Shown here: positions 1 to 64,000 of the stretch, in pieces
How the letters are laid out: each line of letters opens with the position of its first letter
How positions within the stretch are numbered: the stretch's first letter is position 1
DNA from: Paracoccus sp. (in: a-proteobacteria)
GTDB taxonomy: Bacteria; Pseudomonadota; Alphaproteobacteria; Rhodobacterales; Rhodobacteraceae
NCBI RefSeq assembly: GCF_030538755.1
Contig: NZ_JAUNTJ010000013.1
Coordinates: forward strand, 1-64,000
DNA length: 64,000 bases
Direction: 5' to 3'
Position numbers and translations under genes: made by a program
The notes under the pieces: generated by a model
Databases searched by the model: none
Seen by the model: the letters and a program-made list of their open reading frames with translations, nothing else
Told to the model about the DNA's origin: nothing

Positions 1-23
1 GACAGATGCCGCCCGTCTACCAC

Positions 24-215
24 TTAAGTTAGCGCGTATGGGACCACGCCCCGCCCTTGGCGATCCAGCAGCTTTACGCCGCCTGTTGCCTCCATGTCCC
101 GCAACTGCTCGCTGGCCGCCGCCAGGGACAGGCCGACATCCGCCGCGCCATGCGTGATGCTGCCCGCGTCGGCAACGGCCAGAAACAACCGAAGATCCGT
201 CAGGTCAAACCGTAT
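24..215 (-). pseudogene. LysR-type regulator, N-terminal remnant
   Basis: The minus strand encodes the winged helix-turn-helix N-terminus of a LysR-family regulator (FDLTDLRLFLAVADAGSIT, then SLAAASEQLRDME and LLDRQGRGVVP). The frame ends at a TAA at 24-26, about 63 codons in, where the family normally continues into the linker and effector domain. The codon in the expected start position is ATA (213-215), and no in-frame ATG, GTG or TTG lies close upstream. The gene faces away from the permease at 313-1062, the usual LysR/target arrangement. Bases 1-23 do not continue the protein in any frame I read, so a rearrangement or insertion probably removed the rest. Confidence 0.7.
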
Positions 216-270
216 GGCTGCACCGTATCGCCGCGTCAGCCTTAGGAACAGCCGAATGCTGACTGCGGCA

Positions 271-295
271 TTCCCGCATTGTGCGAATGCGGGAA
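271..295. promoter_or_regulatory. Perfect 10-bp inverted repeat, possible operator
   Basis: TTCCCGCATT (271-280) and AATGCGGGAA (286-295) are exact inverted copies separated by 5 bases. They lie between the divergent LysR remnant and the permease start at 313. This fits an operator for the lost regulator or a leader hairpin. The sequence does not decide which. Confidence 0.5.
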
Positions 296-312
296 CGGCG
301 TATCACAACAGC

Positions 313-1062
313 ATGACCGATATTTCCATACCCTTCATCCTTGCGATCGCTGCGACCTTTTTTACCGCCGGGGCTGTCAAAGGCATCACCGGCATGGGGT
401 TACCAACCGTTGCGATGGGCGCCCTTGGGGCGCTTGTCTCGCCGTTGGCTGCGGCCAGTCTTTTGATCGTGCCTTCGTTCGTGACGAATGTCTGGCAGCT
501 TTTGGCCGGACCGGTGTTCTGACCCATTGCCCGCCGCCTGTGACCGATGATGCTTGCGATTCTGGTTGGGACCATGCTGGGTGCAGGCTGGCTTGCCAGC
601 GGAGATACGGGCAGGACCACGGTTGTTCTGGGCGTCGCCCTGATGATCTATGCCGGATACACCCTGCTGGCGCGGCAATTGTCCGTTCCCGCGAAGATCG
701 AGCCTCTGCTGTCGCCGATGATCGGGGCGGCGACCGGGATCGTCAGCGGTGCTACCGGCGTATTCGTGATCCCGGCGGTGCCCTATCTGCAATCGCCTGG
801 CCTGTCCCGAGAGGATCTGGTTCAGGCGTTGGGCCTGTCGTTCACGGTCTCGACGGTGGCCTTGGCGGCCGCGCTCGGTTCGCACGGGGCTTTTGCAACG
901 GGCACGCTGGGGCTGTCGCTGCTGGCCCTTGGTCCCGCCTTGCTGGGTATGTGGGCCGGCCAAAAGCTCCGCCACCGTATCAGCCCAACCGCCTTCAGGC
1001 GGATGTTCCTGCTGTTTCTGCTGTTGCTGGGGGCCGAAATGGCCCTGCGTCCGGTCATGTAG
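313..1062 (+). pseudogene. TauE/SafE-family membrane permease with two in-frame TGA codons
   Basis: A single reading frame from ATG 313 to the stop at 1062 encodes a typical TauE/SafE sulfite/sulfonate-type permease of about 249 codons. The opening segment FFTAGAVKGITGMGLPTVA and the central SGATGVFVIPAVPYLQS are family hallmarks, and there are about eight hydrophobic segments. The frame is broken by TGA at 520-522 (after LLAGPVF) and TGA at 541-543 (in RRL-stop-PMM). The frame is the same before, between and after them. Tryptophan would fit at both places, so two TGG-to-TGA changes explain the pattern. The second half could start at ATG 547 but would lack the first membrane segments. The divergent regulator is also degraded, which supports pseudogenisation. 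Confidence 0.8.
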
Positions 1063-1147
1063 GCGCAACTTGCAGCGGATCGTTCACCGTGGGCTGATTA
1101 TGGGCAGCTTTGCCGGGTGTAAATTTGCAAATAAAATCAATGATGAA

Positions 1148-1237
1148 TGGCGGAGGCGGTGGGATTCGAACCCACGGTGGACTTTCACCCACGTCGGTTT
1201 TCAAGACCGGTGCATTAAACCACTCTGCCACGCCTCC
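1148..1237 (-). tRNA. tRNA-Ser (anticodon TGA)
   Basis: On the minus strand the gene begins GGAGGCG and ends CGCCTCC-G-CCA, so the acceptor stem pairs perfectly and CCA is encoded. The anticodon loop is CTTGAAA (anticodon TGA), and the T arm has GGTTCGAATCC. A long variable arm (GTGGGTGAAAGTCCAC region) and a length near 90 are as expected for tRNA-Ser. It reads UCN codons, mainly UCA. Confidence 0.97.
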
Positions 1238-1278
1238 GTCGGCCTGCATTATCCCGGTGGGCGCGGGGGTGCAACAGG

Positions 1279-1791
1279 TCAGCGGTTCAGCGTGACAGTA
1301 TTCCCCGCACCCGAGATGGAGACCTGGCGCAGGCGTGCCAGTGTCACGTTGGGGATGGCGACGGCGGCGGTGATCGTGTCCACGGCAGGGTTGGCGGGTG
1401 TGGCGGCGGCGGTTGTGCCGGGCTGGGGCGGGTTGGCGACCATGCGCAGGCGCAGCACGCCGTCCGCGTCGGGGCGCAGGCGGCCGGTCGGGTCGGGTGT
1501 TTCGGCGACCAGCGCCACGCCGGAATAGCCCTTGGTCGGGGCGATGCCGGTGACGACCAGCAGCCGCCCCTCGCTGATGGGTTGCCATGATGCGCCGGTG
1601 ATCTGGGCAATCCCCGGACGCGCCGGCGTGGTCGAGCGATAGCCGCCCTCGGGCTCCAGCGTGGCGGTGCGCACGCCTGCGCCGCTGCCCATCCAGCGCA
1701 GCGGGTTCAGCGACCCGGCGCTGTCCCCCAGGCGGCCACATCCGGCAGCGGCCATCGTTACGATCAGCAAAGGCGCGGTCAGTTTCATCAT
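1279..1791 (-). CDS. Small secreted lipoprotein, unknown function
   Basis: About 170 residues. The N-terminus MMKLTAPLLIVTMAAAGCG is a lipoprotein signal peptide with an AAGC lipobox. The mature part has no domain I recognise and is rich in Pro, Ala and Thr (PQPGTTAAATPANPAVD). The in-frame region could be opened upstream, but the signal peptide fixes the start at one of two adjacent ATGs (1791 or 1788). It lies between tRNA-Ser and the divergent sufE. Probably outer-membrane anchored. Confidence 0.7.
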   Translation of the reverse strand: MMKLTAPLLIVTMAAAGCGRLGDSAGSLNPLRWMGSGAGVRTATLEPEGGYRSTTPARPGIAQITGASWQPISEGRLLVVTGIAPTKGYSGVALVAETPDPTGRLRPDADGVLRLRMVANPPQPGTTAAATPANPAVDTITAAVAIPNVTLARLRQVSISGAGNTVTLNR

Positions 1792-1903
1792 CGCAGTTCC
1801 CCGTCGTTCCGCGCCAAGTGTTAGGGGAAAGCGAGGCGGGACGAAAGCCTCTTTGACCTTGGCGATGGCGCGGTCTAATCCTTGGCGGCGAAAGGAAACC
1901 GCC

Positions 1904-2314
1904 ATGGCCACCCCTGCCTTTGAAGAGATCGCCGAAACCTTTGACTTTCTGGACAACTGGGAAGACCGCTATCGCCACGTCATCGAACTGGGCAAGGCGA
2001 TGCCGCCGATGGACCCGGCCTTGTGCGTGCCAGCGACCAAGGTGGACGGCTGTGCCAGTCAGGTCTGGATCATGCCGCGCATCGCCGATGGCGTGTTCGA
2101 TTTTCAGGGCGAAAGCGATGCGATGATCGTGCGTGGGCTGATCGCGGTGCTGCACGCGCTGTATTCCGGCGTTCCGGTGGGGCAGGTGGCCGATATTGAT
2201 GCCACCGCCGAACTGGCCCGGCTGGGGCTGGAGGACAACCTTTCCTCGCAGCGGTCCAACGGTCTGCGCGCGATGATCGAGCGGATCAGGCTGCTTTCCG
2301 CCGACGCAGGCTGA
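1904..2314 (+). CDS. sufE: Cysteine desulfuration protein SufE
   Basis: 136 residues, the usual SufE length. SufE takes persulfide sulfur from the cysteine desulfurase SufS and passes it to the SufBCD scaffold for Fe-S cluster assembly in the cytoplasm. The family pattern is clear: [17 protein letters not shown] near the N-terminus, then VDGCASQVW with the acceptor cysteine at about residue 49. The start ATG 1904 follows AAAGGA at a good distance, and a longer frame upstream has no ribosome site. The 3' end overlaps the convergent mnmA by 29 bases. No other suf gene is in the window. Confidence 0.93.
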
Positions 2315-3458
2315 TCCAGCCGCCGCCCAGCACGCGCGATCCTTCGGGCGCATAGAACACACATGCCTGACCGGGGCTGACGCCTTCTTCCGGGTCCAGC
2401 AATTCGACCTCGGCGCGGTCGGGTCCGGTGGGGCGCAGGATCGCCGGGCGCGGCGGGCGGGTCGAACGGATGCGGACGCGCACCGGGATTTCGCCCTGAA
2501 ACGGGGTGTCGCCCAGCCAGTTGACTTCGGTCACGGGCACGATGCTGGCGGACAGCGCCGATTTCGGGCCGACAACGACCTGCCGTGATTCGGGGTCCAG
2601 CCGCACCACATACAGCGGATCGGCAAGGCCGCCGATGCCAAGGCCGCGGCGCTGACCGATGGTATAGTGAATCACCCCCTGATGCTGGCCCAGAACGGTG
2701 CCGTCCATGTCCACGATCTGCCCCGGCTCGGCCGCGCCGGGGCGCAGCTTTTCGATGACGGCGGCATAATCGCCATTGGGGACAAAGCAGATGTCCTGCG
2801 AATCGGGCTTGTCGGCGACCGGCAGGCCGTATTGCGCCGCCAGCGCCCGCGTGTCGGCCTTGCTGGGCAGGTGTCCCAGCGGAAAGCGCAGGAAATCAAG
2901 CTGTTCCTGAGTGGTGGAAAACAGAAAATAGCTTTGATCGCGGGCCGGGTCGGCGGCCATGTGCAGCTCGGCCCGCTGTGGGCCATCCTTGCGCTGAATA
3001 TAGTGGCCGGTCGCCATGCAATCGGCGTCCAGCTCGCGCGCGGTTTGCAGCAGGTCGCGGAACTTCACCCGTTCATTGCATCGAATGCAAGGAACCGGAG
3101 TCGCCCCCGCCAGATAGGCATCGGCAAATTCGTCGATCACCGATTCGCGGAACTTGTTTTCGTAATCAAGCACATAGTGCGGAAACCCCATCCGCTCTGC
3201 CACCCGGCGGGCATCGTGGATGTCTTGACCTGCACAGCACGCACCTTTTTTCGCCAAGGCCGCGCCGTGATCGTAAAGCTGCAAGGTCACGCCGATGACA
3301 TCGTAGCCCTGATCCTTCAGCAGCGCCGCCACTGCCGAACTGTCCACGCCGCCCGACATCGCCACGACAACCCGCGTTTCCGAGGGCGGTTTGGCGAAAC
3401 CAAGGCTGTTCAATTCGCTGTCGCGCGCAGCGGCGCGTGGGTCGGTTGTCATGCTCAT
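2286..3458 (-). CDS. mnmA: tRNA-specific 2-thiouridylase MnmA
   Basis: 390 residues from ATG 3458. MnmA adenylates and thiolates U34 of tRNA-Lys, -Glu and -Gln. The PP-loop SGGVDSS is at residues 35-41. The two catalytic cysteines sit in [10 protein letters not shown] (C124) and SQDICF (C224), and GHYIQ and IGQRRGLG are also conserved. An alternative ATG at 3452 is equally plausible. A further 17 upstream codons are in frame but look non-native. It is convergent with sufE, whose pathway supplies sulfur chemistry, though this adjacency may be chance. Confidence 0.95.
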
Positions 3459-3555
3459 CGGGTGAACCTTTGGGGCCATCGGGCCGGAGTTGAGGCAAAA
3501 TATAGTCAAATGCTGTGCATTCTCAACCCGTGGTGGGGGCGGATTCTGCTTTTGT

Positions 3556-3571
3556 TCAACCGGGATTTAAC
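3556..3571 (+). promoter_or_regulatory. CtrA-type box upstream of sciP
   Basis: TCAACCGGGATTTAAC matches TTAA-N7-TTAAC with one mismatch (TCAA for TTAA). It lies about 45 bases before the sciP start. CtrA control of sciP is established in Caulobacter. Binding here is inferred from sequence only. Confidence 0.55.
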
Positions 3572-3615
3572 CGATTTCCGCGATGGTCCTTGGCAACAGT
3601 TCAAAGGACAGGCGA

Positions 3616-3891
3616 ATGTTCGTGAAAAAAAGCTATGGCCCCCGCACCGTTACGCTGCCCGATGGCAGCATTCTGTCGATTGTCGATCTGCCTCCCGTCA
3701 ATACGCGCTGGGTCGCCAGCCGCAAGGCTGTGGTGGTTCATGCCGTGGCCCACGGCCTGATTTCGCGGGATGAGGCGATTCGCCGTTATGACCTGTCAGA
3801 AGAGGAATTCGACAGTTGGGTCAGCGCCATCGAACGGCATGGGGCACGGGCGCTCAAGGTGACGGCGCTGCAAAAGTTCCGGCAACCATAA
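3616..3891 (+). CDS. sciP: CtrA inhibitor SciP (DUF1153)
   Basis: 91 residues. SciP is a small helix-turn-helix protein that binds DNA-bound CtrA and blocks recruitment of RNA polymerase. Family features are the opening VKKSYGPRTVTLPDGSILS, the segment WVASRKAVVVHAVAHGLIS and the helix SEEEFDSWVSAIERHG. ATG 3616 follows AAAGGACAGGCGA. An upstream in-frame GTG at 3583 would add 11 unconserved residues. ctrA follows 93 bases downstream on the same strand. Side-by-side sciP and ctrA make one regulatory unit for CtrA output. Confidence 0.93.
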   Translation: MFVKKSYGPRTVTLPDGSILSIVDLPPVNTRWVASRKAVVVHAVAHGLISRDEAIRRYDLSEEEFDSWVSAIERHGARALKVTALQKFRQP

Positions 3892-3921
3892 ATTGCCGAT
3901 TGCGCAAAAACTATCCGAAAG

Positions 3922-3936
3922 GTAACCAGATATTAA
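3922..3936 (+). promoter_or_regulatory. CtrA box in the ctrA promoter region
   Basis: GTAACCAGATATTAA is TTAA-N7-TTAA with one mismatch in the first half-site, followed by CCAT as in the extended TTAACCAT half-site. It lies about 49 bases before the ctrA start. This placement fits the autoregulation of ctrA known in other alphaproteobacteria. Confidence 0.6.
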
Positions 3937-3984
3937 CCATTTGTCTGCACCCTGACGGGGAAAGAACACCTTAAGGGAATCAAA

Positions 3985-4695
3985 ATGCGCATCTTGCTCG
4001 TTGAGGACGAACACAGCACAGCCCGCGCGATCGAGCTGATGTTGTCTGCCGCCAACTATAATGTCTTCCGCACCGACATGGGGGAAGAAGGCATCGACCT
4101 GGCGAAACTGTATGACTACGACCTGATCCTGCTGGATCTGGACCTGCCCGACATGCACGGGATGGAGGTGCTGCGTCACCTGCGGATGTCGCGTATCGAC
4201 ACGCCGATCCTGATCCTGACCGGCTCGGACGATACCGAAAGCAAGCTGCGCGGCTTTGGCTTTGGCGCTGATGATTACATGACCAAGCCCTTTGTGCGCG
4301 AGGAACTGGTCGCGCGGATTCAGGCGATCATCCGCCGCTCCAAGGGGCACAGTCAGGCCATCATCCAGACCGGCGATCTGACCGTGAACCTCGACGCCCG
4401 CTCGGTCGAGGTGAATGGCCGCGCGGTCAACCTGACCGGCAAGGAATACCAGATCCTTGAACTGCTGAGCCTGCGCAAGGGCACCACGCTGACCAAGGAA
4501 ATGTTCCTGAACCACCTTTATGGCGGCATGGACGAACCCGAACTCAAGATCATCGACGTGTTCATCTGCAAGCTGCGCAAAAAGCTGACCGAGGCTTTGG
4601 GCGGGGCGAACCATATCGAAACCGTCTGGGGGCGCGGATATGTGCTGCGCGATCCCTCGCCCGCGGATGAGGAACGGCTGGCGATCGGTGCCTGA
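3985..4695 (+). CDS. ctrA: Cell-cycle response regulator CtrA
   Basis: 236 residues, OmpR-type. The receiver domain (1-120) has acidic residues E7 and D8, phosphoacceptor D51 in [11 protein letters not shown] in ILTGSDD, and K in YMTKPF. The winged-helix DNA-binding domain follows with [28 protein letters not shown] and [13 protein letters not shown], which are nearly diagnostic for CtrA. In Rhodobacteraceae CtrA controls motility, gene transfer agents and envelope functions rather than being essential for division. Start ATG 3985 follows AAGGGAATCAAA. Preceded by sciP and by its own CtrA box. Confidence 0.97.
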
Positions 4696-4746
4696 ATGGT
4701 GCCTGCGCTGGCCCGTTGATGCGGGTCGGCGCTTGCCACTGACAGC

Positions 4747-4775
4747 GGCTGGCCGGGTTGACCGGCCGCCATTTT
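4747..4775 (+). terminator. Probable intrinsic terminator after ctrA
   Basis: A GC-rich stem (GGCTGGCCGG, loop GTTGA, CCGGCCGCC with one imperfect position) is followed by ATTTT. It lies about 50 bases after the ctrA stop and before ligA. Confidence 0.55.
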
Positions 4776-4851
4776 CTGTGCCTGCTCTGGCTTTGTCAGG
4801 GTCGGGCAGGGGCTTTTGCCGGATTCTGCGCGCATGGCCATTGTGCCCTGA

Positions 4852-9218
<4,367 letters not shown>

Positions 9219-9220
9219 AT

Positions 9221-9235
9221 GTTCTCAAAAAGTTC
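9221..9235 (+). promoter_or_regulatory. LexA (SOS) box 1, GTTC-N7-GTTC
   Basis: GTTCTCAAAAAGTTC is an exact GTTC-N7-GTTC, the LexA recognition site of alphaproteobacteria including Rhodobacter. It begins three bases after the recG stop and 59 bases before the start of the 31-codon gene. Confidence 0.85.
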
Positions 9236-9258
9236 TTTACAAGCCGCGGGCGATGTGA

Positions 9259-9273
9259 GAACAAGATGAGAAC
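9259..9273 (+). promoter_or_regulatory. LexA (SOS) box 2 (reverse orientation)
   Basis: GAACAAGATGAGAAC is an exact reverse complement of GTTC-N7-GTTC. It lies 38 bases after box 1 and 20 bases before the start codon, where it would occlude transcription initiation or early elongation. Two full sites within 53 bases suggest tight repression. Confidence 0.85.
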
Positions 9274-9293
9274 ATCAAGGAAGGAGCCATGCT

Positions 9294-9389
9294 ATGACCC
9301 GCGAGCTTATGTCCGATATTCTGGGTGCCGCCGCACTGTCGGTGACGACTGTCGTTATGTTCTGGTTGCCTGCCTTGTTTGGCGTGTGA
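9294..9389 (+). CDS. 31-residue SOS-controlled membrane peptide (SidA-like candidate)
   Basis: A 31-codon reading frame (MTRELMSDILGAAALSVTTV followed by VMFWLPALFGV) is preceded by AAGGAG at proper spacing. Residues 9-30 form one hydrophobic segment, so a single-pass inner-membrane peptide is predicted. The two exact LexA boxes upstream and the hairpin with a T run about 70 bases downstream make it a self-contained SOS transcription unit. In Caulobacter the SOS-induced 29-residue membrane peptide SidA blocks division at FtsW, and this gene has the same size, topology and regulation. Homology is not shown, since such short peptides diverge fast. A membrane-depolarising (TisB-like) role is the alternative. 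An ATG at 9289 opens only a two-codon frame. Confidence 0.72.
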   Translation: MTRELMSDILGAAALSVTTVVMFWLPALFGV

Positions 9390-9458
9390 TTTCTGCCCCG
9401 CGTTGCTTTGGTGCCATCGCCTGTGCGCCGTTTCTGTCCCCGCGACGCGCAACTTTGA

Positions 9459-9484
9459 CCGGCCCCGTCGCGGGCCGGCTTTTT
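9459..9484 (+). terminator. Intrinsic terminator of the SOS peptide gene
   Basis: CCGGCCC (9459-9465) pairs with GGGCCGG (9472-9478), followed by CTTTTT. It lies about 70 bases after the 31-codon gene and also borders the end of the convergent Fe-S scaffold gene. Confidence 0.75.
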
Positions 9485-9486
9485 CA

Positions 9487-9933
9487 TCAGGCGGCGGTGG
9501 CTTGGGCCGTATCAAGCGCCGCCAGCGTCGCATCCCACGCCAGCAGGATCGAGGCATGGCGGTTGGGGAAATCGCGTGCAGGCGACAGGGCTTCCAGCGC
9601 CTCAAAAGGGGCACCGGGCACGGGGCCACCACGTTTCAGCATCGCCTCCAGCGCATCGCGGGCGGCGGCGATTTCGTCGCGGGTGTGGCCAATGACGGCA
9701 GACCCCAGAACCGCCGCCGATGCCTGCCCCAGCGCGCAGGCCCGCACCTCTTGCGCAAAATCGGTGACTTTGCCGCCGTCCAGCACGACATCCACCGTGA
9801 CCGTCGATCCGCATTGCGGCGACCGGCGCATTGCGCTGCCTTGCGGGGCGGGCAGGCGGCCCAGATGCGGAATCGCCGCCGTCAGCGCCAGAATGCGCCG
9901 CGAATAAAGCTGCATAAGGTCTTGATCGGACAT
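9487..9933 (-). CDS. NifU/IscU-like Fe-S cluster scaffold protein
   Basis: 148 residues. The fold matches the NifU N-terminal/IscU family: the segment RSPQCGSTVTVDVVLDGGKVTDFAQEVRACALGQAS carries two of the cluster-ligand cysteines (about 41 and 65). The third IscU cysteine is not present, as in the short alphaproteobacterial subgroup. It probably acts as an assembly scaffold or carrier in the cytoplasm and could serve the Suf system, of which sufE is also in this window. It is divergent from hisI, with 55 bases between the starts. Confidence 0.8.
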   Translation of the reverse strand: MSDQDLMQLYSRRILALTAAIPHLGRLPAPQGSAMRRSPQCGSTVTVDVVLDGGKVTDFAQEVRACALGQASAAVLGSAVIGHTRDEIAAARDALEAMLKRGGPVPGAPFEALEALSPARDFPNRHASILLAWDATLAALDTAQATAA

Positions 9934-9988
9934 GGTGCCCCCAATGATTGCATCCTAGATAGGGGCGCGTATCACGAAAGGAAAGCCG

Positions 9989-10345
9989 ATGTTCGACCCT
10001 GCCAGCCTGCGTTTCGATGCCTCGGGCCTGATCCCGGCCATTGCGCAATCACAAACCGGCGAAGTGCTGATGATGGCCTGGATGAACGCGCAGGCGGTCG
10101 CGCGGACGCTGGAAACCGGGCGCGTCACCTATTGGTCGCGCTCGCGGCAGTCGTTCTGGGTCAAGGGCGAAAGCAGCGGTCATGTGCAGCGGCTGGTTGA
10201 AATGCGGGTGGATTGCGACCGCGACTGCCTGTTGCTGATCGTCGATCAGACGGGGCCTGCCTGCCACACCAACCGGCGGTCATGCTTTTATACCGCGATC
10301 CGCGACGGGGCCGAGGTAGAAATCATGGAACCTGCCACCGACTAA
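9989..10345 (+). CDS. hisI: Phosphoribosyl-AMP cyclohydrolase HisI
   Basis: 118 residues. HisI opens the adenine ring of phosphoribosyl-AMP, the third step of histidine biosynthesis. Conserved motifs are VLMMAWMN, YWSRSR, LWVKGE-like FWVKGESSGH, and the zinc/magnesium ligands in VDCDRDCLL and CHTNRRSCFY. It is stand-alone: the HisE phosphohydrolase domain is absent, as usual in alphaproteobacteria. Start ATG 9989 follows AAAGGAAAGCCG. Confidence 0.96.
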   Translation: MFDPASLRFDASGLIPAIAQSQTGEVLMMAWMNAQAVARTLETGRVTYWSRSRQSFWVKGESSGHVQRLVEMRVDCDRDCLLLIVDQTGPACHTNRRSCFYTAIRDGAEVEIMEPATD

Positions 10346-10352
10346 GGATTGC

Positions 10353-10383
10353 TTGACTTGCGGGGGCGAATCCGCCATATACA
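10353..10383 (+). promoter_or_regulatory. Probable promoter for rplU-rpmA
   Basis: TTGACT (10353-10358) resembles a -35 element. TATACA (10378-10383, 19-base spacer) or CATATA (10376-10381, 17-base spacer) would be the -10. It is followed by a roughly 130-base leader before rplU, common for ribosomal-protein operons. Confidence 0.45.
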
Positions 10384-10517
10384 CGCGACCGGCCGGGCAT
10401 CTGCCCTTGGCCGGTGCGTTATTTTCAACACCACCCTTTGATCCGGGTGCGCTGTCCGTGGCAACAAACGCCTGCAATCGCAGGGGCCAAAGGACGCGGA
10501 AATGTAAGGATGAGCGG

Positions 10518-10895
10518 ATGTTTGCGGTTCTGAAAACCGGCGGCAAGCAATACAAAGTGCAGGCAGGCGATGTGCTGCGCGTGGAAAAACTGGCCGCCGA
10601 AGCTGGCGACAAGGTTCAGTTCAACGACATTCTGATGGTCGGCAGCACGCTGGGCGCGCCGCTGGTCGCCGGGGCCTGCGTTCAGGCCGAGGTCGTTGAC
10701 CAGATCAAGGCCGACAAGGTCATCACCTTTGTCAAGCGTCGCCGCAAGCACTCCAGCCAGCGGACCCGTGGCCACCGTCAGCAACTGACGCTGATCCGCG
10801 TGACCGACGTGCTGGACAAGGGCGCAGATAAAACCGGCGTCAAGGCTGCCGTTGGCGCGCGCACCCGCGACACCGCCACCGAAACCCAAGCGTAA
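10518..10895 (+). CDS. rplU: 50S ribosomal protein L21
   Basis: 125 residues. It opens MFAVLKTGGKQYKVQAGD and contains FVKRRRKHSSQRTRGHRQ, both L21 signatures. The extended C-terminus (VGARTRDTATETQA) is typical of alphaproteobacteria. The start is ATG 10518 after GGATGAGCGG. It forms an operon with rpmA, 15 bases downstream. Confidence 0.98.
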   Translation: MFAVLKTGGKQYKVQAGDVLRVEKLAAEAGDKVQFNDILMVGSTLGAPLVAGACVQAEVVDQIKADKVITFVKRRRKHSSQRTRGHRQQLTLIRVTDVLDKGADKTGVKAAVGARTRDTATETQA

Positions 10896-10910
10896 GAAGG
10901 ACCAAAAGAT

Positions 10911-11183
10911 ATGGCACATAAAAAAGCAGGCGGTTCCTCGCGCAACGGTCGCGATTCCGCGGGCCGCCGTCTGGGGGTCAAGCTGTTCGGCGGGCAAGAA
11001 GCCATCGCCGGCAACATCATCGTTCGTCAGCGCGGCACCAAATGGTGGCCGGGCGCCAATGTCGGCATGGGCAAGGATCACACCCTGTTCGCGCTGACCG
11101 ACGGTCAGGTGACGTTCCACAAGGGCCTGAAAGGCCGCACCTTTATTTCGGTGACTCCGGCCATGATCGAGGCTGCCGAGTAA
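10911..11183 (+). CDS. rpmA: 50S ribosomal protein L27
   Basis: 90 residues. It begins [20 protein letters not shown], the classic L27 start with no cleavable leader, followed by LGVKLFGGQ and [20 protein letters not shown]. The N-terminal tail contributes to the peptidyl-transferase centre. It is preceded by GAAGGACC. A terminator follows at 11215. Confidence 0.98.
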
Positions 11184-11191
11184 GCCGGTCT

Positions 11192-11207
11192 TAACACATT
11201 CGTGTTA
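11192..11207 (+). other. Short inverted repeat after rpmA
   Basis: TAACAC (11192-11197) and GTGTTA (11202-11207) form a 6-bp stem with a 4-base loop just after the rpmA stop and ahead of the main terminator. It may help protect the transcript end. Confidence 0.35.
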
Positions 11208-11214
11208 CAGCAGG

Positions 11215-11237
11215 GGACCGGCGCTGCCGGTCCTTTT
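11215..11237 (+). terminator. Intrinsic terminator of rplU-rpmA
   Basis: The stem GGACCGGC/GCCGGTCC with a short loop is followed by TTTT. It lies about 30 bases after the rpmA stop. Confidence 0.85.
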
Positions 11238-11299
11238 GCTTTTGCCTATGTCAGCGAAGGGGACGCGGACGTGGCAATGAGGAGAGGGAGACAGCAATC

Positions 11300-11839
11300 A
11301 TGCAGGCCGTCACGGAACAGCCGATTATCAGGACCGAACGGTTCATTCTTCGCCCGCTGCGCGGGTCGGATGTCGGGTTGATTGCGCATTACACTGCTGA
11401 CCGGCGCGTGGCCGAGGGGACGCGCGCCATCCCGCATCCGCTTCCCCCCGGCGCATCAGAAGTCTTTGTCAAACGCGCCATGTCGCCCGAGCGGAATGAA
11501 GATGTCTGGGCCATCGATGGTTCCGAACAGGCATTGACCGAGGTTCTGGGCGTCGTTTCTCTGACCCGGATGGAGGGGGCGCAGTCGGAACTGGGCTTTT
11601 GGATCGGTGCCGGCTTCTGGAATACCGGCTTTGCAACCGAGGCGGTGGCGGCCTTGGTCGAGGTCAATCCGCATGGCTCGCGCACGCTGTTTGCCGAGGC
11701 GTTTCAGGATAATCCCGGCTCGGCGCGTGTCCTGACGAATTGTGGCTTTGAGTATCTGGGCGACGCTGAAAGCTGGTCGGTTGCCCGTGGCGCGCGCGTG
11801 CCGACATGGACCTATTTGCGTAAAATGAGCGGCGCTTGA
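11300..11839 (+). CDS. GNAT-family N-acetyltransferase (RimJ/RimL-like)
   Basis: 179 residues. The N-terminal segment IIRTERFILRPLRGSDV is the usual opening of RimJ/RimL-type acetyltransferases. ELGFWIGAGFWNTGFATEAVAALVE covers the acetyl-CoA region, and NPGSARVLTNCGFEYLG is motif B. The substrate cannot be told: N-terminal protein acetylation or a small amine are both possible. The start is ATG 11300 after GAGAGGGAGACAGC. The last 28 bases overlap the convergent phosphatase gene. Confidence 0.87.
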   Translation: MQAVTEQPIIRTERFILRPLRGSDVGLIAHYTADRRVAEGTRAIPHPLPPGASEVFVKRAMSPERNEDVWAIDGSEQALTEVLGVVSLTRMEGAQSELGFWIGAGFWNTGFATEAVAALVEVNPHGSRTLFAEAFQDNPGSARVLTNCGFEYLGDAESWSVARGARVPTWTYLRKMSGA

Positions 11840-12645
11840 TCGGACGTGAAAGCGGGTTTGGCGGCTATTCCTGCGCTGGTGTGCCCTTTGGCCTGAAGGA
11901 ACCGCAGCCCGTCTGCATCCAGCCATGCGGCTGTCAGAACGCCATTGCGCCACGCCCCCGTATCGACCGAGATTCGGCCTGAATGGGCAACGGGTTCGGG
12001 GGTGATGATATGCCCATGCGCGATCCAGTATCCATCGCGGCGCGGCTTGGTCGCGAAATCGGCATGGCCCCACAGCAGATCGTGATCTTTTTGACGATCA
12101 AGCCCGCGTGACGGGTCTGCTGCGGCGTGGACGGCTGCAAGGTCTGGCTCACCCTGCCAGATCAGCGGCAAGCTGTTCAGCCAGTCATACTGTTCCGTAG
12201 GCATATTGCGGCGCAGTTCTTGTGCGGTCAGTTGCGGCCGGTCTGGCGTGGTGTTGACGCGATAGGACAACAGCGTGGCATCCGCGCCATGCCGCAGCCA
12301 GCGATGTGCCTTTGCCGGATCGGCCAGAAAATCCAGCATCATCCTTTCGTGGTTGCCCATAAGGCAGATCCAGCGATCCGGTTCTGTCCGCTTTTGGGCC
12401 ATCAACCGCGCGATAACGGCGGCACTGTCGGGGCCACGGTCGATCATGTCGCCCAAGACCACGATGCGCGCCGTTTTATAGCCGGGCTGGATGGCAATCT
12501 GCGCAAGTAAATCTTCCAGCAGACCCAACTGCCCGTGAATATCCCCGATCAGGCAGACGGGCCGCGAGGGGCGGGGCAGCGGAGCAGTCCAGTCCTCTGA
12601 TGGATTGTGGCCTGGTCTGATCCGGCGGAACAGCTTGCCGATCAT
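11812..12645 (-). CDS. Calcineurin-like metallophosphoesterase (Ser/Thr phosphatase type)
   Basis: 277 residues. It shows the PPP-family metal motifs in order: GDIHGQ (about 34), GDMIDRGPDS (about 66), GNHERM (about 98) and GHIITP near residue 218. These bind the dinuclear metal centre that hydrolyses phosphomonoesters. The protein may dephosphorylate phosphoproteins or diadenosine polyphosphates. Sitting beside the exopolysaccharide set that includes a tyrosine kinase, it could oppose protein phosphorylation, but that is only inference from position. Confidence 0.85.
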   Translation of the reverse strand: MIGKLFRRIRPGHNPSEDWTAPLPRPSRPVCLIGDIHGQLGLLEDLLAQIAIQPGYKTARIVVLGDMIDRGPDSAAVIARLMAQKRTEPDRWICLMGNHERMMLDFLADPAKAHRWLRHGADATLLSYRVNTTPDRPQLTAQELRRNMPTEQYDWLNSLPLIWQGEPDLAAVHAAADPSRGLDRQKDHDLLWGHADFATKPRRDGYWIAHGHIITPEPVAHSGRISVDTGAWRNGVLTAAWLDADGLRFLQAKGHTSAGIAAKPAFTSDQAPLILRK

Positions 12646-12713
12646 AGCGCAAAAGCCGCGCGGGACGCCGCAGCGTTGCGAATATCCCGCGCGTTCATCT
12701 TAAGCAGCATGGA

Positions 12714-15173
12714 TCATTGTCCGGCTGGCGCGGCCTGACCGTCGGCCGTGCCATCCAGCGTTGCCAGCATCTCGCGCGCTTCGGCCATTTGCGGCAGTTC
12801 CTGATCGCCCGCCAGCTCCAGAGCGGTGGTCAGGCTGGCCCGCGCCGCCTCGTTCTGGCCAAGGCGCGCCTGAGTCATCCCCAAGTGGAAACGGACCAGC
12901 GGATCTTCTGGCAGGCCCTGAACAGCACGTTCCAGATAGGGCAGGCCCTCTTCGGCGTTGTTGTTCAGATAGGCGATCCAGCCATAAGTATCCTGAAACG
13001 GCGGAACAGTGGTGCCGCGCAACCGTTGAGCAGCAGCCGTCGCGCGCGCCAGACTTTCAGGATCGCGCCGCCATGTTGCCAACAGGCTGGCGACATTATT
13101 GGCCAGCACCGTGTCGGCGGGGTTGGCGGCATACAGCTTTTCATAGATTGCCAACGCGCCGTCGATCTGACCGTCGCGTTCCAGAACCGACGCATGGATC
13201 ATGTTAAGGCGGGCGTCGTCCGGCATACGGGACAGCGCATCGGTCAGCACCGCATTTGCATCGTCAGCCCGCTCCTGAGCGACCAACTGCCCATACAGCA
13301 GTTGAACAGGGCCGGGTGCCTGAGGATTTGCTGCGATCACATCACGCAGAACCTGTTCGGCTTCGGCGAGTTTGCCCTCGGACAGCAGCAGGCCCGAGTT
13401 AATCAACTGAAGTTCGGCATCGTCGGGGGTTTCGGCCAGCAGCCCATCCAGATAGCCGCGCGCCTCGGCGTGCTGGCCGGCCATGACGCGCGCGCGGATC
13501 AGCGACAGAACGGCGGCGCGGTTGCCCTGACCTTCATCGGCACGCTGTTGCAGCAATGCCAGGCCTTCGTCCACGCGGCCCTGCCGCAGCATGGCTTCAC
13601 TGCGCAGCGCGCTGGCTGCGGCCTGTGCGGCGGCGTTGTTCTGAACGGCCTCAAGCTGGGCCGCGATTTCGGTTACGCGCCCCCATGCCTGATCCTCGAC
13701 CGCCATGCGCCCGGCGGTTGTCAGCAGGGCGGTATCAGAGGGGGTATTGCGCAGCGCATCATCAATCACCGTGCGTGCGGCGGCGCGGCGGTTGTCCTGA
13801 ATCAGAAAGGCGGCATAGCGGACGGATGTTTCGGGGGCCGCCGCTGAAATATCCACCGCAGAAGCCAGCGTTTCGCCCATCAACTGGCGGTTCCCGGCGC
13901 GCTCATAGGCGGTTGCCAGCAGGTTCAGCGTGTCCAGATCGCGCGGTGCCTGATCCAATGCGCGGCGCAACTCGATGATCGCTTCGTTGGCGCGGCCGTT
14001 GTTCATCAGCGATTCGGCTTTGACGCGCAGCGCAAAGATGTTGGTCGAATCGGCGTCCAGCACCTCTTGCACCAAGCGGTCGGCTTCTTCGGTCTGGCCC
14101 TGATTCAACAGCATCCCGGCAAGCATGGCGCGCAGCCGGTTGGTCTGCGCCGAAGGCTGGGCGTTGTTCAGCGTGCTGCGCAGCAGCTCGATCGACGCAT
14201 CGCGCTGTCCCAAGTTGAACATATAGTAGGCGCGCATCGAATCATAGATCTGACGTCCGGCGTCGTCTTGTGCGGCCTGGGAAAGACGCTCGGTCTCGGC
14301 CAGCGCGGCTTCGCTGCCGTGATAGCGTTCCATGAACTGGATCAGGCCCATGCTGGCATCGGAACCATCTTCGGCCTGATCGGCCATGTGGCGCCAGATC
14401 TGTTCGGCATCATCCAGCCGATTCTTGGCAACATACCACGCTGCCTGCGTGGCCATTACCTGAGTGTCGCCAGGGAAATGCCCGATCATCCAGTTCAGAT
14501 GCGCTTCAGTTGCGGCGTCATCATCTTCGCGTCCGAGCAAGCCCAGTTTCAGCATCGCCGGTTCAATCGAATCAGGCTCGGCGGCGATCAGCGCATCAGC
14601 CATTTCCAGCGCATCGGCCTGTTGTTGGTTTTCAACGTAATACGAGGCCAAAAGACGCAGCAGCATCACGTTACCCGGATCATCGGTCAGTTGCGTGCGC
14701 GCGCGCTGAATCACATCGGCCTGTGCGGCGGTGTCGCGGGCCAGCGCCGCCTTGCGATAATCCAGCGCCAGAAGAATCGTGTCCAGTTCCGGGTTGCCGG
14801 GTTCCAGCCGCTCGGCCTCGCGCCCGTGGCGCTCGGCTTCGTCCCAGTTGCCCAATGTGATTGCCATATCGGCAAGCTGACGCCGCACCGCAGCATCCTG
14901 CGGATACTGTTCAGCCAGCCGCAGCAGTTGAGAATAGCCTTCACGTGCGTTGCCGCGCTGAATCAGCAGGTCGGCCAGTTGTTTGCGCGCTGCGTAATGG
15001 GCGCCATCATAGCGAAAAACGTTGCGCAATTCGACGGTTGCCCGGTCGATGTCGCCCGCTTCAAGCAGCGTCATGGCCGATTGATAATACCGCTCGGCCT
15101 TGTCTTTCGAGCTTTCGCAGGCACCAAGCGCCAGCACGGCGGTTAAGGCAAGAACAAGACGAGTGGGGCGCAT
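12714..15173 (-). CDS. TPR-repeat lipoprotein of the exopolysaccharide locus (PrsT-like)
   Basis: 819 residues. The signal peptide MRPTRLVLALTAVLALGAC ends in a lipobox with C19, so it is anchored as a lipoprotein. The rest is a long array of tetratricopeptide repeats (for example YYQSAMTLLEAGDIDRATVEL, and many A-x-x-Y/L-L pairs to the end). Large TPR lipoproteins of this size accompany sugar transferase, ATPase, chain-length and tyrosine-kinase genes in PEP-CTERM/XrtA-type polysaccharide loci, where they are called PrsT. They are thought to scaffold export in the periplasm. No exosortase is visible here. A terminator hairpin (15256-15292) separates it from the sugar transferase gene upstream. 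Confidence 0.82.
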   Translation of the reverse strand: MRPTRLVLALTAVLALGACESSKDKAERYYQSAMTLLEAGDIDRATVELRNVFRYDGAHYAARKQLADLLIQRGNAREGYSQLLRLAEQYPQDAAVRRQLADMAITLGNWDEAERHGREAERLEPGNPELDTILLALDYRKAALARDTAAQADVIQRARTQLTDDPGNVMLLRLLASYYVENQQQADALEMADALIAAEPDSIEPAMLKLGLLGREDDDAATEAHLNWMIGHFPGDTQVMATQAAWYVAKNRLDDAEQIWRHMADQAEDGSDASMGLIQFMERYHGSEAALAETERLSQAAQDDAGRQIYDSMRAYYMFNLGQRDASIELLRSTLNNAQPSAQTNRLRAMLAGMLLNQGQTEEADRLVQEVLDADSTNIFALRVKAESLMNNGRANEAIIELRRALDQAPRDLDTLNLLATAYERAGNRQLMGETLASAVDISAAAPETSVRYAAFLIQDNRRAAARTVIDDALRNTPSDTALLTTAGRMAVEDQAWGRVTEIAAQLEAVQNNAAAQAAASALRSEAMLRQGRVDEGLALLQQRADEGQGNRAAVLSLIRARVMAGQHAEARGYLDGLLAETPDDAELQLINSGLLLSEGKLAEAEQVLRDVIAANPQAPGPVQLLYGQLVAQERADDANAVLTDALSRMPDDARLNMIHASVLERDGQIDGALAIYEKLYAANPADTVLANNVASLLATWRRDPESLARATAAAQRLRGTTVPPFQDTYGWIAYLNNNAEEGLPYLERAVQGLPEDPLVRFHLGMTQARLGQNEAARASLTTALELAGDQELPQMAEAREMLATLDGTADGQAAPAGQ

Positions 15174-15255
15174 CGAAAACTCCTGAAGCGACTGGATACA
15201 CCGCTTATATGACGAGATTTCGCCTATGTGTCACGTCAGGGGTGAACAAGACGTG

Positions 15256-15292
15256 AAAAAAGGCGGCTGTTCTGGCAAGAACAGCCGCCTTT
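15256..15292 (-). terminator. Strong hairpin terminator after the sugar transferase gene
   Basis: The 12-bp perfect stem AGGCGGCTGTTC (15261-15272) and GAACAGCCGCCT (15279-15290) is flanked by A5 on the left, which gives a T run after the stem on the minus strand. It ends the sugar transferase transcript 19 bases after its stop. Confidence 0.85.
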
Positions 15293-15310
15293 CACGAAAT
15301 TGTGATTGTC

Positions 15311-16174
15311 TTAGTGGCCGGTGCCGCGCAGCACCACCCGGAAGGTTGCCAGCAGAATCGACAGATCGGTCATGAACGACAGGCTGCGATCATATTCTTC
15401 GTCATACCACGCACGTTCCGAAAAACGGGTCTCGTTGCGGTCGGACACCTGCCACAGGCCGGTGATGCCGGGGCGCAGCCGGTAATAGGCGCTGCCCGGA
15501 TACATTTCCTTTTGCGACACCATCATGGGGCGCGGGCCGACAAGGCTCATATCGCCTTTGAAGACGTTGAAAAGCTGCGGCAATTCGTCAAGCGAGGTCT
15601 TGCGCAGGATGCGCCCGATCCGGGTGATGCGCGGATCGTCCAGCAGCTTTTGCTTGGTCAGCCACTGTTCGCGCAGAACCGGGTTTTCGCGCAGATAGGC
15701 GTCCAGCCGGGCATCGGCATCATGCACCATCGTGCGCAGTTTCCAGATCCGGTAAACCTTGCCGCCGCGCCCGATCCGGTCCTGACTGTAGAACGGCTTG
15801 CCGCCATCACGGGCCACCAAAAGCGCCATAAAGGCCACGACCGGCAGCACGATTGGCAGGGACAAGAGAATCAGGAACACATCCAGCGCACGCTTGATCC
15901 CGCGGCGATAGATCTTGCCCTGCGCCTCATTGTCCTGCTGCGGACCGGCCGTAAAGGCCATCGCTGCACCGCCGGGCTGGGGAAGGGCCGCACGACCGTG
16001 CGGGCCAGCTTCGGCCAGGCGATTCGTGACAACGGCGCGCCGCTCATCCGACGTGATCGAGAGAAAGGCGTCAGACCCTTGCTTACGCAGGGTTTTATTC
16101 ATCTGGTTTGAAATGCCGAAACTGGGCATGGTTACATCCGAACTTATTACAAACGACTTCGAACTGTTGTTCAC
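15311..16174 (-). CDS. Priming undecaprenyl-phosphate sugar-1-phosphate transferase (ExoY/WcaJ C-terminal type)
   Basis: About 287 residues from GTG 16174, which follows GGGAG. A GTG at 16204 and an ATG at 16129 are alternatives. The enzyme transfers a sugar phosphate to undecaprenyl phosphate to start repeat-unit synthesis at the inner membrane. A disordered N-terminus is followed by [18 protein letters not shown] (membrane hairpin), then [40 protein letters not shown] and LVGPRPMM, the full bacterial sugar-transferase signature. It is divergent from the ATPase/chain-length/kinase genes across a 390-base promoter region. Confidence 0.92.
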
Positions 16175-16564
16175 AGCATACTCCCGAACCGGCTTACTCG
16201 TCACGTGGAATGTCAGTTCAGTCGAACTTGATTCAATCTTTAGTTAACATACCCGCACGGGGATTGTAATGCACTTGCAGCATTTCCAGCCATGCATAGG
16301 CGGAAAACCACCGTTGCACAATCTGCGATCGGCAGATTTAACCCCTGCGCCATCAACATGTTGTGCAAAAAGACTGTTTATGCTAGCGCATGACTCAACC
16401 TTAGGGTGGATGTGCACGATCTGGTGAAGATCAAAGATTAAACTTTATAGATATGCTGCTTGTCGGTGTGATGGCCAGCGGGTATGAGGCAGGGCGCGCT
16501 GCCCGGTCGGGCGGCGGAAATGCCCGCAGGCAGGAATGTCAGGAACCACGGACGGGCCGAGTTG
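16175..16564. other. Divergent promoter region of the exopolysaccharide genes
   Basis: No gene is supported here. The stretch is AT-richer than its surroundings and separates the minus-strand sugar transferase from the plus-strand ATPase operon. It holds a CtrA-like box (16233-16248) and several TTAA elements (around 16344 and 16438). A 53-codon frame at 16269 has no ribosome site. The ATPase start lacks a strong ribosome-binding site. Confidence 0.6.
16233..16248. promoter_or_regulatory. CtrA-like box between the divergent exopolysaccharide genes
   Basis: TCAATCTTTAGTTAAC is TTAA-N7-TTAAC with one mismatch, the same TCAA variant as the sciP box. It lies 60 bases upstream of the sugar transferase start and 320 bases before the ATPase. 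Confidence 0.45.
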
Positions 16565-17458
16565 ATGAGTAACGAAATCGATATTTACACCACGCACTTC
16601 GGCCTGACCCACAGGCCGTTCAATCTGGTGCCTGACCCCGACTTTCTGTTCTGGGGGCCGGCGCACCGACGGGCTTTCTCGATTCTGGAATACGGCATCC
16701 TGACCAAGGCGCCGATCACCCTTTTGACGGGCGATGTCGGTGCTGGCAAGACGACGCTGCTGCGTCATCTGCTGCGGGTGATGGATCAGGACGTGCGCAT
16801 CGGCCTGGTGTCGAACGCGCACGGTCAGCCAGACCAGTTGCTGCGTTGGGTGCTGCACGCGCTGGACGTTGCGACCAGCGCGGACCAGTCTTACGTCGAT
16901 CTGTTCTCGCGCTTGCAGGAATTCATCATCGCCGAATACGCCGCCGGCCGCCGCGTGGTGCTGATCTTTGACGAGGCGCAGAACCTTGGCCGGGACGCGC
17001 TGGAAGAACTGCGGATGCTGACCAACATCAACTCGGAAAAGGACGAGTTGCTGCAACTGATTCTGGTCGGCCAGCCAGAACTGCGCGACATCGTGCGCCG
17101 CCCCGACATGACCCAGTTCGCGCAGCGCGTTGCCGCCGGTTTCCACATCGGCCCGATGACCGAAAGCGTTGTGCGCGACTATATCGCCCATCGTCTGACG
17201 GTCGCGGGCGGCTCGCCCGATCTGTTCACGCCCGGCGCCTGCGCCGCGATCCATGCCCATACCGGCGGGGTTCCACGGCTGGTAAACCAGTTGTGTGATC
17301 TTTCGCTTGTCTATGCCTTCACAGCCGAGGCGGGGACCGTTACGGAAGACACCGTAAACGAGGTCATCAACGATGGCGTGTTCTTCGGCGGCGGGCTGAC
17401 CAGTGGTGAGCCGTTGCGCGTCGTCAATCCCGTCTCCCGTTCGAGTATTGTCCAGTGA
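16565..17458 (+). CDS. ExeA/XrtA-associated-type AAA ATPase
   Basis: 297 residues. It opens with THFGLTHRPFNLVPDPDFLFW, the signature of the GspA/ExeA-like ATPases found in polysaccharide loci. Walker A GDVGAGKT is at 56-63, Walker B VLIFDEAQN at 132-140, and LVGQPELRD lies downstream. It probably powers or gates polysaccharide assembly with the chain-length protein. The next gene starts inside its stop codon (GTGA overlap), so the two are coupled. ATG 16565 was chosen because the family alignment begins there. Confidence 0.88.
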   Translation: MSNEIDIYTTHFGLTHRPFNLVPDPDFLFWGPAHRRAFSILEYGILTKAPITLLTGDVGAGKTTLLRHLLRVMDQDVRIGLVSNAHGQPDQLLRWVLHALDVATSADQSYVDLFSRLQEFIIAEYAAGRRVVLIFDEAQNLGRDALEELRMLTNINSEKDELLQLILVGQPELRDIVRRPDMTQFAQRVAAGFHIGPMTESVVRDYIAHRLTVAGGSPDLFTPGACAAIHAHTGGVPRLVNQLCDLSLVYAFTAEAGTVTEDTVNEVINDGVFFGGGLTSGEPLRVVNPVSRSSIVQ

Positions 17459-19080
17459 TTCAGGAAGTCCGGTTCTACTTTTCGCTGTTTCTTCGGCGTA
17501 TCCACTATTTCATCCTGCTGACGGTGCTGGGTGCTGCGATTGGCATCACCTTTGCGCTGTTGATGGCGCCCGAATACATGGCGCGCGCCCGGCTGGTCGT
17601 TGAATCCGAACAGATTCCTGACGATTTGGCCGCCTCGACCGTGCATACCCGTGCGTTCGAGCAGTTGCAGATCATTCAGCAGCGCATTCTGTCGCGCGAT
17701 AACATGCTGGATATGGCCAACCGCATGAACATCTATGCCGACCGCCAGCGCAGCCCCGAAACGGCGCTGCGCCCGGATGAGATCGTGCAGGATATGCGCG
17801 ACCGCATCCAGATGACGATCAGCGGCGGCGCGCCTGCCGGGCGGAATGCCACCTCGGTCACGACTGTTCAGGTTGGCTTTGTCGCGCCGACCGGGCAGAT
17901 GGCTGCGGCTGTGACGAACGAAATCGTCACCCTGATTCTGGACGAAAACGTGCGGATGCGCACGGGCGTCAGTGGCCAGACCCTGCAATTCTTTGCGCAA
18001 GAGGTTCAGCGCCTTGAGCGCGAACTGGCCGACCGCCGTTCCCGGATCGTGGATTTTCAGGAACAGAACAAAGAGGCGCTGCCCGACAGTCTGGAGTTCC
18101 GCCGCAGCCAGTATTCCAACGCGCAGGCCCGCCTGCTGCAACTGGAAACGCAGGAACAGTCGCTGGTGTCCCGCCGTGACAGCGTCCGGGCGCTGTTTGA
18201 CGCGACGGGCCAGTATCAGACCACGGGCAACGCTGAAAACATGACGCCCGAGGCCCGTGAACTGGCGCGCCTGCGCGAACGCTATGCGGGGGCGACGGGC
18301 GGCACCAATGTCGAAAACCCGCGCGTCCGTGTGCTGCGCGAACGCATCGCCTCGCTGGAAGAAATCGTCGCCCAGCAAGATGCCGATGCCGCTGCGGCTG
18401 CCGGCGCGGCGCTGCCCGAAGGCACGCCGATGACGCCGGTCGATATTCAGATTGCCGATCTGGACACGCAGATCCGCGGCGTGCTGACCGAAAAAGAGCG
18501 TCTTGAAGCCGACATTGCGCGCCTCAGCCAAACCATCGAGGCGACCCCGGCCAATGCCGTCACGCTGGAAACGCTCCAGCGGGATTATGATAACGTGCGG
18601 ACCCAATACGACCGCGCCGTCGCGAATCGCGCGCGCGCCGAAACCGGCGATCTGATCGAGGCGCTGTCCAAAGGCGAACGGATTTCCATCGTCGAACAGG
18701 CCGTTCCCCCGGAAGAGCCGTTCCGGCCCAATCGCAAACGTCTGGTTGCGGCGGGTGTCGGTGGCGGGATGCTGCTGGGTTTTGCCCTGATCGCGCTGCT
18801 GGAGCTGTTGAACAATTCGATTCGCCGTCCGGCTGACATCGTGAACAGGCTGGACATCGTGCCGCTGGCTTCGCTGTCCTATATGCGCACGCGCGGCGAA
18901 ATTGCGCGCCGCAAGATGATGTTCGTGGGCATTGCTGCACTTGTCATCATCGGCCTTCCGTTGGGATTGTGGCTGATTAACGAATTTGTAACGCCGCTGG
19001 ATCTATTGATGGATAGGGTCATGGACAACCTGCCGTTCCGTTCGGCGATGTCTGGTCTGACCGGCGTCCTCAAGGTCTAG
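17455..19080 (+). CDS. Polysaccharide chain-length determinant (Wzz/GumC-type co-polymerase)
   Basis: 541 residues, start GTG overlapping the previous stop. Transmembrane segment 1 is at about 18-38 (FILLTVLGAAIGITFALLMA), then a large periplasmic coiled-coil region with repeated Arg/Glu/Gln stretches. A second segment is near 425-447 with the PxxP-like element EPFRPNRKRL just before it. A third hydrophobic segment is near 480-502. This architecture is that of GumC/ExoP N-terminal co-polymerases that set chain length. The cytoplasmic kinase domain is on the separate next gene. Confidence 0.9.
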   Translation: MIQEVRFYFSLFLRRIHYFILLTVLGAAIGITFALLMAPEYMARARLVVESEQIPDDLAASTVHTRAFEQLQIIQQRILSRDNMLDMANRMNIYADRQRSPETALRPDEIVQDMRDRIQMTISGGAPAGRNATSVTTVQVGFVAPTGQMAAAVTNEIVTLILDENVRMRTGVSGQTLQFFAQEVQRLERELADRRSRIVDFQEQNKEALPDSLEFRRSQYSNAQARLLQLETQEQSLVSRRDSVRALFDATGQYQTTGNAENMTPEARELARLRERYAGATGGTNVENPRVRVLRERIASLEEIVAQQDADAAAAAGAALPEGTPMTPVDIQIADLDTQIRGVLTEKERLEADIARLSQTIEATPANAVTLETLQRDYDNVRTQYDRAVANRARAETGDLIEALSKGERISIVEQAVPPEEPFRPNRKRLVAAGVGGGMLLGFALIALLELLNNSIRRPADIVNRLDIVPLASLSYMRTRGEIARRKMMFVGIAALVIIGLPLGLWLINEFVTPLDLLMDRVMDNLPFRSAMSGLTGVLKV

Positions 19081-19097
19081 GCGGAAAGGGCTGAATC

Positions 19098-19913
19098 ATG
19101 GAACGTCTTCAATCCGCCATCGCCAAGGCCCGCGCCTCGCGGCAGGAACTGGCCGGTGCGCCCGCAACTCCGGCGGCCGTTTCGGCGCCTGTCCCCGAAA
19201 CCGTGGCCGAGGCGTGGGGCGAGTTGCGCGAAATCCCGATCAGCGACGAATTGCTGATCGACAATCGCATCGTCTCTGTCGGCAAGGGCAGCGAGGCGAT
19301 CGAGTTCGACAAGCTGCGCACCCGCGTTTTGCAGCGGATGCAGGGCAAGGGCTGGACACGTCTGGCCATCACCTCGCCCGGCCCGTCCTGCGGCAAAAGC
19401 ACAATCGCGCTGAACCTTGGCTTTGGCCTTGCCCGGCAAGAGGGCGCGCGGGTCATGGTTATCGAACTCGACATGCGCCGCCCGTCGTTCCGCAAGATCC
19501 TGAATATTCAGCAGGGTTTTGACTTTTCCCGTTCGTTGGCCGGTGTTGCCGCGCCACAGGATCACCTGTTCCGCCCACGCCCGAATCTGGCCATCGGGAT
19601 GACTGCCCGCGTTTCGGAATCGGCAGAACTGCTGCAATCCGGGGTTCTGGCCGATTCCATTGACCAGCTTCAGGCGCGATACCAGCCGACCATCATGATC
19701 TTTGACCTGCCGCCCTTCAAGGTCAGCGATGACACCATGAGCTTTATGGACAAGACGGATTCGGTGATGATTATCGCCGCAGCCGGTCAGACCTCTATCG
19801 AGGATCTGGACGAATGCGAACGCGAACTGGCCGGACAGACCGAAGTTCTGGGCGTCGTCCTGAACAAATGTCGCCATCAGGGCGCAGACAGCCAGTATTA
19901 CTACTACGGCTGA
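19098..19913 (+). CDS. Tyrosine autokinase of the CpsD/CapB (BY-kinase) family
   Basis: 271 residues. The P-loop is SPGPSCGKST (93-102). Walker A' is VMVIELDMRRP (119-129) and Walker B is IMIFDLPPF. The C-terminus ends DSQYYYYG, a compact tyrosine cluster that is the autophosphorylation tail of BY-kinases. The kinase acts in trans with the chain-length protein encoded 17 bases upstream, and cycles of phosphorylation control polymer export. No membrane segment is present, in keeping with the split kinase/co-polymerase arrangement. A hairpin follows at 19920. Confidence 0.9.
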   Translation: MERLQSAIAKARASRQELAGAPATPAAVSAPVPETVAEAWGELREIPISDELLIDNRIVSVGKGSEAIEFDKLRTRVLQRMQGKGWTRLAITSPGPSCGKSTIALNLGFGLARQEGARVMVIELDMRRPSFRKILNIQQGFDFSRSLAGVAAPQDHLFRPRPNLAIGMTARVSESAELLQSGVLADSIDQLQARYQPTIMIFDLPPFKVSDDTMSFMDKTDSVMIIAAAGQTSIEDLDECERELAGQTEVLGVVLNKCRHQGADSQYYYYG

Positions 19914-19919
19914 CGCGGT

Positions 19920-19940
19920 GCCGTGCCATTGCGGCACGGC
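19920..19940 (+). terminator. Hairpin after the tyrosine kinase gene
   Basis: GCCGTGCC (19920-19927) and GGCACGGC (19933-19940) form a perfect 8-bp stem with loop ATTGC, six bases after the stop. No T run follows, so termination strength is uncertain. Confidence 0.5.
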
Positions 19941-19987
19941 GCATCATCCGGTGATGGCCAGAACCCAAGCCTGCTTATGGTAAGGAA

Positions 19988-20062
19988 TGGAGCGGGTGAT
20001 CGGGATCGAACCGACGACATTCAGCTTGGGAAGCTGACGTTCTACCACTGAACTACACCCGC
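19988..20062 (-). tRNA. tRNA-Gly (anticodon CCC)
   Basis: The minus strand begins GCGGGTGTAGTTCAGTGGTAGAACG and ends GATCACCCGCTCCA. The seven-base acceptor stem pairs and CCA is encoded. The anticodon loop TTCCCAA gives anticodon CCC. The T arm is GGTTCGATCC. Confidence 0.97.
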
Positions 20063-20333
20063 AGCGGGGCAGGGAATAGCCCAAGCCCTCGCCCGGCGCA
20101 AGATGCAGCGGCAATCAAATCGGCGGCTTTTGCAAAACGAGTTTCCCGTGCCGGGGCTGGTCCCCAGCGGGATGTCGCATCTTGGCCCCCCACGGGCAAA
20201 ATCAGATTGCAAGCTCTGCCCTTGGGGTCATGCCGAAAAAAGCGGCGCGATCCGTTTGGTTGTGACGCAGGTCAGGTCAGCAATCGACTTGATTGCGCGC
20301 CCGTTCTAACCTGCCCAAGTTGCGGATGGGGCG
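20063..20333. other. Intergenic region before a GlxA-type regulator
   Basis: No gene is supported. The only notable element is the palindrome TTTTGCAAAA at 20128-20137. A 68-codon frame at 20103 has no ribosome site and unlikely composition. Confidence 0.5.
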
Positions 20334-21311
20334 ATGGGAATGGACAGCAAATATGTTGCCAAGGGCGTGGTGCATGTGCCGGTTCGGCAGGATGGGCCGC
20401 CCGCGCGTGTTGTGTTTCTGCTGCTGCCCCGGTTTTCGTTGCTGCCGTTTTCATCAGCGCATGAGGTGCTGCGGATCGCCAACCAACTGACCGCGCGGCA
20501 GTTGTTCGAATGGCAGATCCTGTCGGTCGATGGCGCGCAGGTGGCCTCATCCGGTGGGTTGACCGTGCAGCCGACCGGGGCGCTGGATGATCTGGCCCCC
20601 GGTGCGATGGTCTTTGTCTGCGGCGGCGTGCAGCCGGAATCGGCGGTCAACCGCAAGGTCAGCGACTGGTTGCGTCGTCAGTGGCGCAGCGGCGAAGTGG
20701 TGGGCGGGCTTTGCACCGGGGCCTATGCGCTGGCGCGCGCCGGGCTGCTGGCGGGGCGGCGCTTTACGCTGCATTGGGAAAACATCGCGCCCTTTCGCGC
20801 CAGCTATCCCTCGTTAGAGCCGGTCGAGCAGTTGTATTGCATGGATGGGCGCATCTGGACCTGCGCGGGCGGCGCGGCGGCGGCGGACCTGTTCATCACC
20901 ATGCTGCGCCGCCGCCATGGCGACCGGCTGGCCGATGCCGTTCTGTCGATGAGCCTGCACGGCCATCAGCGCGCCGGCGAGCAGTTTCAGCGCCGCCCCC
21001 TGCCACCCAGCCTGCGCCCCGGCGACCGCTTTGCGGCAGTGATGAGCGATGTCGAAGCCAATCTGGCCGATATTGTCGAGGTGGGTGACTTGGCCGGGCG
21101 GCACGGCCTGTCGCGACGTCAGGTCGAACGGCTGTTCCGCCGCCATTTTGGCCAATCCCCGCGCGAACATCTGACTGCGCTGCGATTGCAGCGGGCGCGG
21201 GCGCTGATGGCTGAAACCGGGCTGAGCCGCGCCGAAATCGCGCAAAGCTGCGGGTTTTCGTCCAGCAGCCAGATGATGCGCACCATGCGCCGCAGCGTCG
21301 CGCCGGAATAG
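20334..21311 (+). CDS. GlxA-family AraC-type transcriptional regulator
   Basis: 325 residues. The N-terminal two-thirds is a DJ-1/PfpI-like domain (RVVFLLLPRFSLLPFSSAHEVLRIAN, and VGGLCTGAYALARAGLLAGRRFTLHWE with the nucleophile-elbow cysteine). The C-terminal third is an AraC double helix-turn-helix (GLSRRQVERLFRRHFGQSPREHL, then RAEIAQSCGFSSSSQM). Such proteins sense small nitrogenous metabolites in many bacteria. The target is unknown. ATG 20334 and ATG 20340 are both possible. A second protein of the same type lies at 26727-27689. Confidence 0.88.
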   Translation: MGMDSKYVAKGVVHVPVRQDGPPARVVFLLLPRFSLLPFSSAHEVLRIANQLTARQLFEWQILSVDGAQVASSGGLTVQPTGALDDLAPGAMVFVCGGVQPESAVNRKVSDWLRRQWRSGEVVGGLCTGAYALARAGLLAGRRFTLHWENIAPFRASYPSLEPVEQLYCMDGRIWTCAGGAAAADLFITMLRRRHGDRLADAVLSMSLHGHQRAGEQFQRRPLPPSLRPGDRFAAVMSDVEANLADIVEVGDLAGRHGLSRRQVERLFRRHFGQSPREHLTALRLQRARALMAETGLSRAEIAQSCGFSSSSQMMRTMRRSVAPE

Positions 21312-21316
21312 CGCGG

Positions 21317-21739
21317 TCAGATCAGTCCGACATCGGCCAGCGCGGCGGCCAGTTTCGGGGGCAGCGGGCTTTCTGATCCGCGCCCGGCGGGCAGGTCGGG
21401 CGGCGCGTCGGTGCCGGACAGATAGCGCCAGCCCTGAAAGGCGCGGCGCGGCACGGCGACGGTGCGCACGATCTGCCGGTCAAGCATCAGGCCGCAGCGG
21501 CGGATACCATCGGCGCCGATCCGTTCCTCGAACCCCAGCAGGCGTTGACGGGCCAGCATTACCCCCTTGAAAACCCAGTAAATCGAGCCGTCGGGCAGCA
21601 GCTCATCTTCGCGCTTGGGCCACATCCGGGTGATGTGGCAGGCCGGGCCATCGCCCCAGCGACCGGCCTGCCATCGGGCCAGTTCCTCGGGGCTGTCGCA
21701 GCCAACGCATAGTTTGGCGATGTTCAGGGGGGCGGTCAT
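21317..21739 (-). CDS. DUF1489 family protein
   Basis: 140 residues. It matches the conserved alphaproteobacterial DUF1489: LNIAKLCVGCDSPEELARWQ near the N-terminus, then ITRMWPKREDELLPDGSIYWVFKG and LDRQIVRTVAVPRRAFQGWRYL. The function is unknown. The last segment reads as a compact domain without membrane segments. It follows the MotA/OmpA-like pair on the same strand, 54 bases downstream. Confidence 0.85.
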   Translation of the reverse strand: MTAPLNIAKLCVGCDSPEELARWQAGRWGDGPACHITRMWPKREDELLPDGSIYWVFKGVMLARQRLLGFEERIGADGIRRCGLMLDRQIVRTVAVPRRAFQGWRYLSGTDAPPDLPAGRGSESPLPPKLAAALADVGLI

Positions 21740-21793
21740 GGGGCCAAGATAGGGCGACCGCCGCGCGACGGCAAGGCGCGCCGCCGTCGCACC

Positions 21794-23374
21794 CTAGCGT
21801 TCGGTCAGTTTCAGTTCGATCCGCCGGTTCAGGGCGCGACCTTCGGCGCTGTCCTCGGGCGTGACGGGGCGCGTGTCGGCAAAGCCGGTGGGCGCCAGGC
21901 GATCCGCCGGAAAGCCAAGGCTGCCGGTCATGTAACGCACCACGGCCAAGGCCCGCGCCTGGCTGAGTTCCCAATTGTCGCGATACCGCCCCATGCCGGA
22001 CAGCGGCAGGTTGTCGGTGTGCCCATCCACGCGGATGATCCAGTCGATTTCCGGCGGAATATCCTGCGATATGCTGGTCAGCATCTGGGCGACGTTGCGG
22101 ATCTGGGCCTGCCCTTCGGGCGACAAATTCGCCTCGCCCGTCTGGAACAACACGCTGGAATCAAACACGAAACGGTCGCCGACGATGCGGACGCCCTGAC
22201 GCCCTTCAAGGATTTGGGACAGGCGGCCAAAGAATTCCGACCGATAGCGGGCCAGATCGCGGGCCTCGGTTTCGGCGCGGGTGCGGGCCTCGGTTTCAAG
22301 GGCAAGGCGGCGGTCTTTTTCCTCGGCGGCCAGCAGCAGGGCGGCGTTCAACTGCGTGCCCAGATCCTGCACCCGCAGTTCGGCGGCGCGCTGTTCGTCG
22401 CCGCTGGCGTCCAGCGCCGCCTGAAGCCGGCCCAGATCGGCGTTCAGCGCGGAAACCTGTTCGTTCAGCAGGGCAAGGCGGCGCTGCCCCTCGGCCGATT
22501 GGGCCTGTTCCTGCGCCAACTGGTCCTGCGCGGTGGCCAGCAGGGCGGCGCGCGCCTCGGCCTGGGTGGCGCGTTCGGCGGCGGCGCGGGCGTCATCGGT
22601 CAACTGATCCTGCGCCGCGCGGGCCGCAGCCAGCAGGGTCAGCGTTTCCTCGGCCTGTTTGCGGCTTTCTTCCAGCGCCAGCGTCATTGCGGTCAGTTCG
22701 GCATCGGCCCCTTGCAACCGGTCGCGCAGCGCCTGCGCGGCGGCGGCTTCGGTCAGGCGGTCTGCCTCGGCCTGCGAAAGCCGGGCTTGCATTTCGTCCT
22801 GCGCCTGTTCGCCGCGTTGGCGCAGATCGGCGACCAGCGCCATCAGCGCATCGTGGCGGGCGGCGGCCAGACGCGCCTGTTCTGCCTGCGCGTCGATTTC
22901 CGACCGCGCCGCCGCCACGGCCAGTTCGGCGGCCGAGGCGCGGCTGGCCGTTTCGTCCAACTGCCCCTGCAACTGCTGGCGATCGCTGCGGTCCTGTTCG
23001 CGTGCGGCCATCAGGGTGGCCACCTCGGCCTCGAAATCGGTAAGACGGCTGCGGCTGGCGGCCAGATCGTCGGACAGGCGCGCCACCTCGGCGCTGCGGC
23101 TGCGCGCCTGATCCTGCGATACCGACAGCGCCGCGCCCAGTTCCGACACGCGCGCGCCCAGCCGGGCAAGCTGGGTGTCGCGTTCGTCGATTTCCTGTTC
23201 CTGCGTGCTGATCGTGCTGTCCTGCACCGTGATCCGTTCGCGCAACAGCGATTGCACGACGATGAACACCGTCAGCAGAAAGATCAGCACCATCAGCAGC
23301 GCCGTCATCGCATCGACATAGCCGGGCCAGATGGTGCTGGCAAAGCGGTTGCCGCTGTTGCGCCCCAGCGCCAT
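21794..23374 (-). CDS. MotB/OmpA-like peptidoglycan-binding protein with long coiled coil
   Basis: 526 residues. A single membrane helix near 23-46 (MTALLMVLIFLLTVFIVVQSLL) precedes about 340 residues of Ala/Gln/Arg-rich coiled coil. The C-terminal OmpA/MotB domain (about 395-526) contains FDSSVLFQTGEANL, RVDGHTDNLPL, NWELSQARALAVVRY and FADTRPV, which bind peptidoglycan. It is the stator partner of the gene immediately upstream (one base apart). The pair resembles MotAB, ExbBD and ZorAB proton-driven motors. The long coiled coil would span the periplasm. Confidence 0.87.
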   Translation of the reverse strand: MALGRNSGNRFASTIWPGYVDAMTALLMVLIFLLTVFIVVQSLLRERITVQDSTISTQEQEIDERDTQLARLGARVSELGAALSVSQDQARSRSAEVARLSDDLAASRSRLTDFEAEVATLMAAREQDRSDRQQLQGQLDETASRASAAELAVAAARSEIDAQAEQARLAAARHDALMALVADLRQRGEQAQDEMQARLSQAEADRLTEAAAAQALRDRLQGADAELTAMTLALEESRKQAEETLTLLAAARAAQDQLTDDARAAAERATQAEARAALLATAQDQLAQEQAQSAEGQRRLALLNEQVSALNADLGRLQAALDASGDEQRAAELRVQDLGTQLNAALLLAAEEKDRRLALETEARTRAETEARDLARYRSEFFGRLSQILEGRQGVRIVGDRFVFDSSVLFQTGEANLSPEGQAQIRNVAQMLTSISQDIPPEIDWIIRVDGHTDNLPLSGMGRYRDNWELSQARALAVVRYMTGSLGFPADRLAPTGFADTRPVTPEDSAEGRALNRRIELKLTER

Positions 23375-23375
23375 G

Positions 23376-24758
23376 TTACGCCCCGCCGCGAGGATGCGGG
23401 CCGGGCGGCAGCAGATCGTCGCGGAACGGATCGTTAAAGCGCGCAGCCCGCACCGCCCGCGTCAGCACCAGCAGGTCGGATCGCAATTCCGACAGCATTT
23501 CCTCGCGCCCGTCGTTCAGGTCGATGACCAGCCGGTGCAGCGCAGCCTCGACGCCAGAGAGGTCGGGCGGGGCAGGGCGCGCGGTTTCGGTGGCGGCGAT
23601 CAGCCGTTCCTGCAAGGCGGCCAGCCTGTCCTGCCCGGCGATCAGCCGGTCTTGCGCATCGGCCAGCCGGTTCAGCGTGTCGGCCAGCGCGGCGGCGCGG
23701 GCGATGGCGGCCTCGGCATCGCTGGCGCTGCGCCGGGCCAGCGCATCGACGCCCTGGGCCACCAGCAGCACCCGTTCATCGGCCTGCGCCGCGCCTTCGT
23801 CGCGGATGGCGTCGCGTTCGATCTGAAATTCGGCCCAGCGTTCCATCTGGCCGCCAAGCTGTTCCAGAAAGCCGGTAATCTCGGCCTGATCCGGTGCTTC
23901 GCCCTCGGTCGCGGCAAGGCTGATGCGGGTAAAGCCCGACATCCATTCCTCAAGCTCGCGGTAGAAGCGGTTCTGGCCGTGGCTGGCGAACAGGTCCAGC
24001 AGGCCGACGACCAGCGACCCGGCCAGCCCCAGCAGCGATGATGAAAAGGCGGTCGCCATGCCGCCAAGCTGGCTTTCCAGCCCGCCCATCAGCTTGTCGA
24101 ACAGGTCCATCGCGGTCTGCCCCTCTTGCGGGGCGAGGGCGCGGATGGTTTCGACGATGGCGGGCACGGTCGAGGCAAGGCCATAGAACGTGCCCAAAAG
24201 GCCAAGGAAAATCAGCAGGTTTGACAGATAACGGGTAATATCGCGCGATTCCTCGATCCGGGTGGCGACGGATTCAAGGATCGAGCGTGCCGCCACGGTC
24301 GAAATCGCCCCGCCCGCTGGCCCGCCCGCGCCCAGCAGTGCGGCCAGCGGTGCCAGCAGGCGCGGGGCCTGATCGGCGCTGCCATCGGGCCGGGTTGCGG
24401 TGCCCTTGTCACTGGCGGCGCGGCGTCGTGCGGCAAAGCGTTCGATCCAGCTGACCGATTGCACCAGTTGCGCGACCTGCCACAGGCACGCCAGCAGCCC
24501 CAGCACAAAGACCGACAGAATCAGCCCGTTCAGCCAGCGGTTGGCCAGAAAGATCGGCAGGATGCGCCCATAGGCGAACCAGCCGCCCGCCGCGACCAGC
24601 GCCAGCACGATCAGCATCAGCACGATCTGCCGCACTGGCTGGGAAAACTGCGGGCGCATCGCGGTCATGGTGACGGCGCGCTGATCGGCGGTCAGGCGCA
24701 GGCGCGCCGCCGATCCTGAAGCGCCGCCGGGCGGCCGGGCAGGGGTGGAGTCGGTCAC
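23376..24758 (-). CDS. MotA/TolQ/ExbB-like proton channel protein
   Basis: 460 residues from GTG 24758; ATG 24668 is an alternative. Two hydrophobic helices lie near 45-63 and 76-97 and two more near 180-200 and 240-265, the last pair in the typical MotA/TolQ pattern (YLSNLLIFLGLLGTFYGLAST, then GLESQLGGMATAFSSSLLGLAGSL). A cytoplasmic coiled-coil tail rich in Ala/Arg/Asp follows (about 320-430). With the OmpA-type partner one base downstream it should form an ion-driven inner-membrane complex. The task of this conserved pair is not known. Confidence 0.85.
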   Translation of the reverse strand: MTDSTPARPPGGASGSAARLRLTADQRAVTMTAMRPQFSQPVRQIVLMLIVLALVAAGGWFAYGRILPIFLANRWLNGLILSVFVLGLLACLWQVAQLVQSVSWIERFAARRRAASDKGTATRPDGSADQAPRLLAPLAALLGAGGPAGGAISTVAARSILESVATRIEESRDITRYLSNLLIFLGLLGTFYGLASTVPAIVETIRALAPQEGQTAMDLFDKLMGGLESQLGGMATAFSSSLLGLAGSLVVGLLDLFASHGQNRFYRELEEWMSGFTRISLAATEGEAPDQAEITGFLEQLGGQMERWAEFQIERDAIRDEGAAQADERVLLVAQGVDALARRSASDAEAAIARAAALADTLNRLADAQDRLIAGQDRLAALQERLIAATETARPAPPDLSGVEAALHRLVIDLNDGREEMLSELRSDLLVLTRAVRAARFNDPFRDDLLPPGPHPRGGA

Positions 24759-24838
24759 GGCAAGGCCCTTTGGTCTTGTGGCATTGGGGCAAGTGTGGCC
24801 CGGATTGGCGCCGATGCCAAGTGTCGCGAAAGGCAGGG

Positions 24839-25396
24839 TTAATGTGACAGCCCGTCCGAGGGGGTCAGCAACTGGCGCACGGCGTCGGATAAGGCATCCA
24901 TGTTTTCGTCGGCCAGCCCGATCTGGGCCAGATGGCGGGCGGTGTTGAACAGGTAATCGGCATTCGGCCCGCGTCGGCCATGGGCCAGAGCGATGATCCG
25001 CGCCTGTTCCGGTGCGGCCAGCCCGCCCGCATATTGCCAATGATCGCGCCGCATCACATAGGCCAGTGCCTGCACCTGCCGCCCGTCTTCCAGCGCCAGC
25101 GGCACCAGCGCCTCGGCATAGGCTTGCGTCACCAGTTCGCGGGCGCGCAGGGCGGCGATGATGTCGTCATGCCCGCCTTCGGGGATGCGCAGCGCCAGCC
25201 CGGTGCAATGCGCCGACATATCGGCATCCAGCCCCAGCACAAGGCCGGGGCGGTCGGGCGTGCCGCGATGTTCGATCGAGCGCAGGCAAAAGCTGCGGGC
25301 ATAGCCTTCCAGCCGGGCGCGGACGGTTTCGGTCGGATCGAAGCCCGGATCCCACATCAGCGAGCCATAACCGAAAACCCATGAAATCCTGTGCAT
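24839..25396 (-). CDS. ChaC-like gamma-glutamylcyclotransferase
   Basis: 185 residues. ChaC enzymes cleave glutathione to 5-oxoproline and Cys-Gly. The family start WVFGYGSLMWDPGF, the segment GYARSFCLRSIEHRGTPDRPGLVLGL, and the catalytic glutamate region YAEALVPLAL are present, followed by YVMRRDHWQYAG and NADYLFNTARHL. The start is ATG 25396 after AAAGGACAGGGCAA. It is followed by the MotA-like gene on the same strand. Confidence 0.9.
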   Translation of the reverse strand: MHRISWVFGYGSLMWDPGFDPTETVRARLEGYARSFCLRSIEHRGTPDRPGLVLGLDADMSAHCTGLALRIPEGGHDDIIAALRARELVTQAYAEALVPLALEDGRQVQALAYVMRRDHWQYAGGLAAPEQARIIALAHGRRGPNADYLFNTARHLAQIGLADENMDALSDAVRQLLTPSDGLSH

Positions 25397-25467
25397 TTGC
25401 CCTGTCCTTTCCGCCCCCGCAGATTAGGTCAGCGCCGCGCCGGATGAAAGGCCCTGTCCGGCGGCGG

Positions 25468-26637
25468 CTAGATCGCCTCGATCAGCTGCCGGCCCTTGCG
25501 GCCAAGACGCTCGGCCAGCTTGCGGCCTTCGCGCCCGGTCAGGATATGCCGCGCGGGCGTGGGGCTGTGATCGGGCGAGGCGAGTTCGGGGAACAGCGTC
25601 ACCACCTCGGCCCGGCCTGCGACCCCCAGCCCTTTCAGCGCCTGCGGCCCGGTCAGCAGGCTTTCGGCCCATGCACCGTTGGCGCGGACGATTTCGTGGT
25701 GCGGAAACAGCAGATGCCAGTATTCGACGCCCTGCGGCGGGTTCAGCACCGAAATGCCGGGCAGGCCCAGCAGATGCTTGGCGGCGACCAGCACCTCGCT
25801 GTGGCCGAACATCCGCTGCACGATGACCGAGCGCACCAGAACCCGATGCTGCGGCGAGACGATCAGATCGCGGCGCGGCGTGCCCTGGCCCAAGGCTCCG
25901 GCGCTGATGCGGATCGGGCGCAGGTTCGGCTGCACGTCCAGCCGCGCGGCGTCAACCGGCGTGCCGCGCACCCATGACAGCGGTTGCAGACCGCGATCTT
26001 GCGTGCGGATCAGGTCGCCCGCGCGCAGCGTTTCCACCGCGCGCGGCCCGGTCGCCGTGTCGATCAGCGTTCCGGCGGCAAAGCAATCGACGCTGGTCAG
26101 CGGCGCATAGGGCAGGCTGTAGTGGCTTGGCCCAAAGGTGGGCCGTTGCCTGACGGTAAACCCCGCCGTGGGGTCAAAGGTCGGAAAGGTGGTGTTTCCG
26201 TCGGCATCGGTTTGTGCCATCGGCAGAACCATCAGCGAATAGCGATTCCCCACCATCGTGCCAATAGAATCATCACCGGGCAGATGCGGAAAGCTGACCG
26301 CAAAGCGGTTGCCGTTGTCGTCCTCCAGAATCCGGTAAAAGCTGAAGGTCATCAGCGTGCCTTCCGGCAGGGTTTCCGTTGACGTTCCCGAACCCAGCGT
26401 CAGCGGCTGGCTGAGGTATTGCTCGGTTTCCGGCTGGGTTCCATGTCGCTGGGCCATCGCGACATTTTCCAGCATCGGGTCGCTGTCATACAGATACATC
26501 GTGTCCAGCTTGCCGCCCGACAGATCGACCTGCTGACCGGTGCGCATATCCCCCCAGGGGGCGTGCTGCGCGGCCATATTGGTTCGCGTGACAGGAACCT
26601 GCCAGTCCAGCGTCAGAATCGTGATGTGACGGATCAT
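25468..26637 (-). CDS. Hint-domain (hedgehog/intein-like) protein
   Basis: 389 residues. The C-terminal half is a Hint_2 self-processing domain: the nucleophile C185 in VDCFAAGTLI, then DTATGPRAVETLRAGDLIRT, and block B SPQHRVLVRS at 261-270. The N-terminal 180 residues carry no domain I recognise, though they contain beta-rich segments and a GDMRTGQQVDLSGGKLDTMYLYD stretch in separate pieces. Rhodobacteraceae have many such proteins, often exported or adhesin-like. There is no signal peptide. ATG 26637 follows AGGGGGCAGA. A perfect CtrA box lies 62-77 bases upstream, so expression is probably CtrA-dependent. Confidence 0.85.
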   Translation of the reverse strand: MIRHITILTLDWQVPVTRTNMAAQHAPWGDMRTGQQVDLSGGKLDTMYLYDSDPMLENVAMAQRHGTQPETEQYLSQPLTLGSGTSTETLPEGTLMTFSFYRILEDDNGNRFAVSFPHLPGDDSIGTMVGNRYSLMVLPMAQTDADGNTTFPTFDPTAGFTVRQRPTFGPSHYSLPYAPLTSVDCFAAGTLIDTATGPRAVETLRAGDLIRTQDRGLQPLSWVRGTPVDAARLDVQPNLRPIRISAGALGQGTPRRDLIVSPQHRVLVRSVIVQRMFGHSEVLVAAKHLLGLPGISVLNPPQGVEYWHLLFPHHEIVRANGAWAESLLTGPQALKGLGVAGRAEVVTLFPELASPDHSPTPARHILTGREGRKLAERLGRKGRQLIEAI

Positions 26638-26698
26638 TCTGCCCCCTGTCGTTCATCGCGGCTTTACCGCTGTTGACAGAGGCTTAACGGGTCAGTGG

Positions 26699-26714
26699 TT
26701 AAGGGCAGGTTAAC
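26699..26714 (-). promoter_or_regulatory. Perfect CtrA box upstream of the Hint-domain gene
   Basis: TTAAGGGCAGGTTAAC is an exact TTAA-N7-TTAAC. A further TTAA lies at 26684-26687. The site lies between the stop of the GlxA-type regulator and the start of the Hint gene, on whose upstream side it acts. It is the only perfect full CtrA site I found in the window. Confidence 0.75.
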
Positions 26715-26726
26715 GGCGTGACAGGA

Positions 26727-27689
26727 TCAGTCGCCGCCCATGCCGCGTTCGCGGTAAGGGGTGCTGCCATATTGCGCGCGGTAGCATTTCGAAAAATGCG
26801 ACGGGCTGGAAAAGCCGCAGGCCAGCGCCACCTCGATGATGGTCAGGTCGGTCTGCATCAGCAGGTTGCGCGCCCGCCCCAGCCGCGTTTCCATGTAATA
26901 CCGCTTGGGGCTGCGGTTCAGATAGCGGCGGAACAGCCGTTCCAGCTGTCGTGTGGACATGCCTGCGTCGGCGGCCAGTTGTGCCGGGCTGACGGGTTCT
27001 TCCAGATTTTCCTCCATCCGGGCGATGACGGCGGCAAGGCGCGGGTGGCGCACGCCGATGCGGGTGGGGATCGACAGGCGCTGCCGGTCCTGCCCGGTGC
27101 GGATGCCGGTATGCAGCAACTGGTCGGCCACATCGGCGGCCAGCGGGTCGCCGTGTTCCTCGGCGATCAGGTGCAGCATCAGGTCGATGGACGAGGTGCC
27201 GCCCGCCGCCGTGATCCGGTTGCCGTCATGCACAAAAACCGAGCGGTAAAGATCGACCTCGGGGAAGGCTTCGGCAAAACCGTCGTGGTTTTCCCAATGA
27301 ATCGTCGCCCGCCGCCCGTCCAGCAGGCCCGCCCGCGCCAGCAGCCATGCGCCGGTGCAGACCGCCCCCATCTGCGCCCCGCCGCGCGCCATGCGCCGCA
27401 GAAAAGCCATGGCGGGCCTGGATGCCGTTTGTGCGATGTCGATGCCGCCGCAGACCACCACCGTTTCCTTGCGGCCCGGTTCGATCTCTAACCCCGTGTC
27501 CAGCGCGACGCGGACGCCGTTGGAACAGGTGGCGTGATCGCCCCCCTCGCCCGCCAGCCGCCACTCATACAGGCGTCGTCCGGCGGCGCGGTTGGCCAGC
27601 CGCAAAGGCTCGATCGCGGCGGTAAAGGGCATCATTGTGAAACGAGGCAGCAGCAGAAACGTAAAGCATCGCGGTTTATCTGTGTCCAT
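26727..27689 (-). CDS. GlxA-family AraC-type transcriptional regulator
   Basis: 320 residues. A DJ-1/PfpI-like domain ([23 protein letters not shown], then [26 protein letters not shown]) is followed by an AraC helix-turn-helix pair ([24 protein letters not shown] and [21 protein letters not shown]). Proteins of this subgroup include GbdR-type regulators of glycine betaine and related amine catabolism, but the ligand cannot be assigned. The frame is open far upstream, antisense to the DAHP synthase gene, so ATG 27689 is chosen from the family start. It is divergent from the DAHP synthase gene. Confidence 0.88.
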
Positions 27690-27767
27690 GATCGGTCTGT
27701 TATTGATTTTCCGGCAAATCAGCAGGGAAAACCGTGCCGCGCAAGGGGGCGCGCTCTTTTCCTTGAC

Positions 27768-27790
27768 GCCGGGTTCTTCTATAACCCGGC
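27768..27790. promoter_or_regulatory. 8-bp inverted repeat in the DAHP synthase leader
   Basis: GCCGGGTT (27768-27775) and AACCCGGC (27783-27790) are perfect inverted copies, 29 bases before the DAHP synthase start. They overlap a TTGACG/TATAAC-like promoter area. This could be an operator or a leader hairpin. Confidence 0.4.
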
Positions 27791-27818
27791 GACATTTCTG
27801 TTCCCGGAGGACCGTATC

Positions 27819-29225
27819 ATGACGCAGGAATCCCGCACCGCCGCCAGCCATAACTGGGACAAGGCAGGCTGGCGCGCCTATCCCCGCGTCCAGATGCCGG
27901 ATTATACCGATGCGGCGGCTCTGCACGCGGTCGAGGCACAACTGTCCAAATATCCGCCACTGGTCTTCGCCGGCGAGGCACGGCGCCTGCGCGCGCAACT
28001 GGCCGAAGTCGCCGCAGGCAAGGCATTTCTGTTGCAGGGCGGCGATTGCGCCGAAAGTTTCGCTGAATTTTCCGCCGACAACATCCGCGACACCTTCAAG
28101 GTGATGCTGCAAATGGCCGTGGTGCTGACCTGGGGCGCGCAACTGCCCGTGGTCAAGGTGGGCCGCATGGCCGGGCAATTCGCCAAGCCGCGTTCCGCGC
28201 CGACCGAAACCGTGGATGGCGTGGAACTGCCCAGCTATCGCGGCGACATCATCAACGGTTTCGACTTTACCGAAACCGCGCGCGTGCCCGACCCGAACCG
28301 GATGCTGATGGCCTATACGCAGGCGGCGGCCAGCCTGAACCTGCTGCGCGCCTTCTCGACCGGCGGTTATGCCGATATACAGCGCGTCCAAAGCTGGATC
28401 AGCGATTTCGCCGGCGGCCCCGAGGCGGCGCGCTATGCCGAGGTGGCCGAACGCATCAGTGACGCGATGGCCTTTATGGCGGCGGCGGGCGTGACCGCCG
28501 AAACCGCGCATGATCTGGGCACGGTGGATTTCTATACCAGCCACGAGGCGCTGTTGCTGGAATACGAACAGGCGCTGGCGCGCACCGATTCCACCACCGG
28601 CCTGCCCGTGGCCGGGTCCGGCCATATGCTGTGGATCGGCGACCGCACCCGTCAGGTGGATGGCGCGCATGTCGAATTTGCGCGCGGGGTGCAGAACCCC
28701 ATCGGCCTGAAATGCGGCCCCTCGATTTCCGAGGATGACCTCAAGGCGCTGATCTGGAAGCTGAACCCGGATAACGATCCGGGCCGTCTGACGCTGATCG
28801 CGCGCTTTGGCGCGGGCAAGGTGGGCGACAATCTGCCACGCCTGATCCGCGCCGTTCAGGCCGAGGGCGCGAATGTCGTCTGGTCCTGCGATCCGATGCA
28901 CGGCAACACGATCAAATCGGCCTCGGGCTATAAGACGCGGCCGTTCGATTCGGTGCTGCGCGAGGTGCGCGAGTTCTTTGCCATCCACGCGGCAGAAGGC
29001 ACCATCCCCGGCGGCGTGCATTTCGAGATGACCGGCAAGGATGTGACCGAATGCACCGGCGGCGTGCGCGCGGTGACGGATGAAGACCTGTCCGACCGCT
29101 ATCACACCGCCTGCGACCCGCGCCTGAACGCCAGCCAGTCGCTGGAACTGGCCTTCCTCGTGTCCGAGGAACTGCGCGCCCGCCGCCGCAATGGCGGTGC
29201 CGCGCAGAGTGTCAAGGCGGGCTGA
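27819..29225 (+). CDS. aroG: 3-deoxy-7-phosphoheptulonate synthase, class II
   Basis: 468 residues, the plant-like class II type used by many alphaproteobacteria. It joins phosphoenolpyruvate and erythrose 4-phosphate, the first step of the shikimate pathway. Signatures are [45 protein letters not shown] and [20 protein letters not shown] 27819 follows CGGAGG at 8 bases. Two later-step genes of the same pathway (aroK, aroB) are at 39510-41185. The symbol aroG is the common usage for this class. Confidence 0.95.
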
Positions 29226-29307
29226 TTGCTGCAACAGCCGGGGGGCGCTGTGTCCCCCGGCCTGCTGCCAGGCCGCACTGGTTTGCCGCCGTGGCCTGCG
29301 CGGCGCG

Positions 29308-30174
29308 TTATTTCCAGCGCCGGTGAATCCAGAACCACTGGTCCATATGCTGGCGGACCAGTTGTTCCAGATCGTCATTCAGCGCCTGCATCATCTGCTC
29401 CGGCGTGTCCGCTGCGATGGCCGGGCCGATCTGGATGCGGAAGGTCAGCCCGTCGGGCTGGCGGATGCCCGCAATCGGCACCAGAAGCGCATCATATTTC
29501 AGCGCCAGTTCCGCAGGCGTCAGTACGGTGCGGGTCGGCAGGCCGAAAAAGCGCAGCTCGGGCGCGTCATAGGTGTATTGGTCAAACCCCAGCGCCAGCA
29601 TACCGCCGCCGCGCAGGAATTTCAGCATCGCCCCCATGCCCGACCGGCTGCGCGGAAACAGCGGTTGGGCAATGGCATTGATCGCGGGGATATAGTGTTC
29701 GTTGAACGCCTGATTGTTCATCGGGCGGAACAGCCCGCCCACGGGCCAGCCCCGTGCGGCCAGCGCGGCGCGCATGGCGTCGTAATTGCCGAAATGCGCG
29801 CAGGCCAGAATGACCGGGCGCCCCTCATCCGCCGCCTGTTCCAGCAGCGGCAGGCCGGGGCCTTGCATGACGGCGGTATCGCGGATGTGGGCGGTGAATT
29901 CCTCGCCCGAATAGATTTCCGCCAGCGACCGGCCCGCGTTGTCGGGCACGGCGCGGATCAGGCGGCGGACCTCGGCGGGGGGCAGGTCGGGCCGGGCCAG
30001 CGCCAGATTGGCGCGGATGCGTTTGCGCCAGCCGGCGATGGGGGCGATCACGCGCGCCATCACCCAGCCCGCCGCCGCGATCCTGTGCCGATAGGGCAGC
30101 AGGCCCGCAGCCCGCATCAGCGCGGCAAAGGCTCCGCTGCTGAGCCTGTCGGCGAAACCGGGGGTGTCAGCCAT
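29308..30174 (-). CDS. LpxL/HtrB-type lysophospholipid/lauroyl acyltransferase
   Basis: 288 residues from ATG 30174. It belongs to the lipid A late-acyltransferase family: the catalytic HFGNYD (H-x4-D/E) motif lies in VILACAHFGNYDAMR, followed by GLFRPMNNQAFNEHY and GMLALGFDQYTYDAPELRFFG. The enzyme would move an acyl chain from acyl carrier protein onto a lipid A precursor or a similar lipid at the inner membrane. A hydrophobic N-terminal segment anchors it. It overlaps the end of the transporter gene upstream by 8 bases, so the two are likely co-transcribed. Confidence 0.87.
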   Translation of the reverse strand: MADTPGFADRLSSGAFAALMRAAGLLPYRHRIAAAGWVMARVIAPIAGWRKRIRANLALARPDLPPAEVRRLIRAVPDNAGRSLAEIYSGEEFTAHIRDTAVMQGPGLPLLEQAADEGRPVILACAHFGNYDAMRAALAARGWPVGGLFRPMNNQAFNEHYIPAINAIAQPLFPRSRSGMGAMLKFLRGGGMLALGFDQYTYDAPELRFFGLPTRTVLTPAELALKYDALLVPIAGIRQPDGLTFRIQIGPAIAADTPEQMMQALNDDLEQLVRQHMDQWFWIHRRWK

Positions 30175-31087
30175 GTTGTGCCGCCTTTGCTTCGCGTGAC
30201 CAGACATACAGCCCGGCGCCCACGATGATCGCCGCGCCGGTCAGGCTGAGCATATCCGGGATTTGCCCGAAAAACAGCCAGCCCCAAAGCCCCGCCCAGA
30301 TCAGCCCGGTATAGCCAAAGGGCGCGATGGCCCCTGCCTCGGCCAGTGCAAAGGCGCGGATCAGCATGGCCTGGCTGATCGTGCCCAGAATGCCGATCAG
30401 CACAAAGGCCCACAGGTGGCCAGTGTCGGGCATTGTCCAGAAAAACGGCACCGCCAGCGAGGACAGCACCGTTCCCATCGCCGCCGACCAGACAACCGAA
30501 GTGGCGGTGGAATCGAACCGCACCACCCGTGTCAGCAAGGCCCCCGCGGCATAGGTAAAGGCTCCGATCAGCGGCAGCAGCGCGGCGGGCTGAAACACGC
30601 CCGCACCCGGTTTGATAATCAGCATCGCGCCGATCATGGCCACCACGATCCCGGCGATGCGGCGCGGCCCGATCTTTTCGCCCAGAAACAGCGCCGCCCC
30701 TAGGGTAATCAGCACCGGGTTCAGGTCCATGATCGCGGTTGCCTCGGCCAGACCGATGAACTGGATCGAGGTAAAGAACAGCATCACCGATGCGATCTGC
30801 GTCAGCCCGCGTGCGAATTGCAGGCCCGGTTGCCGTGTCCGCATGGTGGCGGCCAGACGCGGGCCAAAGATCAGCGCAACCAGCACCATATTGCCGACGA
30901 AACGCGCCCAGACCACCTGCACCGGGTGATAGAACTGGGTCAGATGCTTGGCCGTCGCATCCATCAGCGTAAAGGTAAAGATGGCGGCCAGCAGCAGTGC
31001 GATCCCGGCGGCCTGTTCACCGCCGGGCTGGCGTTTGCCGTCCTTTTCGCGCCCCATCAGCGCAAAGGCGCGCGGCAGGACGGGCAT
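30167..31087 (-). CDS. EamA/DMT-family transporter (RhaT-like)
   Basis: 306 residues from ATG 31087. Ten hydrophobic segments in two EamA halves are visible, with the first half containing LLLAAIFTFTLMDATAKHL and GLAEATAIMDLNPVLITLGAALFLGE. The second contains GTISQAMLIRAFALAEAGAIAPFGYTGLIWAGLWGW. A TTG start at 31120 is possible but would place the first 11 codons inside an interspersed repeat (31096-31131), so I prefer the inner ATG. The substrate is unknown; metabolite export is usual for the family. Confidence 0.88.
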   Translation of the reverse strand: MPVLPRAFALMGREKDGKRQPGGEQAAGIALLLAAIFTFTLMDATAKHLTQFYHPVQVVWARFVGNMVLVALIFGPRLAATMRTRQPGLQFARGLTQIASVMLFFTSIQFIGLAEATAIMDLNPVLITLGAALFLGEKIGPRRIAGIVVAMIGAMLIIKPGAGVFQPAALLPLIGAFTYAAGALLTRVVRFDSTATSVVWSAAMGTVLSSLAVPFFWTMPDTGHLWAFVLIGILGTISQAMLIRAFALAEAGAIAPFGYTGLIWAGLWGWLFFGQIPDMLSLTGAAIIVGAGLYVWSREAKAAQHG

Positions 31088-31095
31088 CAGGCGTT

Positions 31096-31131
31096 GCCCC
31101 CAAAGAGCGTATTTGGACAAACAGGAAGCGG
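31096..31131. repeat. Interspersed intergenic repeat, copy 1
   Basis: The copy starts GCCCCCAAAGAGCGTATTTG and ends GACAAACAGGAAGCGG. It shares its core with copies at 45538-45574 and 59005-59041. All three are preceded by GTT, begin GC(G/C)CCC, and share GCGTATTT and CAAACAGGAAGCGG. It lies between transketolase and the EamA transporter gene, both on the minus strand. Confidence 0.8.
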
Positions 31132-31172
31132 GGCCTGATTTATCCGAATACCCTCGTCAGGGGCTTGGGCCA

Positions 31173-33194
31173 TCACAGCAGATCCCGCGCCAGTTCGGCA
31201 ACGGCCTGGGCGGTGATCCCGAATTCCTTGTAGAGTTCGGGGGCCGGGGCGGATGCGCCGAAGCCTGTCATGCCGATGAAGCCTGCCTTTTTCTCGCGCC
31301 CGCGTTCGCCCAGCAGCAGCCAATCCCACGGCTGGCGCACGGCGGCCTCGATCGCGATGCGGACCGGGCCTTTGGGCAGGATGTCCTTGCGGTAATCCCT
31401 GGGCTGGTTGCGGAACAGTTCCATCGAGGGGACCGAGACGACGCGGGTGGCGATGCCTTCGGCCTCCAGCGTGTCGCGGGCGGCGACGGCGATTTCCACC
31501 TCGGAGCCGGTGGCCATCAGGATGACCTCGGGTTCGTCGCTGGCTTCGCGCAGGATATAGGCGCCGCGTGCCGACAGGTTTTCGCCCGCATCCTCGCGCA
31601 GCAGGGGCAGGTTCTGCCGCGACAGGGCCAGCACCGAGGGGGTGCTTTCCTGCGACAGCGCGATTTCCCACGCTTCGGCGGTTTCGATCTGGTCGCAGGG
31701 GCGCAGCACCAGTGTGTTGGGTGTGGCGCGGCTGATGGCCAGATGTTCGACCGGCTGGTGAGTCGGGCCGTCTTCGCCCAGACCGATGGAATCATGGGTC
31801 ATCACATAGACCACCGGCAGACCCATCAACGCCGACAGGCGCATGGCCCCGCGCGCATAGTCGGTAAAGGCCATGAAGGTGCCGCCATAGGGGCGGAAGC
31901 CGCCGTGCAGCCAGATGCCGTTCATCGCCGCCGCCATGCCGTGTTCGCGGATGCCATAGTGCAGATAGCGGCCCTTGCGGTTATCGGGGCCGAACACGCC
32001 CAGATCCGGCGTTTTGGTGTTGTTCGAACCCGTCAGGTCGGCCGAGCCGCCAAAGTTTTCCGGCATCACCGGGTTCAGCGCCTCGAGCACGTTTTCGCTG
32101 GCTTTGCGGGTGGCAACCTTGGGTTTGGCTTCCAGCGACTGCTGTTTCAGCGTCTGAACCGTGGCGGCCAGTTTCGGTGTTGCGTCACCGCCGATGCGGC
32201 GGGCGAATTCGTCGCGCTGATCGGTCGGCAGCGCATCGACGCGGCCTGCCCAGTCTTTGCGGGCGTCGCCGCCGCGCGCGCCGATCTTGCGCCATTCGTC
32301 CAGCACGTCCTGCGGGATGACGAATGCGTCGTGATCCCAGCCATAGGCGCTGCGGGTGGCGGCGATTTCGTCTTTGCCCAGCGGCGAGCCATGTGCCTTG
32401 TAGCTGTCGGCCTTGGTCGGAGCGCCAAAGCCGATGATGGTTTTCGCGGCGACCAGAGTCGGGCGGCCATCGTCGTTTTTCGCCTGCGTCAGGGCGCGGT
32501 CGATGTCGGCGGCGTCGTGGCCGTCGCATTCCAGCACGCGCCAGCCGGCGGCGGCAAAGCGTGCCTTTTGATCGGTTTTATCCGACAGCGACACGCGGCC
32601 GTCGATGGTGATGTCGTTGTCGTCCCAGATCACGATCAGGCGGCCAAGCTGCTGGCGGCCGGCCAGGCCGATGGCCTCGTGGCTGATGCCTTCCATCAGG
32701 CAGCCGTCACCGGCGATGACCCAGGTGCGGTGGTCGCACAGGGCGGGGCCGAATTCGGCGCGCATCGCCTCTTCGGCGATGGCCATGCCGACGGCGGTGG
32801 CGATGCCCTGACCCAGCGGGCCGGTGGTGGTTTCCACGCCCTCGACATGGCCATATTCGGGGTGGCCCGCCGTGATCGCGCCCAATTGGCGGAAGTTCCT
32901 GATCTGATCCAGCGTCATCTGTTCGTATCCGGTCAGATACAGCAGCGAATAGATCAGCATCGAGCCATGCCCGGCGGACAGCACGAAACGGTCGCGGTCG
33001 AACCAGTTCGGTGCCGAGGCATCGAATTTCAGGTGGTTGCGGAACAGCACGGTGGCCACATCGGCCAGACCCATCGGCGCGCCGGGGTGGCCCGAATTGG
33101 CGGCCTCGACCGCGTCCATGGTCAGGGCGCGGATGGCGGTGGCAAGGTTCCAGTGCAGCGGTTCGGCGGCCTTTCGGCGGGCAGCAACATCCAT
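31173..33194 (-). CDS. tkt: Transketolase
   Basis: 673 residues. It is thiamine-diphosphate dependent and exchanges two-carbon units in the pentose phosphate pathway, supplying erythrose 4-phosphate for the DAHP synthase. Signatures are [23 protein letters not shown], the ThDP-binding GDGCLMEG, and in the pyrimidine domain [25 protein letters not shown] and [21 protein letters not shown]. The start is ATG 33194 after AAAGGACGCCCG. It is divergent from the RRGD-motif gene at 33307. Confidence 0.96.
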
Positions 33195-33306
33195 CGGGCG
33201 TCCTTTCGGCGTTAAACTTTGCTGGTGTGATATGCAGCCCGCGCCCCTGTTGCAAGCGCAAGCCGCGCCCGATAGCTTTGCGCGCGCCGCAACAGGAACC
33301 TGCCTC

Positions 33307-35325
33307 ATGACCGATCTTCCCGCCATCACCGGCTTTCGTCAGGATCGCGTCGGCGCGCGGATCGTGTGCCTGCTGAATGTGATCCGGCTGGGGCAGGAGT
33401 TCGGTGTTCCGGCGCGGTTCATGTGGTTAAGCGATCCCTCTGGCCCTTATCCTGAACTGGTCGATCCGGGGCATTTTCTGGATGCCGGTTTTGTGGCGCA
33501 GCATATCGGCGTGGTGTCGCGCGGACCTGATCTGGCCAGGCTGCGCAATCTGTCGGCGCTGGCCCCGACGATGGACCGCGATCTGTTCGCCAGGATGCTG
33601 TCGCGCGGCGACGGGTTTTTCTGCGACACGGCCTTTGGCGCGCTGTGTCTGATCGACGAAGGCGAAAACGAGGTCCGCGCCCGGCTGGCCGCCATCGCCG
33701 CGGATCTGCCGCTGTCGCCACGTCTGCGTGATGAGCTGGCGCGCCTGCGCGACCGTCTTGCGCAGGGCAGCGGGGGGGGCACACCTGCGGCCATTCACGT
33801 CCGGCGGGGCGATATTCTGGATAGCGATCCGTGGAGCCTGTCGTCATGGCCCGGAAAATACGTTCCCGACGAATTTTTCCGCGCGTGGATCGAGCGGCAG
33901 CCGGGGCCGGTGGTCGCCTTTTCCGATACGCCCGCCGCCGTGCATCATCTGGCGCAGGGCGATCCCAAGGTGATGCTGATCGACGATCTGCTGCGGGATC
34001 GGGGCCTGCTGCCGGCTGAACGCGACGTGCTGGAATTGCTGGTGATGGGCGATTTCGCGCGGATCGGCGCGCCGTCCAACAGCGCCTTTTCCCGTGCGGC
34101 GCAACTGGTGGGCCGCGCGCGGGTCGAGCCGCTGCCAACGGCCCTGCCGCGCCCGGCGCTGATCGCGGCCTATGATGCGCTGCTGGATCGGGTGATCGAG
34201 CGGCCCGACAGCTTTTTTGCCTTGGGCGATCTGGCGCAGTCGCTGCATTACGCGGGTGCCCATGCGCTGACGACCGGGCAGGGGGCGCGGCTGGCGCGGG
34301 CACGGGCGCAGGATCAGGCGCTGATGACGGCACATCCCTTTACGCGGCTGGTGCTGGCGCAGGCGGCGCTGGCGGGGGGGATGCGCGAACTGGCGCAGGA
34401 TCAGCTGGCCGCCGCGCTGGACGATGAGCGCACCCGGCGGCGCGACCGGCAGCAATGCGAACAGATGCTGACGCTGATCGAATCAGAGGAAACCGATTTC
34501 GACATCGACGAGGCGCTGATCGAACATGTCTTCATCGGCCGCAGCCTTGGCCCCGATATTGTCGTGCCGATCTTTGCCGCGCGCGCCTTGCTGGCCGAGG
34601 GGCGGGCGGGCAAGGCGCTGATGTTCCCGCCGGAACTGGCCATCGGGCTGGTGCGCGGCACCGGCGATGGCGATGATCCGGCAGTCGCTGCCCTTGGCGG
34701 CGGGGCGCGCGCGCGGGTCTTGCCCGGCTGGCTGTATATGATGGACTGGGCCGAACTGCTGCCCGACGAAGCCTCGCGCGAACCGATGCGCCGCTATCCG
34801 GCGCTGTCCGCCAAGCTGCGCACCATCGGCCCCGATGCCGCCGAGGTCGAGGCCCGGCTGGAGGCAGGCGAACAGCCCCCCGCCCCCGAAACCGAAAAGC
34901 AGGCGCGCCGGATCGGGCTGTATGGGGCCGCGCTGGCGGTTCATGGCCGCTATCGCCGGGCGATGCAGGTGCAGACATGGCTGCAAGGGCACATGCCCAA
35001 TGACCCGCTGACATGGAAACGGATCGCCGACATCCACTTTGCCCATGGCAATGCGCATCGCGGCATGACGAATCTGGATCAGGCATTGGCGCTGATGCGC
35101 AGCAACCCGCTGCTGCAACTGTCCAAGGCGCGGCGGATGGCGGCGGCGGGGCGGCAGCGCGGCGCGGTGTTCCATCTGGGCCGGGCCGAGGGCTTTTGGC
35201 CCGGCCTGAACCTGTGGGCGCAACAGCGTATTCTGATTAACCGCGCGCTGCGGGCGGCGGCACAGCAGGCCGCCGATGCGCCCGCCACCCCGACCCCGCC
35301 CAAAACGCCGCCCTCAGCCGGCTAA
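33307..35325 (+). CDS. 672-residue protein with a fucosyltransferase-like RRGD motif and C-terminal TPR region
   Basis: I do not recognise the whole protein. The N-terminal third starts [24 protein letters not shown] and contains [15 protein letters not shown] (about 160-175), like the nucleotide-sugar HxRRGD motif of GT23-type fucosyltransferases (FUT8/NodZ). It is followed by [26 protein letters not shown], which fits a nucleotide-sugar fold. The C-terminal part has helical, TPR-like repeats ([22 protein letters not shown], then [22 protein letters not shown]). No signal or membrane segment. It may modify an envelope polymer. Its stop overlaps the convergent CNNM gene by 12 bases. Confidence 0.6.
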
Positions 35326-36726
35326 GCCGCCGTCCGTGCCGGATGCCGCATCGCCCGCCTGACTGCGCGACAGCGGGCGGATGCGCAGCTTGGCGATGCG
35401 GTTTTCGCGCCGTTGCAGCACCTCGAAGCGATAACCGTGAAAGCTGAACACCTGCCCCTGTTCGGGGATCGACTGCGCCATGTGGATGACCAGCCCGGCG
35501 ACGGTGTTCGCCTCGTCATCGGGCAGGGTCCAGTCCAGCGCCCGGTTCAGGTCGCGGATCGTCATGGCACCATCGACGACGTAATCGCCATGCGGCCCGG
35601 CGGTCAGCGCGCCCGCCGCCTCGGCATCGTGTTCGTCGGTGATCTCGCCGACGATTTCTTCCAGAATGTCTTCCAGCGTAATCAGCCCGCGGATGCTGCC
35701 ATATTCGTCCACCACCAGCGCAAAATGAGTGCGCCGCTTTAGAAACTCGCGCATCTGTTCGTCCAGCGCGGTGGTGTCGGGGACGAAATAGGGCTTCATC
35801 GCCACCGCCATCACGTCGAAATCGCGCACCGCATCGGCGGGGTCGCCTTGGCCGTCATAGGCGCTGCGATGGACGGCGCGCAGCACGTCCTTGGCGTGCA
35901 GCACCCCGACGACGTTTTCGCGTTCGTTGCGATACAGCGGCAGGCGGGTGTGCGAACTGTCCAGCACCGCCTGAAGAATTTCGGCAGGCGGCAGGCCCGC
36001 GTCGATCATCTCGATTTCCGAGCGGTGGCGCATCACCTCTTCGACCGAGCGGTTGCCCAGATCCAGCGCCCCCAGCAGGCGGTCGCGGTCCTCTTTCTGG
36101 ACGGCGCCGGTGGCCTGACCGATCGACAGCGCGCCGGCGATTTCTTCGTGCAGGCTGAACATCGCCCCGGCGGGATCGGTCTTGACGCCGAACAGACGCA
36201 AAAGGCCACGCACGATCACCCGCACGATGGCAACGATGGGCGACAGGACCAGGGTGATCCAGCGGATCGGGCGGGCAACGCGGCGGGCCATATCCTCGGG
36301 CGCGGAAATGGCATAGGTTTTCGGCATCACCTCGGAAAAGATCAGCACCAGAATGGTGACGACGGCGGTTGCGATGGCAACGCCCTTGGGGCCGAACACG
36401 GCGGTCATCAGCGCCGTCGCCAGCGAGGCCGACAGGATGTTCACCACGTTATTGCCCAGCAGGATCGCGCCGATCAGCCGCTCGCTGTCTTTGGTTACGG
36501 CCAGTGCGGTTTGCGACCCGGTGTCGCCCTTGTCGGCGCGGGCCTGCAACTTGCCCCGGCTGGCCGCCGTCAGCGCGGTTTCCGAACCGGAAAAGAACGC
36601 CGAGACCATCAGCAGCACCACGATCACCGCGCTGGTGGCCCAGAAGGCGGCGTCAAAGCGGCTGCCGGTCTGCGTGGCGGCGTCGGCGGTCTGCGCAAGG
36701 GCGGCGGTGCCAAGGGCGGAAATCAT
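35314..36726 (-). CDS. CNNM/CorC-family membrane protein with CBS domains
   Basis: 470 residues. An N-terminal CNNM (DUF21) membrane domain of about four helices (VIVVLLMVSAFFSGSETALTAASRG, and LLGNNVVNILSASLATALM) is followed by paired CBS domains (VEEVMRHRSEIEMID, HFALVVDEYGSIRGLITLEDILEEIVGEI) and a CorC/HlyC transporter-associated domain at the C-terminus. Such proteins take part in magnesium/cobalt homeostasis. A second CorC-type gene (soluble CBS form) is at 60743-61660. Start ATG 36726 overlaps the end of xerD. Confidence 0.9.
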   Translation of the reverse strand: MISALGTAALAQTADAATQTGSRFDAAFWATSAVIVVLLMVSAFFSGSETALTAASRGKLQARADKGDTGSQTALAVTKDSERLIGAILLGNNVVNILSASLATALMTAVFGPKGVAIATAVVTILVLIFSEVMPKTYAISAPEDMARRVARPIRWITLVLSPIVAIVRVIVRGLLRLFGVKTDPAGAMFSLHEEIAGALSIGQATGAVQKEDRDRLLGALDLGNRSVEEVMRHRSEIEMIDAGLPPAEILQAVLDSSHTRLPLYRNERENVVGVLHAKDVLRAVHRSAYDGQGDPADAVRDFDVMAVAMKPYFVPDTTALDEQMREFLKRRTHFALVVDEYGSIRGLITLEDILEEIVGEITDEHDAEAAGALTAGPHGDYVVDGAMTIRDLNRALDWTLPDDEANTVAGLVIHMAQSIPEQGQVFSFHGYRFEVLQRRENRIAKLRIRPLSRSQAGDAASGTDGGLAG

Positions 36727-37730
36727 CGTCTTGTCCCTGAAATGTCTGATGGGTCGGAAACACTGGCCGCGCCGGAATTGCGCGCCAGCGGGTGGTGATC
36801 CAGCACCAGCCGCCGCATCCGGTCGGCCAGCACATGGGTATAAATCTCGGTCGTGCCAAGATCGGCATGGCCCAGCAAGGTCTGGATCGCGCGCAGATCG
36901 GCACCGCCTTCCAGCAGATGCGTGGCGAAGGCGTGGCGGATGACATGCGGCGTTACCCGCGCCGGGGCGATCCCGGCCAGAACCGCCATCTGGTCCAGCA
37001 GCCGCCCGAACACCTGCCGGGGCATATGCCCGGCGGCCGAGGGCGCGGGAAACAGCCAGCGCGCGCCGTGCCCGGCCACCAGCCGCCCCAGCGCCGTGTC
37101 GGCGGGCGCATTGTCGCGCAGCACCAGCCAATGCGTCAGCGCATCGCGCGCCGGGCGTGACAGCGGCACCATGCGATCCTTGTTGCCCTTGCCCCGGATC
37201 AGCAGCACCTGCGGATCGCCGCGCGTGGCCGCCACCGGCAGGCCGACCAGTTCGCTGACACGCATCCCGGTGGCATAAAGCAGTTCGATCAGGCAGGCGT
37301 TGCGCGCCTGTTCGGCGGCATCGCGCCCGGCGCGGGGGGCGGCGGCGATCAGCGATTCCACCTCGGCCATGGTCAGCGACCGGGGCAGGCGCGCCGCCCG
37401 GCCCGGCCCGGTGATGCGGATGGCCGGATCATCGGCGCGCCAGCCCTCGGACAGGGCAAAGGCGCAGAACTGCCGGATCGAGGACAACCGCCGCGCCCGC
37501 GTGGACCGCGCCAGACCAAGCGCGTCGCAGGCGGCCAGGTAATCCTCGATCTGGTCGCGGGTGGCGCTGGTCAGATCGGTGCCGCGCGCCGACAGATGGG
37601 CGGCAAAGTCGATCAGGTCGCGGCCATAACCTTCCAGCGTGTTGCGCGCCGCCCCGCGTTCGGCGGCCATCGCATCCAGAAAGGCGGAAATGGCGCGGTC
37701 GCCTTGCGGGGGGGGTGGGGCTGCGCTCAT
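36723..37730 (-). CDS. xerD: Tyrosine recombinase XerD
   Basis: 335 residues. An N-terminal SAM-like core-binding domain (TLEGYGRDLIDFAAHL) is followed by the catalytic domain. The catalytic residues are visible: R157 in GMRVSEL, K181 in RGKGNKDR, H262 and R265 in HVIRHAFATHLLEGGAD, H288 in LLGHAD, and Y297 in IYTHV. XerD resolves chromosome dimers at dif with XerC. Its ATG overlaps the stop of the gene upstream by four bases and its stop overlaps the next gene's start, so three genes are coupled. Slightly longer than the usual 300 residues. Confidence 0.93.
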   Translation of the reverse strand: MSAAPPPPQGDRAISAFLDAMAAERGAARNTLEGYGRDLIDFAAHLSARGTDLTSATRDQIEDYLAACDALGLARSTRARRLSSIRQFCAFALSEGWRADDPAIRITGPGRAARLPRSLTMAEVESLIAAAPRAGRDAAEQARNACLIELLYATGMRVSELVGLPVAATRGDPQVLLIRGKGNKDRMVPLSRPARDALTHWLVLRDNAPADTALGRLVAGHGARWLFPAPSAAGHMPRQVFGRLLDQMAVLAGIAPARVTPHVIRHAFATHLLEGGADLRAIQTLLGHADLGTTEIYTHVLADRMRRLVLDHHPLARNSGAASVSDPSDISGTRR

Positions 37731-39202
37731 CGGTTGCGGGCCGCCTGCTGGCGTTCCAGCGCGATCTGCGCGGCGGCCAGCCGGGCGTCGTCTTCCAACC
37801 CCAGCCCGGCCAGCGAGGCCAGCCCGCGCGCCGCGCGCATGTCGTCGCCGTCGATTGCGGCGTCGATGTCGGCCATGGCGGCCAGCAACGCCTCGCCCTT
37901 GCGGGCATCGGGGGGCTGCGTCGGATCGGGCAGGGGGGGCGTGTCGCCCTGACCGACCCAGCCGCGCAGCCGGGCCAGCGCGGCCTGCGCCTGCGGTGTG
38001 GTGGCGGACAGCGACGGCAGGGCGGGGGCCAGCATCTGCGCCAGCACATCCTCGGCCCCGGCACTGGCAAAGGTGGCGGCGGCATCGGTCAGCAACTGAT
38101 CGGGCGCGGTGTCGCCGCCGGTGATCGCCCGGTCCAGCGCCTGCACCGCCGCCGCCCGGTCCCACACCCCGCCCGAGGCCGCGGGCCGCTGTTCGCTGTA
38201 GATCGCCAGCATATCCGCAGGCGACAGAACCCCCACCGCCGCCAGCCGCTCGGCCGCGTCCAGCCGCGCCTTCCAGCCGCTGTTGGCGCGCAGGTCGGAA
38301 TGGGCAAAGGCAATCGGCAGATGCGAGGTCGGCAGCGGCTGGCCCACCGCCTCCAGAATGCGCAGGTCCAGCGGGGTCAGCGGGTCGGGCGGGACAAGAG
38401 CCTGACCGGCATCGACATAGGAATCGTCCAGAAATTGCTGCATCAGCCCGTTGCGGTCCGGGTCCATCAGCCCCAGATCGCTGGCGCCGTGAAAGACGAT
38501 GGCCGCCGCCGACCAGTCGCCCGATTGCGCCAGACAAAAGATGCGCGCGGCAAAGCTGGGTGCGATGCCGGGGGTGGCGTTCATCATCTGACAGGCCTGC
38601 ATTTCGTCGCCGTCCAGCAGAGCGATGTCGAACAGGCGGCGAAACACCTCGGGCTTGCCGCTGCCGGCCTGCTGCATCAGCAAGGCGCGCGCGGCTTCCA
38701 GATTGCCCATGTCCAGCAGCCGGTCCGCGCGGGCCAGAAACAGCCGTCCGCGCGGCGAATCACCGGCGGGTGCGGCAAGCTGCGCGGTCAGCAGCCGCTG
38801 CATCAGCGCGGTCATCGCGGGCAGGCGGGTCGGGGTCTGGCGGATCAGCCGCGCCAGATCATCGGCGGCGCTGCCGTTCCACAGATCGCCGGGCAGGCCC
38901 GCTGCATCGGGCGTGACGGTGCCCGCCGTGTCAGGGTCTTCGCTGTCCAGCCGCGAAACCGTCACCCGCCCGACCGAACCTGTGCGCGCCACGGGCTCAA
39001 TCGGTGCGCGCGGCGCAGCGTCCTGTGGGCTGGCGGGCTGGCGGGGCGGGCGCGCATCACCGGGCCGCCAGCCCGACGCCTGACGCGGGGGGGCCTGAAC
39101 CGAGCCGGACAGCCAGTCGCTGGCGGACAAGGGCGATTGCGCCGGGGCAGCCCCTGCCGCCGCCAGCCCGATCGCCAGTGCCGCCGTCAGCCTGTGGATC
39201 AC
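37727..39202 (-). CDS. Secreted protein of unknown function upstream of xerD
   Basis: 491 residues, GTG start overlapping the upstream gene's stop. A signal peptide (MIHRLTAALAIGLAAAGAAPAQS) is followed by a Pro/Arg-rich linker and then helical repeats (LLDMGNLEAARALLMQQAGSG, FCLAQSGDWSAAAIVFHGASDLG) reminiscent of TPR or SEL1-type solenoids. No enzyme motif is visible. Periplasmic localisation is likely. The gene is part of an overlapped chain with a 44-residue membrane protein, xerD and the CNNM gene. Confidence 0.75.
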   Translation of the reverse strand: MIHRLTAALAIGLAAAGAAPAQSPLSASDWLSGSVQAPPRQASGWRPGDARPPRQPASPQDAAPRAPIEPVARTGSVGRVTVSRLDSEDPDTAGTVTPDAAGLPGDLWNGSAADDLARLIRQTPTRLPAMTALMQRLLTAQLAAPAGDSPRGRLFLARADRLLDMGNLEAARALLMQQAGSGKPEVFRRLFDIALLDGDEMQACQMMNATPGIAPSFAARIFCLAQSGDWSAAAIVFHGASDLGLMDPDRNGLMQQFLDDSYVDAGQALVPPDPLTPLDLRILEAVGQPLPTSHLPIAFAHSDLRANSGWKARLDAAERLAAVGVLSPADMLAIYSEQRPAASGGVWDRAAAVQALDRAITGGDTAPDQLLTDAAATFASAGAEDVLAQMLAPALPSLSATTPQAQAALARLRGWVGQGDTPPLPDPTQPPDARKGEALLAAMADIDAAIDGDDMRAARGLASLAGLGLEDDARLAAAQIALERQQAARNR

Positions 39203-39333
39203 CCAAGCCCCTCCAGCGCGACGGGCTGGCGGATTTCCTGTTGCTGCGGCTCCATATCGCCCAGATAGGCATAACCGATCAGCCCCAGAGCCGCCGCCAC
39301 CAGCAGCACCGCCAGAAATTTCACCAGCCGCAT
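39199..39333 (-). CDS. 44-residue single-pass membrane protein
   Basis: The frame reads MRLVKFLAVLLVAAALGLIG followed by YAYLGDMEPQQQEIRQPVALEGLG. One membrane helix covers residues 4-22, with the C-terminal 20 residues outside. Its TGA overlaps the GTG start of the next gene (GTGA), which supports real translation and coupling. No ribosome site is strong. The function is unknown; similar small proteins precede this locus in related bacteria as far as I can judge. Confidence 0.65.
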   Translation of the reverse strand: MRLVKFLAVLLVAAALGLIGYAYLGDMEPQQQEIRQPVALEGLG

Positions 39334-39509
39334 GTTTCGTCCTTGCCTTGTCTTACCTTATTCCGCCAGTCGCGCTTATGCCCGACCGATGCCGGTCTGC
39401 GCCAGCCGGGGTGGACTATATAGGGCAATTCCGCAAAGATCACGCCATTCGGTGCAGATCGTGCCGGGATAACACAAGTCTTTGACGACGCGGGGCGAAT
39501 CGGCGGTTT

Positions 39510-40076
39510 ATGGGGCAGGAAAAGGGCAGGCGGCTGGCGCGGCACATCGTGCTGATCGGCATGATGGGCGCCGGAAAAACGGCGGTTGGTTCGGAAACGG
39601 CGCGCAGGCTGGGCGTGCCCTTCACCGATTCCGATGTCGAGATCGAGGCCGCCGCCGCCATGTCCATCAGCGAAATCTTTGCCCGCGACGGCGAAACCTT
39701 TTTCCGCGACCGTGAAACGCAGGTGCTGTCGCGCATCCTGAGCGGGCCGCCGGGGATCGTCTCGACCGGGGGCGGGGCGTGGATGCGGCCGGAAAACCGT
39801 GCGCTGATCCGCGAACACGGGCTGGCGGTGTGGATCGACTGCGATCTGGAAACGCTGTGGCACCGGGTGCGGCAGCGGCCCACCCGCCCCTTGCTGCAAA
39901 CCGCCGACCCCAAGGGCACGCTGGCATCGCTGATCGAAACCCGCTCGCCCGTTTATGCCACGGCGGATCTGGTCTTTGAATCGCGCGCCGGTGATACGGT
40001 CGAGGCGGCCAGTGCCCGCATGATCGACCTTATCCGCTCAGCCGACCCCGACATCTGCGAAAGGACCGCCCCATGA
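39510..40076 (+). CDS. aroK: Shikimate kinase AroK
   Basis: 188 residues. It phosphorylates shikimate at the 3-hydroxyl, the fifth step of the chorismate pathway. The P-loop GMMGAGKT is at about 17-24, then FTDSDVEIE (substrate aspartate), GETFFRDRE and STGGGAWMRPENR. The start is ATG 39510, whose codon precedes the conserved IVLIGMMG by about 12 residues. Its stop overlaps the aroB start (ATGA), the common aroK-aroB arrangement. Confidence 0.95.
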   Translation: MGQEKGRRLARHIVLIGMMGAGKTAVGSETARRLGVPFTDSDVEIEAAAAMSISEIFARDGETFFRDRETQVLSRILSGPPGIVSTGGGAWMRPENRALIREHGLAVWIDCDLETLWHRVRQRPTRPLLQTADPKGTLASLIETRSPVYATADLVFESRAGDTVEAASARMIDLIRSADPDICERTAP

Positions 40077-41185
40077 CCCCCCTTGCCGAGACCCGCGTTC
40101 ACGTCGCCCTTGGGGATCGCGCCTATGACGTGCTGATCGGGCGCGGCCTGATCGGGCGGGCGGGCGATCTGATCGCGCCCCTGCTGCGCCGTCCGCGCGT
40201 GGCGATTCTGACCGATGAAACGGTGGCCGGGCTGCATCTGGCCCCGTTGCAGGCGGCGCTGTCGGCGGCGGGGATCACCAGTTCCGCCCTGACCCTGCCT
40301 GCGGGCGAGGCCACCAAAAGCTGGGATCATCTGGGCCGCGCGGTCAACTGGCTGCTGGCCGAAAAGATCGAGCGGCGCGATGTGGTCATCGCCCTGGGTG
40401 GCGGGGTGATCGGCGATCTGGCGGGCTTTGCTGCCGCGATCCTGCGGCGCGGCGTGCGATTCGTGCAACTGCCCACCTCCTTGCTGGCGCAGGTTGACAG
40501 TTCGGTCGGGGGCAAGACCGGCATCAACAGCCCGCATGGCAAGAACCTGATCGGCGCCTTTCATCAGCCCTCGCTGGTGCTGGCCGACATCGACGTTCTG
40601 GCCAGCCTGCCGCCGCGCGATTTTCTGGCCGGTTACGGCGAGGTGGTGAAATACGGTCTGCTGGGCGACGCCGCCTTTTTCGAGTGGCTAGAGGCAAACG
40701 GCCCGGCCCTGCGCGATGATCCGGCGCTGTTGCAGCACGCGGTCGCCCATTCCGTCGCCATGAAGGCCGGCATCGTCGAGCGTGACGAGACCGAGCAGGG
40801 CGAACGCGCGCTGCTGAACCTTGGCCACACCTTTTGCCACGCGCTGGAATCGGCCACCGGCTATTCCGCGCGGCTGCTGCATGGCGAGGGCGTGGCGATC
40901 GGCTGCGCCCTGGCCTTTGATCTGTCGGCGCGCATGGGGCTTTGCCCGCAGGAAGACCCCAGCCGGGTCGCCGCGCATCTGTCGGCCATGGGGATGAAGG
41001 CGCGGATCGCCGATATTGCGGGCGATCTGCCCGATGATGCGGCGCTGATCGCCTTGATGGGGCAGGATAAAAAGGTGGTGGACGGGCGGCTGCGCTTTGT
41101 GCTGGCGCGCGGTATTGGTCAGGCGTTTGTCAGCGACGATGTGCAGCGCACCGATCTGGCGGCAGTTCTGGCGGCCTCGCGTTAA
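40073..41185 (+). CDS. aroB: 3-dehydroquinate synthase AroB
   Basis: 370 residues. It converts DAHP to 3-dehydroquinate using NAD and zinc. Motifs are the nucleotide-binding ALGGGVIGDLAGFAAAI, LPTSLLAQVDSSVGGKTGIN, and the zinc ligands in GYGEVVKYG and NLGHTFCHALE. Overlaps aroK by four bases. A hairpin at 41209-41236 follows 23 bases after the stop. In the uninterrupted chromosome that hairpin also ended the convergent ssb, but a group II intron now separates them. Confidence 0.96.
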   Translation: MTPLAETRVHVALGDRAYDVLIGRGLIGRAGDLIAPLLRRPRVAILTDETVAGLHLAPLQAALSAAGITSSALTLPAGEATKSWDHLGRAVNWLLAEKIERRDVVIALGGGVIGDLAGFAAAILRRGVRFVQLPTSLLAQVDSSVGGKTGINSPHGKNLIGAFHQPSLVLADIDVLASLPPRDFLAGYGEVVKYGLLGDAAFFEWLEANGPALRDDPALLQHAVAHSVAMKAGIVERDETEQGERALLNLGHTFCHALESATGYSARLLHGEGVAIGCALAFDLSARMGLCPQEDPSRVAAHLSAMGMKARIADIAGDLPDDAALIALMGQDKKVVDGRLRFVLARGIGQAFVSDDVQRTDLAAVLAASR

Positions 41186-41208
41186 CGGCGGCTGATCTGC
41201 CAAAGCGA

Positions 41209-41236
41209 TGACGCCGCCCGTTGCGGGGCGGCGTCA
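41209..41236. terminator. Bidirectional hairpin between aroB and ssb
   Basis: TGACGCCGCCC (41209-41219) and GGGCGGCGTCA (41226-41236) form a perfect 11-bp stem with loop GTTGCG. Read from the minus strand it is preceded by TTTTCG and lies 6 bases beyond the intron end. It was the shared transcript end of convergent aroB and ssb before the intron inserted. Confidence 0.75.
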
Positions 41237-41295
41237 CGAAAAGTAGGGTAGAGCACGTGTTTCCGGGTTTGCCGGATGACCGTTGCTCCCCCTCC

Positions 41296-41329
41296 GAACC
41301 GGACGTGCGGCTTTCACCGCATCCGGCTC
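41296..41329 (-). ncRNA. Group II intron domain V
   Basis: Minus strand GAGCCGGATGCGGTGAAAGC then CGCACGTCCGGTTC folds as the 34-base domain V hairpin with the AGC triad, the GAAA tetraloop and a two-base bulge. It is the catalytic core of the intron. Domain VI follows (41243-41295) with a bulged A near the 3' end in TGCTCTACCC. Confidence 0.9.
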
Positions 41330-41500
41330 TCCATTTCCGATCCTGCAAGAGCAAAGCGATTGTCCGAGAGCGTGCCCCGGTGAAGATCAACATGGCATGG
41401 GCGGCATAGCACCAAAGTCTTGCGACGCCGGGCACTCATAAGCCGCTGCCAGTGCGAGGTTCCATCCTTGAGGTCCGCGAGCTTGCGCACGTGATAACCT
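41314..41500 (-). pseudogene. Frameshifted HNH endonuclease end of the intron protein
   Basis: After CEYCGTEDAPFEV the expected HHVRKLADLKDG continues in another frame: the minus strand reads GAGGTTATCACGTG, one base short of GAGGTTCATCACGTG (near 41496). The displaced frame then reads HVRKLADLKDGTSHWQRLMS, RRRKTLVLCRPCHVDLHRGT and ends at TGA 41314-41316 inside domain V. The paired CxxC and CxxCH plus HH are an HNH/zinc endonuclease domain, now split from its first CxxC. Confidence 0.82.
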
Positions 41501-43199
41501 CGAACGGAGCATCTTCAGTTCCGCAGTATTCACATTTTCGGGCCGCAATCCGTCGCAGCAGTTCCGAGCGAGATGCGAAGATGTGGATATTCGGCTTTTC
41601 ATCGGAGTTTTGCGAGACGACGACCCATCGGTGTTTCAACCGGAACACCGGCAGACGCCGTTCCTCTCCTTCCAGATGATAGGCAAGCGAGTGGCCATGT
41701 ACCGGGCAGCGCATACGCGCAAACATTTTACCCCAGCTTGTGTCGTGCTTCCGCGCCAGCGTTTTGTAGAGGCTCGTGTGGGCCATCCATTCCAGCCGGT
41801 TCAGATAGTACTTCGGTGCCAGTGCATAATAATTTGCGAACCCGCGAAGCTCCGCGTTGTATTGGGCTACGATCTCGTAGTCCGACAACGGCAGCATCAT
41901 GGACTTGAAGCGTATGTCATTTCTCCCGGCGTCCATGACGCCATATCCTTTCGCCATAGCGAAGTTACGGGTTTTCTCTTCCGGCACATAGAGATGGATG
42001 TGATCGGTCACCGTGCGCTTGACAGCAAAGACTGTCTTGCCCGCAGCTTCCAACCGACATTTCATGCGTTTGTCGAGCCGACGGGTTTGGACCCCGTAGC
42101 CGAGGAAGACGGTGCCTTTGTTCATGGCACCCATCCGCGATTTCTCCGCCGAGATGGTGAGCTTCAGCGGCCCCTCAACGAAGGACCGGACCTCTGCCAT
42201 GATCTGCGCGGCCTCCTCTTTCGCGCCGACGATGCCGATAAGGAAGTCGTCGGCGTATCGCACGTAGTGCAATCGCTTGAATCCCTCGTCATGCATGTCA
42301 ACGCTGGGGAGAAGTGCTTTTGCCGCCTCCATCTCCTGCATTTCCTGTCGCCACCTTGCTGCGTTTGGATGGCTGTCGCCATGCATGCGCAGTTTTTGAC
42401 GGCGAATGGATGCAAGATTATTCAGACGGCAGTACTCGGGATTGGGTTTCCTTCGAGCACCTCGATTGAATGCCGCGATCCGGGTCTCCATAAACTGATC
42501 GAGTTCATGGAGGTAGATGTTGGCGAGGATCGGCGATACGACGCCACCCTGCGGTGTCCCGCTGTAAGTGGCGTTATATGTCCAATCTTCGAGATAACCG
42601 GCCACGAGGAATTCCCTGATCAGATTCAGGAACACAGGATCATCGATCTTGCGCGCCAGAAGACCAAGCAGGGTTTCATGGTCGATATTGTCGAAGTAGC
42701 CCTTGATGTCGACTTCGCAGATCCACTTGGTGCCTTTCCACGATCGAACAATCTGGTTGAGCGCCGTGTGGCATGAACGCCCCGGCCGGAAGCCATGCGA
42801 CCGGTCCGAGAAGACCGGTTCATAGATCACTTCCAGCAGGGTGCGCACGACCTCCTGCACCAGTTTGTCGTCGCCCGTGGGAATGCCGAGCGGGCGCTTC
42901 TTGCCTGCCGGATTCTTCGGGTCCTTGAGGATGTAAGTCCTGCGAACCGGAGAGGGTTTGTAGATGCCTGCGCTGATGGCATGCATCAACGCAGCAACTC
43001 GTTCCTCCCCGAACCCGTCGAGAGTGTTGCCCGTAACGCCGGGGGTGAGCGCCCCCTTGTTGGCGTAGAGCTTTGCATAGGCCGAATACCACAAATCCGC
43101 ATGCGTTCGCATGAGCTTGTGGAGTTTCCGGACCCTTGCCCCTCCGCAGGTGGCTTTACCCACGCCTTCCAATGCCGTGACGGTGCGAGCGGATAGCAC
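41436..43199 (-). CDS. Group II intron reverse transcriptase/maturase
   Basis: 587 residues as translated. Reverse transcriptase blocks are intact: LGIPTGDDKLVQEVVRTLLE, SHGFRPGRSCHTAL, CEVDIKGYFDNIDHETLL, SGTPQGGVVSPILANIYLHELD and the catalytic YVRYADDFLIG. The maturase X domain follows (about 440-540, with NYYALAPKYYLNRLEWM). The C-terminal HNH domain is cut by a one-base deletion near 41496, after which the frame runs into 19 unrelated residues. Splicing and reverse transcription may still work. Second-strand cleavage by the endonuclease should be lost. Confidence 0.92.
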   Translation of the reverse strand: MLSARTVTALEGVGKATCGGARVRKLHKLMRTHADLWYSAYAKLYANKGALTPGVTGNTLDGFGEERVAALMHAISAGIYKPSPVRRTYILKDPKNPAGKKRPLGIPTGDDKLVQEVVRTLLEVIYEPVFSDRSHGFRPGRSCHTALNQIVRSWKGTKWICEVDIKGYFDNIDHETLLGLLARKIDDPVFLNLIREFLVAGYLEDWTYNATYSGTPQGGVVSPILANIYLHELDQFMETRIAAFNRGARRKPNPEYCRLNNLASIRRQKLRMHGDSHPNAARWRQEMQEMEAAKALLPSVDMHDEGFKRLHYVRYADDFLIGIVGAKEEAAQIMAEVRSFVEGPLKLTISAEKSRMGAMNKGTVFLGYGVQTRRLDKRMKCRLEAAGKTVFAVKRTVTDHIHLYVPEEKTRNFAMAKGYGVMDAGRNDIRFKSMMLPLSDYEIVAQYNAELRGFANYYALAPKYYLNRLEWMAHTSLYKTLARKHDTSWGKMFARMRCPVHGHSLAYHLEGEERRLPVFRLKHRWVVVSQNSDEKPNIHIFASRSELLRRIAARKCEYCGTEDAPFEVITCASSRTSRMEPRTGSGL

Positions 43200-43820
43200 T
43201 GACTACCCTCCCTCGGGCATTCGTTGGCGTTGATCGTAAACTGCTCCCCTTCCTCCTTACCTCGGCGGGTTTCGTGGCCGTTGCCGGTCACTTATGCTGC
43301 CGTTTCAGGTCGGGCTGGTTACCGACTGCAATCCCCGTTACAGGATCACATCGAGTACTATGGGAGCTCCGTCGCCATATTGGACATGCATCCAACTTAG
43401 GCGATCCCGTATTCCCAGTCGGACAAGAACCGCTGTGGTTAGGCCCCGCGTTCGACCCTTTGCCACTCTCATTGAGCAGGCGTCGGAGAAGTCAGGTGAG
43501 GCAGCGTTCTAATCTCACTGCTCCATTCTCCGAGATGGCGTCTCATCAGTCTTTCGCCACCGATATCCCAAAACCGCTAAGGTCTACGATTCAACCAATC
43601 AAGGCTTGGCCATACACAGCTTGCAATGACGAAGACCGCGCTAGACTGATTCGCCGTCACTCGCCTTTTGTCCCAATATGCTGTTTTCCCCCGCCGGTTT
43701 TCACCGGTTACTTCCTGTTACCAGGCCGAGGTGAATTGGGCTTGCAATGAACCTCCTGACAGTTCATGCTTACGAGGAAATTCCCCGTAAGCACTTGTTT
43801 CGACTAGTAAAACGGCGCAC

Positions 43821-44336
43821 TCAGAACGGGATTTCGTCGTCGTAATCGGCGCGGCTGCCGCCGCCACCGGACGAACCGCCCCGGCTGCCGCCGCCCGAGG
43901 GGCCGTCGTCATAGCCGCCACCGCCGCCATACCCGCCCCGGTCGCCGCCATAGCTGCCGCCACCACCGCCGCCGCCCGAGCCGCCGCGGCCGTCCAGCAT
44001 GTGCAGTTCAGACCGATAGGGGCGCAGGGCGACCTCGGTCGAATAGCGGTCGTTGCCGGACTGGTCCTGCCATTTGCGGGTTTCCAACTGACCCTCGACA
44101 TAGACCTTGCTGCCCTTTTTCAAATACTGCTCGGCCACGCGGACCAGCGGTTCGGAATGGATGACGACGCTGTGCCATTCGGTCCGTTCGCGCCGTTCGC
44201 CGCTGTTACGGTCCTTCCACTGTTCGGATGTGGCGATACGCAGGTTGGCGATCTTGCCCCCGTTCTGGAAGGTGCGGATTTCCGGGTCTTGCCCCAGATT
44301 CCCGACCAGAATGACCTTGTTGACGCTGCCTGCCAT
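43821..44336 (-). CDS. ssb: Single-stranded DNA-binding protein
   Basis: 171 residues. The OB fold (1-110) contains [55 protein letters not shown] and [11 protein letters not shown] long Gly/Ser/Tyr/Asp-rich linker (about 114-160) leads to the acidic tip DYDDEIPF, which recruits partner proteins. The group II intron starts at the base after its stop codon, so the coding sequence is whole but its original 3' untranslated region and hairpin are displaced by 2.6 kb. It is divergent from the transglycosylase gene. Confidence 0.97.
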
Positions 44337-44551
44337 GGAATGTCCTTCACTGTGCCTTTGACGCCGTGATGCGCCGCTTGGGCGTGTTTACAGCCTGCTG
44401 CGGCGGGGCGAAAGGCCAAGATGGCCAACGCCTTTTTCGGCGGAAAATCGCCGAGCTTTCGGCGCCATTTCGGTGCCGGAATTGTGGTGCTGGTTCCGCC
44501 GGGGGATTTTGCTATAGTCCCGGCAACGAAAAGACAGACGAGGGCGGTGAC

Positions 44552-45178
44552 ATGGGTTTTGGCAGGCATTTGCGTGCGGCTGTGGTCGTGGCCTTGGGGC
44601 TTGGGGTGGCATTGCCCGCCGGGGCGCAGGGGCTGTTGGTGCCGCAGGGGTCTGATCGGTCGCGCGCCGCGCAATTCGACCGGCAAACCCGGCTGATGGA
44701 TTCGCGGCTGGCCAGCCAGTATCAGCAATCCGCCCGGCTGCGCCCGGATGGCGGCAATCGTTCGCAGGTGGTGATCGAGCTGTCCTCGAACAACATCCCC
44801 GCCTATCGCGGGCGGCGCAGCGAATATCTGCCCCATGCCCGCGCCGCAGCCCGCAAGCATGGCATCCCCGAGGACCTGTTCCTGCGGCTGGTGCAGCAGG
44901 AATCGGGCTGGAACCCGCGCGCGCGGTCGCATAAAGGCGCGACCGGGCTGGCGCAGCTGATGCCCGGCACGGCGGCCAAGCTGGGCGTGAACCCGCATGA
45001 TCCGGTGCAGAATCTGGACGGCGGGGCGCGCTATCTGCGGATGATGTATAACCAGTTCGGCAACTGGCGGCTGGCTTTGGCTGCGTATAACGCCGGACCG
45101 GGGGCCGTGACCAAGCATGGCGGCATCCCGCCCTATCGCGAAACCATCAACTATGTGCGGATCATTTCCGGCAGCTAA
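44552..45178 (+). CDS. Lytic transglycosylase (SLT family)
   Basis: 208 residues with a signal peptide ([26 protein letters not shown]). The SLT domain begins near residue 100: the catalytic glutamate lies in [17 protein letters not shown], followed by [27 protein letters not shown] and [12 protein letters not shown]. It cleaves peptidoglycan glycan strands to 1,6-anhydro ends in the periplasm. The short length, one SLT domain without extra repeats, is typical of housekeeping or secretion-linked forms. ATG 44552 is fixed by the signal peptide. Confidence 0.92.
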
Positions 45179-45182
45179 AGGC

Positions 45183-45512
45183 TCAGGGTGCGTCTGACGC
45201 GGGCGCGGCCTGCTGCGCGCCCATGCGGCCCAGGACGGATTGCGGGATCGCGTAAAGGCGGATGACGGCGGGCCAATCATGCAGGCCGGCCAGTTCGCGC
45301 AGCACCATGAATTCCCACGCGGCATTTGCGGCCAGAGTCAGTTCCGCTTGGGTCGCGGGATCGGGCAGCGCAGCCAATGCGCGTTCCAGCCGCCGCCCGG
45401 CGCGGCCAAGCGCCGATGCGCGTTCGGCCTGCAATTCCACATCCAGCGGCGAATCGCCCAGCTTGTCGCGGGTGGTCGCCCAGTCCATGCGCAAGCGGAT
45501 GTCTGCCCTCAT
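45183..45512 (-). CDS. Conserved hypothetical protein (DUF6665-like)
   Basis: 109 residues. The helical sequence (LRMDWATTRDKLGDSPLDVELQAERASALGRAG in parts, then TQAELTLAANAAWEFMVLRELAGLHDW and IPQSVLGRMGA) resembles small conserved alphaproteobacterial proteins annotated DUF6665, but I am not certain. No signal or membrane segment. ATG 45512 follows GAAAGGAACGCTG. It is convergent with the transglycosylase gene and sits downstream of hom on the same strand, with interspersed repeat copy 2 between them. Confidence 0.65.
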   Translation of the reverse strand: MRADIRLRMDWATTRDKLGDSPLDVELQAERASALGRAGRRLERALAALPDPATQAELTLAANAAWEFMVLRELAGLHDWPAVIRLYAIPQSVLGRMGAQQAAPASDAP

Positions 45513-45537
45513 CAGCGTTCCTTTCGGGGGCGCGGTT

Positions 45538-45574
45538 GCCCCCAAAGAAGCGTATTTGGGCAAACAGGAAGCGG
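45538..45574. repeat. Interspersed intergenic repeat, copy 2
   Basis: The copy starts GCCCCCAAAGAAGCGTATTT and ends GGGCAAACAGGAAGCGG. It differs from copy 1 (31096-31131) at only two or three positions. It lies between hom and the DUF6665-like gene, both on the minus strand. Confidence 0.8.
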
Positions 45575-45589
45575 CAAGGCCGGGGTGGA

Positions 45590-46891
45590 TCACACCTCTT
45601 CGATGCGCAGTTCGACGGGTTCGCCCAGAAGCACGCCGGTTTTGGGCAGCTGTTCGATGGCAAAGTCGATGGCGTCGGGGGTGGTTTTGTCGGTGACGAT
45701 CAGCACCGGCACGCCGTCGCCGTCGTGGTGGCTGTATTGCCGCATCCGGTCGATGGAAATGCCTGCATCGCCCAGAACCGAGGCGATTTTTGCCAGCGCG
45801 CCGGGTTTATCCAGCAATTCCATGCGCATGTAATAGGCGGCAGGCACCGCCGTGCGTGCGGGTTGTGCCGCCGTCAGCGAGGCGGCGGGCTGGCCAAAGA
45901 CCGGCAGGCGCACGCCGCGCGCGATTTCCACGATGTCCGACATGACGGCGCTTGCCGTGGGGCCTTCGCCCGCGCCGGCACCGCGCAGGACGATCTGGCC
46001 TACGCTGTCGCCTTCGACCACCACCATATTGGTGCCGCCGACCAGTTGCCCCAGCGGGCTGTCGGCCGGGACAAGACAGGGTGACATACGCTGTTCCAGC
46101 CCGCGCGCGGTCATCTGTGCCACGCCCAGCAATTTGATGCGATAGCCCATGTCGCGGGCGCGGTTGATGTCGTCGATGCTGACCCGCTCGATCCCTTCGA
46201 TTTCCACCGCATCGAAATCAACCTGCGTGCCAAAGGCGATGGCCGACAGGATCGCCAGCTTGTGCCCGGCGTCGATGCCGCCCACGTCCAGCGTCGGGTC
46301 CGCTTCGAGATAGCCAAGCTGCCGCGCCTCGTCGAATACGGTTTCATAGGGCAGGCCCGCGCTTTCCATCCGGGTGAGGATATAGTTGCAGGTGCCGTTC
46401 ATCACCCCCATGACGCGGGTCATGCCATTGCCAGCCAGCGATTCCGTCAGCGTCTTGATGACCGGGATGCCGCCTGCCACGGCGGCCTCGAACCGGATGA
46501 CGCGGCCAAGGGATTCGGCCAGTTCGGCCAGTTCGTGACCGTGGATCGCCAGCAGCGCCTTGTTCGCGGTGACGACATCCTTGCCGGCGCGCAGTGCGGC
46601 CTCGATACTGTCGCGGGCGATGCCGGCGTCGCCGCCGATCAGTTCGACATAGACATCCACATCGTCGCGCTGCGCCAGATCGACGGGCGAATCTTCCCAG
46701 CCGAATTCCGACATGTCGAAATCGCGGTTCTTGTGGCGATCACGGGCCGACACGGCGCTGACCGTCAGCGGGCGGCCCGAGCGGTTGCCCAGCAGGTCGG
46801 CATGGCGCTGGATGATTTTGACCACGCCGGTTCCTACCGTGCCAAGCCCGGCGATACCAAGGCGGAGGGGGGCGCTGTCGGTCGTGGTCAT
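45590..46891 (-). CDS. hom: Homoserine dehydrogenase
   Basis: 433 residues. It reduces aspartate semialdehyde to homoserine for threonine and methionine synthesis. The NAD(P)-binding GIAGLGTVGTGVV is at the N-terminus. The catalytic region has TANKALLAIHG, EAAVAGGIPVIKTL, VMGVMNGTCNYILTRM and DVGGIDAGHKLAILSAIAFG. A C-terminal ACT domain (about 350-433, MRMELLDKPGALAKIASVLGDAGISIDRM) suggests feedback control by threonine. ATG 46891 was chosen because the family begins there. Confidence 0.96.
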   Translation of the reverse strand: MTTTDSAPLRLGIAGLGTVGTGVVKIIQRHADLLGNRSGRPLTVSAVSARDRHKNRDFDMSEFGWEDSPVDLAQRDDVDVYVELIGGDAGIARDSIEAALRAGKDVVTANKALLAIHGHELAELAESLGRVIRFEAAVAGGIPVIKTLTESLAGNGMTRVMGVMNGTCNYILTRMESAGLPYETVFDEARQLGYLEADPTLDVGGIDAGHKLAILSAIAFGTQVDFDAVEIEGIERVSIDDINRARDMGYRIKLLGVAQMTARGLEQRMSPCLVPADSPLGQLVGGTNMVVVEGDSVGQIVLRGAGAGEGPTASAVMSDIVEIARGVRLPVFGQPAASLTAAQPARTAVPAAYYMRMELLDKPGALAKIASVLGDAGISIDRMRQYSHHDGDGVPVLIVTDKTTPDAIDFAIEQLPKTGVLLGEPVELRIEEV

Positions 46892-47002
46892 GTCTGGCCT
46901 CTTGTCCTGAATTGGCCGGGTGTTAGCGCGGGTCGCGCCGCGCGGCAAGGCGACAAACGGCTACAGCCAGGCCCGCAAGCCTGACCTGCGGATAATCCGG
47001 CG

Positions 47003-47548
47003 TCAGCCGCATGGCGGTTCGCTGGCCCCGTTCGGGTGCTGACCGGCGATCTGTCCGGCGATGCCGGTGGCGCGCATGATCGCCAGACAGCGCCGCGCCG
47101 CCGCAAGGGTCTGATCGCGCAGGCGGTTCACCTCGGTTGCGGTCATCGGGCCGGGCGGGGGTGCGCCCTTGGTGTTGATGAAGGTCGGTTGCCACAGCCC
47201 TTCGGTATGGGTGGGCCGCCACGAGGCATGGCAGATCAGGTTGCGCAGCTTGCGAATGTCGCGCAGCTCGGCGATCAGCGGCTTGCGCCCCTCGGCCCCG
47301 CTGTCGCGGCTGGCGGCGGCAAAGGCGTCGATCAGTGTGCCCATGCTGTCGTCGGCCAGATTCTCCATCCGCTCGATCCAGTCCTGCAAGGCGGCGTCGC
47401 TGGCGCTTTCGCCCAGGCCTTTCAGGGTCAGCGAATAGATCGCGCGTTTCAGCGATTCTTCCAGAAAGCCAAAGGATGCGACGGCATGGCCGATGGCCTG
47501 TGCCATGTCGGGGTCAAGCTGGGGGCAGGGGCGGTCGGGTTGCGTCAT
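47003..47548 (-). CDS. Hypothetical protein, about 181 residues
   Basis: I do not recognise this protein. ATG 47548 follows AAGGAACC, and an ATG at 47581 is the alternative. The middle is helical and contains ASFGFLEESLKRAIYSLTLKG and ELRDIRKLRNLICHASWRP, a pattern like the RiboL-PSP/HEPN-type helices with R-x4-H (RNLICH). A HEPN-like RNase or DUF4145-type relation is possible but unproven. There is no signal or membrane segment. It is isolated, with hom on one side and the degraded gene on the other. Confidence 0.55.
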   Translation of the reverse strand: MTQPDRPCPQLDPDMAQAIGHAVASFGFLEESLKRAIYSLTLKGLGESASDAALQDWIERMENLADDSMGTLIDAFAAASRDSGAEGRKPLIAELRDIRKLRNLICHASWRPTHTEGLWQPTFINTKGAPPPGPMTATEVNRLRDQTLAAARRCLAIMRATGIAGQIAGQHPNGASEPPCG

Positions 47549-47651
47549 GGTTCCTTGGGCGCGGTCGCGATATGATGTCATGGTATGTCCGCTGCCCAAA
47601 ATCGCAAGAGCATGGTGCCCGGCTGATCGGATTGAGGCGGGCGAGCCGCTG

Positions 47652-48581
47652 TCAGGGCAGATGCGCGCCCAGCATCCAGCCTTCCCATGCCTGTTCGTCG
47701 GCGGTCAGCGGCGGATGTTCGGGCCGGTGGCCGTCATGGGTCGCGATCATTCCGATAGCCCCCACCAGCGCGTCAAAGGCATCGTCGTTCGCCTTGGCCT
47801 TATGCCCGGCAAATCCGGTGCGGACCATATGTTCTATGGGGGGCGACAGGGTGATGGATAACGCCTGCGCCTTGTCCAAAAGCGCCGGGGCCAGTGCCAT
47901 CAGTTTCTGCGGATCGGTTTTGCCCGGCTTTTGCCGGGGCGTCAGCCCCAGCAGGTCGTAAAACCGGGTGGGATAGGTTTCGGCCAGCGTCAGGCGGGCG
48001 GTGCTGTCGTGCAGATCGCCGTCAAAGGGCCAGAGGTGGCTTTCGCCTTGCAAGGGCAGGATGATCTCTTTCAGGCCCGCGATCATGGCCTTGCCAACCT
48101 GATTGCCGCCAAGCGTCCAGAACATGACCGCCGCCGCGTTGCCCATACCTGCCGCGCGGTCGCAGCGCCTGTGCAACTGATCCCACGTCAGGTTCAGGGC
48201 GTTGGTCAGTTGTGCCCGGTGCTGGCTGCCCTTTTCGGCCGTGGCCTGCGGATAGAACGGGCGATAAACCGAGATGTCTTGAACGATCTGCCCCGGTAAC
48301 AGCCAATGTGGCCACTGTCCGCAAGACAGAGCCTGCAAAAAGGCGCGGAAATGCGGAAACCCGGTTCTTTGCGCATAGGCGGTGGGCAAGCCGATGGGGA
48401 AATCGAACCCGGCCAGAACCTGATGATTGCGGCTTGCCTGTCGCAAACCATTGGCAACGTCGGCAGGGAACAGGTCCGCTGCTGGCGCAAGATCACCAAT
48501 CACCTATCCCGCACCGCTGCGCCGTGCAAGCGCCCCCCACCGTTTGGCGGGGGACGTTGACCAGTCGAAATGCGCGATCAG
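47652..48581 (-). pseudogene. Conserved hypothetical with amber codon near the N-terminus
   Basis: From GTG 48503 the frame gives 283 residues (GFDFPIGLPTAYAQR, FPHFRAFLQAL, YPTRFYDLLGL, NDDAFDALVGAI). Upstream the same frame continues through 25 clearly coding codons (AHFDWSTSPAKRWGALARRS) interrupted by TAG at 48504-48506. The furthest plausible start is CTG 48581, six bases after the mcm stop. Family members begin with a similar HFDWS segment, so the N-terminus has been separated by an amber codon and the start codon may also be changed. Translation from GTG 48503 would give a truncated protein. The function is unknown; the DxS and D-D-A-FDA pattern suggests a DUF429-type nuclease-like fold. 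Confidence 0.6.
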
Positions 48582-48587
48582 AACCGC

Positions 48588-50720
48588 TCACCCCCGTGCT
48601 TCGCGGATCAGGCGCAGGATGTCGGCGGCGGCGGCGGGGATGTTGGTGCCGGGGCCGAAGATCGCCTTGACGCCTGCGGCCTTGAGGAAATCGTAATCCT
48701 GTTGCGGGATCACGCCGCCGCAGATCACCAGAATATCCTTGGCCCCCTGCGCCGCCAGAGCCTCGATCAGTTTCGGGGCCAGCGTCTTGTGACCCGCCGC
48801 CTGCGAGGAAATGCCCACGACGTGAACATCGTTGTCGATGGCGTCCTGCGCGGCTTCTTCGGGGGTTTGGAACAGCGGGCCAACGTCCACGTCAAAGCCG
48901 ATGTCGGCGAATGCGGTGGCGATGACCTTGGCGCCGCGGTCATGGCCGTCCTGCCCCATTTTCACCACCAGCATACGCGGGCGGCGGCCTTCGGTTTCGG
49001 CAAAGGCTTCCACATCGCGCTGGATCTGGGCAAAGCCTTCGTCGCCCTCGTAGGCGGCGCCGTAAACGCCGGCCAGCGTTTTCACCTCGGCCCGGTGGCG
49101 GCCAAAGATTTTCTCCATCGCCATGCTGATTTCCCCCACGGATGCGCGCACACGGGCGGCCTCGACCGCCGCTTGCAGCAGATTGCCGCCCTGTTCGGCG
49201 CGGCGGGTGATTTCGTCCAGCGCGGCCTGACAGGCGGCTTCGTCGCGGGTGGCGCGCATTTCGGTCAGGCGCGCGATCTGCGATTCACGCACCTTCACGT
49301 TGTCGATGTCCAGAATGTCGATCGGGTCTTCCTTGTCCTTGCGATATTTGTTGACGCCGACGATGACTTCTTCGCCCCGGTCGATCATCGCCTGACGCCG
49401 CGCCGCCGTTTCCTCGATCCGCAGTTTCGGCATCCCCGTGGCGACGGCCTTGGTCATGCCGCCCATGTCCTCGACCTCCTGGATCAGCGCCCATGCCTGT
49501 TCGGCCAGTTCGGCGGTCAGGGTTTCGATGTAATACGACCCGGCCAGCGGATCGACGACATGGGTGATGCCGGTTTCTTCTTGCAGGATCAGCTGAGTGT
49601 TCCGCGCGATGCGGGCGGAAAACTCGGTCGGCAGGGCGATGGCTTCGTCCAGCGCGTTGGTGTGCAGCGACTGCGTGCCGCCAAGCGCCGCCGACATCGC
49701 CTCGTAGGCGGTGCGGATCACGTTGTTATAGGGGTCCTGTTCCTGCAACGAAACGCCCGAGGTCTGGCAATGCGTGCGCAGCATCAGGCTGCCGGATTTC
49801 TTCGGGTTGAAATCCGACATGATCCGGTGCCACAGCAGACGCGCGGCCCGCAGCTTGGCAATTTCCATAAAGAAGTTCATGCCGATGGCGAAAAAGAACG
49901 ACAGCCGCCCGGCAAAGGCATCAACATCCATCCCGGCGGCAATCGCGGCGCGGACATATTCGCGCCCGTCGGCCAGCGTATAGGCCAGTTCCTGCACCAG
50001 ATTGGCCCCGGCTTCCTGCATGTGATAGCCGGAAATCGAGATGCTGTTGAATTTCGGCATCTCGTTGCTGGTATATTCGATAATATCGGCAATGATCCGC
50101 ATCGAGGGTTCGGGCGGATAGATATAGGTGTTCCGCACCATGAATTCTTTCAGAATGTCGTTCTGAATAGTGCCCGACAGAACCGAGCGGTCGTGGCCCT
50201 GTTCCTCGCCGGTGACGATGAAGTTCGCCAGAATCGGGATGACGGCACCGTTCATGGTCATCGAGACCGACACCTTGTCCAGCGGGATGCCGTCGAACAG
50301 GATCTTCATGTCCTCGACCGAATCGATCGCCACCCCGGCCTTGCCCACATCCCCCACAACGCGGTCATGGTCGCTGTCATAGCCGCGATGGGTGGCCAGA
50401 TCGAAGGCGACCGACACGCCCTGCTGACCGGCAGCCAGTGCCTTGCGGTAAAAGGCATTCGATTCCTCGGCGGTGGAAAAGCCCGCATATTGCCGGATCG
50501 TCCACGGGCGGCCCGCATACATGGTCGCGCGGGGGCCACGGGTAAAGGGCGCAATCCCCGGCAGGCTGTGCATATGGTCCAGCCCTGCCGTATCCTCGGC
50601 GGTATAAAGCGGTTTGACCTCGATCCCCTCCAGCGTCTGCCAGTTCAGATCATCGGGGTTGCGGCCCTTCAGTTCCTTTTCCGCCAGCTTGCGCCAGTCA
50701 TCCAACGTCGGTTTTGTCAT
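48588..50720 (-). CDS. mcmA: Methylmalonyl-CoA mutase
   Basis: 710 residues in one chain with both domains. The N-terminal catalytic TIM barrel contains [37 protein letters not shown] and [17 protein letters not shown]. The C-terminal B12-binding domain holds [26 protein letters not shown] in pieces, with the DxHxxG cobalt-ligand motif. It isomerises (R)-methylmalonyl-CoA to succinyl-CoA. The pcc genes on the same strand upstream supply methylmalonyl-CoA. Mutase epimerase is not in the window. ATG 50720 follows AAAGGACAGATC. Confidence 0.97.
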
Positions 50721-50779
50721 GATCTGTCCTTTCCGATTGGACTGCCTGCCCTATATTCAAAGGGCAGAACGAGGTGCCG

Positions 50780-51358
50780 ATGAAGTGTAAATTATTGCCC
50801 GCGACGATGTTTCTGGCCGCGATGGCCGTGGCTGCGATGGGGCCGGGGCGATCCGATGCGCCGCCTGAATCCGTGGTGCCGCCGGTGCAACCGTCCCAGC
50901 CTGCGACGGGCGCGGCATGGCCGACCAGCCGGTCGCCCGAACCCGATGCGCCGGGTTCCGCCGCAGGCCAGCCCGCCGCCGTGGGCCAAGCCGTGCTGCG
51001 CATCCTGCCCGCGTCCGAGGCTGATCCGGCGACGTTCCTGTGGCAGGCGCGGCCCCTGGTGATCTTTGCCGATACCGCCGCCGACCCCGCCTTTATCGAA
51101 CAGCTCAAGCGGTTAGAGCGTGATCCGGCGGCGCTGATTGCCCGCGATGTGGTGGTGATTACCGATACCGACCCAGCGGCAAACAGCGCATGGCGGCAGC
51201 AATTGCACCCGCGCGGCTTTTCTCTGGTGCTGCTGGACAAGGACGGGCAGGTGAAACAGCGCAAGCCCAGCCCGTGGACGGTGCGCGAAATCAGCCGCGC
51301 CATCGACAAATTCCCGCTGCGGCGGCAGGAAATCGGCCGGGCAGGGGTGCTGCCCTGA
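50780..51358 (+). CDS. DUF4174 domain protein, secreted
   Basis: 192 residues from ATG 50780, after GAGG. A signal peptide (MKCKLLPATMFLAAMAVAAMG) is followed by a Pro-rich linker (about 25-75) and a DUF4174 domain (about 88-185) with RPLVIFADTAADPAFIEQLKRLERD and GFSLVLLDKDGQVKQRKPSPWTVREI. The fold looks thioredoxin-like but no CxxC is present. Probably periplasmic. Divergent from mcm, on the opposite strand inside the propionate region. Confidence 0.8.
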   Translation: MKCKLLPATMFLAAMAVAAMGPGRSDAPPESVVPPVQPSQPATGAAWPTSRSPEPDAPGSAAGQPAAVGQAVLRILPASEADPATFLWQARPLVIFADTAADPAFIEQLKRLERDPAALIARDVVVITDTDPAANSAWRQQLHPRGFSLVLLDKDGQVKQRKPSPWTVREISRAIDKFPLRRQEIGRAGVLP

Positions 51359-51409
51359 TTGCAATTCACCGAAACCCCGCTCATATTCATAAGAACGAGT
51401 GAGGGCATC

Positions 51410-51604
51410 ATGGACAAACCGAAATCCCTGCGCATTTTCCGGTCGCATCCGCGGACAGAACCCGTCCTGACCAGAAAGCCGTCGCGCCCCGAACGCCCCG
51501 AGGTGCAGACCAGCGGCGCGCGTCTTTCCCTGATTGCAGAAGCCGAACGGATCATGGGCGTCCAACCGATCCTTGGCCGGACGAAGCCGCGTCCGGGCTA
51601 TTGA
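51410..51604 (+). CDS. Small basic hypothetical protein, 64 residues
   Basis: Starts ATG 51410 after GAGTGAGGGCATC. The sequence is Arg/Pro-rich (MDKPKSLRIFRSHPRTEPVL, then RPGY at the end) and has no recognisable domain. It follows the DUF4174 gene by 51 bases on the same strand and overlaps the convergent 51552-52151 gene. It may be real but rests on codon pattern and a plausible ribosome site only. Confidence 0.4.
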   Translation: MDKPKSLRIFRSHPRTEPVLTRKPSRPERPEVQTSGARLSLIAEAERIMGVQPILGRTKPRPGY

Positions 51605-52151
51605 CGGAACGGCGTCCGGTTCCGTCCATATTATTGGCAATGGCGATCATCGCCTTTTCGCCCAGCTCCAGCGCCTCCAGTTCAAAGGCGATATAATCGC
51701 GATACATCGCTGCTGCGCGATCCGCGCCGATTTTTTCCTTATCCAGAACCCGCAGATCGGTAATCATCGCCGAAATGGCGTTCAACTGGCTGTAATACAG
51801 AACCAGCGGGTCAATGGTGTCGCGGGGCAGGATGTGGATATTCTCGATAATGGCGCGAAAGATCGCATCATTGGATTCCGATGGGATGGTCGGGAAATAA
51901 TCCGGCTGGGTTTCGATCATGCGGGCGATGGTTTCGCCATATTCGGCCAGTTCCTCGCGCCGCAGCATGGCGACATTGGCGCGGATTTCGGCAAACAGGG
52001 CGCGCTGGACATCGCGCACCCGTTCCGCGCGATGGCGGCGGTCGCGCCAGATGTTCTGATAGGCCACCACCCACCAGCCCGCCGCCAGAAACAGCCCGGC
52101 AATCACCGCCTGCTGCGCGGGGGGCGCAAGGATATGATCCAGAGGGGCCAT
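51552..52151 (-). CDS. Single-pass membrane protein, unknown (DUF4760-like)
   Basis: 199 residues. A membrane helix lies at about 14-33 (AQQAVIAGLFLAAGWWVVAY), then a cytoplasmic or periplasmic helical part (RDVQRALFAEIRANVAMLRREELAEYGETIARMIE, in pieces). It resembles DUF4760-type proteins loosely. ATG 52151 overlaps the TGA of the previous gene (TGATG), so the two are coupled. It is the third gene downstream of pccA on this strand, with no visible role in propionate metabolism. Confidence 0.65.
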   Translation of the reverse strand: MAPLDHILAPPAQQAVIAGLFLAAGWWVVAYQNIWRDRRHRAERVRDVQRALFAEIRANVAMLRREELAEYGETIARMIETQPDYFPTIPSESNDAIFRAIIENIHILPRDTIDPLVLYYSQLNAISAMITDLRVLDKEKIGADRAAAMYRDYIAFELEALELGEKAMIAIANNMDGTGRRSVNSPDAASSGQGSVGRP

Positions 52152-52618
52152 CAGCGCACATCCTGCCGCACGATCCAGTCGCGCAGCATCAGGCCGGTGG
52201 TGAAATAGCCCACGGCGGCAACGAAAGGTGCCCCGGATACGGGCAGCGGCGTCAGAAAGGCCACCCCCATCGCCAGCAAGGGCAGCGCCGCCATCATTCC
52301 ACCCGCAGCGGCCAGCCGCCACAGCCGGGGCCAGCGCCCGGCGGCCAGCGCGATCACCGTGCCATAGGCCAGCGCCCCGGCCATCGCCAGCAGGGCGAAT
52401 TGCCCGGCCAGTTCCAGCAATTGATGCGTCAGGCGGGAACTGTCCAGCCCCACCGCCGCCGATACCCGGTCATGCAGCGCCGCCGCCCGCACCGGAAAGC
52501 GCCATGCCAGCGCCAGCACAGCCGCCCCCGCCGCCAGCCCCGCCATCAGGGCCAGCGCCACGATGCCACGGCCAAGCGGGCGGGCCGCCACCTTATTCGA
52601 ACTCGATGATGACGTCAT
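52151..52618 (-). CDS. Multi-pass membrane protein, unknown
   Basis: 155 residues with about four hydrophobic segments (GIVALALMAGLAAGAAVLALAW, LALLAMAGALAYGTVIALAAG, AAAGGMMAALPLLAMGVAFL, FVAAVGYFTTGLMLRDWIV). The first 26 bases overlap the end of pccA, and a GTG at 52591 could be the true start just after pccA. No conserved motif is recognised. Confidence 0.6.
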   Translation of the reverse strand: MTSSSSSNKVAARPLGRGIVALALMAGLAAGAAVLALAWRFPVRAAALHDRVSAAVGLDSSRLTHQLLELAGQFALLAMAGALAYGTVIALAAGRWPRLWRLAAAGGMMAALPLLAMGVAFLTPLPVSGAPFVAAVGYFTTGLMLRDWIVRQDVR

Positions 52619-54638
52619 CGACGCGCAGGCTTTGCCCCGGCTCGGCGTTGACGGATTTCACCACGGATTTCTTTTCGGCGCGCAGGATGTTTTCCATCTT
52701 CATCGCTTCGATGGTGGCCAGCGCCTGACCTTCCTGCACCTCGTCGCCCTCGGCCACGTTGATTTTCACCACCAGCCCCGGCATCGGGCACAGCAGGAAT
52801 TTCGACGTATCCGGCGCCACCTTTTCCGGCATGAAGCGGGCCAGTTCGGCGGTGCGCGGACGGCGGACATAGACCTTGAGATCGGCGCCGCGCGTGCGCA
52901 TCCGATAACCGGCGTGGATTTTATCGACCTTGATGACCAGGGGTTCGCTGTCCACCGTCAGCCGCGCCAGCGACATGCCGGGCAGCCAGTCGCCCTCGAC
53001 GCGCATGGTCTGGTCGCCGATGGTCACATCCGCGCCCTCGGGGTCGGCGATCATGCGCACCTTGATTTCCTGCTTGCCGATCAGCACCACCCAGTTCGAC
53101 CCGACATGGCGTTCGTGATTGCCCAGACGGCCGGTGATCCGGGTGCGGCGAATTTCCGCGACGCGGTGCATTGCCGCCGCCGTTGCCGCGATCCGGTTCA
53201 TATCTTCGGGCGAGGGTTCGATGCCCTGAAAACCGTCGGGATATTCCTCGGCGATAAAGGCCGTGGTGATGTCGCCGCTGACGAAACGCGGGTGGTCCAT
53301 CACCGCCGACAGGAAGGGCAGGTTGTGGCCGATCCCTTCCACCTCGAACCCGTCCAGCGCCTCGCGCATGGCTTCGATCGCGCGGTCGCGCGTGGGTGCC
53401 CATGTGCACAGCTTGGCGATCATCGGGTCGTAATACATGCTGATCTCGCCGCCTTCATAGACGCCGGTATCGTTGCGCACGGCGGTCGCGCCCTGCCGCA
53501 CATCCTCGGCCAGCCATTTGCCGCTGCCGACCATCGGCCCGGCGGCAACCTCGGCCGGGGGGCGGTAACGGGTCAGGCGACCAATCGAGGGTAGAAAGTT
53601 GCGATACGGGTCTTCGGCATAAAGACGGCTTTCAATCGCCCAGCCGTTGATTTTCAGATCTTCTTGCCGGAAGGGCAGAGGCTCGCCGCTGGCGACACGG
53701 ATCATCTGTTCGACCAGATCGACGCCGGTAATCAGCTCTGTGACCGGATGTTCCACCTGCAAGCGGGTGTTCATTTCAAGGAAATAGAAATTCCGTTCGC
53801 CATCGACGATGAATTCCACCGTGCCTGCGCTGGTGTAACCCACTGCCTTGGCCAGCGCGACGGCCTGTTCGCCCATGGCCTTGCGCGTGGCTTCGTCAAG
53901 AAAGGGCGAGGGCGCTTCTTCGATGACCTTCTGGTTGCGCCGCTGGATCGAGCATTCGCGTTCGTGCAGGTAAACCGCGTTGCCGTGCTGATCGGCCAGC
54001 ACCTGAATTTCGATGTGGCGCGGCTGCGTGACGAATTTCTCGATAAAGATGCGGTCGTCGCCAAAGCTGTTGGCGGCCTCGTTCCTGGAACTTTCAAAGC
54101 CCTCGCGCGCCTCGGTGTCGTTCCAGGCGATGCGCATCCCCTTGCCGCCGCCGCCCGCCGATGCCTTTATCATCACCGGATAGCCGATCTGCTGGCTGAT
54201 CTTCACCGCTTCATCGGCGTCGGCGATCAGGCCCATATAGCCGGGCACGGTGGAAACGCCCGCCTCGGCGGCGATCTTTTTCGAGGTGATCTTGTCGCCC
54301 ATCGCCTCGATCGCGCCAACGGGCGGGCCGATAAAGGCCACGCCGGCCTGTTCCAGCGCCTCGGCGAATTTCATGTTCTCGGACAGAAAGCCATAGCCGG
54401 GGTGAACCGCCTCGGCGCCGGTCTGGCGGATGGCCTCCATGATCTTGTCGATCACGATATAGGATTGGCCCGCCGGGGGCGGGCCGATGTGAATCGCCTC
54501 ATCCGCCATTTCGACATGCAGCGCGTTGCGGTCGGCATCCGAATAGACGGCAACCGTCTGGATGCCCATCTTGCGCGCGGTCTTGATGACGCGGCAGGCA
54601 ATTTCACCGCGGTTGGCGATCAGGATTTTCTTGAACAT
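52593..54638 (-). CDS. pccA: Propionyl-CoA carboxylase alpha (biotin) subunit
   Basis: 681 residues. A biotin carboxylase domain (1-about 450: ILIANRGEIACRVIKTARKMG, GFLSENMKFAEALE, KASAGGGGKGMRIAW, ERECSIQRRNQKVIEEAPSP, FYFLEMNTRLQVEHPVTELI) is joined through a linker to the biotinyl domain at the C-terminus (EAMKM with biotinylated K647). It carboxylates biotin with ATP and bicarbonate, and PccB then transfers carbon dioxide to propionyl-CoA. Length and C-terminus are those of other Rhodobacteraceae PccA. It sits 1.6 kb from pccB, with four small genes between. Confidence 0.97.
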   Translation of the reverse strand: MFKKILIANRGEIACRVIKTARKMGIQTVAVYSDADRNALHVEMADEAIHIGPPPAGQSYIVIDKIMEAIRQTGAEAVHPGYGFLSENMKFAEALEQAGVAFIGPPVGAIEAMGDKITSKKIAAEAGVSTVPGYMGLIADADEAVKISQQIGYPVMIKASAGGGGKGMRIAWNDTEAREGFESSRNEAANSFGDDRIFIEKFVTQPRHIEIQVLADQHGNAVYLHERECSIQRRNQKVIEEAPSPFLDEATRKAMGEQAVALAKAVGYTSAGTVEFIVDGERNFYFLEMNTRLQVEHPVTELITGVDLVEQMIRVASGEPLPFRQEDLKINGWAIESRLYAEDPYRNFLPSIGRLTRYRPPAEVAAGPMVGSGKWLAEDVRQGATAVRNDTGVYEGGEISMYYDPMIAKLCTWAPTRDRAIEAMREALDGFEVEGIGHNLPFLSAVMDHPRFVSGDITTAFIAEEYPDGFQGIEPSPEDMNRIAATAAAMHRVAEIRRTRITGRLGNHERHVGSNWVVLIGKQEIKVRMIADPEGADVTIGDQTMRVEGDWLPGMSLARLTVDSEPLVIKVDKIHAGYRMRTRGADLKVYVRRPRTAELARFMPEKVAPDTSKFLLCPMPGLVVKINVAEGDEVQEGQALATIEAMKMENILRAEKKSVVKSVNAEPGQSLRVDDVIIEFE

Positions 54639-54656
54639 GGCTGGTCCCCGGACATG

Positions 54657-54690
54657 AAAAAACCGCCCCGGACGCCAAAGGCCGGGACGG
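54657..54690 (-). terminator. Intrinsic terminator after the 73-residue lipoprotein gene
   Basis: On the minus strand a 9-bp stem (CCGTCCCGG with CCGGGGCGG, one T-G pair) precedes TTTTTT. It is placed between the 73-residue lipoprotein gene and pccA, so pccA may need its own promoter or depend on read-through. Confidence 0.8.
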
Positions 54691-54731
54691 CAGAAAAGGT
54701 TTGCGCGCCGCGCGTGGCGGCAGCGGTCAGA

Positions 54732-54953
54732 TTATTGGCAAAGCCGCACGTCGTCGCACAGCGCGCCCGCGACGGCGCCGATGGCCGCGCCTTTGACACG
54801 ATCCGACCCGCCTTTGCCGCGCACGGTCTGGACGGTATAGCCGCCTGCCGCACCGATGATGGCGCGGTCCGCGTCGGTCGGCCGGATGTTTTGCGTGCAG
54901 CCCGCCACAAGGGCAAGCGAGACGCCGGAAGCAAGGAGAAAGATCTTGCGCAT
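54732..54953 (-). CDS. Small glycine-zipper lipoprotein A
   Basis: 73 residues. Signal peptide MRKIFLLASGVSLALVAGC ends in the lipobox AGC. The mature part is Gly/Ala-rich (AIIGAAGGYTVQTV, KGAAIGAVAGALCDDVRLCQ). Its C-terminus GALCDDVRLCQ matches GALCDDVGVCAS of the next gene upstream, so the two are tandem paralogs. Probably an outer-membrane lipoprotein of unknown role, between pccB and pccA. Confidence 0.75.
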   Translation of the reverse strand: MRKIFLLASGVSLALVAGCTQNIRPTDADRAIIGAAGGYTVQTVRGKGGSDRVKGAAIGAVAGALCDDVRLCQ

Positions 54954-55037
54954 GTCAGTTGTCTTTCCGTCAGGCCAAGGCCGTCCGCGCCATGCAGGCG
55001 CGGAGGAACCGTGGCGATTGCGTTGAAATGACGCCGA

Positions 55038-55286
55038 TCAGTAGCCCGATGCCGAGGCGCAGACGCCCACATCGTCGCACAGCGCGCCTGCGGCACCGCC
55101 GATAAGCGCGCCGGTGCCAACGTTGCCGTCAACGGCTTTGGCGATGACGGCACCAGCCACGGCACCACCGGCAGCGCGCTGCACGTCGGGCGAAATGGCG
55201 GGTGCGCCATAGCCTTGCTGGCAAGCCGACAGGGTTGCCGCAACAAGAAGAGCGCCGGAAAGGCGAAGGATCGAAGTCGTCTGCAT
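55038..55286 (-). CDS. Small glycine-zipper lipoprotein B
   Basis: 82 residues. Signal peptide MQTTSILRLSGALLVAATLSAC with lipobox SAC. The mature part has a glycine-zipper (AAGGAVAGAVIAKAVDG, TGALIGGAAGALCDDVGVC). Both paralogs end with two cysteines four residues apart around a CDDV motif (CDDVxxC), suggesting a disulfide. RBS is AGGCACAGTGAT, weak. Confidence 0.75.
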   Translation of the reverse strand: MQTTSILRLSGALLVAATLSACQQGYGAPAISPDVQRAAGGAVAGAVIAKAVDGNVGTGALIGGAAGALCDDVGVCASASGY

Positions 55287-55420
55287 ATCACTGTGCCTGT
55301 ATCAAAGACCCGTTTTCGGGCCGGTTGTGTTGAACATACGCAGGTTATGCCATTTCTATTCCAACAGGCAAACTGAAATGGCCGTGAAAAGGTGGTGATG
55401 GGCAAGGGTTTGCGCATGAT

Positions 55421-55858
55421 TCAGCCGCGCCCTGCGTCGGAATCGTCGCCATCGTCCCAATCGCCGTCATCCTCGGGCCAGTCGTCGCCATCTTCCCAAC
55501 CTTCGCCATTGTCAGGCTTGGCGAAAATTTCCGGGAATGAGGCCTCGGCCCGCGCCAGATCGACGACGAAAAGCTGTTCGTAATCGGTGGGGTTCAGCTT
55601 GCCCACGGGCATCACCTCGCGCCCGATCAGCCATGACAGGCGGCCCGCGTCCAGATTGCCGCGTTCAAAGGGTTCGTCGCCGAAATGTTCGATCAGAGCG
55701 GCCAGAAAGGCGACATCGGCGCGGCGATCAGCGGGGCGGCGGTCCTTGAACCGTTCGCGCCGGGTGATCGGCGTGGCGCCTTTGGCATTGGCGCGGCGGA
55801 TGACGAATTGGAAATCGGTGCCGGCCAGACGGCCCGGAAAGCCGCGATGCTTCAGCAT
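55421..55858 (-). CDS. Conserved hypothetical with acidic C-terminal tail
   Basis: 145 residues. A compact N-terminal domain (FPGRLAGTDFQFVIRRANAKGATPITRRERFKD in pieces, SWLIGREVMPVGKLNPTDYEQLFVVDLARAEASFPEIF) is followed by an acidic tail rich in Asp/Glu/Gly/Trp (EDGDDWPEDDGDWDDGDD). No domain is recognised. It lies between pccB and pccA, as do similar conserved hypotheticals in related genomes to my knowledge. Could bind a cationic partner. Confidence 0.65.
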   Translation of the reverse strand: MLKHRGFPGRLAGTDFQFVIRRANAKGATPITRRERFKDRRPADRRADVAFLAALIEHFGDEPFERGNLDAGRLSWLIGREVMPVGKLNPTDYEQLFVVDLARAEASFPEIFAKPDNGEGWEDGDDWPEDDGDWDDGDDSDAGRG

Positions 55859-55924
55859 GACACGCCCCTCCGGCAGTGGGCGATGCCTTGGCGCGGGCAG
55901 TCAGGCCGCCCGCGCCGCGTGGCG

Positions 55925-56074
55925 TCAGTTGGCGCCGTATTTGCCCTGATAGACAGGCTCGGGCGCGATGGCGACGGGGCCGGGCGTGACCGAAATTTGC
56001 GGCTGCGGCTGTTGCTGCTGGCAAGCGGCCAGAGCGGACAGCAGGACGAGGCCGAGAACGATTTTCTTCGACAT
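55925..56074 (-). CDS. 49-residue lipoprotein
   Basis: The minus-strand frame reads MSKKIVLGLVLLSALAAC then QQQQPQPQISVTPGPVAIAPEPVYQGKYGAN. A clear signal peptide and lipobox (LAAC, C18) make a lipoprotein with a Pro/Gln-rich stub. ATG 56074 follows AGGAGAAATTTCCC, a strong ribosome site. It is the first of four small genes downstream of pccB. Confidence 0.75.
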   Translation of the reverse strand: MSKKIVLGLVLLSALAACQQQQPQPQISVTPGPVAIAPEPVYQGKYGAN

Positions 56075-56093
56075 GGGAAATTTCTCCTGTAAT

Positions 56094-56113
56094 CCGGGGC
56101 GGTTGTGCCCCGG
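56094..56113 (-). terminator. Hairpin between pccB and the 49-residue lipoprotein gene
   Basis: CCGGGGC (56094-56100) and GCCCCGG (56107-56113) are perfect inverted copies with a 6-base loop, about 20 bases upstream of the 49-residue gene. No T run follows, so it may attenuate rather than terminate. Confidence 0.4.
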
Positions 56114-56275
56114 CTGCTCGGGTTTGTTCCGGCGCGTTGGTGCGTCGGATGCGCTATTTTATCCCCTGCCACCGCGCCCCGACAGATGGCGCAGGTCAGC
56201 CGGCCCACAAGTCCGGCGGAATGTGGCCATGCTGCATCATACACGCAGGCGTGAACGGTCATCTGGATCAGCCCC

Positions 56276-57808
56276 TTACAGCGGGATGTTGTCGTGTTTC
56301 TTCCACGGGTTCGACAGCTTTTTGTTGCGCAGGCTGGCGAAGGCGCGGGCGACGCGTTTGCGGGTGCCATAGGGCTGGATCACCTCGTCGATAAAGCCTT
56401 TTTCGGCGGCAACGAAGGGGTTGGCAAAGCGGTCCTCGTAATCGCGGGTCCGCTCGGCGATCTTGTCGGCATCGCCCAACTCGCTGCGATACAGGATCTC
56501 GACCGCGCCCTTGGCCCCCATCACGGCGATTTCCGCCGTCGGCCAGGCATAGTTGAAATCGCCCCGCAGATGTTTCGACGCCATGACGTCATAGGCCCCG
56601 CCATAGGCCTTGCGGGTGATGACCGTGACTTTCGGCACCGTCGCCTCGCCATAGGCGAACAGCAGCTTCGCGCCGTGCTTGATAACGCCGCCATATTCCT
56701 GCGAGGTGCCGGGCAGGAATCCCGGCACGTCAACCAGCGTCAGGATCGGAATTTCGAACGCATCGCAGAACCGCACGAAACGCGCCGCCTTGCGGCTGCT
56801 GTCAATATCCAGACAGCCCGCCAGAACCATCGGCTGGTTCGCCACGATGCCCACGGTCTGACCTTCCAGCCGGATAAAGCCGATGACGATATTACCCGCG
56901 AAATCCTTTTGAATTTCGTAAAAATCGCCCTCATCCGCGATTTTCAGGATCAGTTCCTTCATATCGTAGGGCTGGTTCGGGTTGTCGGGCACCAGCGTGT
57001 TCAGCGAGTGATCCAGCCGGCCCGGATCGTCAAAGAAGGGTCGGGTCGGCGCGCGGTCGCGGTTCGACAGCGGCAGAAAATCGAACAGGCGGCGAATTTC
57101 GACCAAGGCTTCGACATCGTTATCGAAGGCACCATCGGCAACGCTGGATTTCTTGGTATGGGTGCTGGCCCCGCCCAGTTCCTCGGCGGTGACGACCTCG
57201 TTGGTGACGGTTTTCACCACATCCGGGCCGGTCACGAACATATAAGACGTGTCGCGCACCATGAAGATAAAGTCGGTCATGGCCGGGCTGTAAACCGCGC
57301 CGCCCGCGCATGGCCCCATGATGACGCTGATCTGCGGGATCACGCCGGATGCCATGATGTTGCGCTGAAATACCTCGGCATAGCCGGCAAGGCTGGCGAC
57401 GCCTTCCTGAATCCGTGCGCCGCCCGAATCGTTCAGGCCAATCACCGGCGCGCCGTTCTGCATCGCCATGTCCATGATCTTGCAGATTTTCTGCGCATGG
57501 GTTTCCGACAGGCTGCCGCCGAAAACGGTAAAGTCCTGGCTGAATACATAGACCATGCGGCCATTGATCGTGCCCCAGCCCGTCACCACGCCGTCGCCAT
57601 AGGGGCGGTCGGATTCCATGCCGAAATCGGTGCTGCGGTGGGCCACGAACATGTCGAATTCTTCGAAGCTGCCTTCGTCCAGCAGCACCTCGATCCGTTC
57701 GCGGGCGGTCAGCTTGCCGCGGGCGTGCTGGGCGTCGATCCGGCGCTGTCCGCCGCCCAGCCGGGCGACTTCGCGGCGGCGTTCAAGTTCGGTGTGGATG
57801 TCTTTCAT
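56276..57808 (-). CDS. pccB: Propionyl-CoA carboxylase beta subunit (carboxyltransferase)
   Basis: 510 residues. Carboxyltransferase signatures: [94 protein letters not shown] and [19 protein letters not shown]. It forms a dodecamer with PccA and carboxylates propionyl-CoA. The start is ATG 57808. The upstream region shared with alr contains TTTGCAAA-type palindromes (57874-57923), like the operator of the short-chain acyl-CoA regulator PccR of Rhodobacter. Confidence 0.97.
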
Positions 57809-57873
57809 AAGGCGGCCCTCTTGCGACGGATTTGCGGCACTTTAGGCATCCATGCGCCCGGCGCAAAGCGGAA

Positions 57874-57923
57874 TTGCGCAAGTTTGCAAAATATGCGGCG
57901 GGGCGTTGGTGCAAATTGCAAAC
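57874..57923. promoter_or_regulatory. Clustered TTTGCAAA-type palindromes between pccB and alr
   Basis: TTGCGCAA (57874-57881) is followed by TTTGCAAA (57883-57890), and GCAAATTGCAAAC lies at 57911-57923. The known PccR site is TTTGCAAA-N4-TTTGCAAA. The spacing here is shorter (centres 9 bases apart), so the match is to the half-site only. No pccR-like gene is adjacent. Confidence 0.5.
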
Positions 57924-57970
57924 TCGTCAAAGGGCTTGACGCAGCAGCGGCTTGGGCGCATCGACGCGGC

Positions 57971-58996
57971 ATGGTTTTGCAGATTGATCTTGGGGCCGTT
58001 GCGGCCAATTGGAAGGCGCTGGCGGCCAAAGCCCCCGGCGCCCGCACCGGCGCGGTGGTCAAGGCCGACGCCTATGGTCTGGACGCCGCCCTTGTGGCGC
58101 CCGTGCTGTATGAATGCGGCGCGCGGGATTTCTTTGTCGCGCTGGCATCCGAGGGGCAGGCGATCCGCCCGCATCTGCCGGGGGACGCGCGTATCTTTGT
58201 GCTGTCGGGGCATATGGCGGGCGCGCCTTTGGGCGGGCTGATCCCGGTGCTGAACAGCGCCGAGCAGTTTTTCCGCGACCGCGCCATGCGGCCGGGCCAG
58301 CCGTTCGGCATTCAACTGGACACGGGCATGAACCGGCTGGGGCTGGAGCCGGCCGAATGGTCCGGCATCCGGGGCGAGGCGATGGCCGCCAATCAGGGCC
58401 AGGGTCCGGCGCTGGTCATGTCGCATCTGGCCTGCGCCGACGAGGACAGCCCCGAAAACGCCCGGCAACTGGCCACCTTTCACGAGATGACGCAGGGCGT
58501 GACCGCGCCGCGCAGCCTGTCGGCGACGGGCGGGATCTTGCTGGGGGCAGAGTATCATTTCGATCTGACCCGCCCCGGCATCGGCCTGTATGGCGGCGCG
58601 CCCTTTGCCGAGGCTGCGCCGGTGGTGCGGCTGTCGCTGCCGGTGATCCAGACGCGGATCGTGCGGCCCGGCGAATTCGTCGGTTACGGCGCAAGCTGGC
58701 GGGCCGGGCGGGTGACGCGGGTGGCGACTGTGGCGGCGGGCTATGCCGACGGGCTGCACCGCGCGCTGGCCCGTGGCGGCGCGATGCTGTGGGCGGGCGA
58801 GGTCGCTTGCCCCGTCATCGGGCGGGTGTCGATGGATCTGATAACCTGCGATGTGACCGATCTGCCCGATGTGCCGGATGCGCTGGATATTCTGAATGAC
58901 CGTCAGGGTGTGGATGCGTTGGCCGGGGCTGCCGGAACCATCGGTTACGAGGTGCTGACCAGTCTGGGCGCGCGGTATCAGCGCAGCTATATCTGA
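57971..58996 (+). CDS. alr: Alanine racemase
   Basis: 341 residues, fold-type III PLP enzyme. The PLP lysine K31 is in AVVKADAYGLD, then SGHMAGAPLGGLIPVLNS, QLDTGMNRLGL, LSATGGILLG and the catalytic-tyrosine segment GYGASWRAGRVTRVATVAAGYADG, with CPVIGRVSMDLITCDVTD near the C-terminus. It supplies D-alanine for peptidoglycan. ATG 57971 opens the family start; an upstream in-frame stretch is antisense to pccB. Slightly shorter than the usual 360 residues. Confidence 0.93.
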   Translation: MVLQIDLGAVAANWKALAAKAPGARTGAVVKADAYGLDAALVAPVLYECGARDFFVALASEGQAIRPHLPGDARIFVLSGHMAGAPLGGLIPVLNSAEQFFRDRAMRPGQPFGIQLDTGMNRLGLEPAEWSGIRGEAMAANQGQGPALVMSHLACADEDSPENARQLATFHEMTQGVTAPRSLSATGGILLGAEYHFDLTRPGIGLYGGAPFAEAAPVVRLSLPVIQTRIVRPGEFVGYGASWRAGRVTRVATVAAGYADGLHRALARGGAMLWAGEVACPVIGRVSMDLITCDVTDLPDVPDALDILNDRQGVDALAGAAGTIGYEVLTSLGARYQRSYI

Positions 58997-59004
58997 GCGT
59001 CGTT

Positions 59005-59041
59005 GCGCCCCAAGATGCGTATTTAAGCAAACAGGAAGCGG
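59005..59041. repeat. Interspersed intergenic repeat, copy 3
   Basis: The copy starts GCGCCCCAAGATGCGTATTT and ends AAGCAAACAGGAAGCGG. It keeps the core of copies 1 and 2 but has a shorter A run. It lies between alr and phoH, here in the opposite orientation relative to its flanking genes. Confidence 0.75.
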
Positions 59042-59149
59042 CGGGCGCGGCGGATTGGCCACATCTTGCCGGGGCGCGGGCGGTTCTGCCCTTGTGCGAA
59101 TCCCCTTGAATTGCCACCTTGGGGTCAGAGTGATCTTTCGGAGAGACTT

Positions 59150-60238
59150 TTGGGCCTGAACCCTATGCCCCCCGCACCATCCGGCGATGCCAGCCCGGCG
59201 GCTGAAACCTTGCTGGAGTTTCCCGACAACCGTTTGCTGATTGATCTGTGCGGTGCCAATGACCGGCATCTGGCGCGGATCGAGGAGGCTTTGGGCGTGC
59301 ATATCCTGCGGCGCGGCAATCTGCTGGCCGTGGTTGGCCCGGCCGAGGCGCAGGCCGAGGCGGCGCGGGTTCTGCGCGGTCTTTATGCGCGGCTGGAACA
59401 GGGCCGCAGCGTTGAAATGGGCGAGGTCGAGGCCGCCTTGCGTATGGGCGATGCCCCTGCCGCCGAGGTCAGCCCCGCCGAGCAGCTGGAGATGTTCAGC
59501 GCCGGCAATTACGAATTGCGCACCCGCAAGAAATCGGTCGAGCCGCGGACCGAGGCGCAGAAGGATTACGTCCGGTCGCTGTTTCAGAACGAACTGGCCT
59601 TTGGCATTGGCCCCGCTGGCACCGGCAAGACTTATCTGGCTGTCGCGGTTGGCGTGACCATGCTGATCGGCGGCCATGTGGACAAGATCATCCTGTCGCG
59701 CCCTGCTGTCGAGGCGGGCGAACGTCTGGGCTTTCTGCCCGGCGACATGAAGGAAAAGGTCGATCCCTACATGCAGCCGCTTTACGACGCGCTGAACGAT
59801 TTTCTGCCGTCGAAGCAGATGCAGAAGCTGATGGAGGAAAAGCGCATCGAAATCGCGCCTCTGGCATTCATGCGCGGGCGCACGCTGGCCAGTGCCTTTG
59901 TCGTGCTGGACGAGGCGCAGAATGCCACTGCCATGCAGATGAAGATGTTCCTGACCCGGCTTGGCGAAGGCTCGCGCATGGTGATTACCGGCGACCGCAG
60001 CCAGATCGACCTGCCGCGCGGGATGCAGTCCGGTCTGGTCGAGGCCGAACGGATTCTCAAGGGCGTCAAGGGCATCAGCTTTTCCTATTTTACCGCGCAG
60101 GACGTGGTGCGGCACCCCTTGGTGGCGCGGATCATTCAGGCCTACGATGCCGAGGATGTCGCCGCATTGGCGCGCGGCGAAGGGGATGGCAACCGTGGCG
60201 ATTATGCGCCGCGCCGGATGCCGCGATCCGATGCCTGA
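59150..60238 (+). CDS. PhoH-family ATPase
   Basis: 362 residues from TTG 59150, which follows CGGAGAGACT; ATG 59165 is the alternative. An N-terminal domain (about 1-110) precedes the PhoH core with Walker A GPAGTGKTYLA, then ILSRPAVEAGERLGFLPGDM, and Walker B FVVLDEAQNATAMQMKMFLTR. PhoH proteins are ATPases linked to RNA metabolism and phosphate stress. ybeY overlaps its last eight bases, the usual phoH-ybeY pairing. Confidence 0.92.
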   Translation: MGLNPMPPAPSGDASPAAETLLEFPDNRLLIDLCGANDRHLARIEEALGVHILRRGNLLAVVGPAEAQAEAARVLRGLYARLEQGRSVEMGEVEAALRMGDAPAAEVSPAEQLEMFSAGNYELRTRKKSVEPRTEAQKDYVRSLFQNELAFGIGPAGTGKTYLAVAVGVTMLIGGHVDKIILSRPAVEAGERLGFLPGDMKEKVDPYMQPLYDALNDFLPSKQMQKLMEEKRIEIAPLAFMRGRTLASAFVVLDEAQNATAMQMKMFLTRLGEGSRMVITGDRSQIDLPRGMQSGLVEAERILKGVKGISFSYFTAQDVVRHPLVARIIQAYDAEDVAALARGEGDGNRGDYAPRRMPRSDA

Positions 60239-60746
60239 GCCGCTGACCGATACCGTCATCGAGGACGACCGATGGGACGCCGCCGGTCTGCCGGGCCTTG
60301 CGGATCGCGCGGTTGCTGCGACTCTGGCCTGGCTGGGGATCGGTGGCGAGGTGGTTGTGCTGGGCTGCGATGATGCCCGCATCGCGGCGCTGAATGCCGA
60401 TTTCCGGGGCAAGCCCAAGGCAACCAATGTGCTGTCATGGCCTTCGGTCGAACCCGAACGCCCCGCCCCCGGTGCCGCCCCGCTGCTGCCCGAGGATGAA
60501 GAACTGGGTGACATTGCCATCGCCTATGATACCTGCATGGCCGAGGCCGCCGTGCAGGGCAAGGCGCCTGCGGATCATGTCACGCATCTGCTGGTTCACG
60601 CCGTGCTGCATCTGGTCGGCTATGACCACGAAACCGACGCCGATGCGGAAACCATGGAAGCGGCCGAGCGTTCGATCCTTGCCACGCTGAATATCGCCGA
60701 CCCTTATGCGGCCGAACGCGCCCCGACAATCGAGAGAGAAAGATGA
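60231..60746 (+). CDS. ybeY: Endoribonuclease YbeY
   Basis: 171 residues. YbeY matures 16S rRNA and takes part in ribosome quality control. The zinc motif H-x3-H-x5-H is in HLLVHAVLHLVGYDHE, and KATNVLSWPS and ELGDIAIAYD are conserved. ATG 60231 overlaps the phoH stop, and its own stop overlaps the next start (ATGA). Three-gene operon phoH-ybeY-corC. Confidence 0.95.
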   Translation: MPEPLTDTVIEDDRWDAAGLPGLADRAVAATLAWLGIGGEVVVLGCDDARIAALNADFRGKPKATNVLSWPSVEPERPAPGAAPLLPEDEELGDIAIAYDTCMAEAAVQGKAPADHVTHLLVHAVLHLVGYDHETDADAETMEAAERSILATLNIADPYAAERAPTIERER

Positions 60747-61660
60747 GCGACGATCCCCGAAGTCCCGAGATACCGAAAACGCTGGAAGACCCCGCAGGCT
60801 GGGCCGATGGGGTCGGTGGCGAGGGGCGCGATCTGCCCGGCTCGCGCGGGTTTCTGGGGCGGTTTTTCGGGGTCTTTTCCGGCGATGAACCTGCGGCAGC
60901 CGCCGAACTGCCGGGCAACGCCTCGCAGCCTGCGCCCGGTCTGGTGAACCTGCGGCGCTTGCGCGTGGATGATGTGGCGATCCCCAAGGCGGAAATCATC
61001 GCCGTGCCCGTCACCGTCTCGCTGGATGATCTGGTCGAGATGTTCCGCGAACACGGCTTTTCGCGGATTCCGGTGTTTCGCGGCACGATGGACAGCCCTT
61101 TGGGGCTGATCCACCTCAAGGATCTGGCGCTGAAACATGGGTTTGGCAAGGGCGGGCGCTTTACGCTGCGCCCGATGCTGCGGCCTTTGCTGTATGTGCC
61201 GCCCTCGATGCCCATCGGGGTGCTGTTGCAGCAGATGCAGCAAAAGCGCATCCACATGGCGCTGGTGATCGACGAATATGGCGGCGTGGACGGGCTGGTC
61301 ACGATCGAAGACCTGATCGAGCAGGTGATCGGCCAGATCGAGGATGAACATGACGAGGCCGAAGGCGGGCTGACCGTTCTGGTCAAGCCGGGCGAGTGGC
61401 TGATTCAGGCCCGCGCGCCTCTTGCCGATGTCGAGGCGGAAACCGGGCTTCGGCTGGCCACCGGCGAGGAAGAAGAAGAAATCGACACGCTTGGCGGGTT
61501 GGTGTTCATGCTGACAGGCCGGGTGCCCGTCCGTGGCGAGGTGATCGCACTGGAATCAGGGACCGAGATTGAAATCGTCGATGCCGACCCGCGCCGGATC
61601 AAGCGGGTGCGCCTGCGCGCGCCCAAGGATCGCCCGGCGGTCGAGGGCAAGGCCGTATAG
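60743..61660 (+). CDS. CorC/HlyC-type CBS-domain protein
   Basis: 305 residues. An acidic, Gly/Pro-rich N-terminus (about 1-70) is followed by two CBS domains (LRVDDVAIPKAEIIAVPVTVSLDDLVEMFREHGFSRIPVFRG in pieces; RPLLYVPPSMPIGVLLQQMQQKRIHMALVIDEYGGVDGLVTIEDLIEQVIGQI) and a C-terminal transporter-associated domain (VEAETGLRLATGEEEEEIDTLGGLVFML). It is the soluble partner form of the CNNM protein at 35314-36726. It is often next to phoH-ybeY (there followed by lnt, which is not seen here). Confidence 0.92.
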   Translation: MSDDPRSPEIPKTLEDPAGWADGVGGEGRDLPGSRGFLGRFFGVFSGDEPAAAAELPGNASQPAPGLVNLRRLRVDDVAIPKAEIIAVPVTVSLDDLVEMFREHGFSRIPVFRGTMDSPLGLIHLKDLALKHGFGKGGRFTLRPMLRPLLYVPPSMPIGVLLQQMQQKRIHMALVIDEYGGVDGLVTIEDLIEQVIGQIEDEHDEAEGGLTVLVKPGEWLIQARAPLADVEAETGLRLATGEEEEEIDTLGGLVFMLTGRVPVRGEVIALESGTEIEIVDADPRRIKRVRLRAPKDRPAVEGKAV

Positions 61661-61690
61661 GCCCGGCGGTCGCGCCGGGGCGGGCATCCG

Positions 61691-62509
61691 TCAAAGGCGC
61701 GCAAAGGCGGCGGCGTGCGTCACCGGGCTGTTGGCGGGCAGTTTCGGCCCCGCCGTCATCAGATGCGGGCCTGCATAGGGCGACGCCAGATCGGCCGGGG
61801 CAAAGCCAAAGCGGCGGTAATAGGCCGGATCGCCCAGAGCGATGATCGTGTGATCGGCAAAGCTGTCGATTGCGGCGCGGATCAGGGCGCTGCCGATCCC
61901 GCGCCCATGCAGGGCAGGGTGAACGGCCACCGGGGCCAGCGCCAGTGCCGGACCGGCCGCGCTCACCGGCGACAGGGCGATATGGCCAAGGATGGTGCCC
62001 TGCGCCTCGGCCACCAGCGACAGGGCCATATCGTCATCGGCGCGCAGATTGGCAACCAGATCCGACTCGGCCTTTTGGTCAAAGGCGCGGCGCAGCAGTT
62101 GCGCAATCCCGTCGTGATCGGCGCGGGTTTCCGGGCGCAGGCGGGGCAGAGTATCAGTGGCGGCAAAGTCGCGGCGGATCGCGGTGCTGTCTTGCCCCCA
62201 TGGGCTGGCCTGCGTGCGGGACTGATGCGCGGCGAAAGCGGCCTCATCGGCGAAAAGCTCGTTCAGGTGCCAGATCATCGGGTCGTCATCCTGCGCAAGA
62301 TCAAAGCGCAGGCAGCCCGGTTCGGCCCGGCTGGCGGTGATGTGATCGGGCAGCAGGCGCATGGCCAGCAGCATCTGATCCATATCGGCGCAGATCAGCC
62401 GCCCGCTTAGCGCCCGCAGCGGCGGCGAGATGGCGATCTCGGTGCCGGTCGGCGGGCCGGGGTGGTGATGGGCGTGATGTGTGTGATGCCCGCAGGCGCA
62501 GCCGGTCAT
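61691..62509 (-). CDS. His-rich, ABM-like domain fused to GNAT acetyltransferase
   Basis: 272 residues. A metal-binding-like N-terminus (MTGCACGHHTHHAHHHPG: two Cys and seven His) is followed by a domain of about 90 residues resembling an antibiotic-biosynthesis monooxygenase/quinol oxygenase fold (QMLLAMRLLPDHITASRAEPGCLRFDL, and WHLNELFADEAAFAAHQSRTQ). The C-terminus is a GNAT domain of YhbS type (AHPALHGRGIGSALIRAAIDSF, YYRRFGF). Fusion of these parts is unusual. The start is ATG 62509 just after GGGGAACC. Function unknown. Confidence 0.75.
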   Translation of the reverse strand: MTGCACGHHTHHAHHHPGPPTGTEIAISPPLRALSGRLICADMDQMLLAMRLLPDHITASRAEPGCLRFDLAQDDDPMIWHLNELFADEAAFAAHQSRTQASPWGQDSTAIRRDFAATDTLPRLRPETRADHDGIAQLLRRAFDQKAESDLVANLRADDDMALSLVAEAQGTILGHIALSPVSAAGPALALAPVAVHPALHGRGIGSALIRAAIDSFADHTIIALGDPAYYRRFGFAPADLASPYAGPHLMTAGPKLPANSPVTHAAAFARL

Positions 62510-62582
62510 GGTGGTTCCCCTTGCTTTGGGCGCAGCTTACCGGCCCATGCGCCATGGCACCAGCCGTGCAAAGGTCTTGCGC

Positions 62583-63368
62583 CTAACGGATCAGCGCGTC
62601 GAAATCGGGGTATTCGTCCTGCTCCGGCTGGCCCGCCGTATAACCCAAAGCGCCCGGTTCGGCATAAGGATCATCCCCGGCCTGTGGGTGGCAGGCGTGC
62701 AGATAGGTGCGGGTGACGGATTCAGTCGCGCCAAAGACCTGCGGCAGAGGCAGCACGACCCAGCTTTCGCCCGTCGCAAAGGCGGGTCGCAGCGGCGAAC
62801 AAAAGAACCGCACCGTAACCGGATCAGACCACGCCAGCCCGTCAGGCGGCGCATCCGGGTAATTTGCGCCCGGATGCTGGCTATAGGCCAGACGCTGCGT
62901 CACCTGCACCAGATGGCCCGGCACGGCGGCGCTGCCCTGGCCGATCTGCTGCGGCGCGGATTGATCGACCCAGAAACAGCCATCCATATGGCAGCGCCCG
63001 GCAAAAGCACCGGGTGGCGGCGGCTGATCCGCCGCCCGCACACAGATCGCCGCGCTGTCGCCGAACCAGCAGGCCGGGTCATCGGGGTTGCGCTGAACCG
63101 CGCCCCAATCGCTGCGCCCGCCATCGGGGCCAAGGCCGGTCAGCCTGCCGTGCCCCGGCGCCGTGATGTCCAGCGAAACCGCTGTCGCGCCCGCGATCTG
63201 GCTGTGATCCAGCATCCGCACGGTGAAACTGCCGCCGCGCCGCAACTGGAAATCACAAGGCCCGGCGCTGCTTTGGTCGGCGCGGGCGATCTCGCATTGC
63301 GGGGGTGCTGTGGCATGGGCGGGCAGGGCGGCACAGGCGGCAAGCAGGGCGGGCAGATACAGGCGCAT
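62583..63368 (-). CDS. Secreted protein of unknown function
   Basis: 261 residues. Signal peptide MRLYLPALLAACAALPAHA then a mature part with six or more cysteines in disulfide-like spacing (PQCEIARAD, GPCDFQL, PACWFGDSAAICVRAAD, GRCHMDGCFWVD, FFCSPLR, LHACHPQAG). The beta-rich character suggests an exported domain. No family is recognised. It runs convergent with nothing else; ATG 63368 is fixed by the signal peptide. Confidence 0.72.
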   Translation of the reverse strand: MRLYLPALLAACAALPAHATAPPQCEIARADQSSAGPCDFQLRRGGSFTVRMLDHSQIAGATAVSLDITAPGHGRLTGLGPDGGRSDWGAVQRNPDDPACWFGDSAAICVRAADQPPPPGAFAGRCHMDGCFWVDQSAPQQIGQGSAAVPGHLVQVTQRLAYSQHPGANYPDAPPDGLAWSDPVTVRFFCSPLRPAFATGESWVVLPLPQVFGATESVTRTYLHACHPQAGDDPYAEPGALGYTAGQPEQDEYPDFDALIR

Positions 63369-63544
63369 GGCAGAACCTCGGGCAGGATGCGGCCATGCTG
63401 ATGCACGCCGGCGTTTCGGGCAAGAGGCGGGTAATGTGCGGTGAAGAAAGGGCAGGCCAACCGGCGGTTTGATTTTCGCCAAGGCCGTTCATACGTCCTG
63501 ATGGCAAGCTGCAACCACGATCACAGCAGCAAAAGGGAAACCCG

Positions 63545-63772
63545 ATGTCCGATCCTTGGCTTACGACCCTGATAACCGCCACCCCGCAACAGGGGTTCGA
63601 ACTGGCCGTGACGCTTGGCCGTCGCGGCGTGAAAACCACGCAGCCCGACGCGGAAGTGCTGCACAAGTTGCGCCCTGTTTATGCCAATGATGCCGATGCG
63701 CTGACGGCGGCATCGCAGGTGGTGGCGATCAATTTTCAGACCATCGCTGCGGCGAACAATTACTGGCGCTGA
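63545..63772 (+). CDS. Hexameric tyrosine-coordinated haem protein (HTHP)
   Basis: 75 residues. The full length fits HTHP: WLTTLITATPQQGFELAVTLGRRGVKTTQPD, LRPVYANDADAL with the haem-ligand tyrosine near Y46, and VVAINFQTIAAANNYW. HTHP is a ring-shaped hexamer with one Tyr-ligated haem per subunit and has peroxidase and catalase activity in vitro. ATG 63545 follows AAAGGGAAACCCG. A DUF1971 gene starts two bases after its stop, so the two form an operon. Confidence 0.88.
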   Translation: MSDPWLTTLITATPQQGFELAVTLGRRGVKTTQPDAEVLHKLRPVYANDADALTAASQVVAINFQTIAAANNYWR

Positions 63773-63773
63773 C

Positions 63774-64000
63774 ATGACAGAACAAATCTATCGCTCGACC
63801 GAGGTATTCACGCAGGACACCATCCCCGACGCGCTGTTGAAGGAACACAAGATCAAGGCCGGATCGCGCGGCCTGCTGCGGGTTCTGTCGGGGCGCATCT
63901 GGCTGGTTTACGAAGATCGCGACGAACGTATCCTGCTGTCACCCGACCACCCCGGCCTGATCGAGCCGCTGACCCCGCACCATGTCGAACTGGACGGCGC
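63774..64000 (+). CDS. DUF1971 (TehB-associated-type) protein, partial
   Basis: Starts at ATG 63774 and runs off the window end (75 codons visible). It matches DUF1971: IYRSTEVFTQDTIPDALLKEHKIKAGSRGLLRVLSGRIWLVYEDRDERILLSPDHPG in pieces, ending LTPHHVELDG. These small cupin-like proteins are found with tellurite-resistance methyltransferases and in nitric-oxide-related clusters. Co-transcribed with HTHP. Confidence 0.82.
   Translation, partial: MTEQIYRSTEVFTQDTIPDALLKEHKIKAGSRGLLRVLSGRIWLVYEDRDERILLSPDHPGLIEPLTPHHVELDG

Follow-up and report, generated by a model that had tools for sequence, protein, structure and literature searches.

Among the proteins that act in the SOS response, SulA is soluble, whereas TisB is a single-helix peptide with charges along its helix and an antisense RNA. 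YneA and SosA have a single membrane helix, are larger and include an extracytoplasmic part. DinQ of Escherichia coli is an SOS-regulated toxic peptide that spans the membrane once and has antisense RNAs (excerpt of PMC3567139). The target of SulA is FtsZ, while SidA of Caulobacter is a 29-aa, SOS-induced inner-membrane protein that acts on FtsW (excerpt of PMC4211646). In Caulobacter, the LexA consensus is GTTCN7GTTC, and loss of lexA leads to filamentation through sidA (excerpt of PMC12700426).

The window analyzed here is a stretch of 64,000 nucleotides from a Paracoccus sp. (contig NZ_JAUNTJ010000013.1, positions 1 to 64,000). Directly behind recG, it carries a short gene with the following layout.

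7098..9218, plus strand: recG, the upstream neighbor, matched by the own-genome recG profile
9221..9235, plus strand: putative LexA operator 1, GTTC-N7-GTTC, GTTCTCAAAAAGTTC; an exact match that abuts the -35-like TTTACA
9236..9241, plus strand: putative -35, here TTTACA and in some relatives TTGAC, as judged by eye on the window sequence and on the promoters of relatives
9259..9273, minus strand: putative LexA operator 2, GTTCTCATCTTGTTC; exact here, mostly one base off in relatives (GAAC-N7-CAAC)
9281..9286, plus strand: Shine-Dalgarno sequence AAGGAG
9294..9389, plus strand: 31-aa microprotein with one hydrophobic stretch, MTRELMSDILGAAALSVTTVVMFWLPALFGV; ATG at 9294, TGA at 9387-9389, with conservation and codon changes as evidence
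9390..9458, plus strand: structured 3' UTR, its helices being a closing stem and an inner hairpin, from covariation in 14 genus loci
9459..9484, plus strand: intrinsic terminator CCGGCCC-N6-GGGCCGG with a T-rich tail behind it, from the terminator scan (site 9459-9478) and conserved helix 3
9487..9933, minus strand: converging gene, an open reading frame whose product, named by eye, we take to be a NifU/IscU-like iron-sulphur scaffold

This layout bears out the first-pass annotation, which had read two exact GTTC-N7-GTTC boxes, an AAGGAG before a 31-codon frame, an own terminator and an adjoining recG from the letters alone. Both boxes are present, one on each strand, as are the AAGGAG and the frame; the hairpin and T tail follow, and the recG stop at 9218 lies directly before box 1. 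The terminator scan of the window region returned one site with a T tail, a result that is weak on its own because shuffles average 0.8, and the hairpin is conserved across relatives with compensatory changes. No promoter was found at the locus by a sigma-70 consensus scan. By our reading, the -35 would be the TTTACA or TTGAC after box 1, and the -10 position would fall at the second GAAC.

The likeness to SidA is one of description, consisting of LexA-type control, a length of about 30 aa and one putative membrane stretch in the same class. SidA, LexA-controlled, about 29 aa long and located in the inner membrane, sets a precedent for such a design among these bacteria. Of the match to SidA in size, topology and control that had been claimed on first reading, the near agreement in size holds for the Paracoccus branch, in which the N-terminus is shortened and the peptide, with its one hydrophobic stretch, has 31 aa. 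It is looser in size elsewhere, since the peptide ranges from 31 to 45 aa and is most commonly 40 aa long (84/152). Unlike SidA, the Rhodobacteraceae peptide, mostly about 40 aa long, is encoded behind recG by a gene whose two operators keep a fixed distance and whose 3' UTR is structured, and the peptide profile (A3, below) is at chance level in 380 genomes of the class outside the family, among which Caulobacter is not necessarily represented. In the role proposed below, YneA of Bacillus and SosA of Staphylococcus resemble it as SOS-induced division inhibitors, but its chain ends with the hydrophobic stretch. SulA too shares that proposed role, SOS-induced division inhibition; in contrast to SulA, 28 members of A2 had no match to any Pfam family, SulA included, at E 0.1 or better.

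To describe the operator pair in relatives, we used 43 loci fetched by the peptide alone, comprising 20 genus loci and 23 from a family search. Each of the 43 has recG upstream of the peptide, and in 42 the gap is no more than about 200 bp. Box 1 is exact in 42/43 (ATTC in L009), the second box reads GAAC-N7-xAAC in 42/43 (GGAC in L039), and the starts of the two boxes are 37-39 bp apart in every locus. The commonest form of the operator is GTTCTYAAAAAGTTCTTTAC-N16-GAGAACAAA-N4-CAAC. In L005 of G017 (about positions 350-1430), the one locus where recG is farther off, the distance to the SOS unit is about 1.1 kb; the operators and the peptide are intact, so the unit is independent of touching recG.

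A scan of the GTDB collection (84,980 species) with the operator pattern gave at least 118 stretches, a count that is not proof of absence elsewhere. Among the matches listed, recG lies upstream in 118/118, within 400 bp in 117 and at 545 bp in L082, and the whole peptide is encoded in 115/118, the other three being cut by the end of the locus. Because the scan selected on the operator, its evidence consists of recG and the peptide alone. A converging relative of the downstream gene lies within 1,200 bp in 79 of the 94 such loci with room for it, again among the matches listed. The listed stretches come from genera that we take to be of Rhodobacteraceae type, or from MAGs recorded as Rhodobacteraceae or alphaproteobacterial.

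The window contains five exact boxes against 1.59 expected, a number reached by 0 of 100 shuffles, and the pair at 9221 and 9259 is the only closely spaced one among them. Across the whole genome there are 120 exact matches, and the control pattern written backwards gives 60, which suggests that roughly every second single box may be there by chance. Among 100 of these 120 places, one other pair falls within 60 bp (C17:43166 and 43177); there, at G000:C17:43166-43191, three in-phase GTTC half-sites form two overlapping exact boxes. The same genome encodes lexA, and an exact box (C24:41314-41328) stands 27 bp before the lexA domain match. Among 30 of the 120 places that were fetched, exact boxes also precede a RecA-like frame, at a distance of 60 bp, and a UvrD-like gene, 21 bp from its longest frame; named by eye, the products are presumably RecA and UvrD. 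Together, the operators and the LexA of the genome itself strongly support the predicted membership of the microprotein gene in the alphaproteobacterial LexA (SOS) regulon. Elsewhere in this genome, at 1501-1515 of L069 (G000:C10:41488), the box GTTCTTGTTATGTTC equals a LexA box common to two early Caulobacter SOS genes (excerpt of PMC12700426).

Within the genus, the peptide has a match at E ≤ 1 in 24 of 25 genomes (own included), and the genome without a match is 71% complete. We fetched 20 of the 24, leaving out G019, G002, G009 and G007, whose matches reach only E 0.0013 to 0.06; L011, a near copy of L010, was left out of alignment A1. The nearest relative among those with names is a Paracoccus MAG (L170) with a 90% identical peptide, and further Paracoccus-type relatives are L083, L132, L151, L168 and L180, which bears out the placement in Rhodobacteraceae made on first reading. 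A first search of the family (394 genomes) added 29 new loci, of which 23 have a homologous short frame behind recG together with an exact box; the other six (L023, L028, L029, L037, L042 and L047), without recG and without a box, were dropped as non-members. With a cut-off of E ≤ 0.05 per genome, the profile A3, built from 52 sequences, matched 358 of 388 Rhodobacteraceae genomes (357 of 387 genera), compared with about 19 genomes expected by chance. The locus counts given here are not fully independent because at least three pairs of loci are the same genome region (L006/L180, L035/L090 and L038/L128). Lack of conservation in relatives had been named at the outset as what would speak against the gene; instead, the frame is found in 358/388 family genomes and stands behind recG in 43/43 peptide-found loci. 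As judged from these predicted loci, the module is conserved across most sampled Rhodobacteraceae genera and is not a product of chance.

Outside the family, the signal drops to chance level. In a sample of 385 genomes of the class, the five listed family members match, and the other 380 gave 22 weak matches (best E 0.0024) compared with about 19 expected by chance. In a set of 30 fetched recG loci, the single family member has a box within 400 bp of the end of recG, and 0 of the 29 non-family loci do. These counts suggest that the module originated with the Rhodobacteraceae. A tblastn search of 72,556 plasmid and 50,697 phage records found no copies, with low power given the 42-aa query.

Thirty family genomes had no profile match. 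For 20 of these, which were listed, the true end of recG was recovered in 13. Six of the 13 (G044, G073, G212, G098, G130 and G202) have an exact box and a frame of 36-42 aa with one hydrophobic stretch directly after recG, and these frames look like divergent members missed by the profile. The AT-rich loci L238 (G212), L240 (G130) and L236 (G073) kept the box and a hydrophobic frame of 36-40 aa, with a sequence that has drifted past the profile. The other seven recG loci are without box and without peptide. Among those seven genomes, lexA was detected in four, from which it follows that the microprotein gene is dispensable for an SOS response, and was undetected in three (G048, G207 and G235), one of which, G048, is 82% complete. 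These three family members, with neither a lexA match nor a box or peptide behind recG (L235, L237 and L234 for G207, G235 and G048), perhaps represent lineages that lost the SOS response. G073, a 74% complete genome, has the box and the peptide and no lexA match. Joint loss of the gene and LexA was also considered: lexA was undetected in 5/20 unmatched genomes (six with G099, below the cut-off) compared with 0/10 matched ones, a difference that is suggestive only (P = 0.11 or 0.07).

Conservation and charge in the peptide were counted in 155 of 161 loci (150 unique sequences). The near-invariant residues are D0 (150/150), G3 (148/150), L15 (143/150) and P18 (146/149), the D and G counts being partly a matter of construction because loci were picked with a D/E-x-x-G/S anchor. 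The helix core contains 1 charged residue in 2,699 positions, and there is none after the proline. The single hydrophobic helix claimed on first reading is thus upheld as one hydrophobic, nearly charge-free stretch read from the sequence. Ahead of the D, the net charge averages +1.13 (+1 or more in 106/152), which suggests an N-in orientation. A conserved helix face was not significant by permutation (P = 0.16).

The codon changes speak for a protein-coding gene. Between the window (L001) and its close relative L002, we counted 8 synonymous changes (22.5 sites) and 2 non-synonymous ones (64.5 sites; Fisher P = 0.0003 with the counts rounded), which shows purifying selection on the peptide in the closest pair tested. 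Over 66 disjoint pairs, many of them saturated, the pooled dN/dS is a moderate 0.39. The locus is very probably a real, LexA-regulated protein-coding gene. Searches of Pfam, NCBIfam and PHROGs gave weak matches from single members alone (best E 0.0043) and no family shared by members, so the PHROG and NCBIfam identities were rejected, as was a lead to cytochrome oxidase subunit IIa, which consisted of one sub-threshold Pfam match (E 0.15). No relative was found by sequence among solved structures in the PDB.

We propose that the peptide is a SidA-like, SOS-induced division inhibitor of the Rhodobacteraceae, a membrane brake, and see about an even chance that this is correct; the divisome as the target is the part that we infer. 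In this model, LexA would sit on two operators 38 bp apart, covering the -35 and the -10/start region, and keep the gene nearly silent. Upon DNA damage, activated RecA would lead to cleavage of LexA and to a short monocistronic mRNA encoding the 31-45 aa peptide. The peptide would enter the membrane as a single charge-free helix, oriented N-in and with its end at the periplasmic face, and bind a membrane partner through its conserved D-x-x-G...L-x-L-P helix. The partner would most likely belong to the late divisome (FtsW, FtsI or FtsN), so that septation would be delayed until repair is done. Conservation, operators, coding selection, the single charge-free hydrophobic stretch and the structured 3' UTR are the elements that can be read from sequence. 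LexA binding and induction, promoter placement, and membrane insertion and its direction are predictions of the model. Counting against the division reading, double LexA operators also stand before non-toxic SOS genes. The first-pass annotation had suggested an SOS division inhibitor or membrane toxin; a microprotein gene under selection, with LexA-type operators and one hydrophobic stretch, stands in most genera, while either role would be a further step.

The second of those roles, a membrane toxin of the TisB/DinQ type, is possible but rather unlikely. Such a peptide would be SOS-induced, lower the membrane potential or disturb the membrane, slow growth and aid survival of damage, with the structured RNA helping in its control. 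Small size, one hydrophobic stretch and double LexA-type operators would suit it, but the almost charge-free helix core contrasts with the charged helix of TisB and disfavors a charge-bearing, pore-type toxin. DinQ, SOS-regulated and single-helix like the Rhodobacteraceae peptide, offers a precedent for toxicity and has antisense RNAs (excerpt of PMC3567139). At the Paracoccus locus, in contrast, no antisense RNA was identified: Rfam gave two sub-threshold, chance-like matches in window positions 9000-9700, one of them over the terminator. The weak, single-member matches in Pfam, NCBIfam and PHROGs also speak against a toxin.

Many membrane microproteins modulate other membrane proteins, and the partner in the SOS response could be a transporter, a respiratory enzyme, a protease or a repair or segregation factor instead of the divisome. 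We regard this as unlikely. In its favor, a partner is suggested by the near-invariant D, G, P and L, and the position behind recG is conserved; against it, no obvious membrane partner stands among the neighbors, the downstream gene being converging and soluble-looking.

The transcript itself also carries conserved structure. In an alignment of the 3' UTR from 14 of the 20 genus loci (A5), three helices, terminator included, are formed with 95.5% of cells pairing. Two-sided changes occur in 12 of 21 pairs, a level reached by 0 of 500 shuffles and compared with at most 4 in slid versions. Searched against 13 more loci of the Paracoccus group, the covariance model R1 recovered the element in 11 (one of which, L180, repeats the model-building locus L006); of the six genus loci outside A5, it finds L005, L011, L018 and L020, with L015 and L016 missed at E ≤ 1. 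Over 57 chosen loci in all, E is below 1e-5 in 14, and the signal of R1 fades outside Paracoccus. No Rfam family reached the gathering threshold in the relatives L014, L048 and L113. Pairing between the 5' and 3' ends of the mRNA was rejected, as matched ends were no better than mismatched ones (71/151 better, P = 0.38).

Beyond Paracoccus, short C-rich motifs recur. We counted motifs in 151 loci with enough sequence, 126 of them non-Paracoccus. In these 126, CTGCCTG is present in 100 3' UTRs (shuffled mean 3.2) and CTGTCCC in 82 (shuffled mean 3.8), whereas the reverse complement of each occurs in 1. A control stretch of recG contains CTGCCTG in 28/122 and CTGTCCC in 0/122, which makes the frequency of CTGCCTG in part a matter of local codon use. 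The form [C/T]GTCCC, present in 109/151 loci, is flanked by a stem of at least 5 pairs in 67 of the 109, compared with 18% when the flanks are shuffled, and 45 different stems are involved. Because the motif is mostly stem-flanked, many of the transcripts would have a C-rich hairpin loop, of a kind that might pair with ribosome-binding sites. The 3' UTR, covarying in the genus and with CUGCCUG and GUCCC motifs in many relatives, may be a regulatory RNA.

These features invite the reading that the RNA is the main product, an SOS-induced 3' UTR regulator with C-rich loops, and the peptide secondary. The covarying structure in the genus and the strand-specific, stem-flanked motifs agree with such a product, but the peptide is under purifying selection with near-invariant residues, 42/151 loci are without [C/T]GTCCC, CTGCCTG recurs in the recG controls, and the 3' UTR of the window, folded alone, is no better than shuffles (z -1.0). 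We consider it very unlikely. A combination with the division brake is doubtful: a dual-function SOS transcript, fixed behind recG in the ancestor of the Rhodobacteraceae, would release from a cooperative double operator both a division-halting microprotein and a 3' UTR RNA whose C-rich (CUGCCUG, GUCCC) loops silence other mRNAs. That the boxes are chance matches before a meaningless short frame is hardly conceivable, for although chance may account for roughly every second exact box that stands singly in this genome, the operators (42/43), their spacing, their place and the peptide (358/388 genomes) are conserved across the family, which refutes it.

The Rhodobacteraceae, with Paracoccus, Rhodobacter, Ruegeria, Roseobacter and hundreds more genera, are abundant and well studied. 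In the titles and abstract openings of open-access papers, PMC6473078 and PMC11580390 among those on the family, we found neither a short SOS gene behind recG nor a Rhodobacteraceae SOS division inhibitor; subscription papers may mention one. The LexA sites predicted in silico for Dinoroseobacter shibae, as given in the excerpt of PMC6473078, concern lexA, pde2, flagellar genes, dprA, recA, GTA and pilus genes, and not a recG-adjacent microprotein. Presence in roughly 90% of genera does not guarantee a Pfam or NCBIfam model, and the small size of the gene is probably the reason that it has none. Given its presence in 357 of 387 sampled genera and an operator pair that is strongly conserved, this microprotein is a concrete candidate for the SOS division brake of the Rhodobacteraceae.
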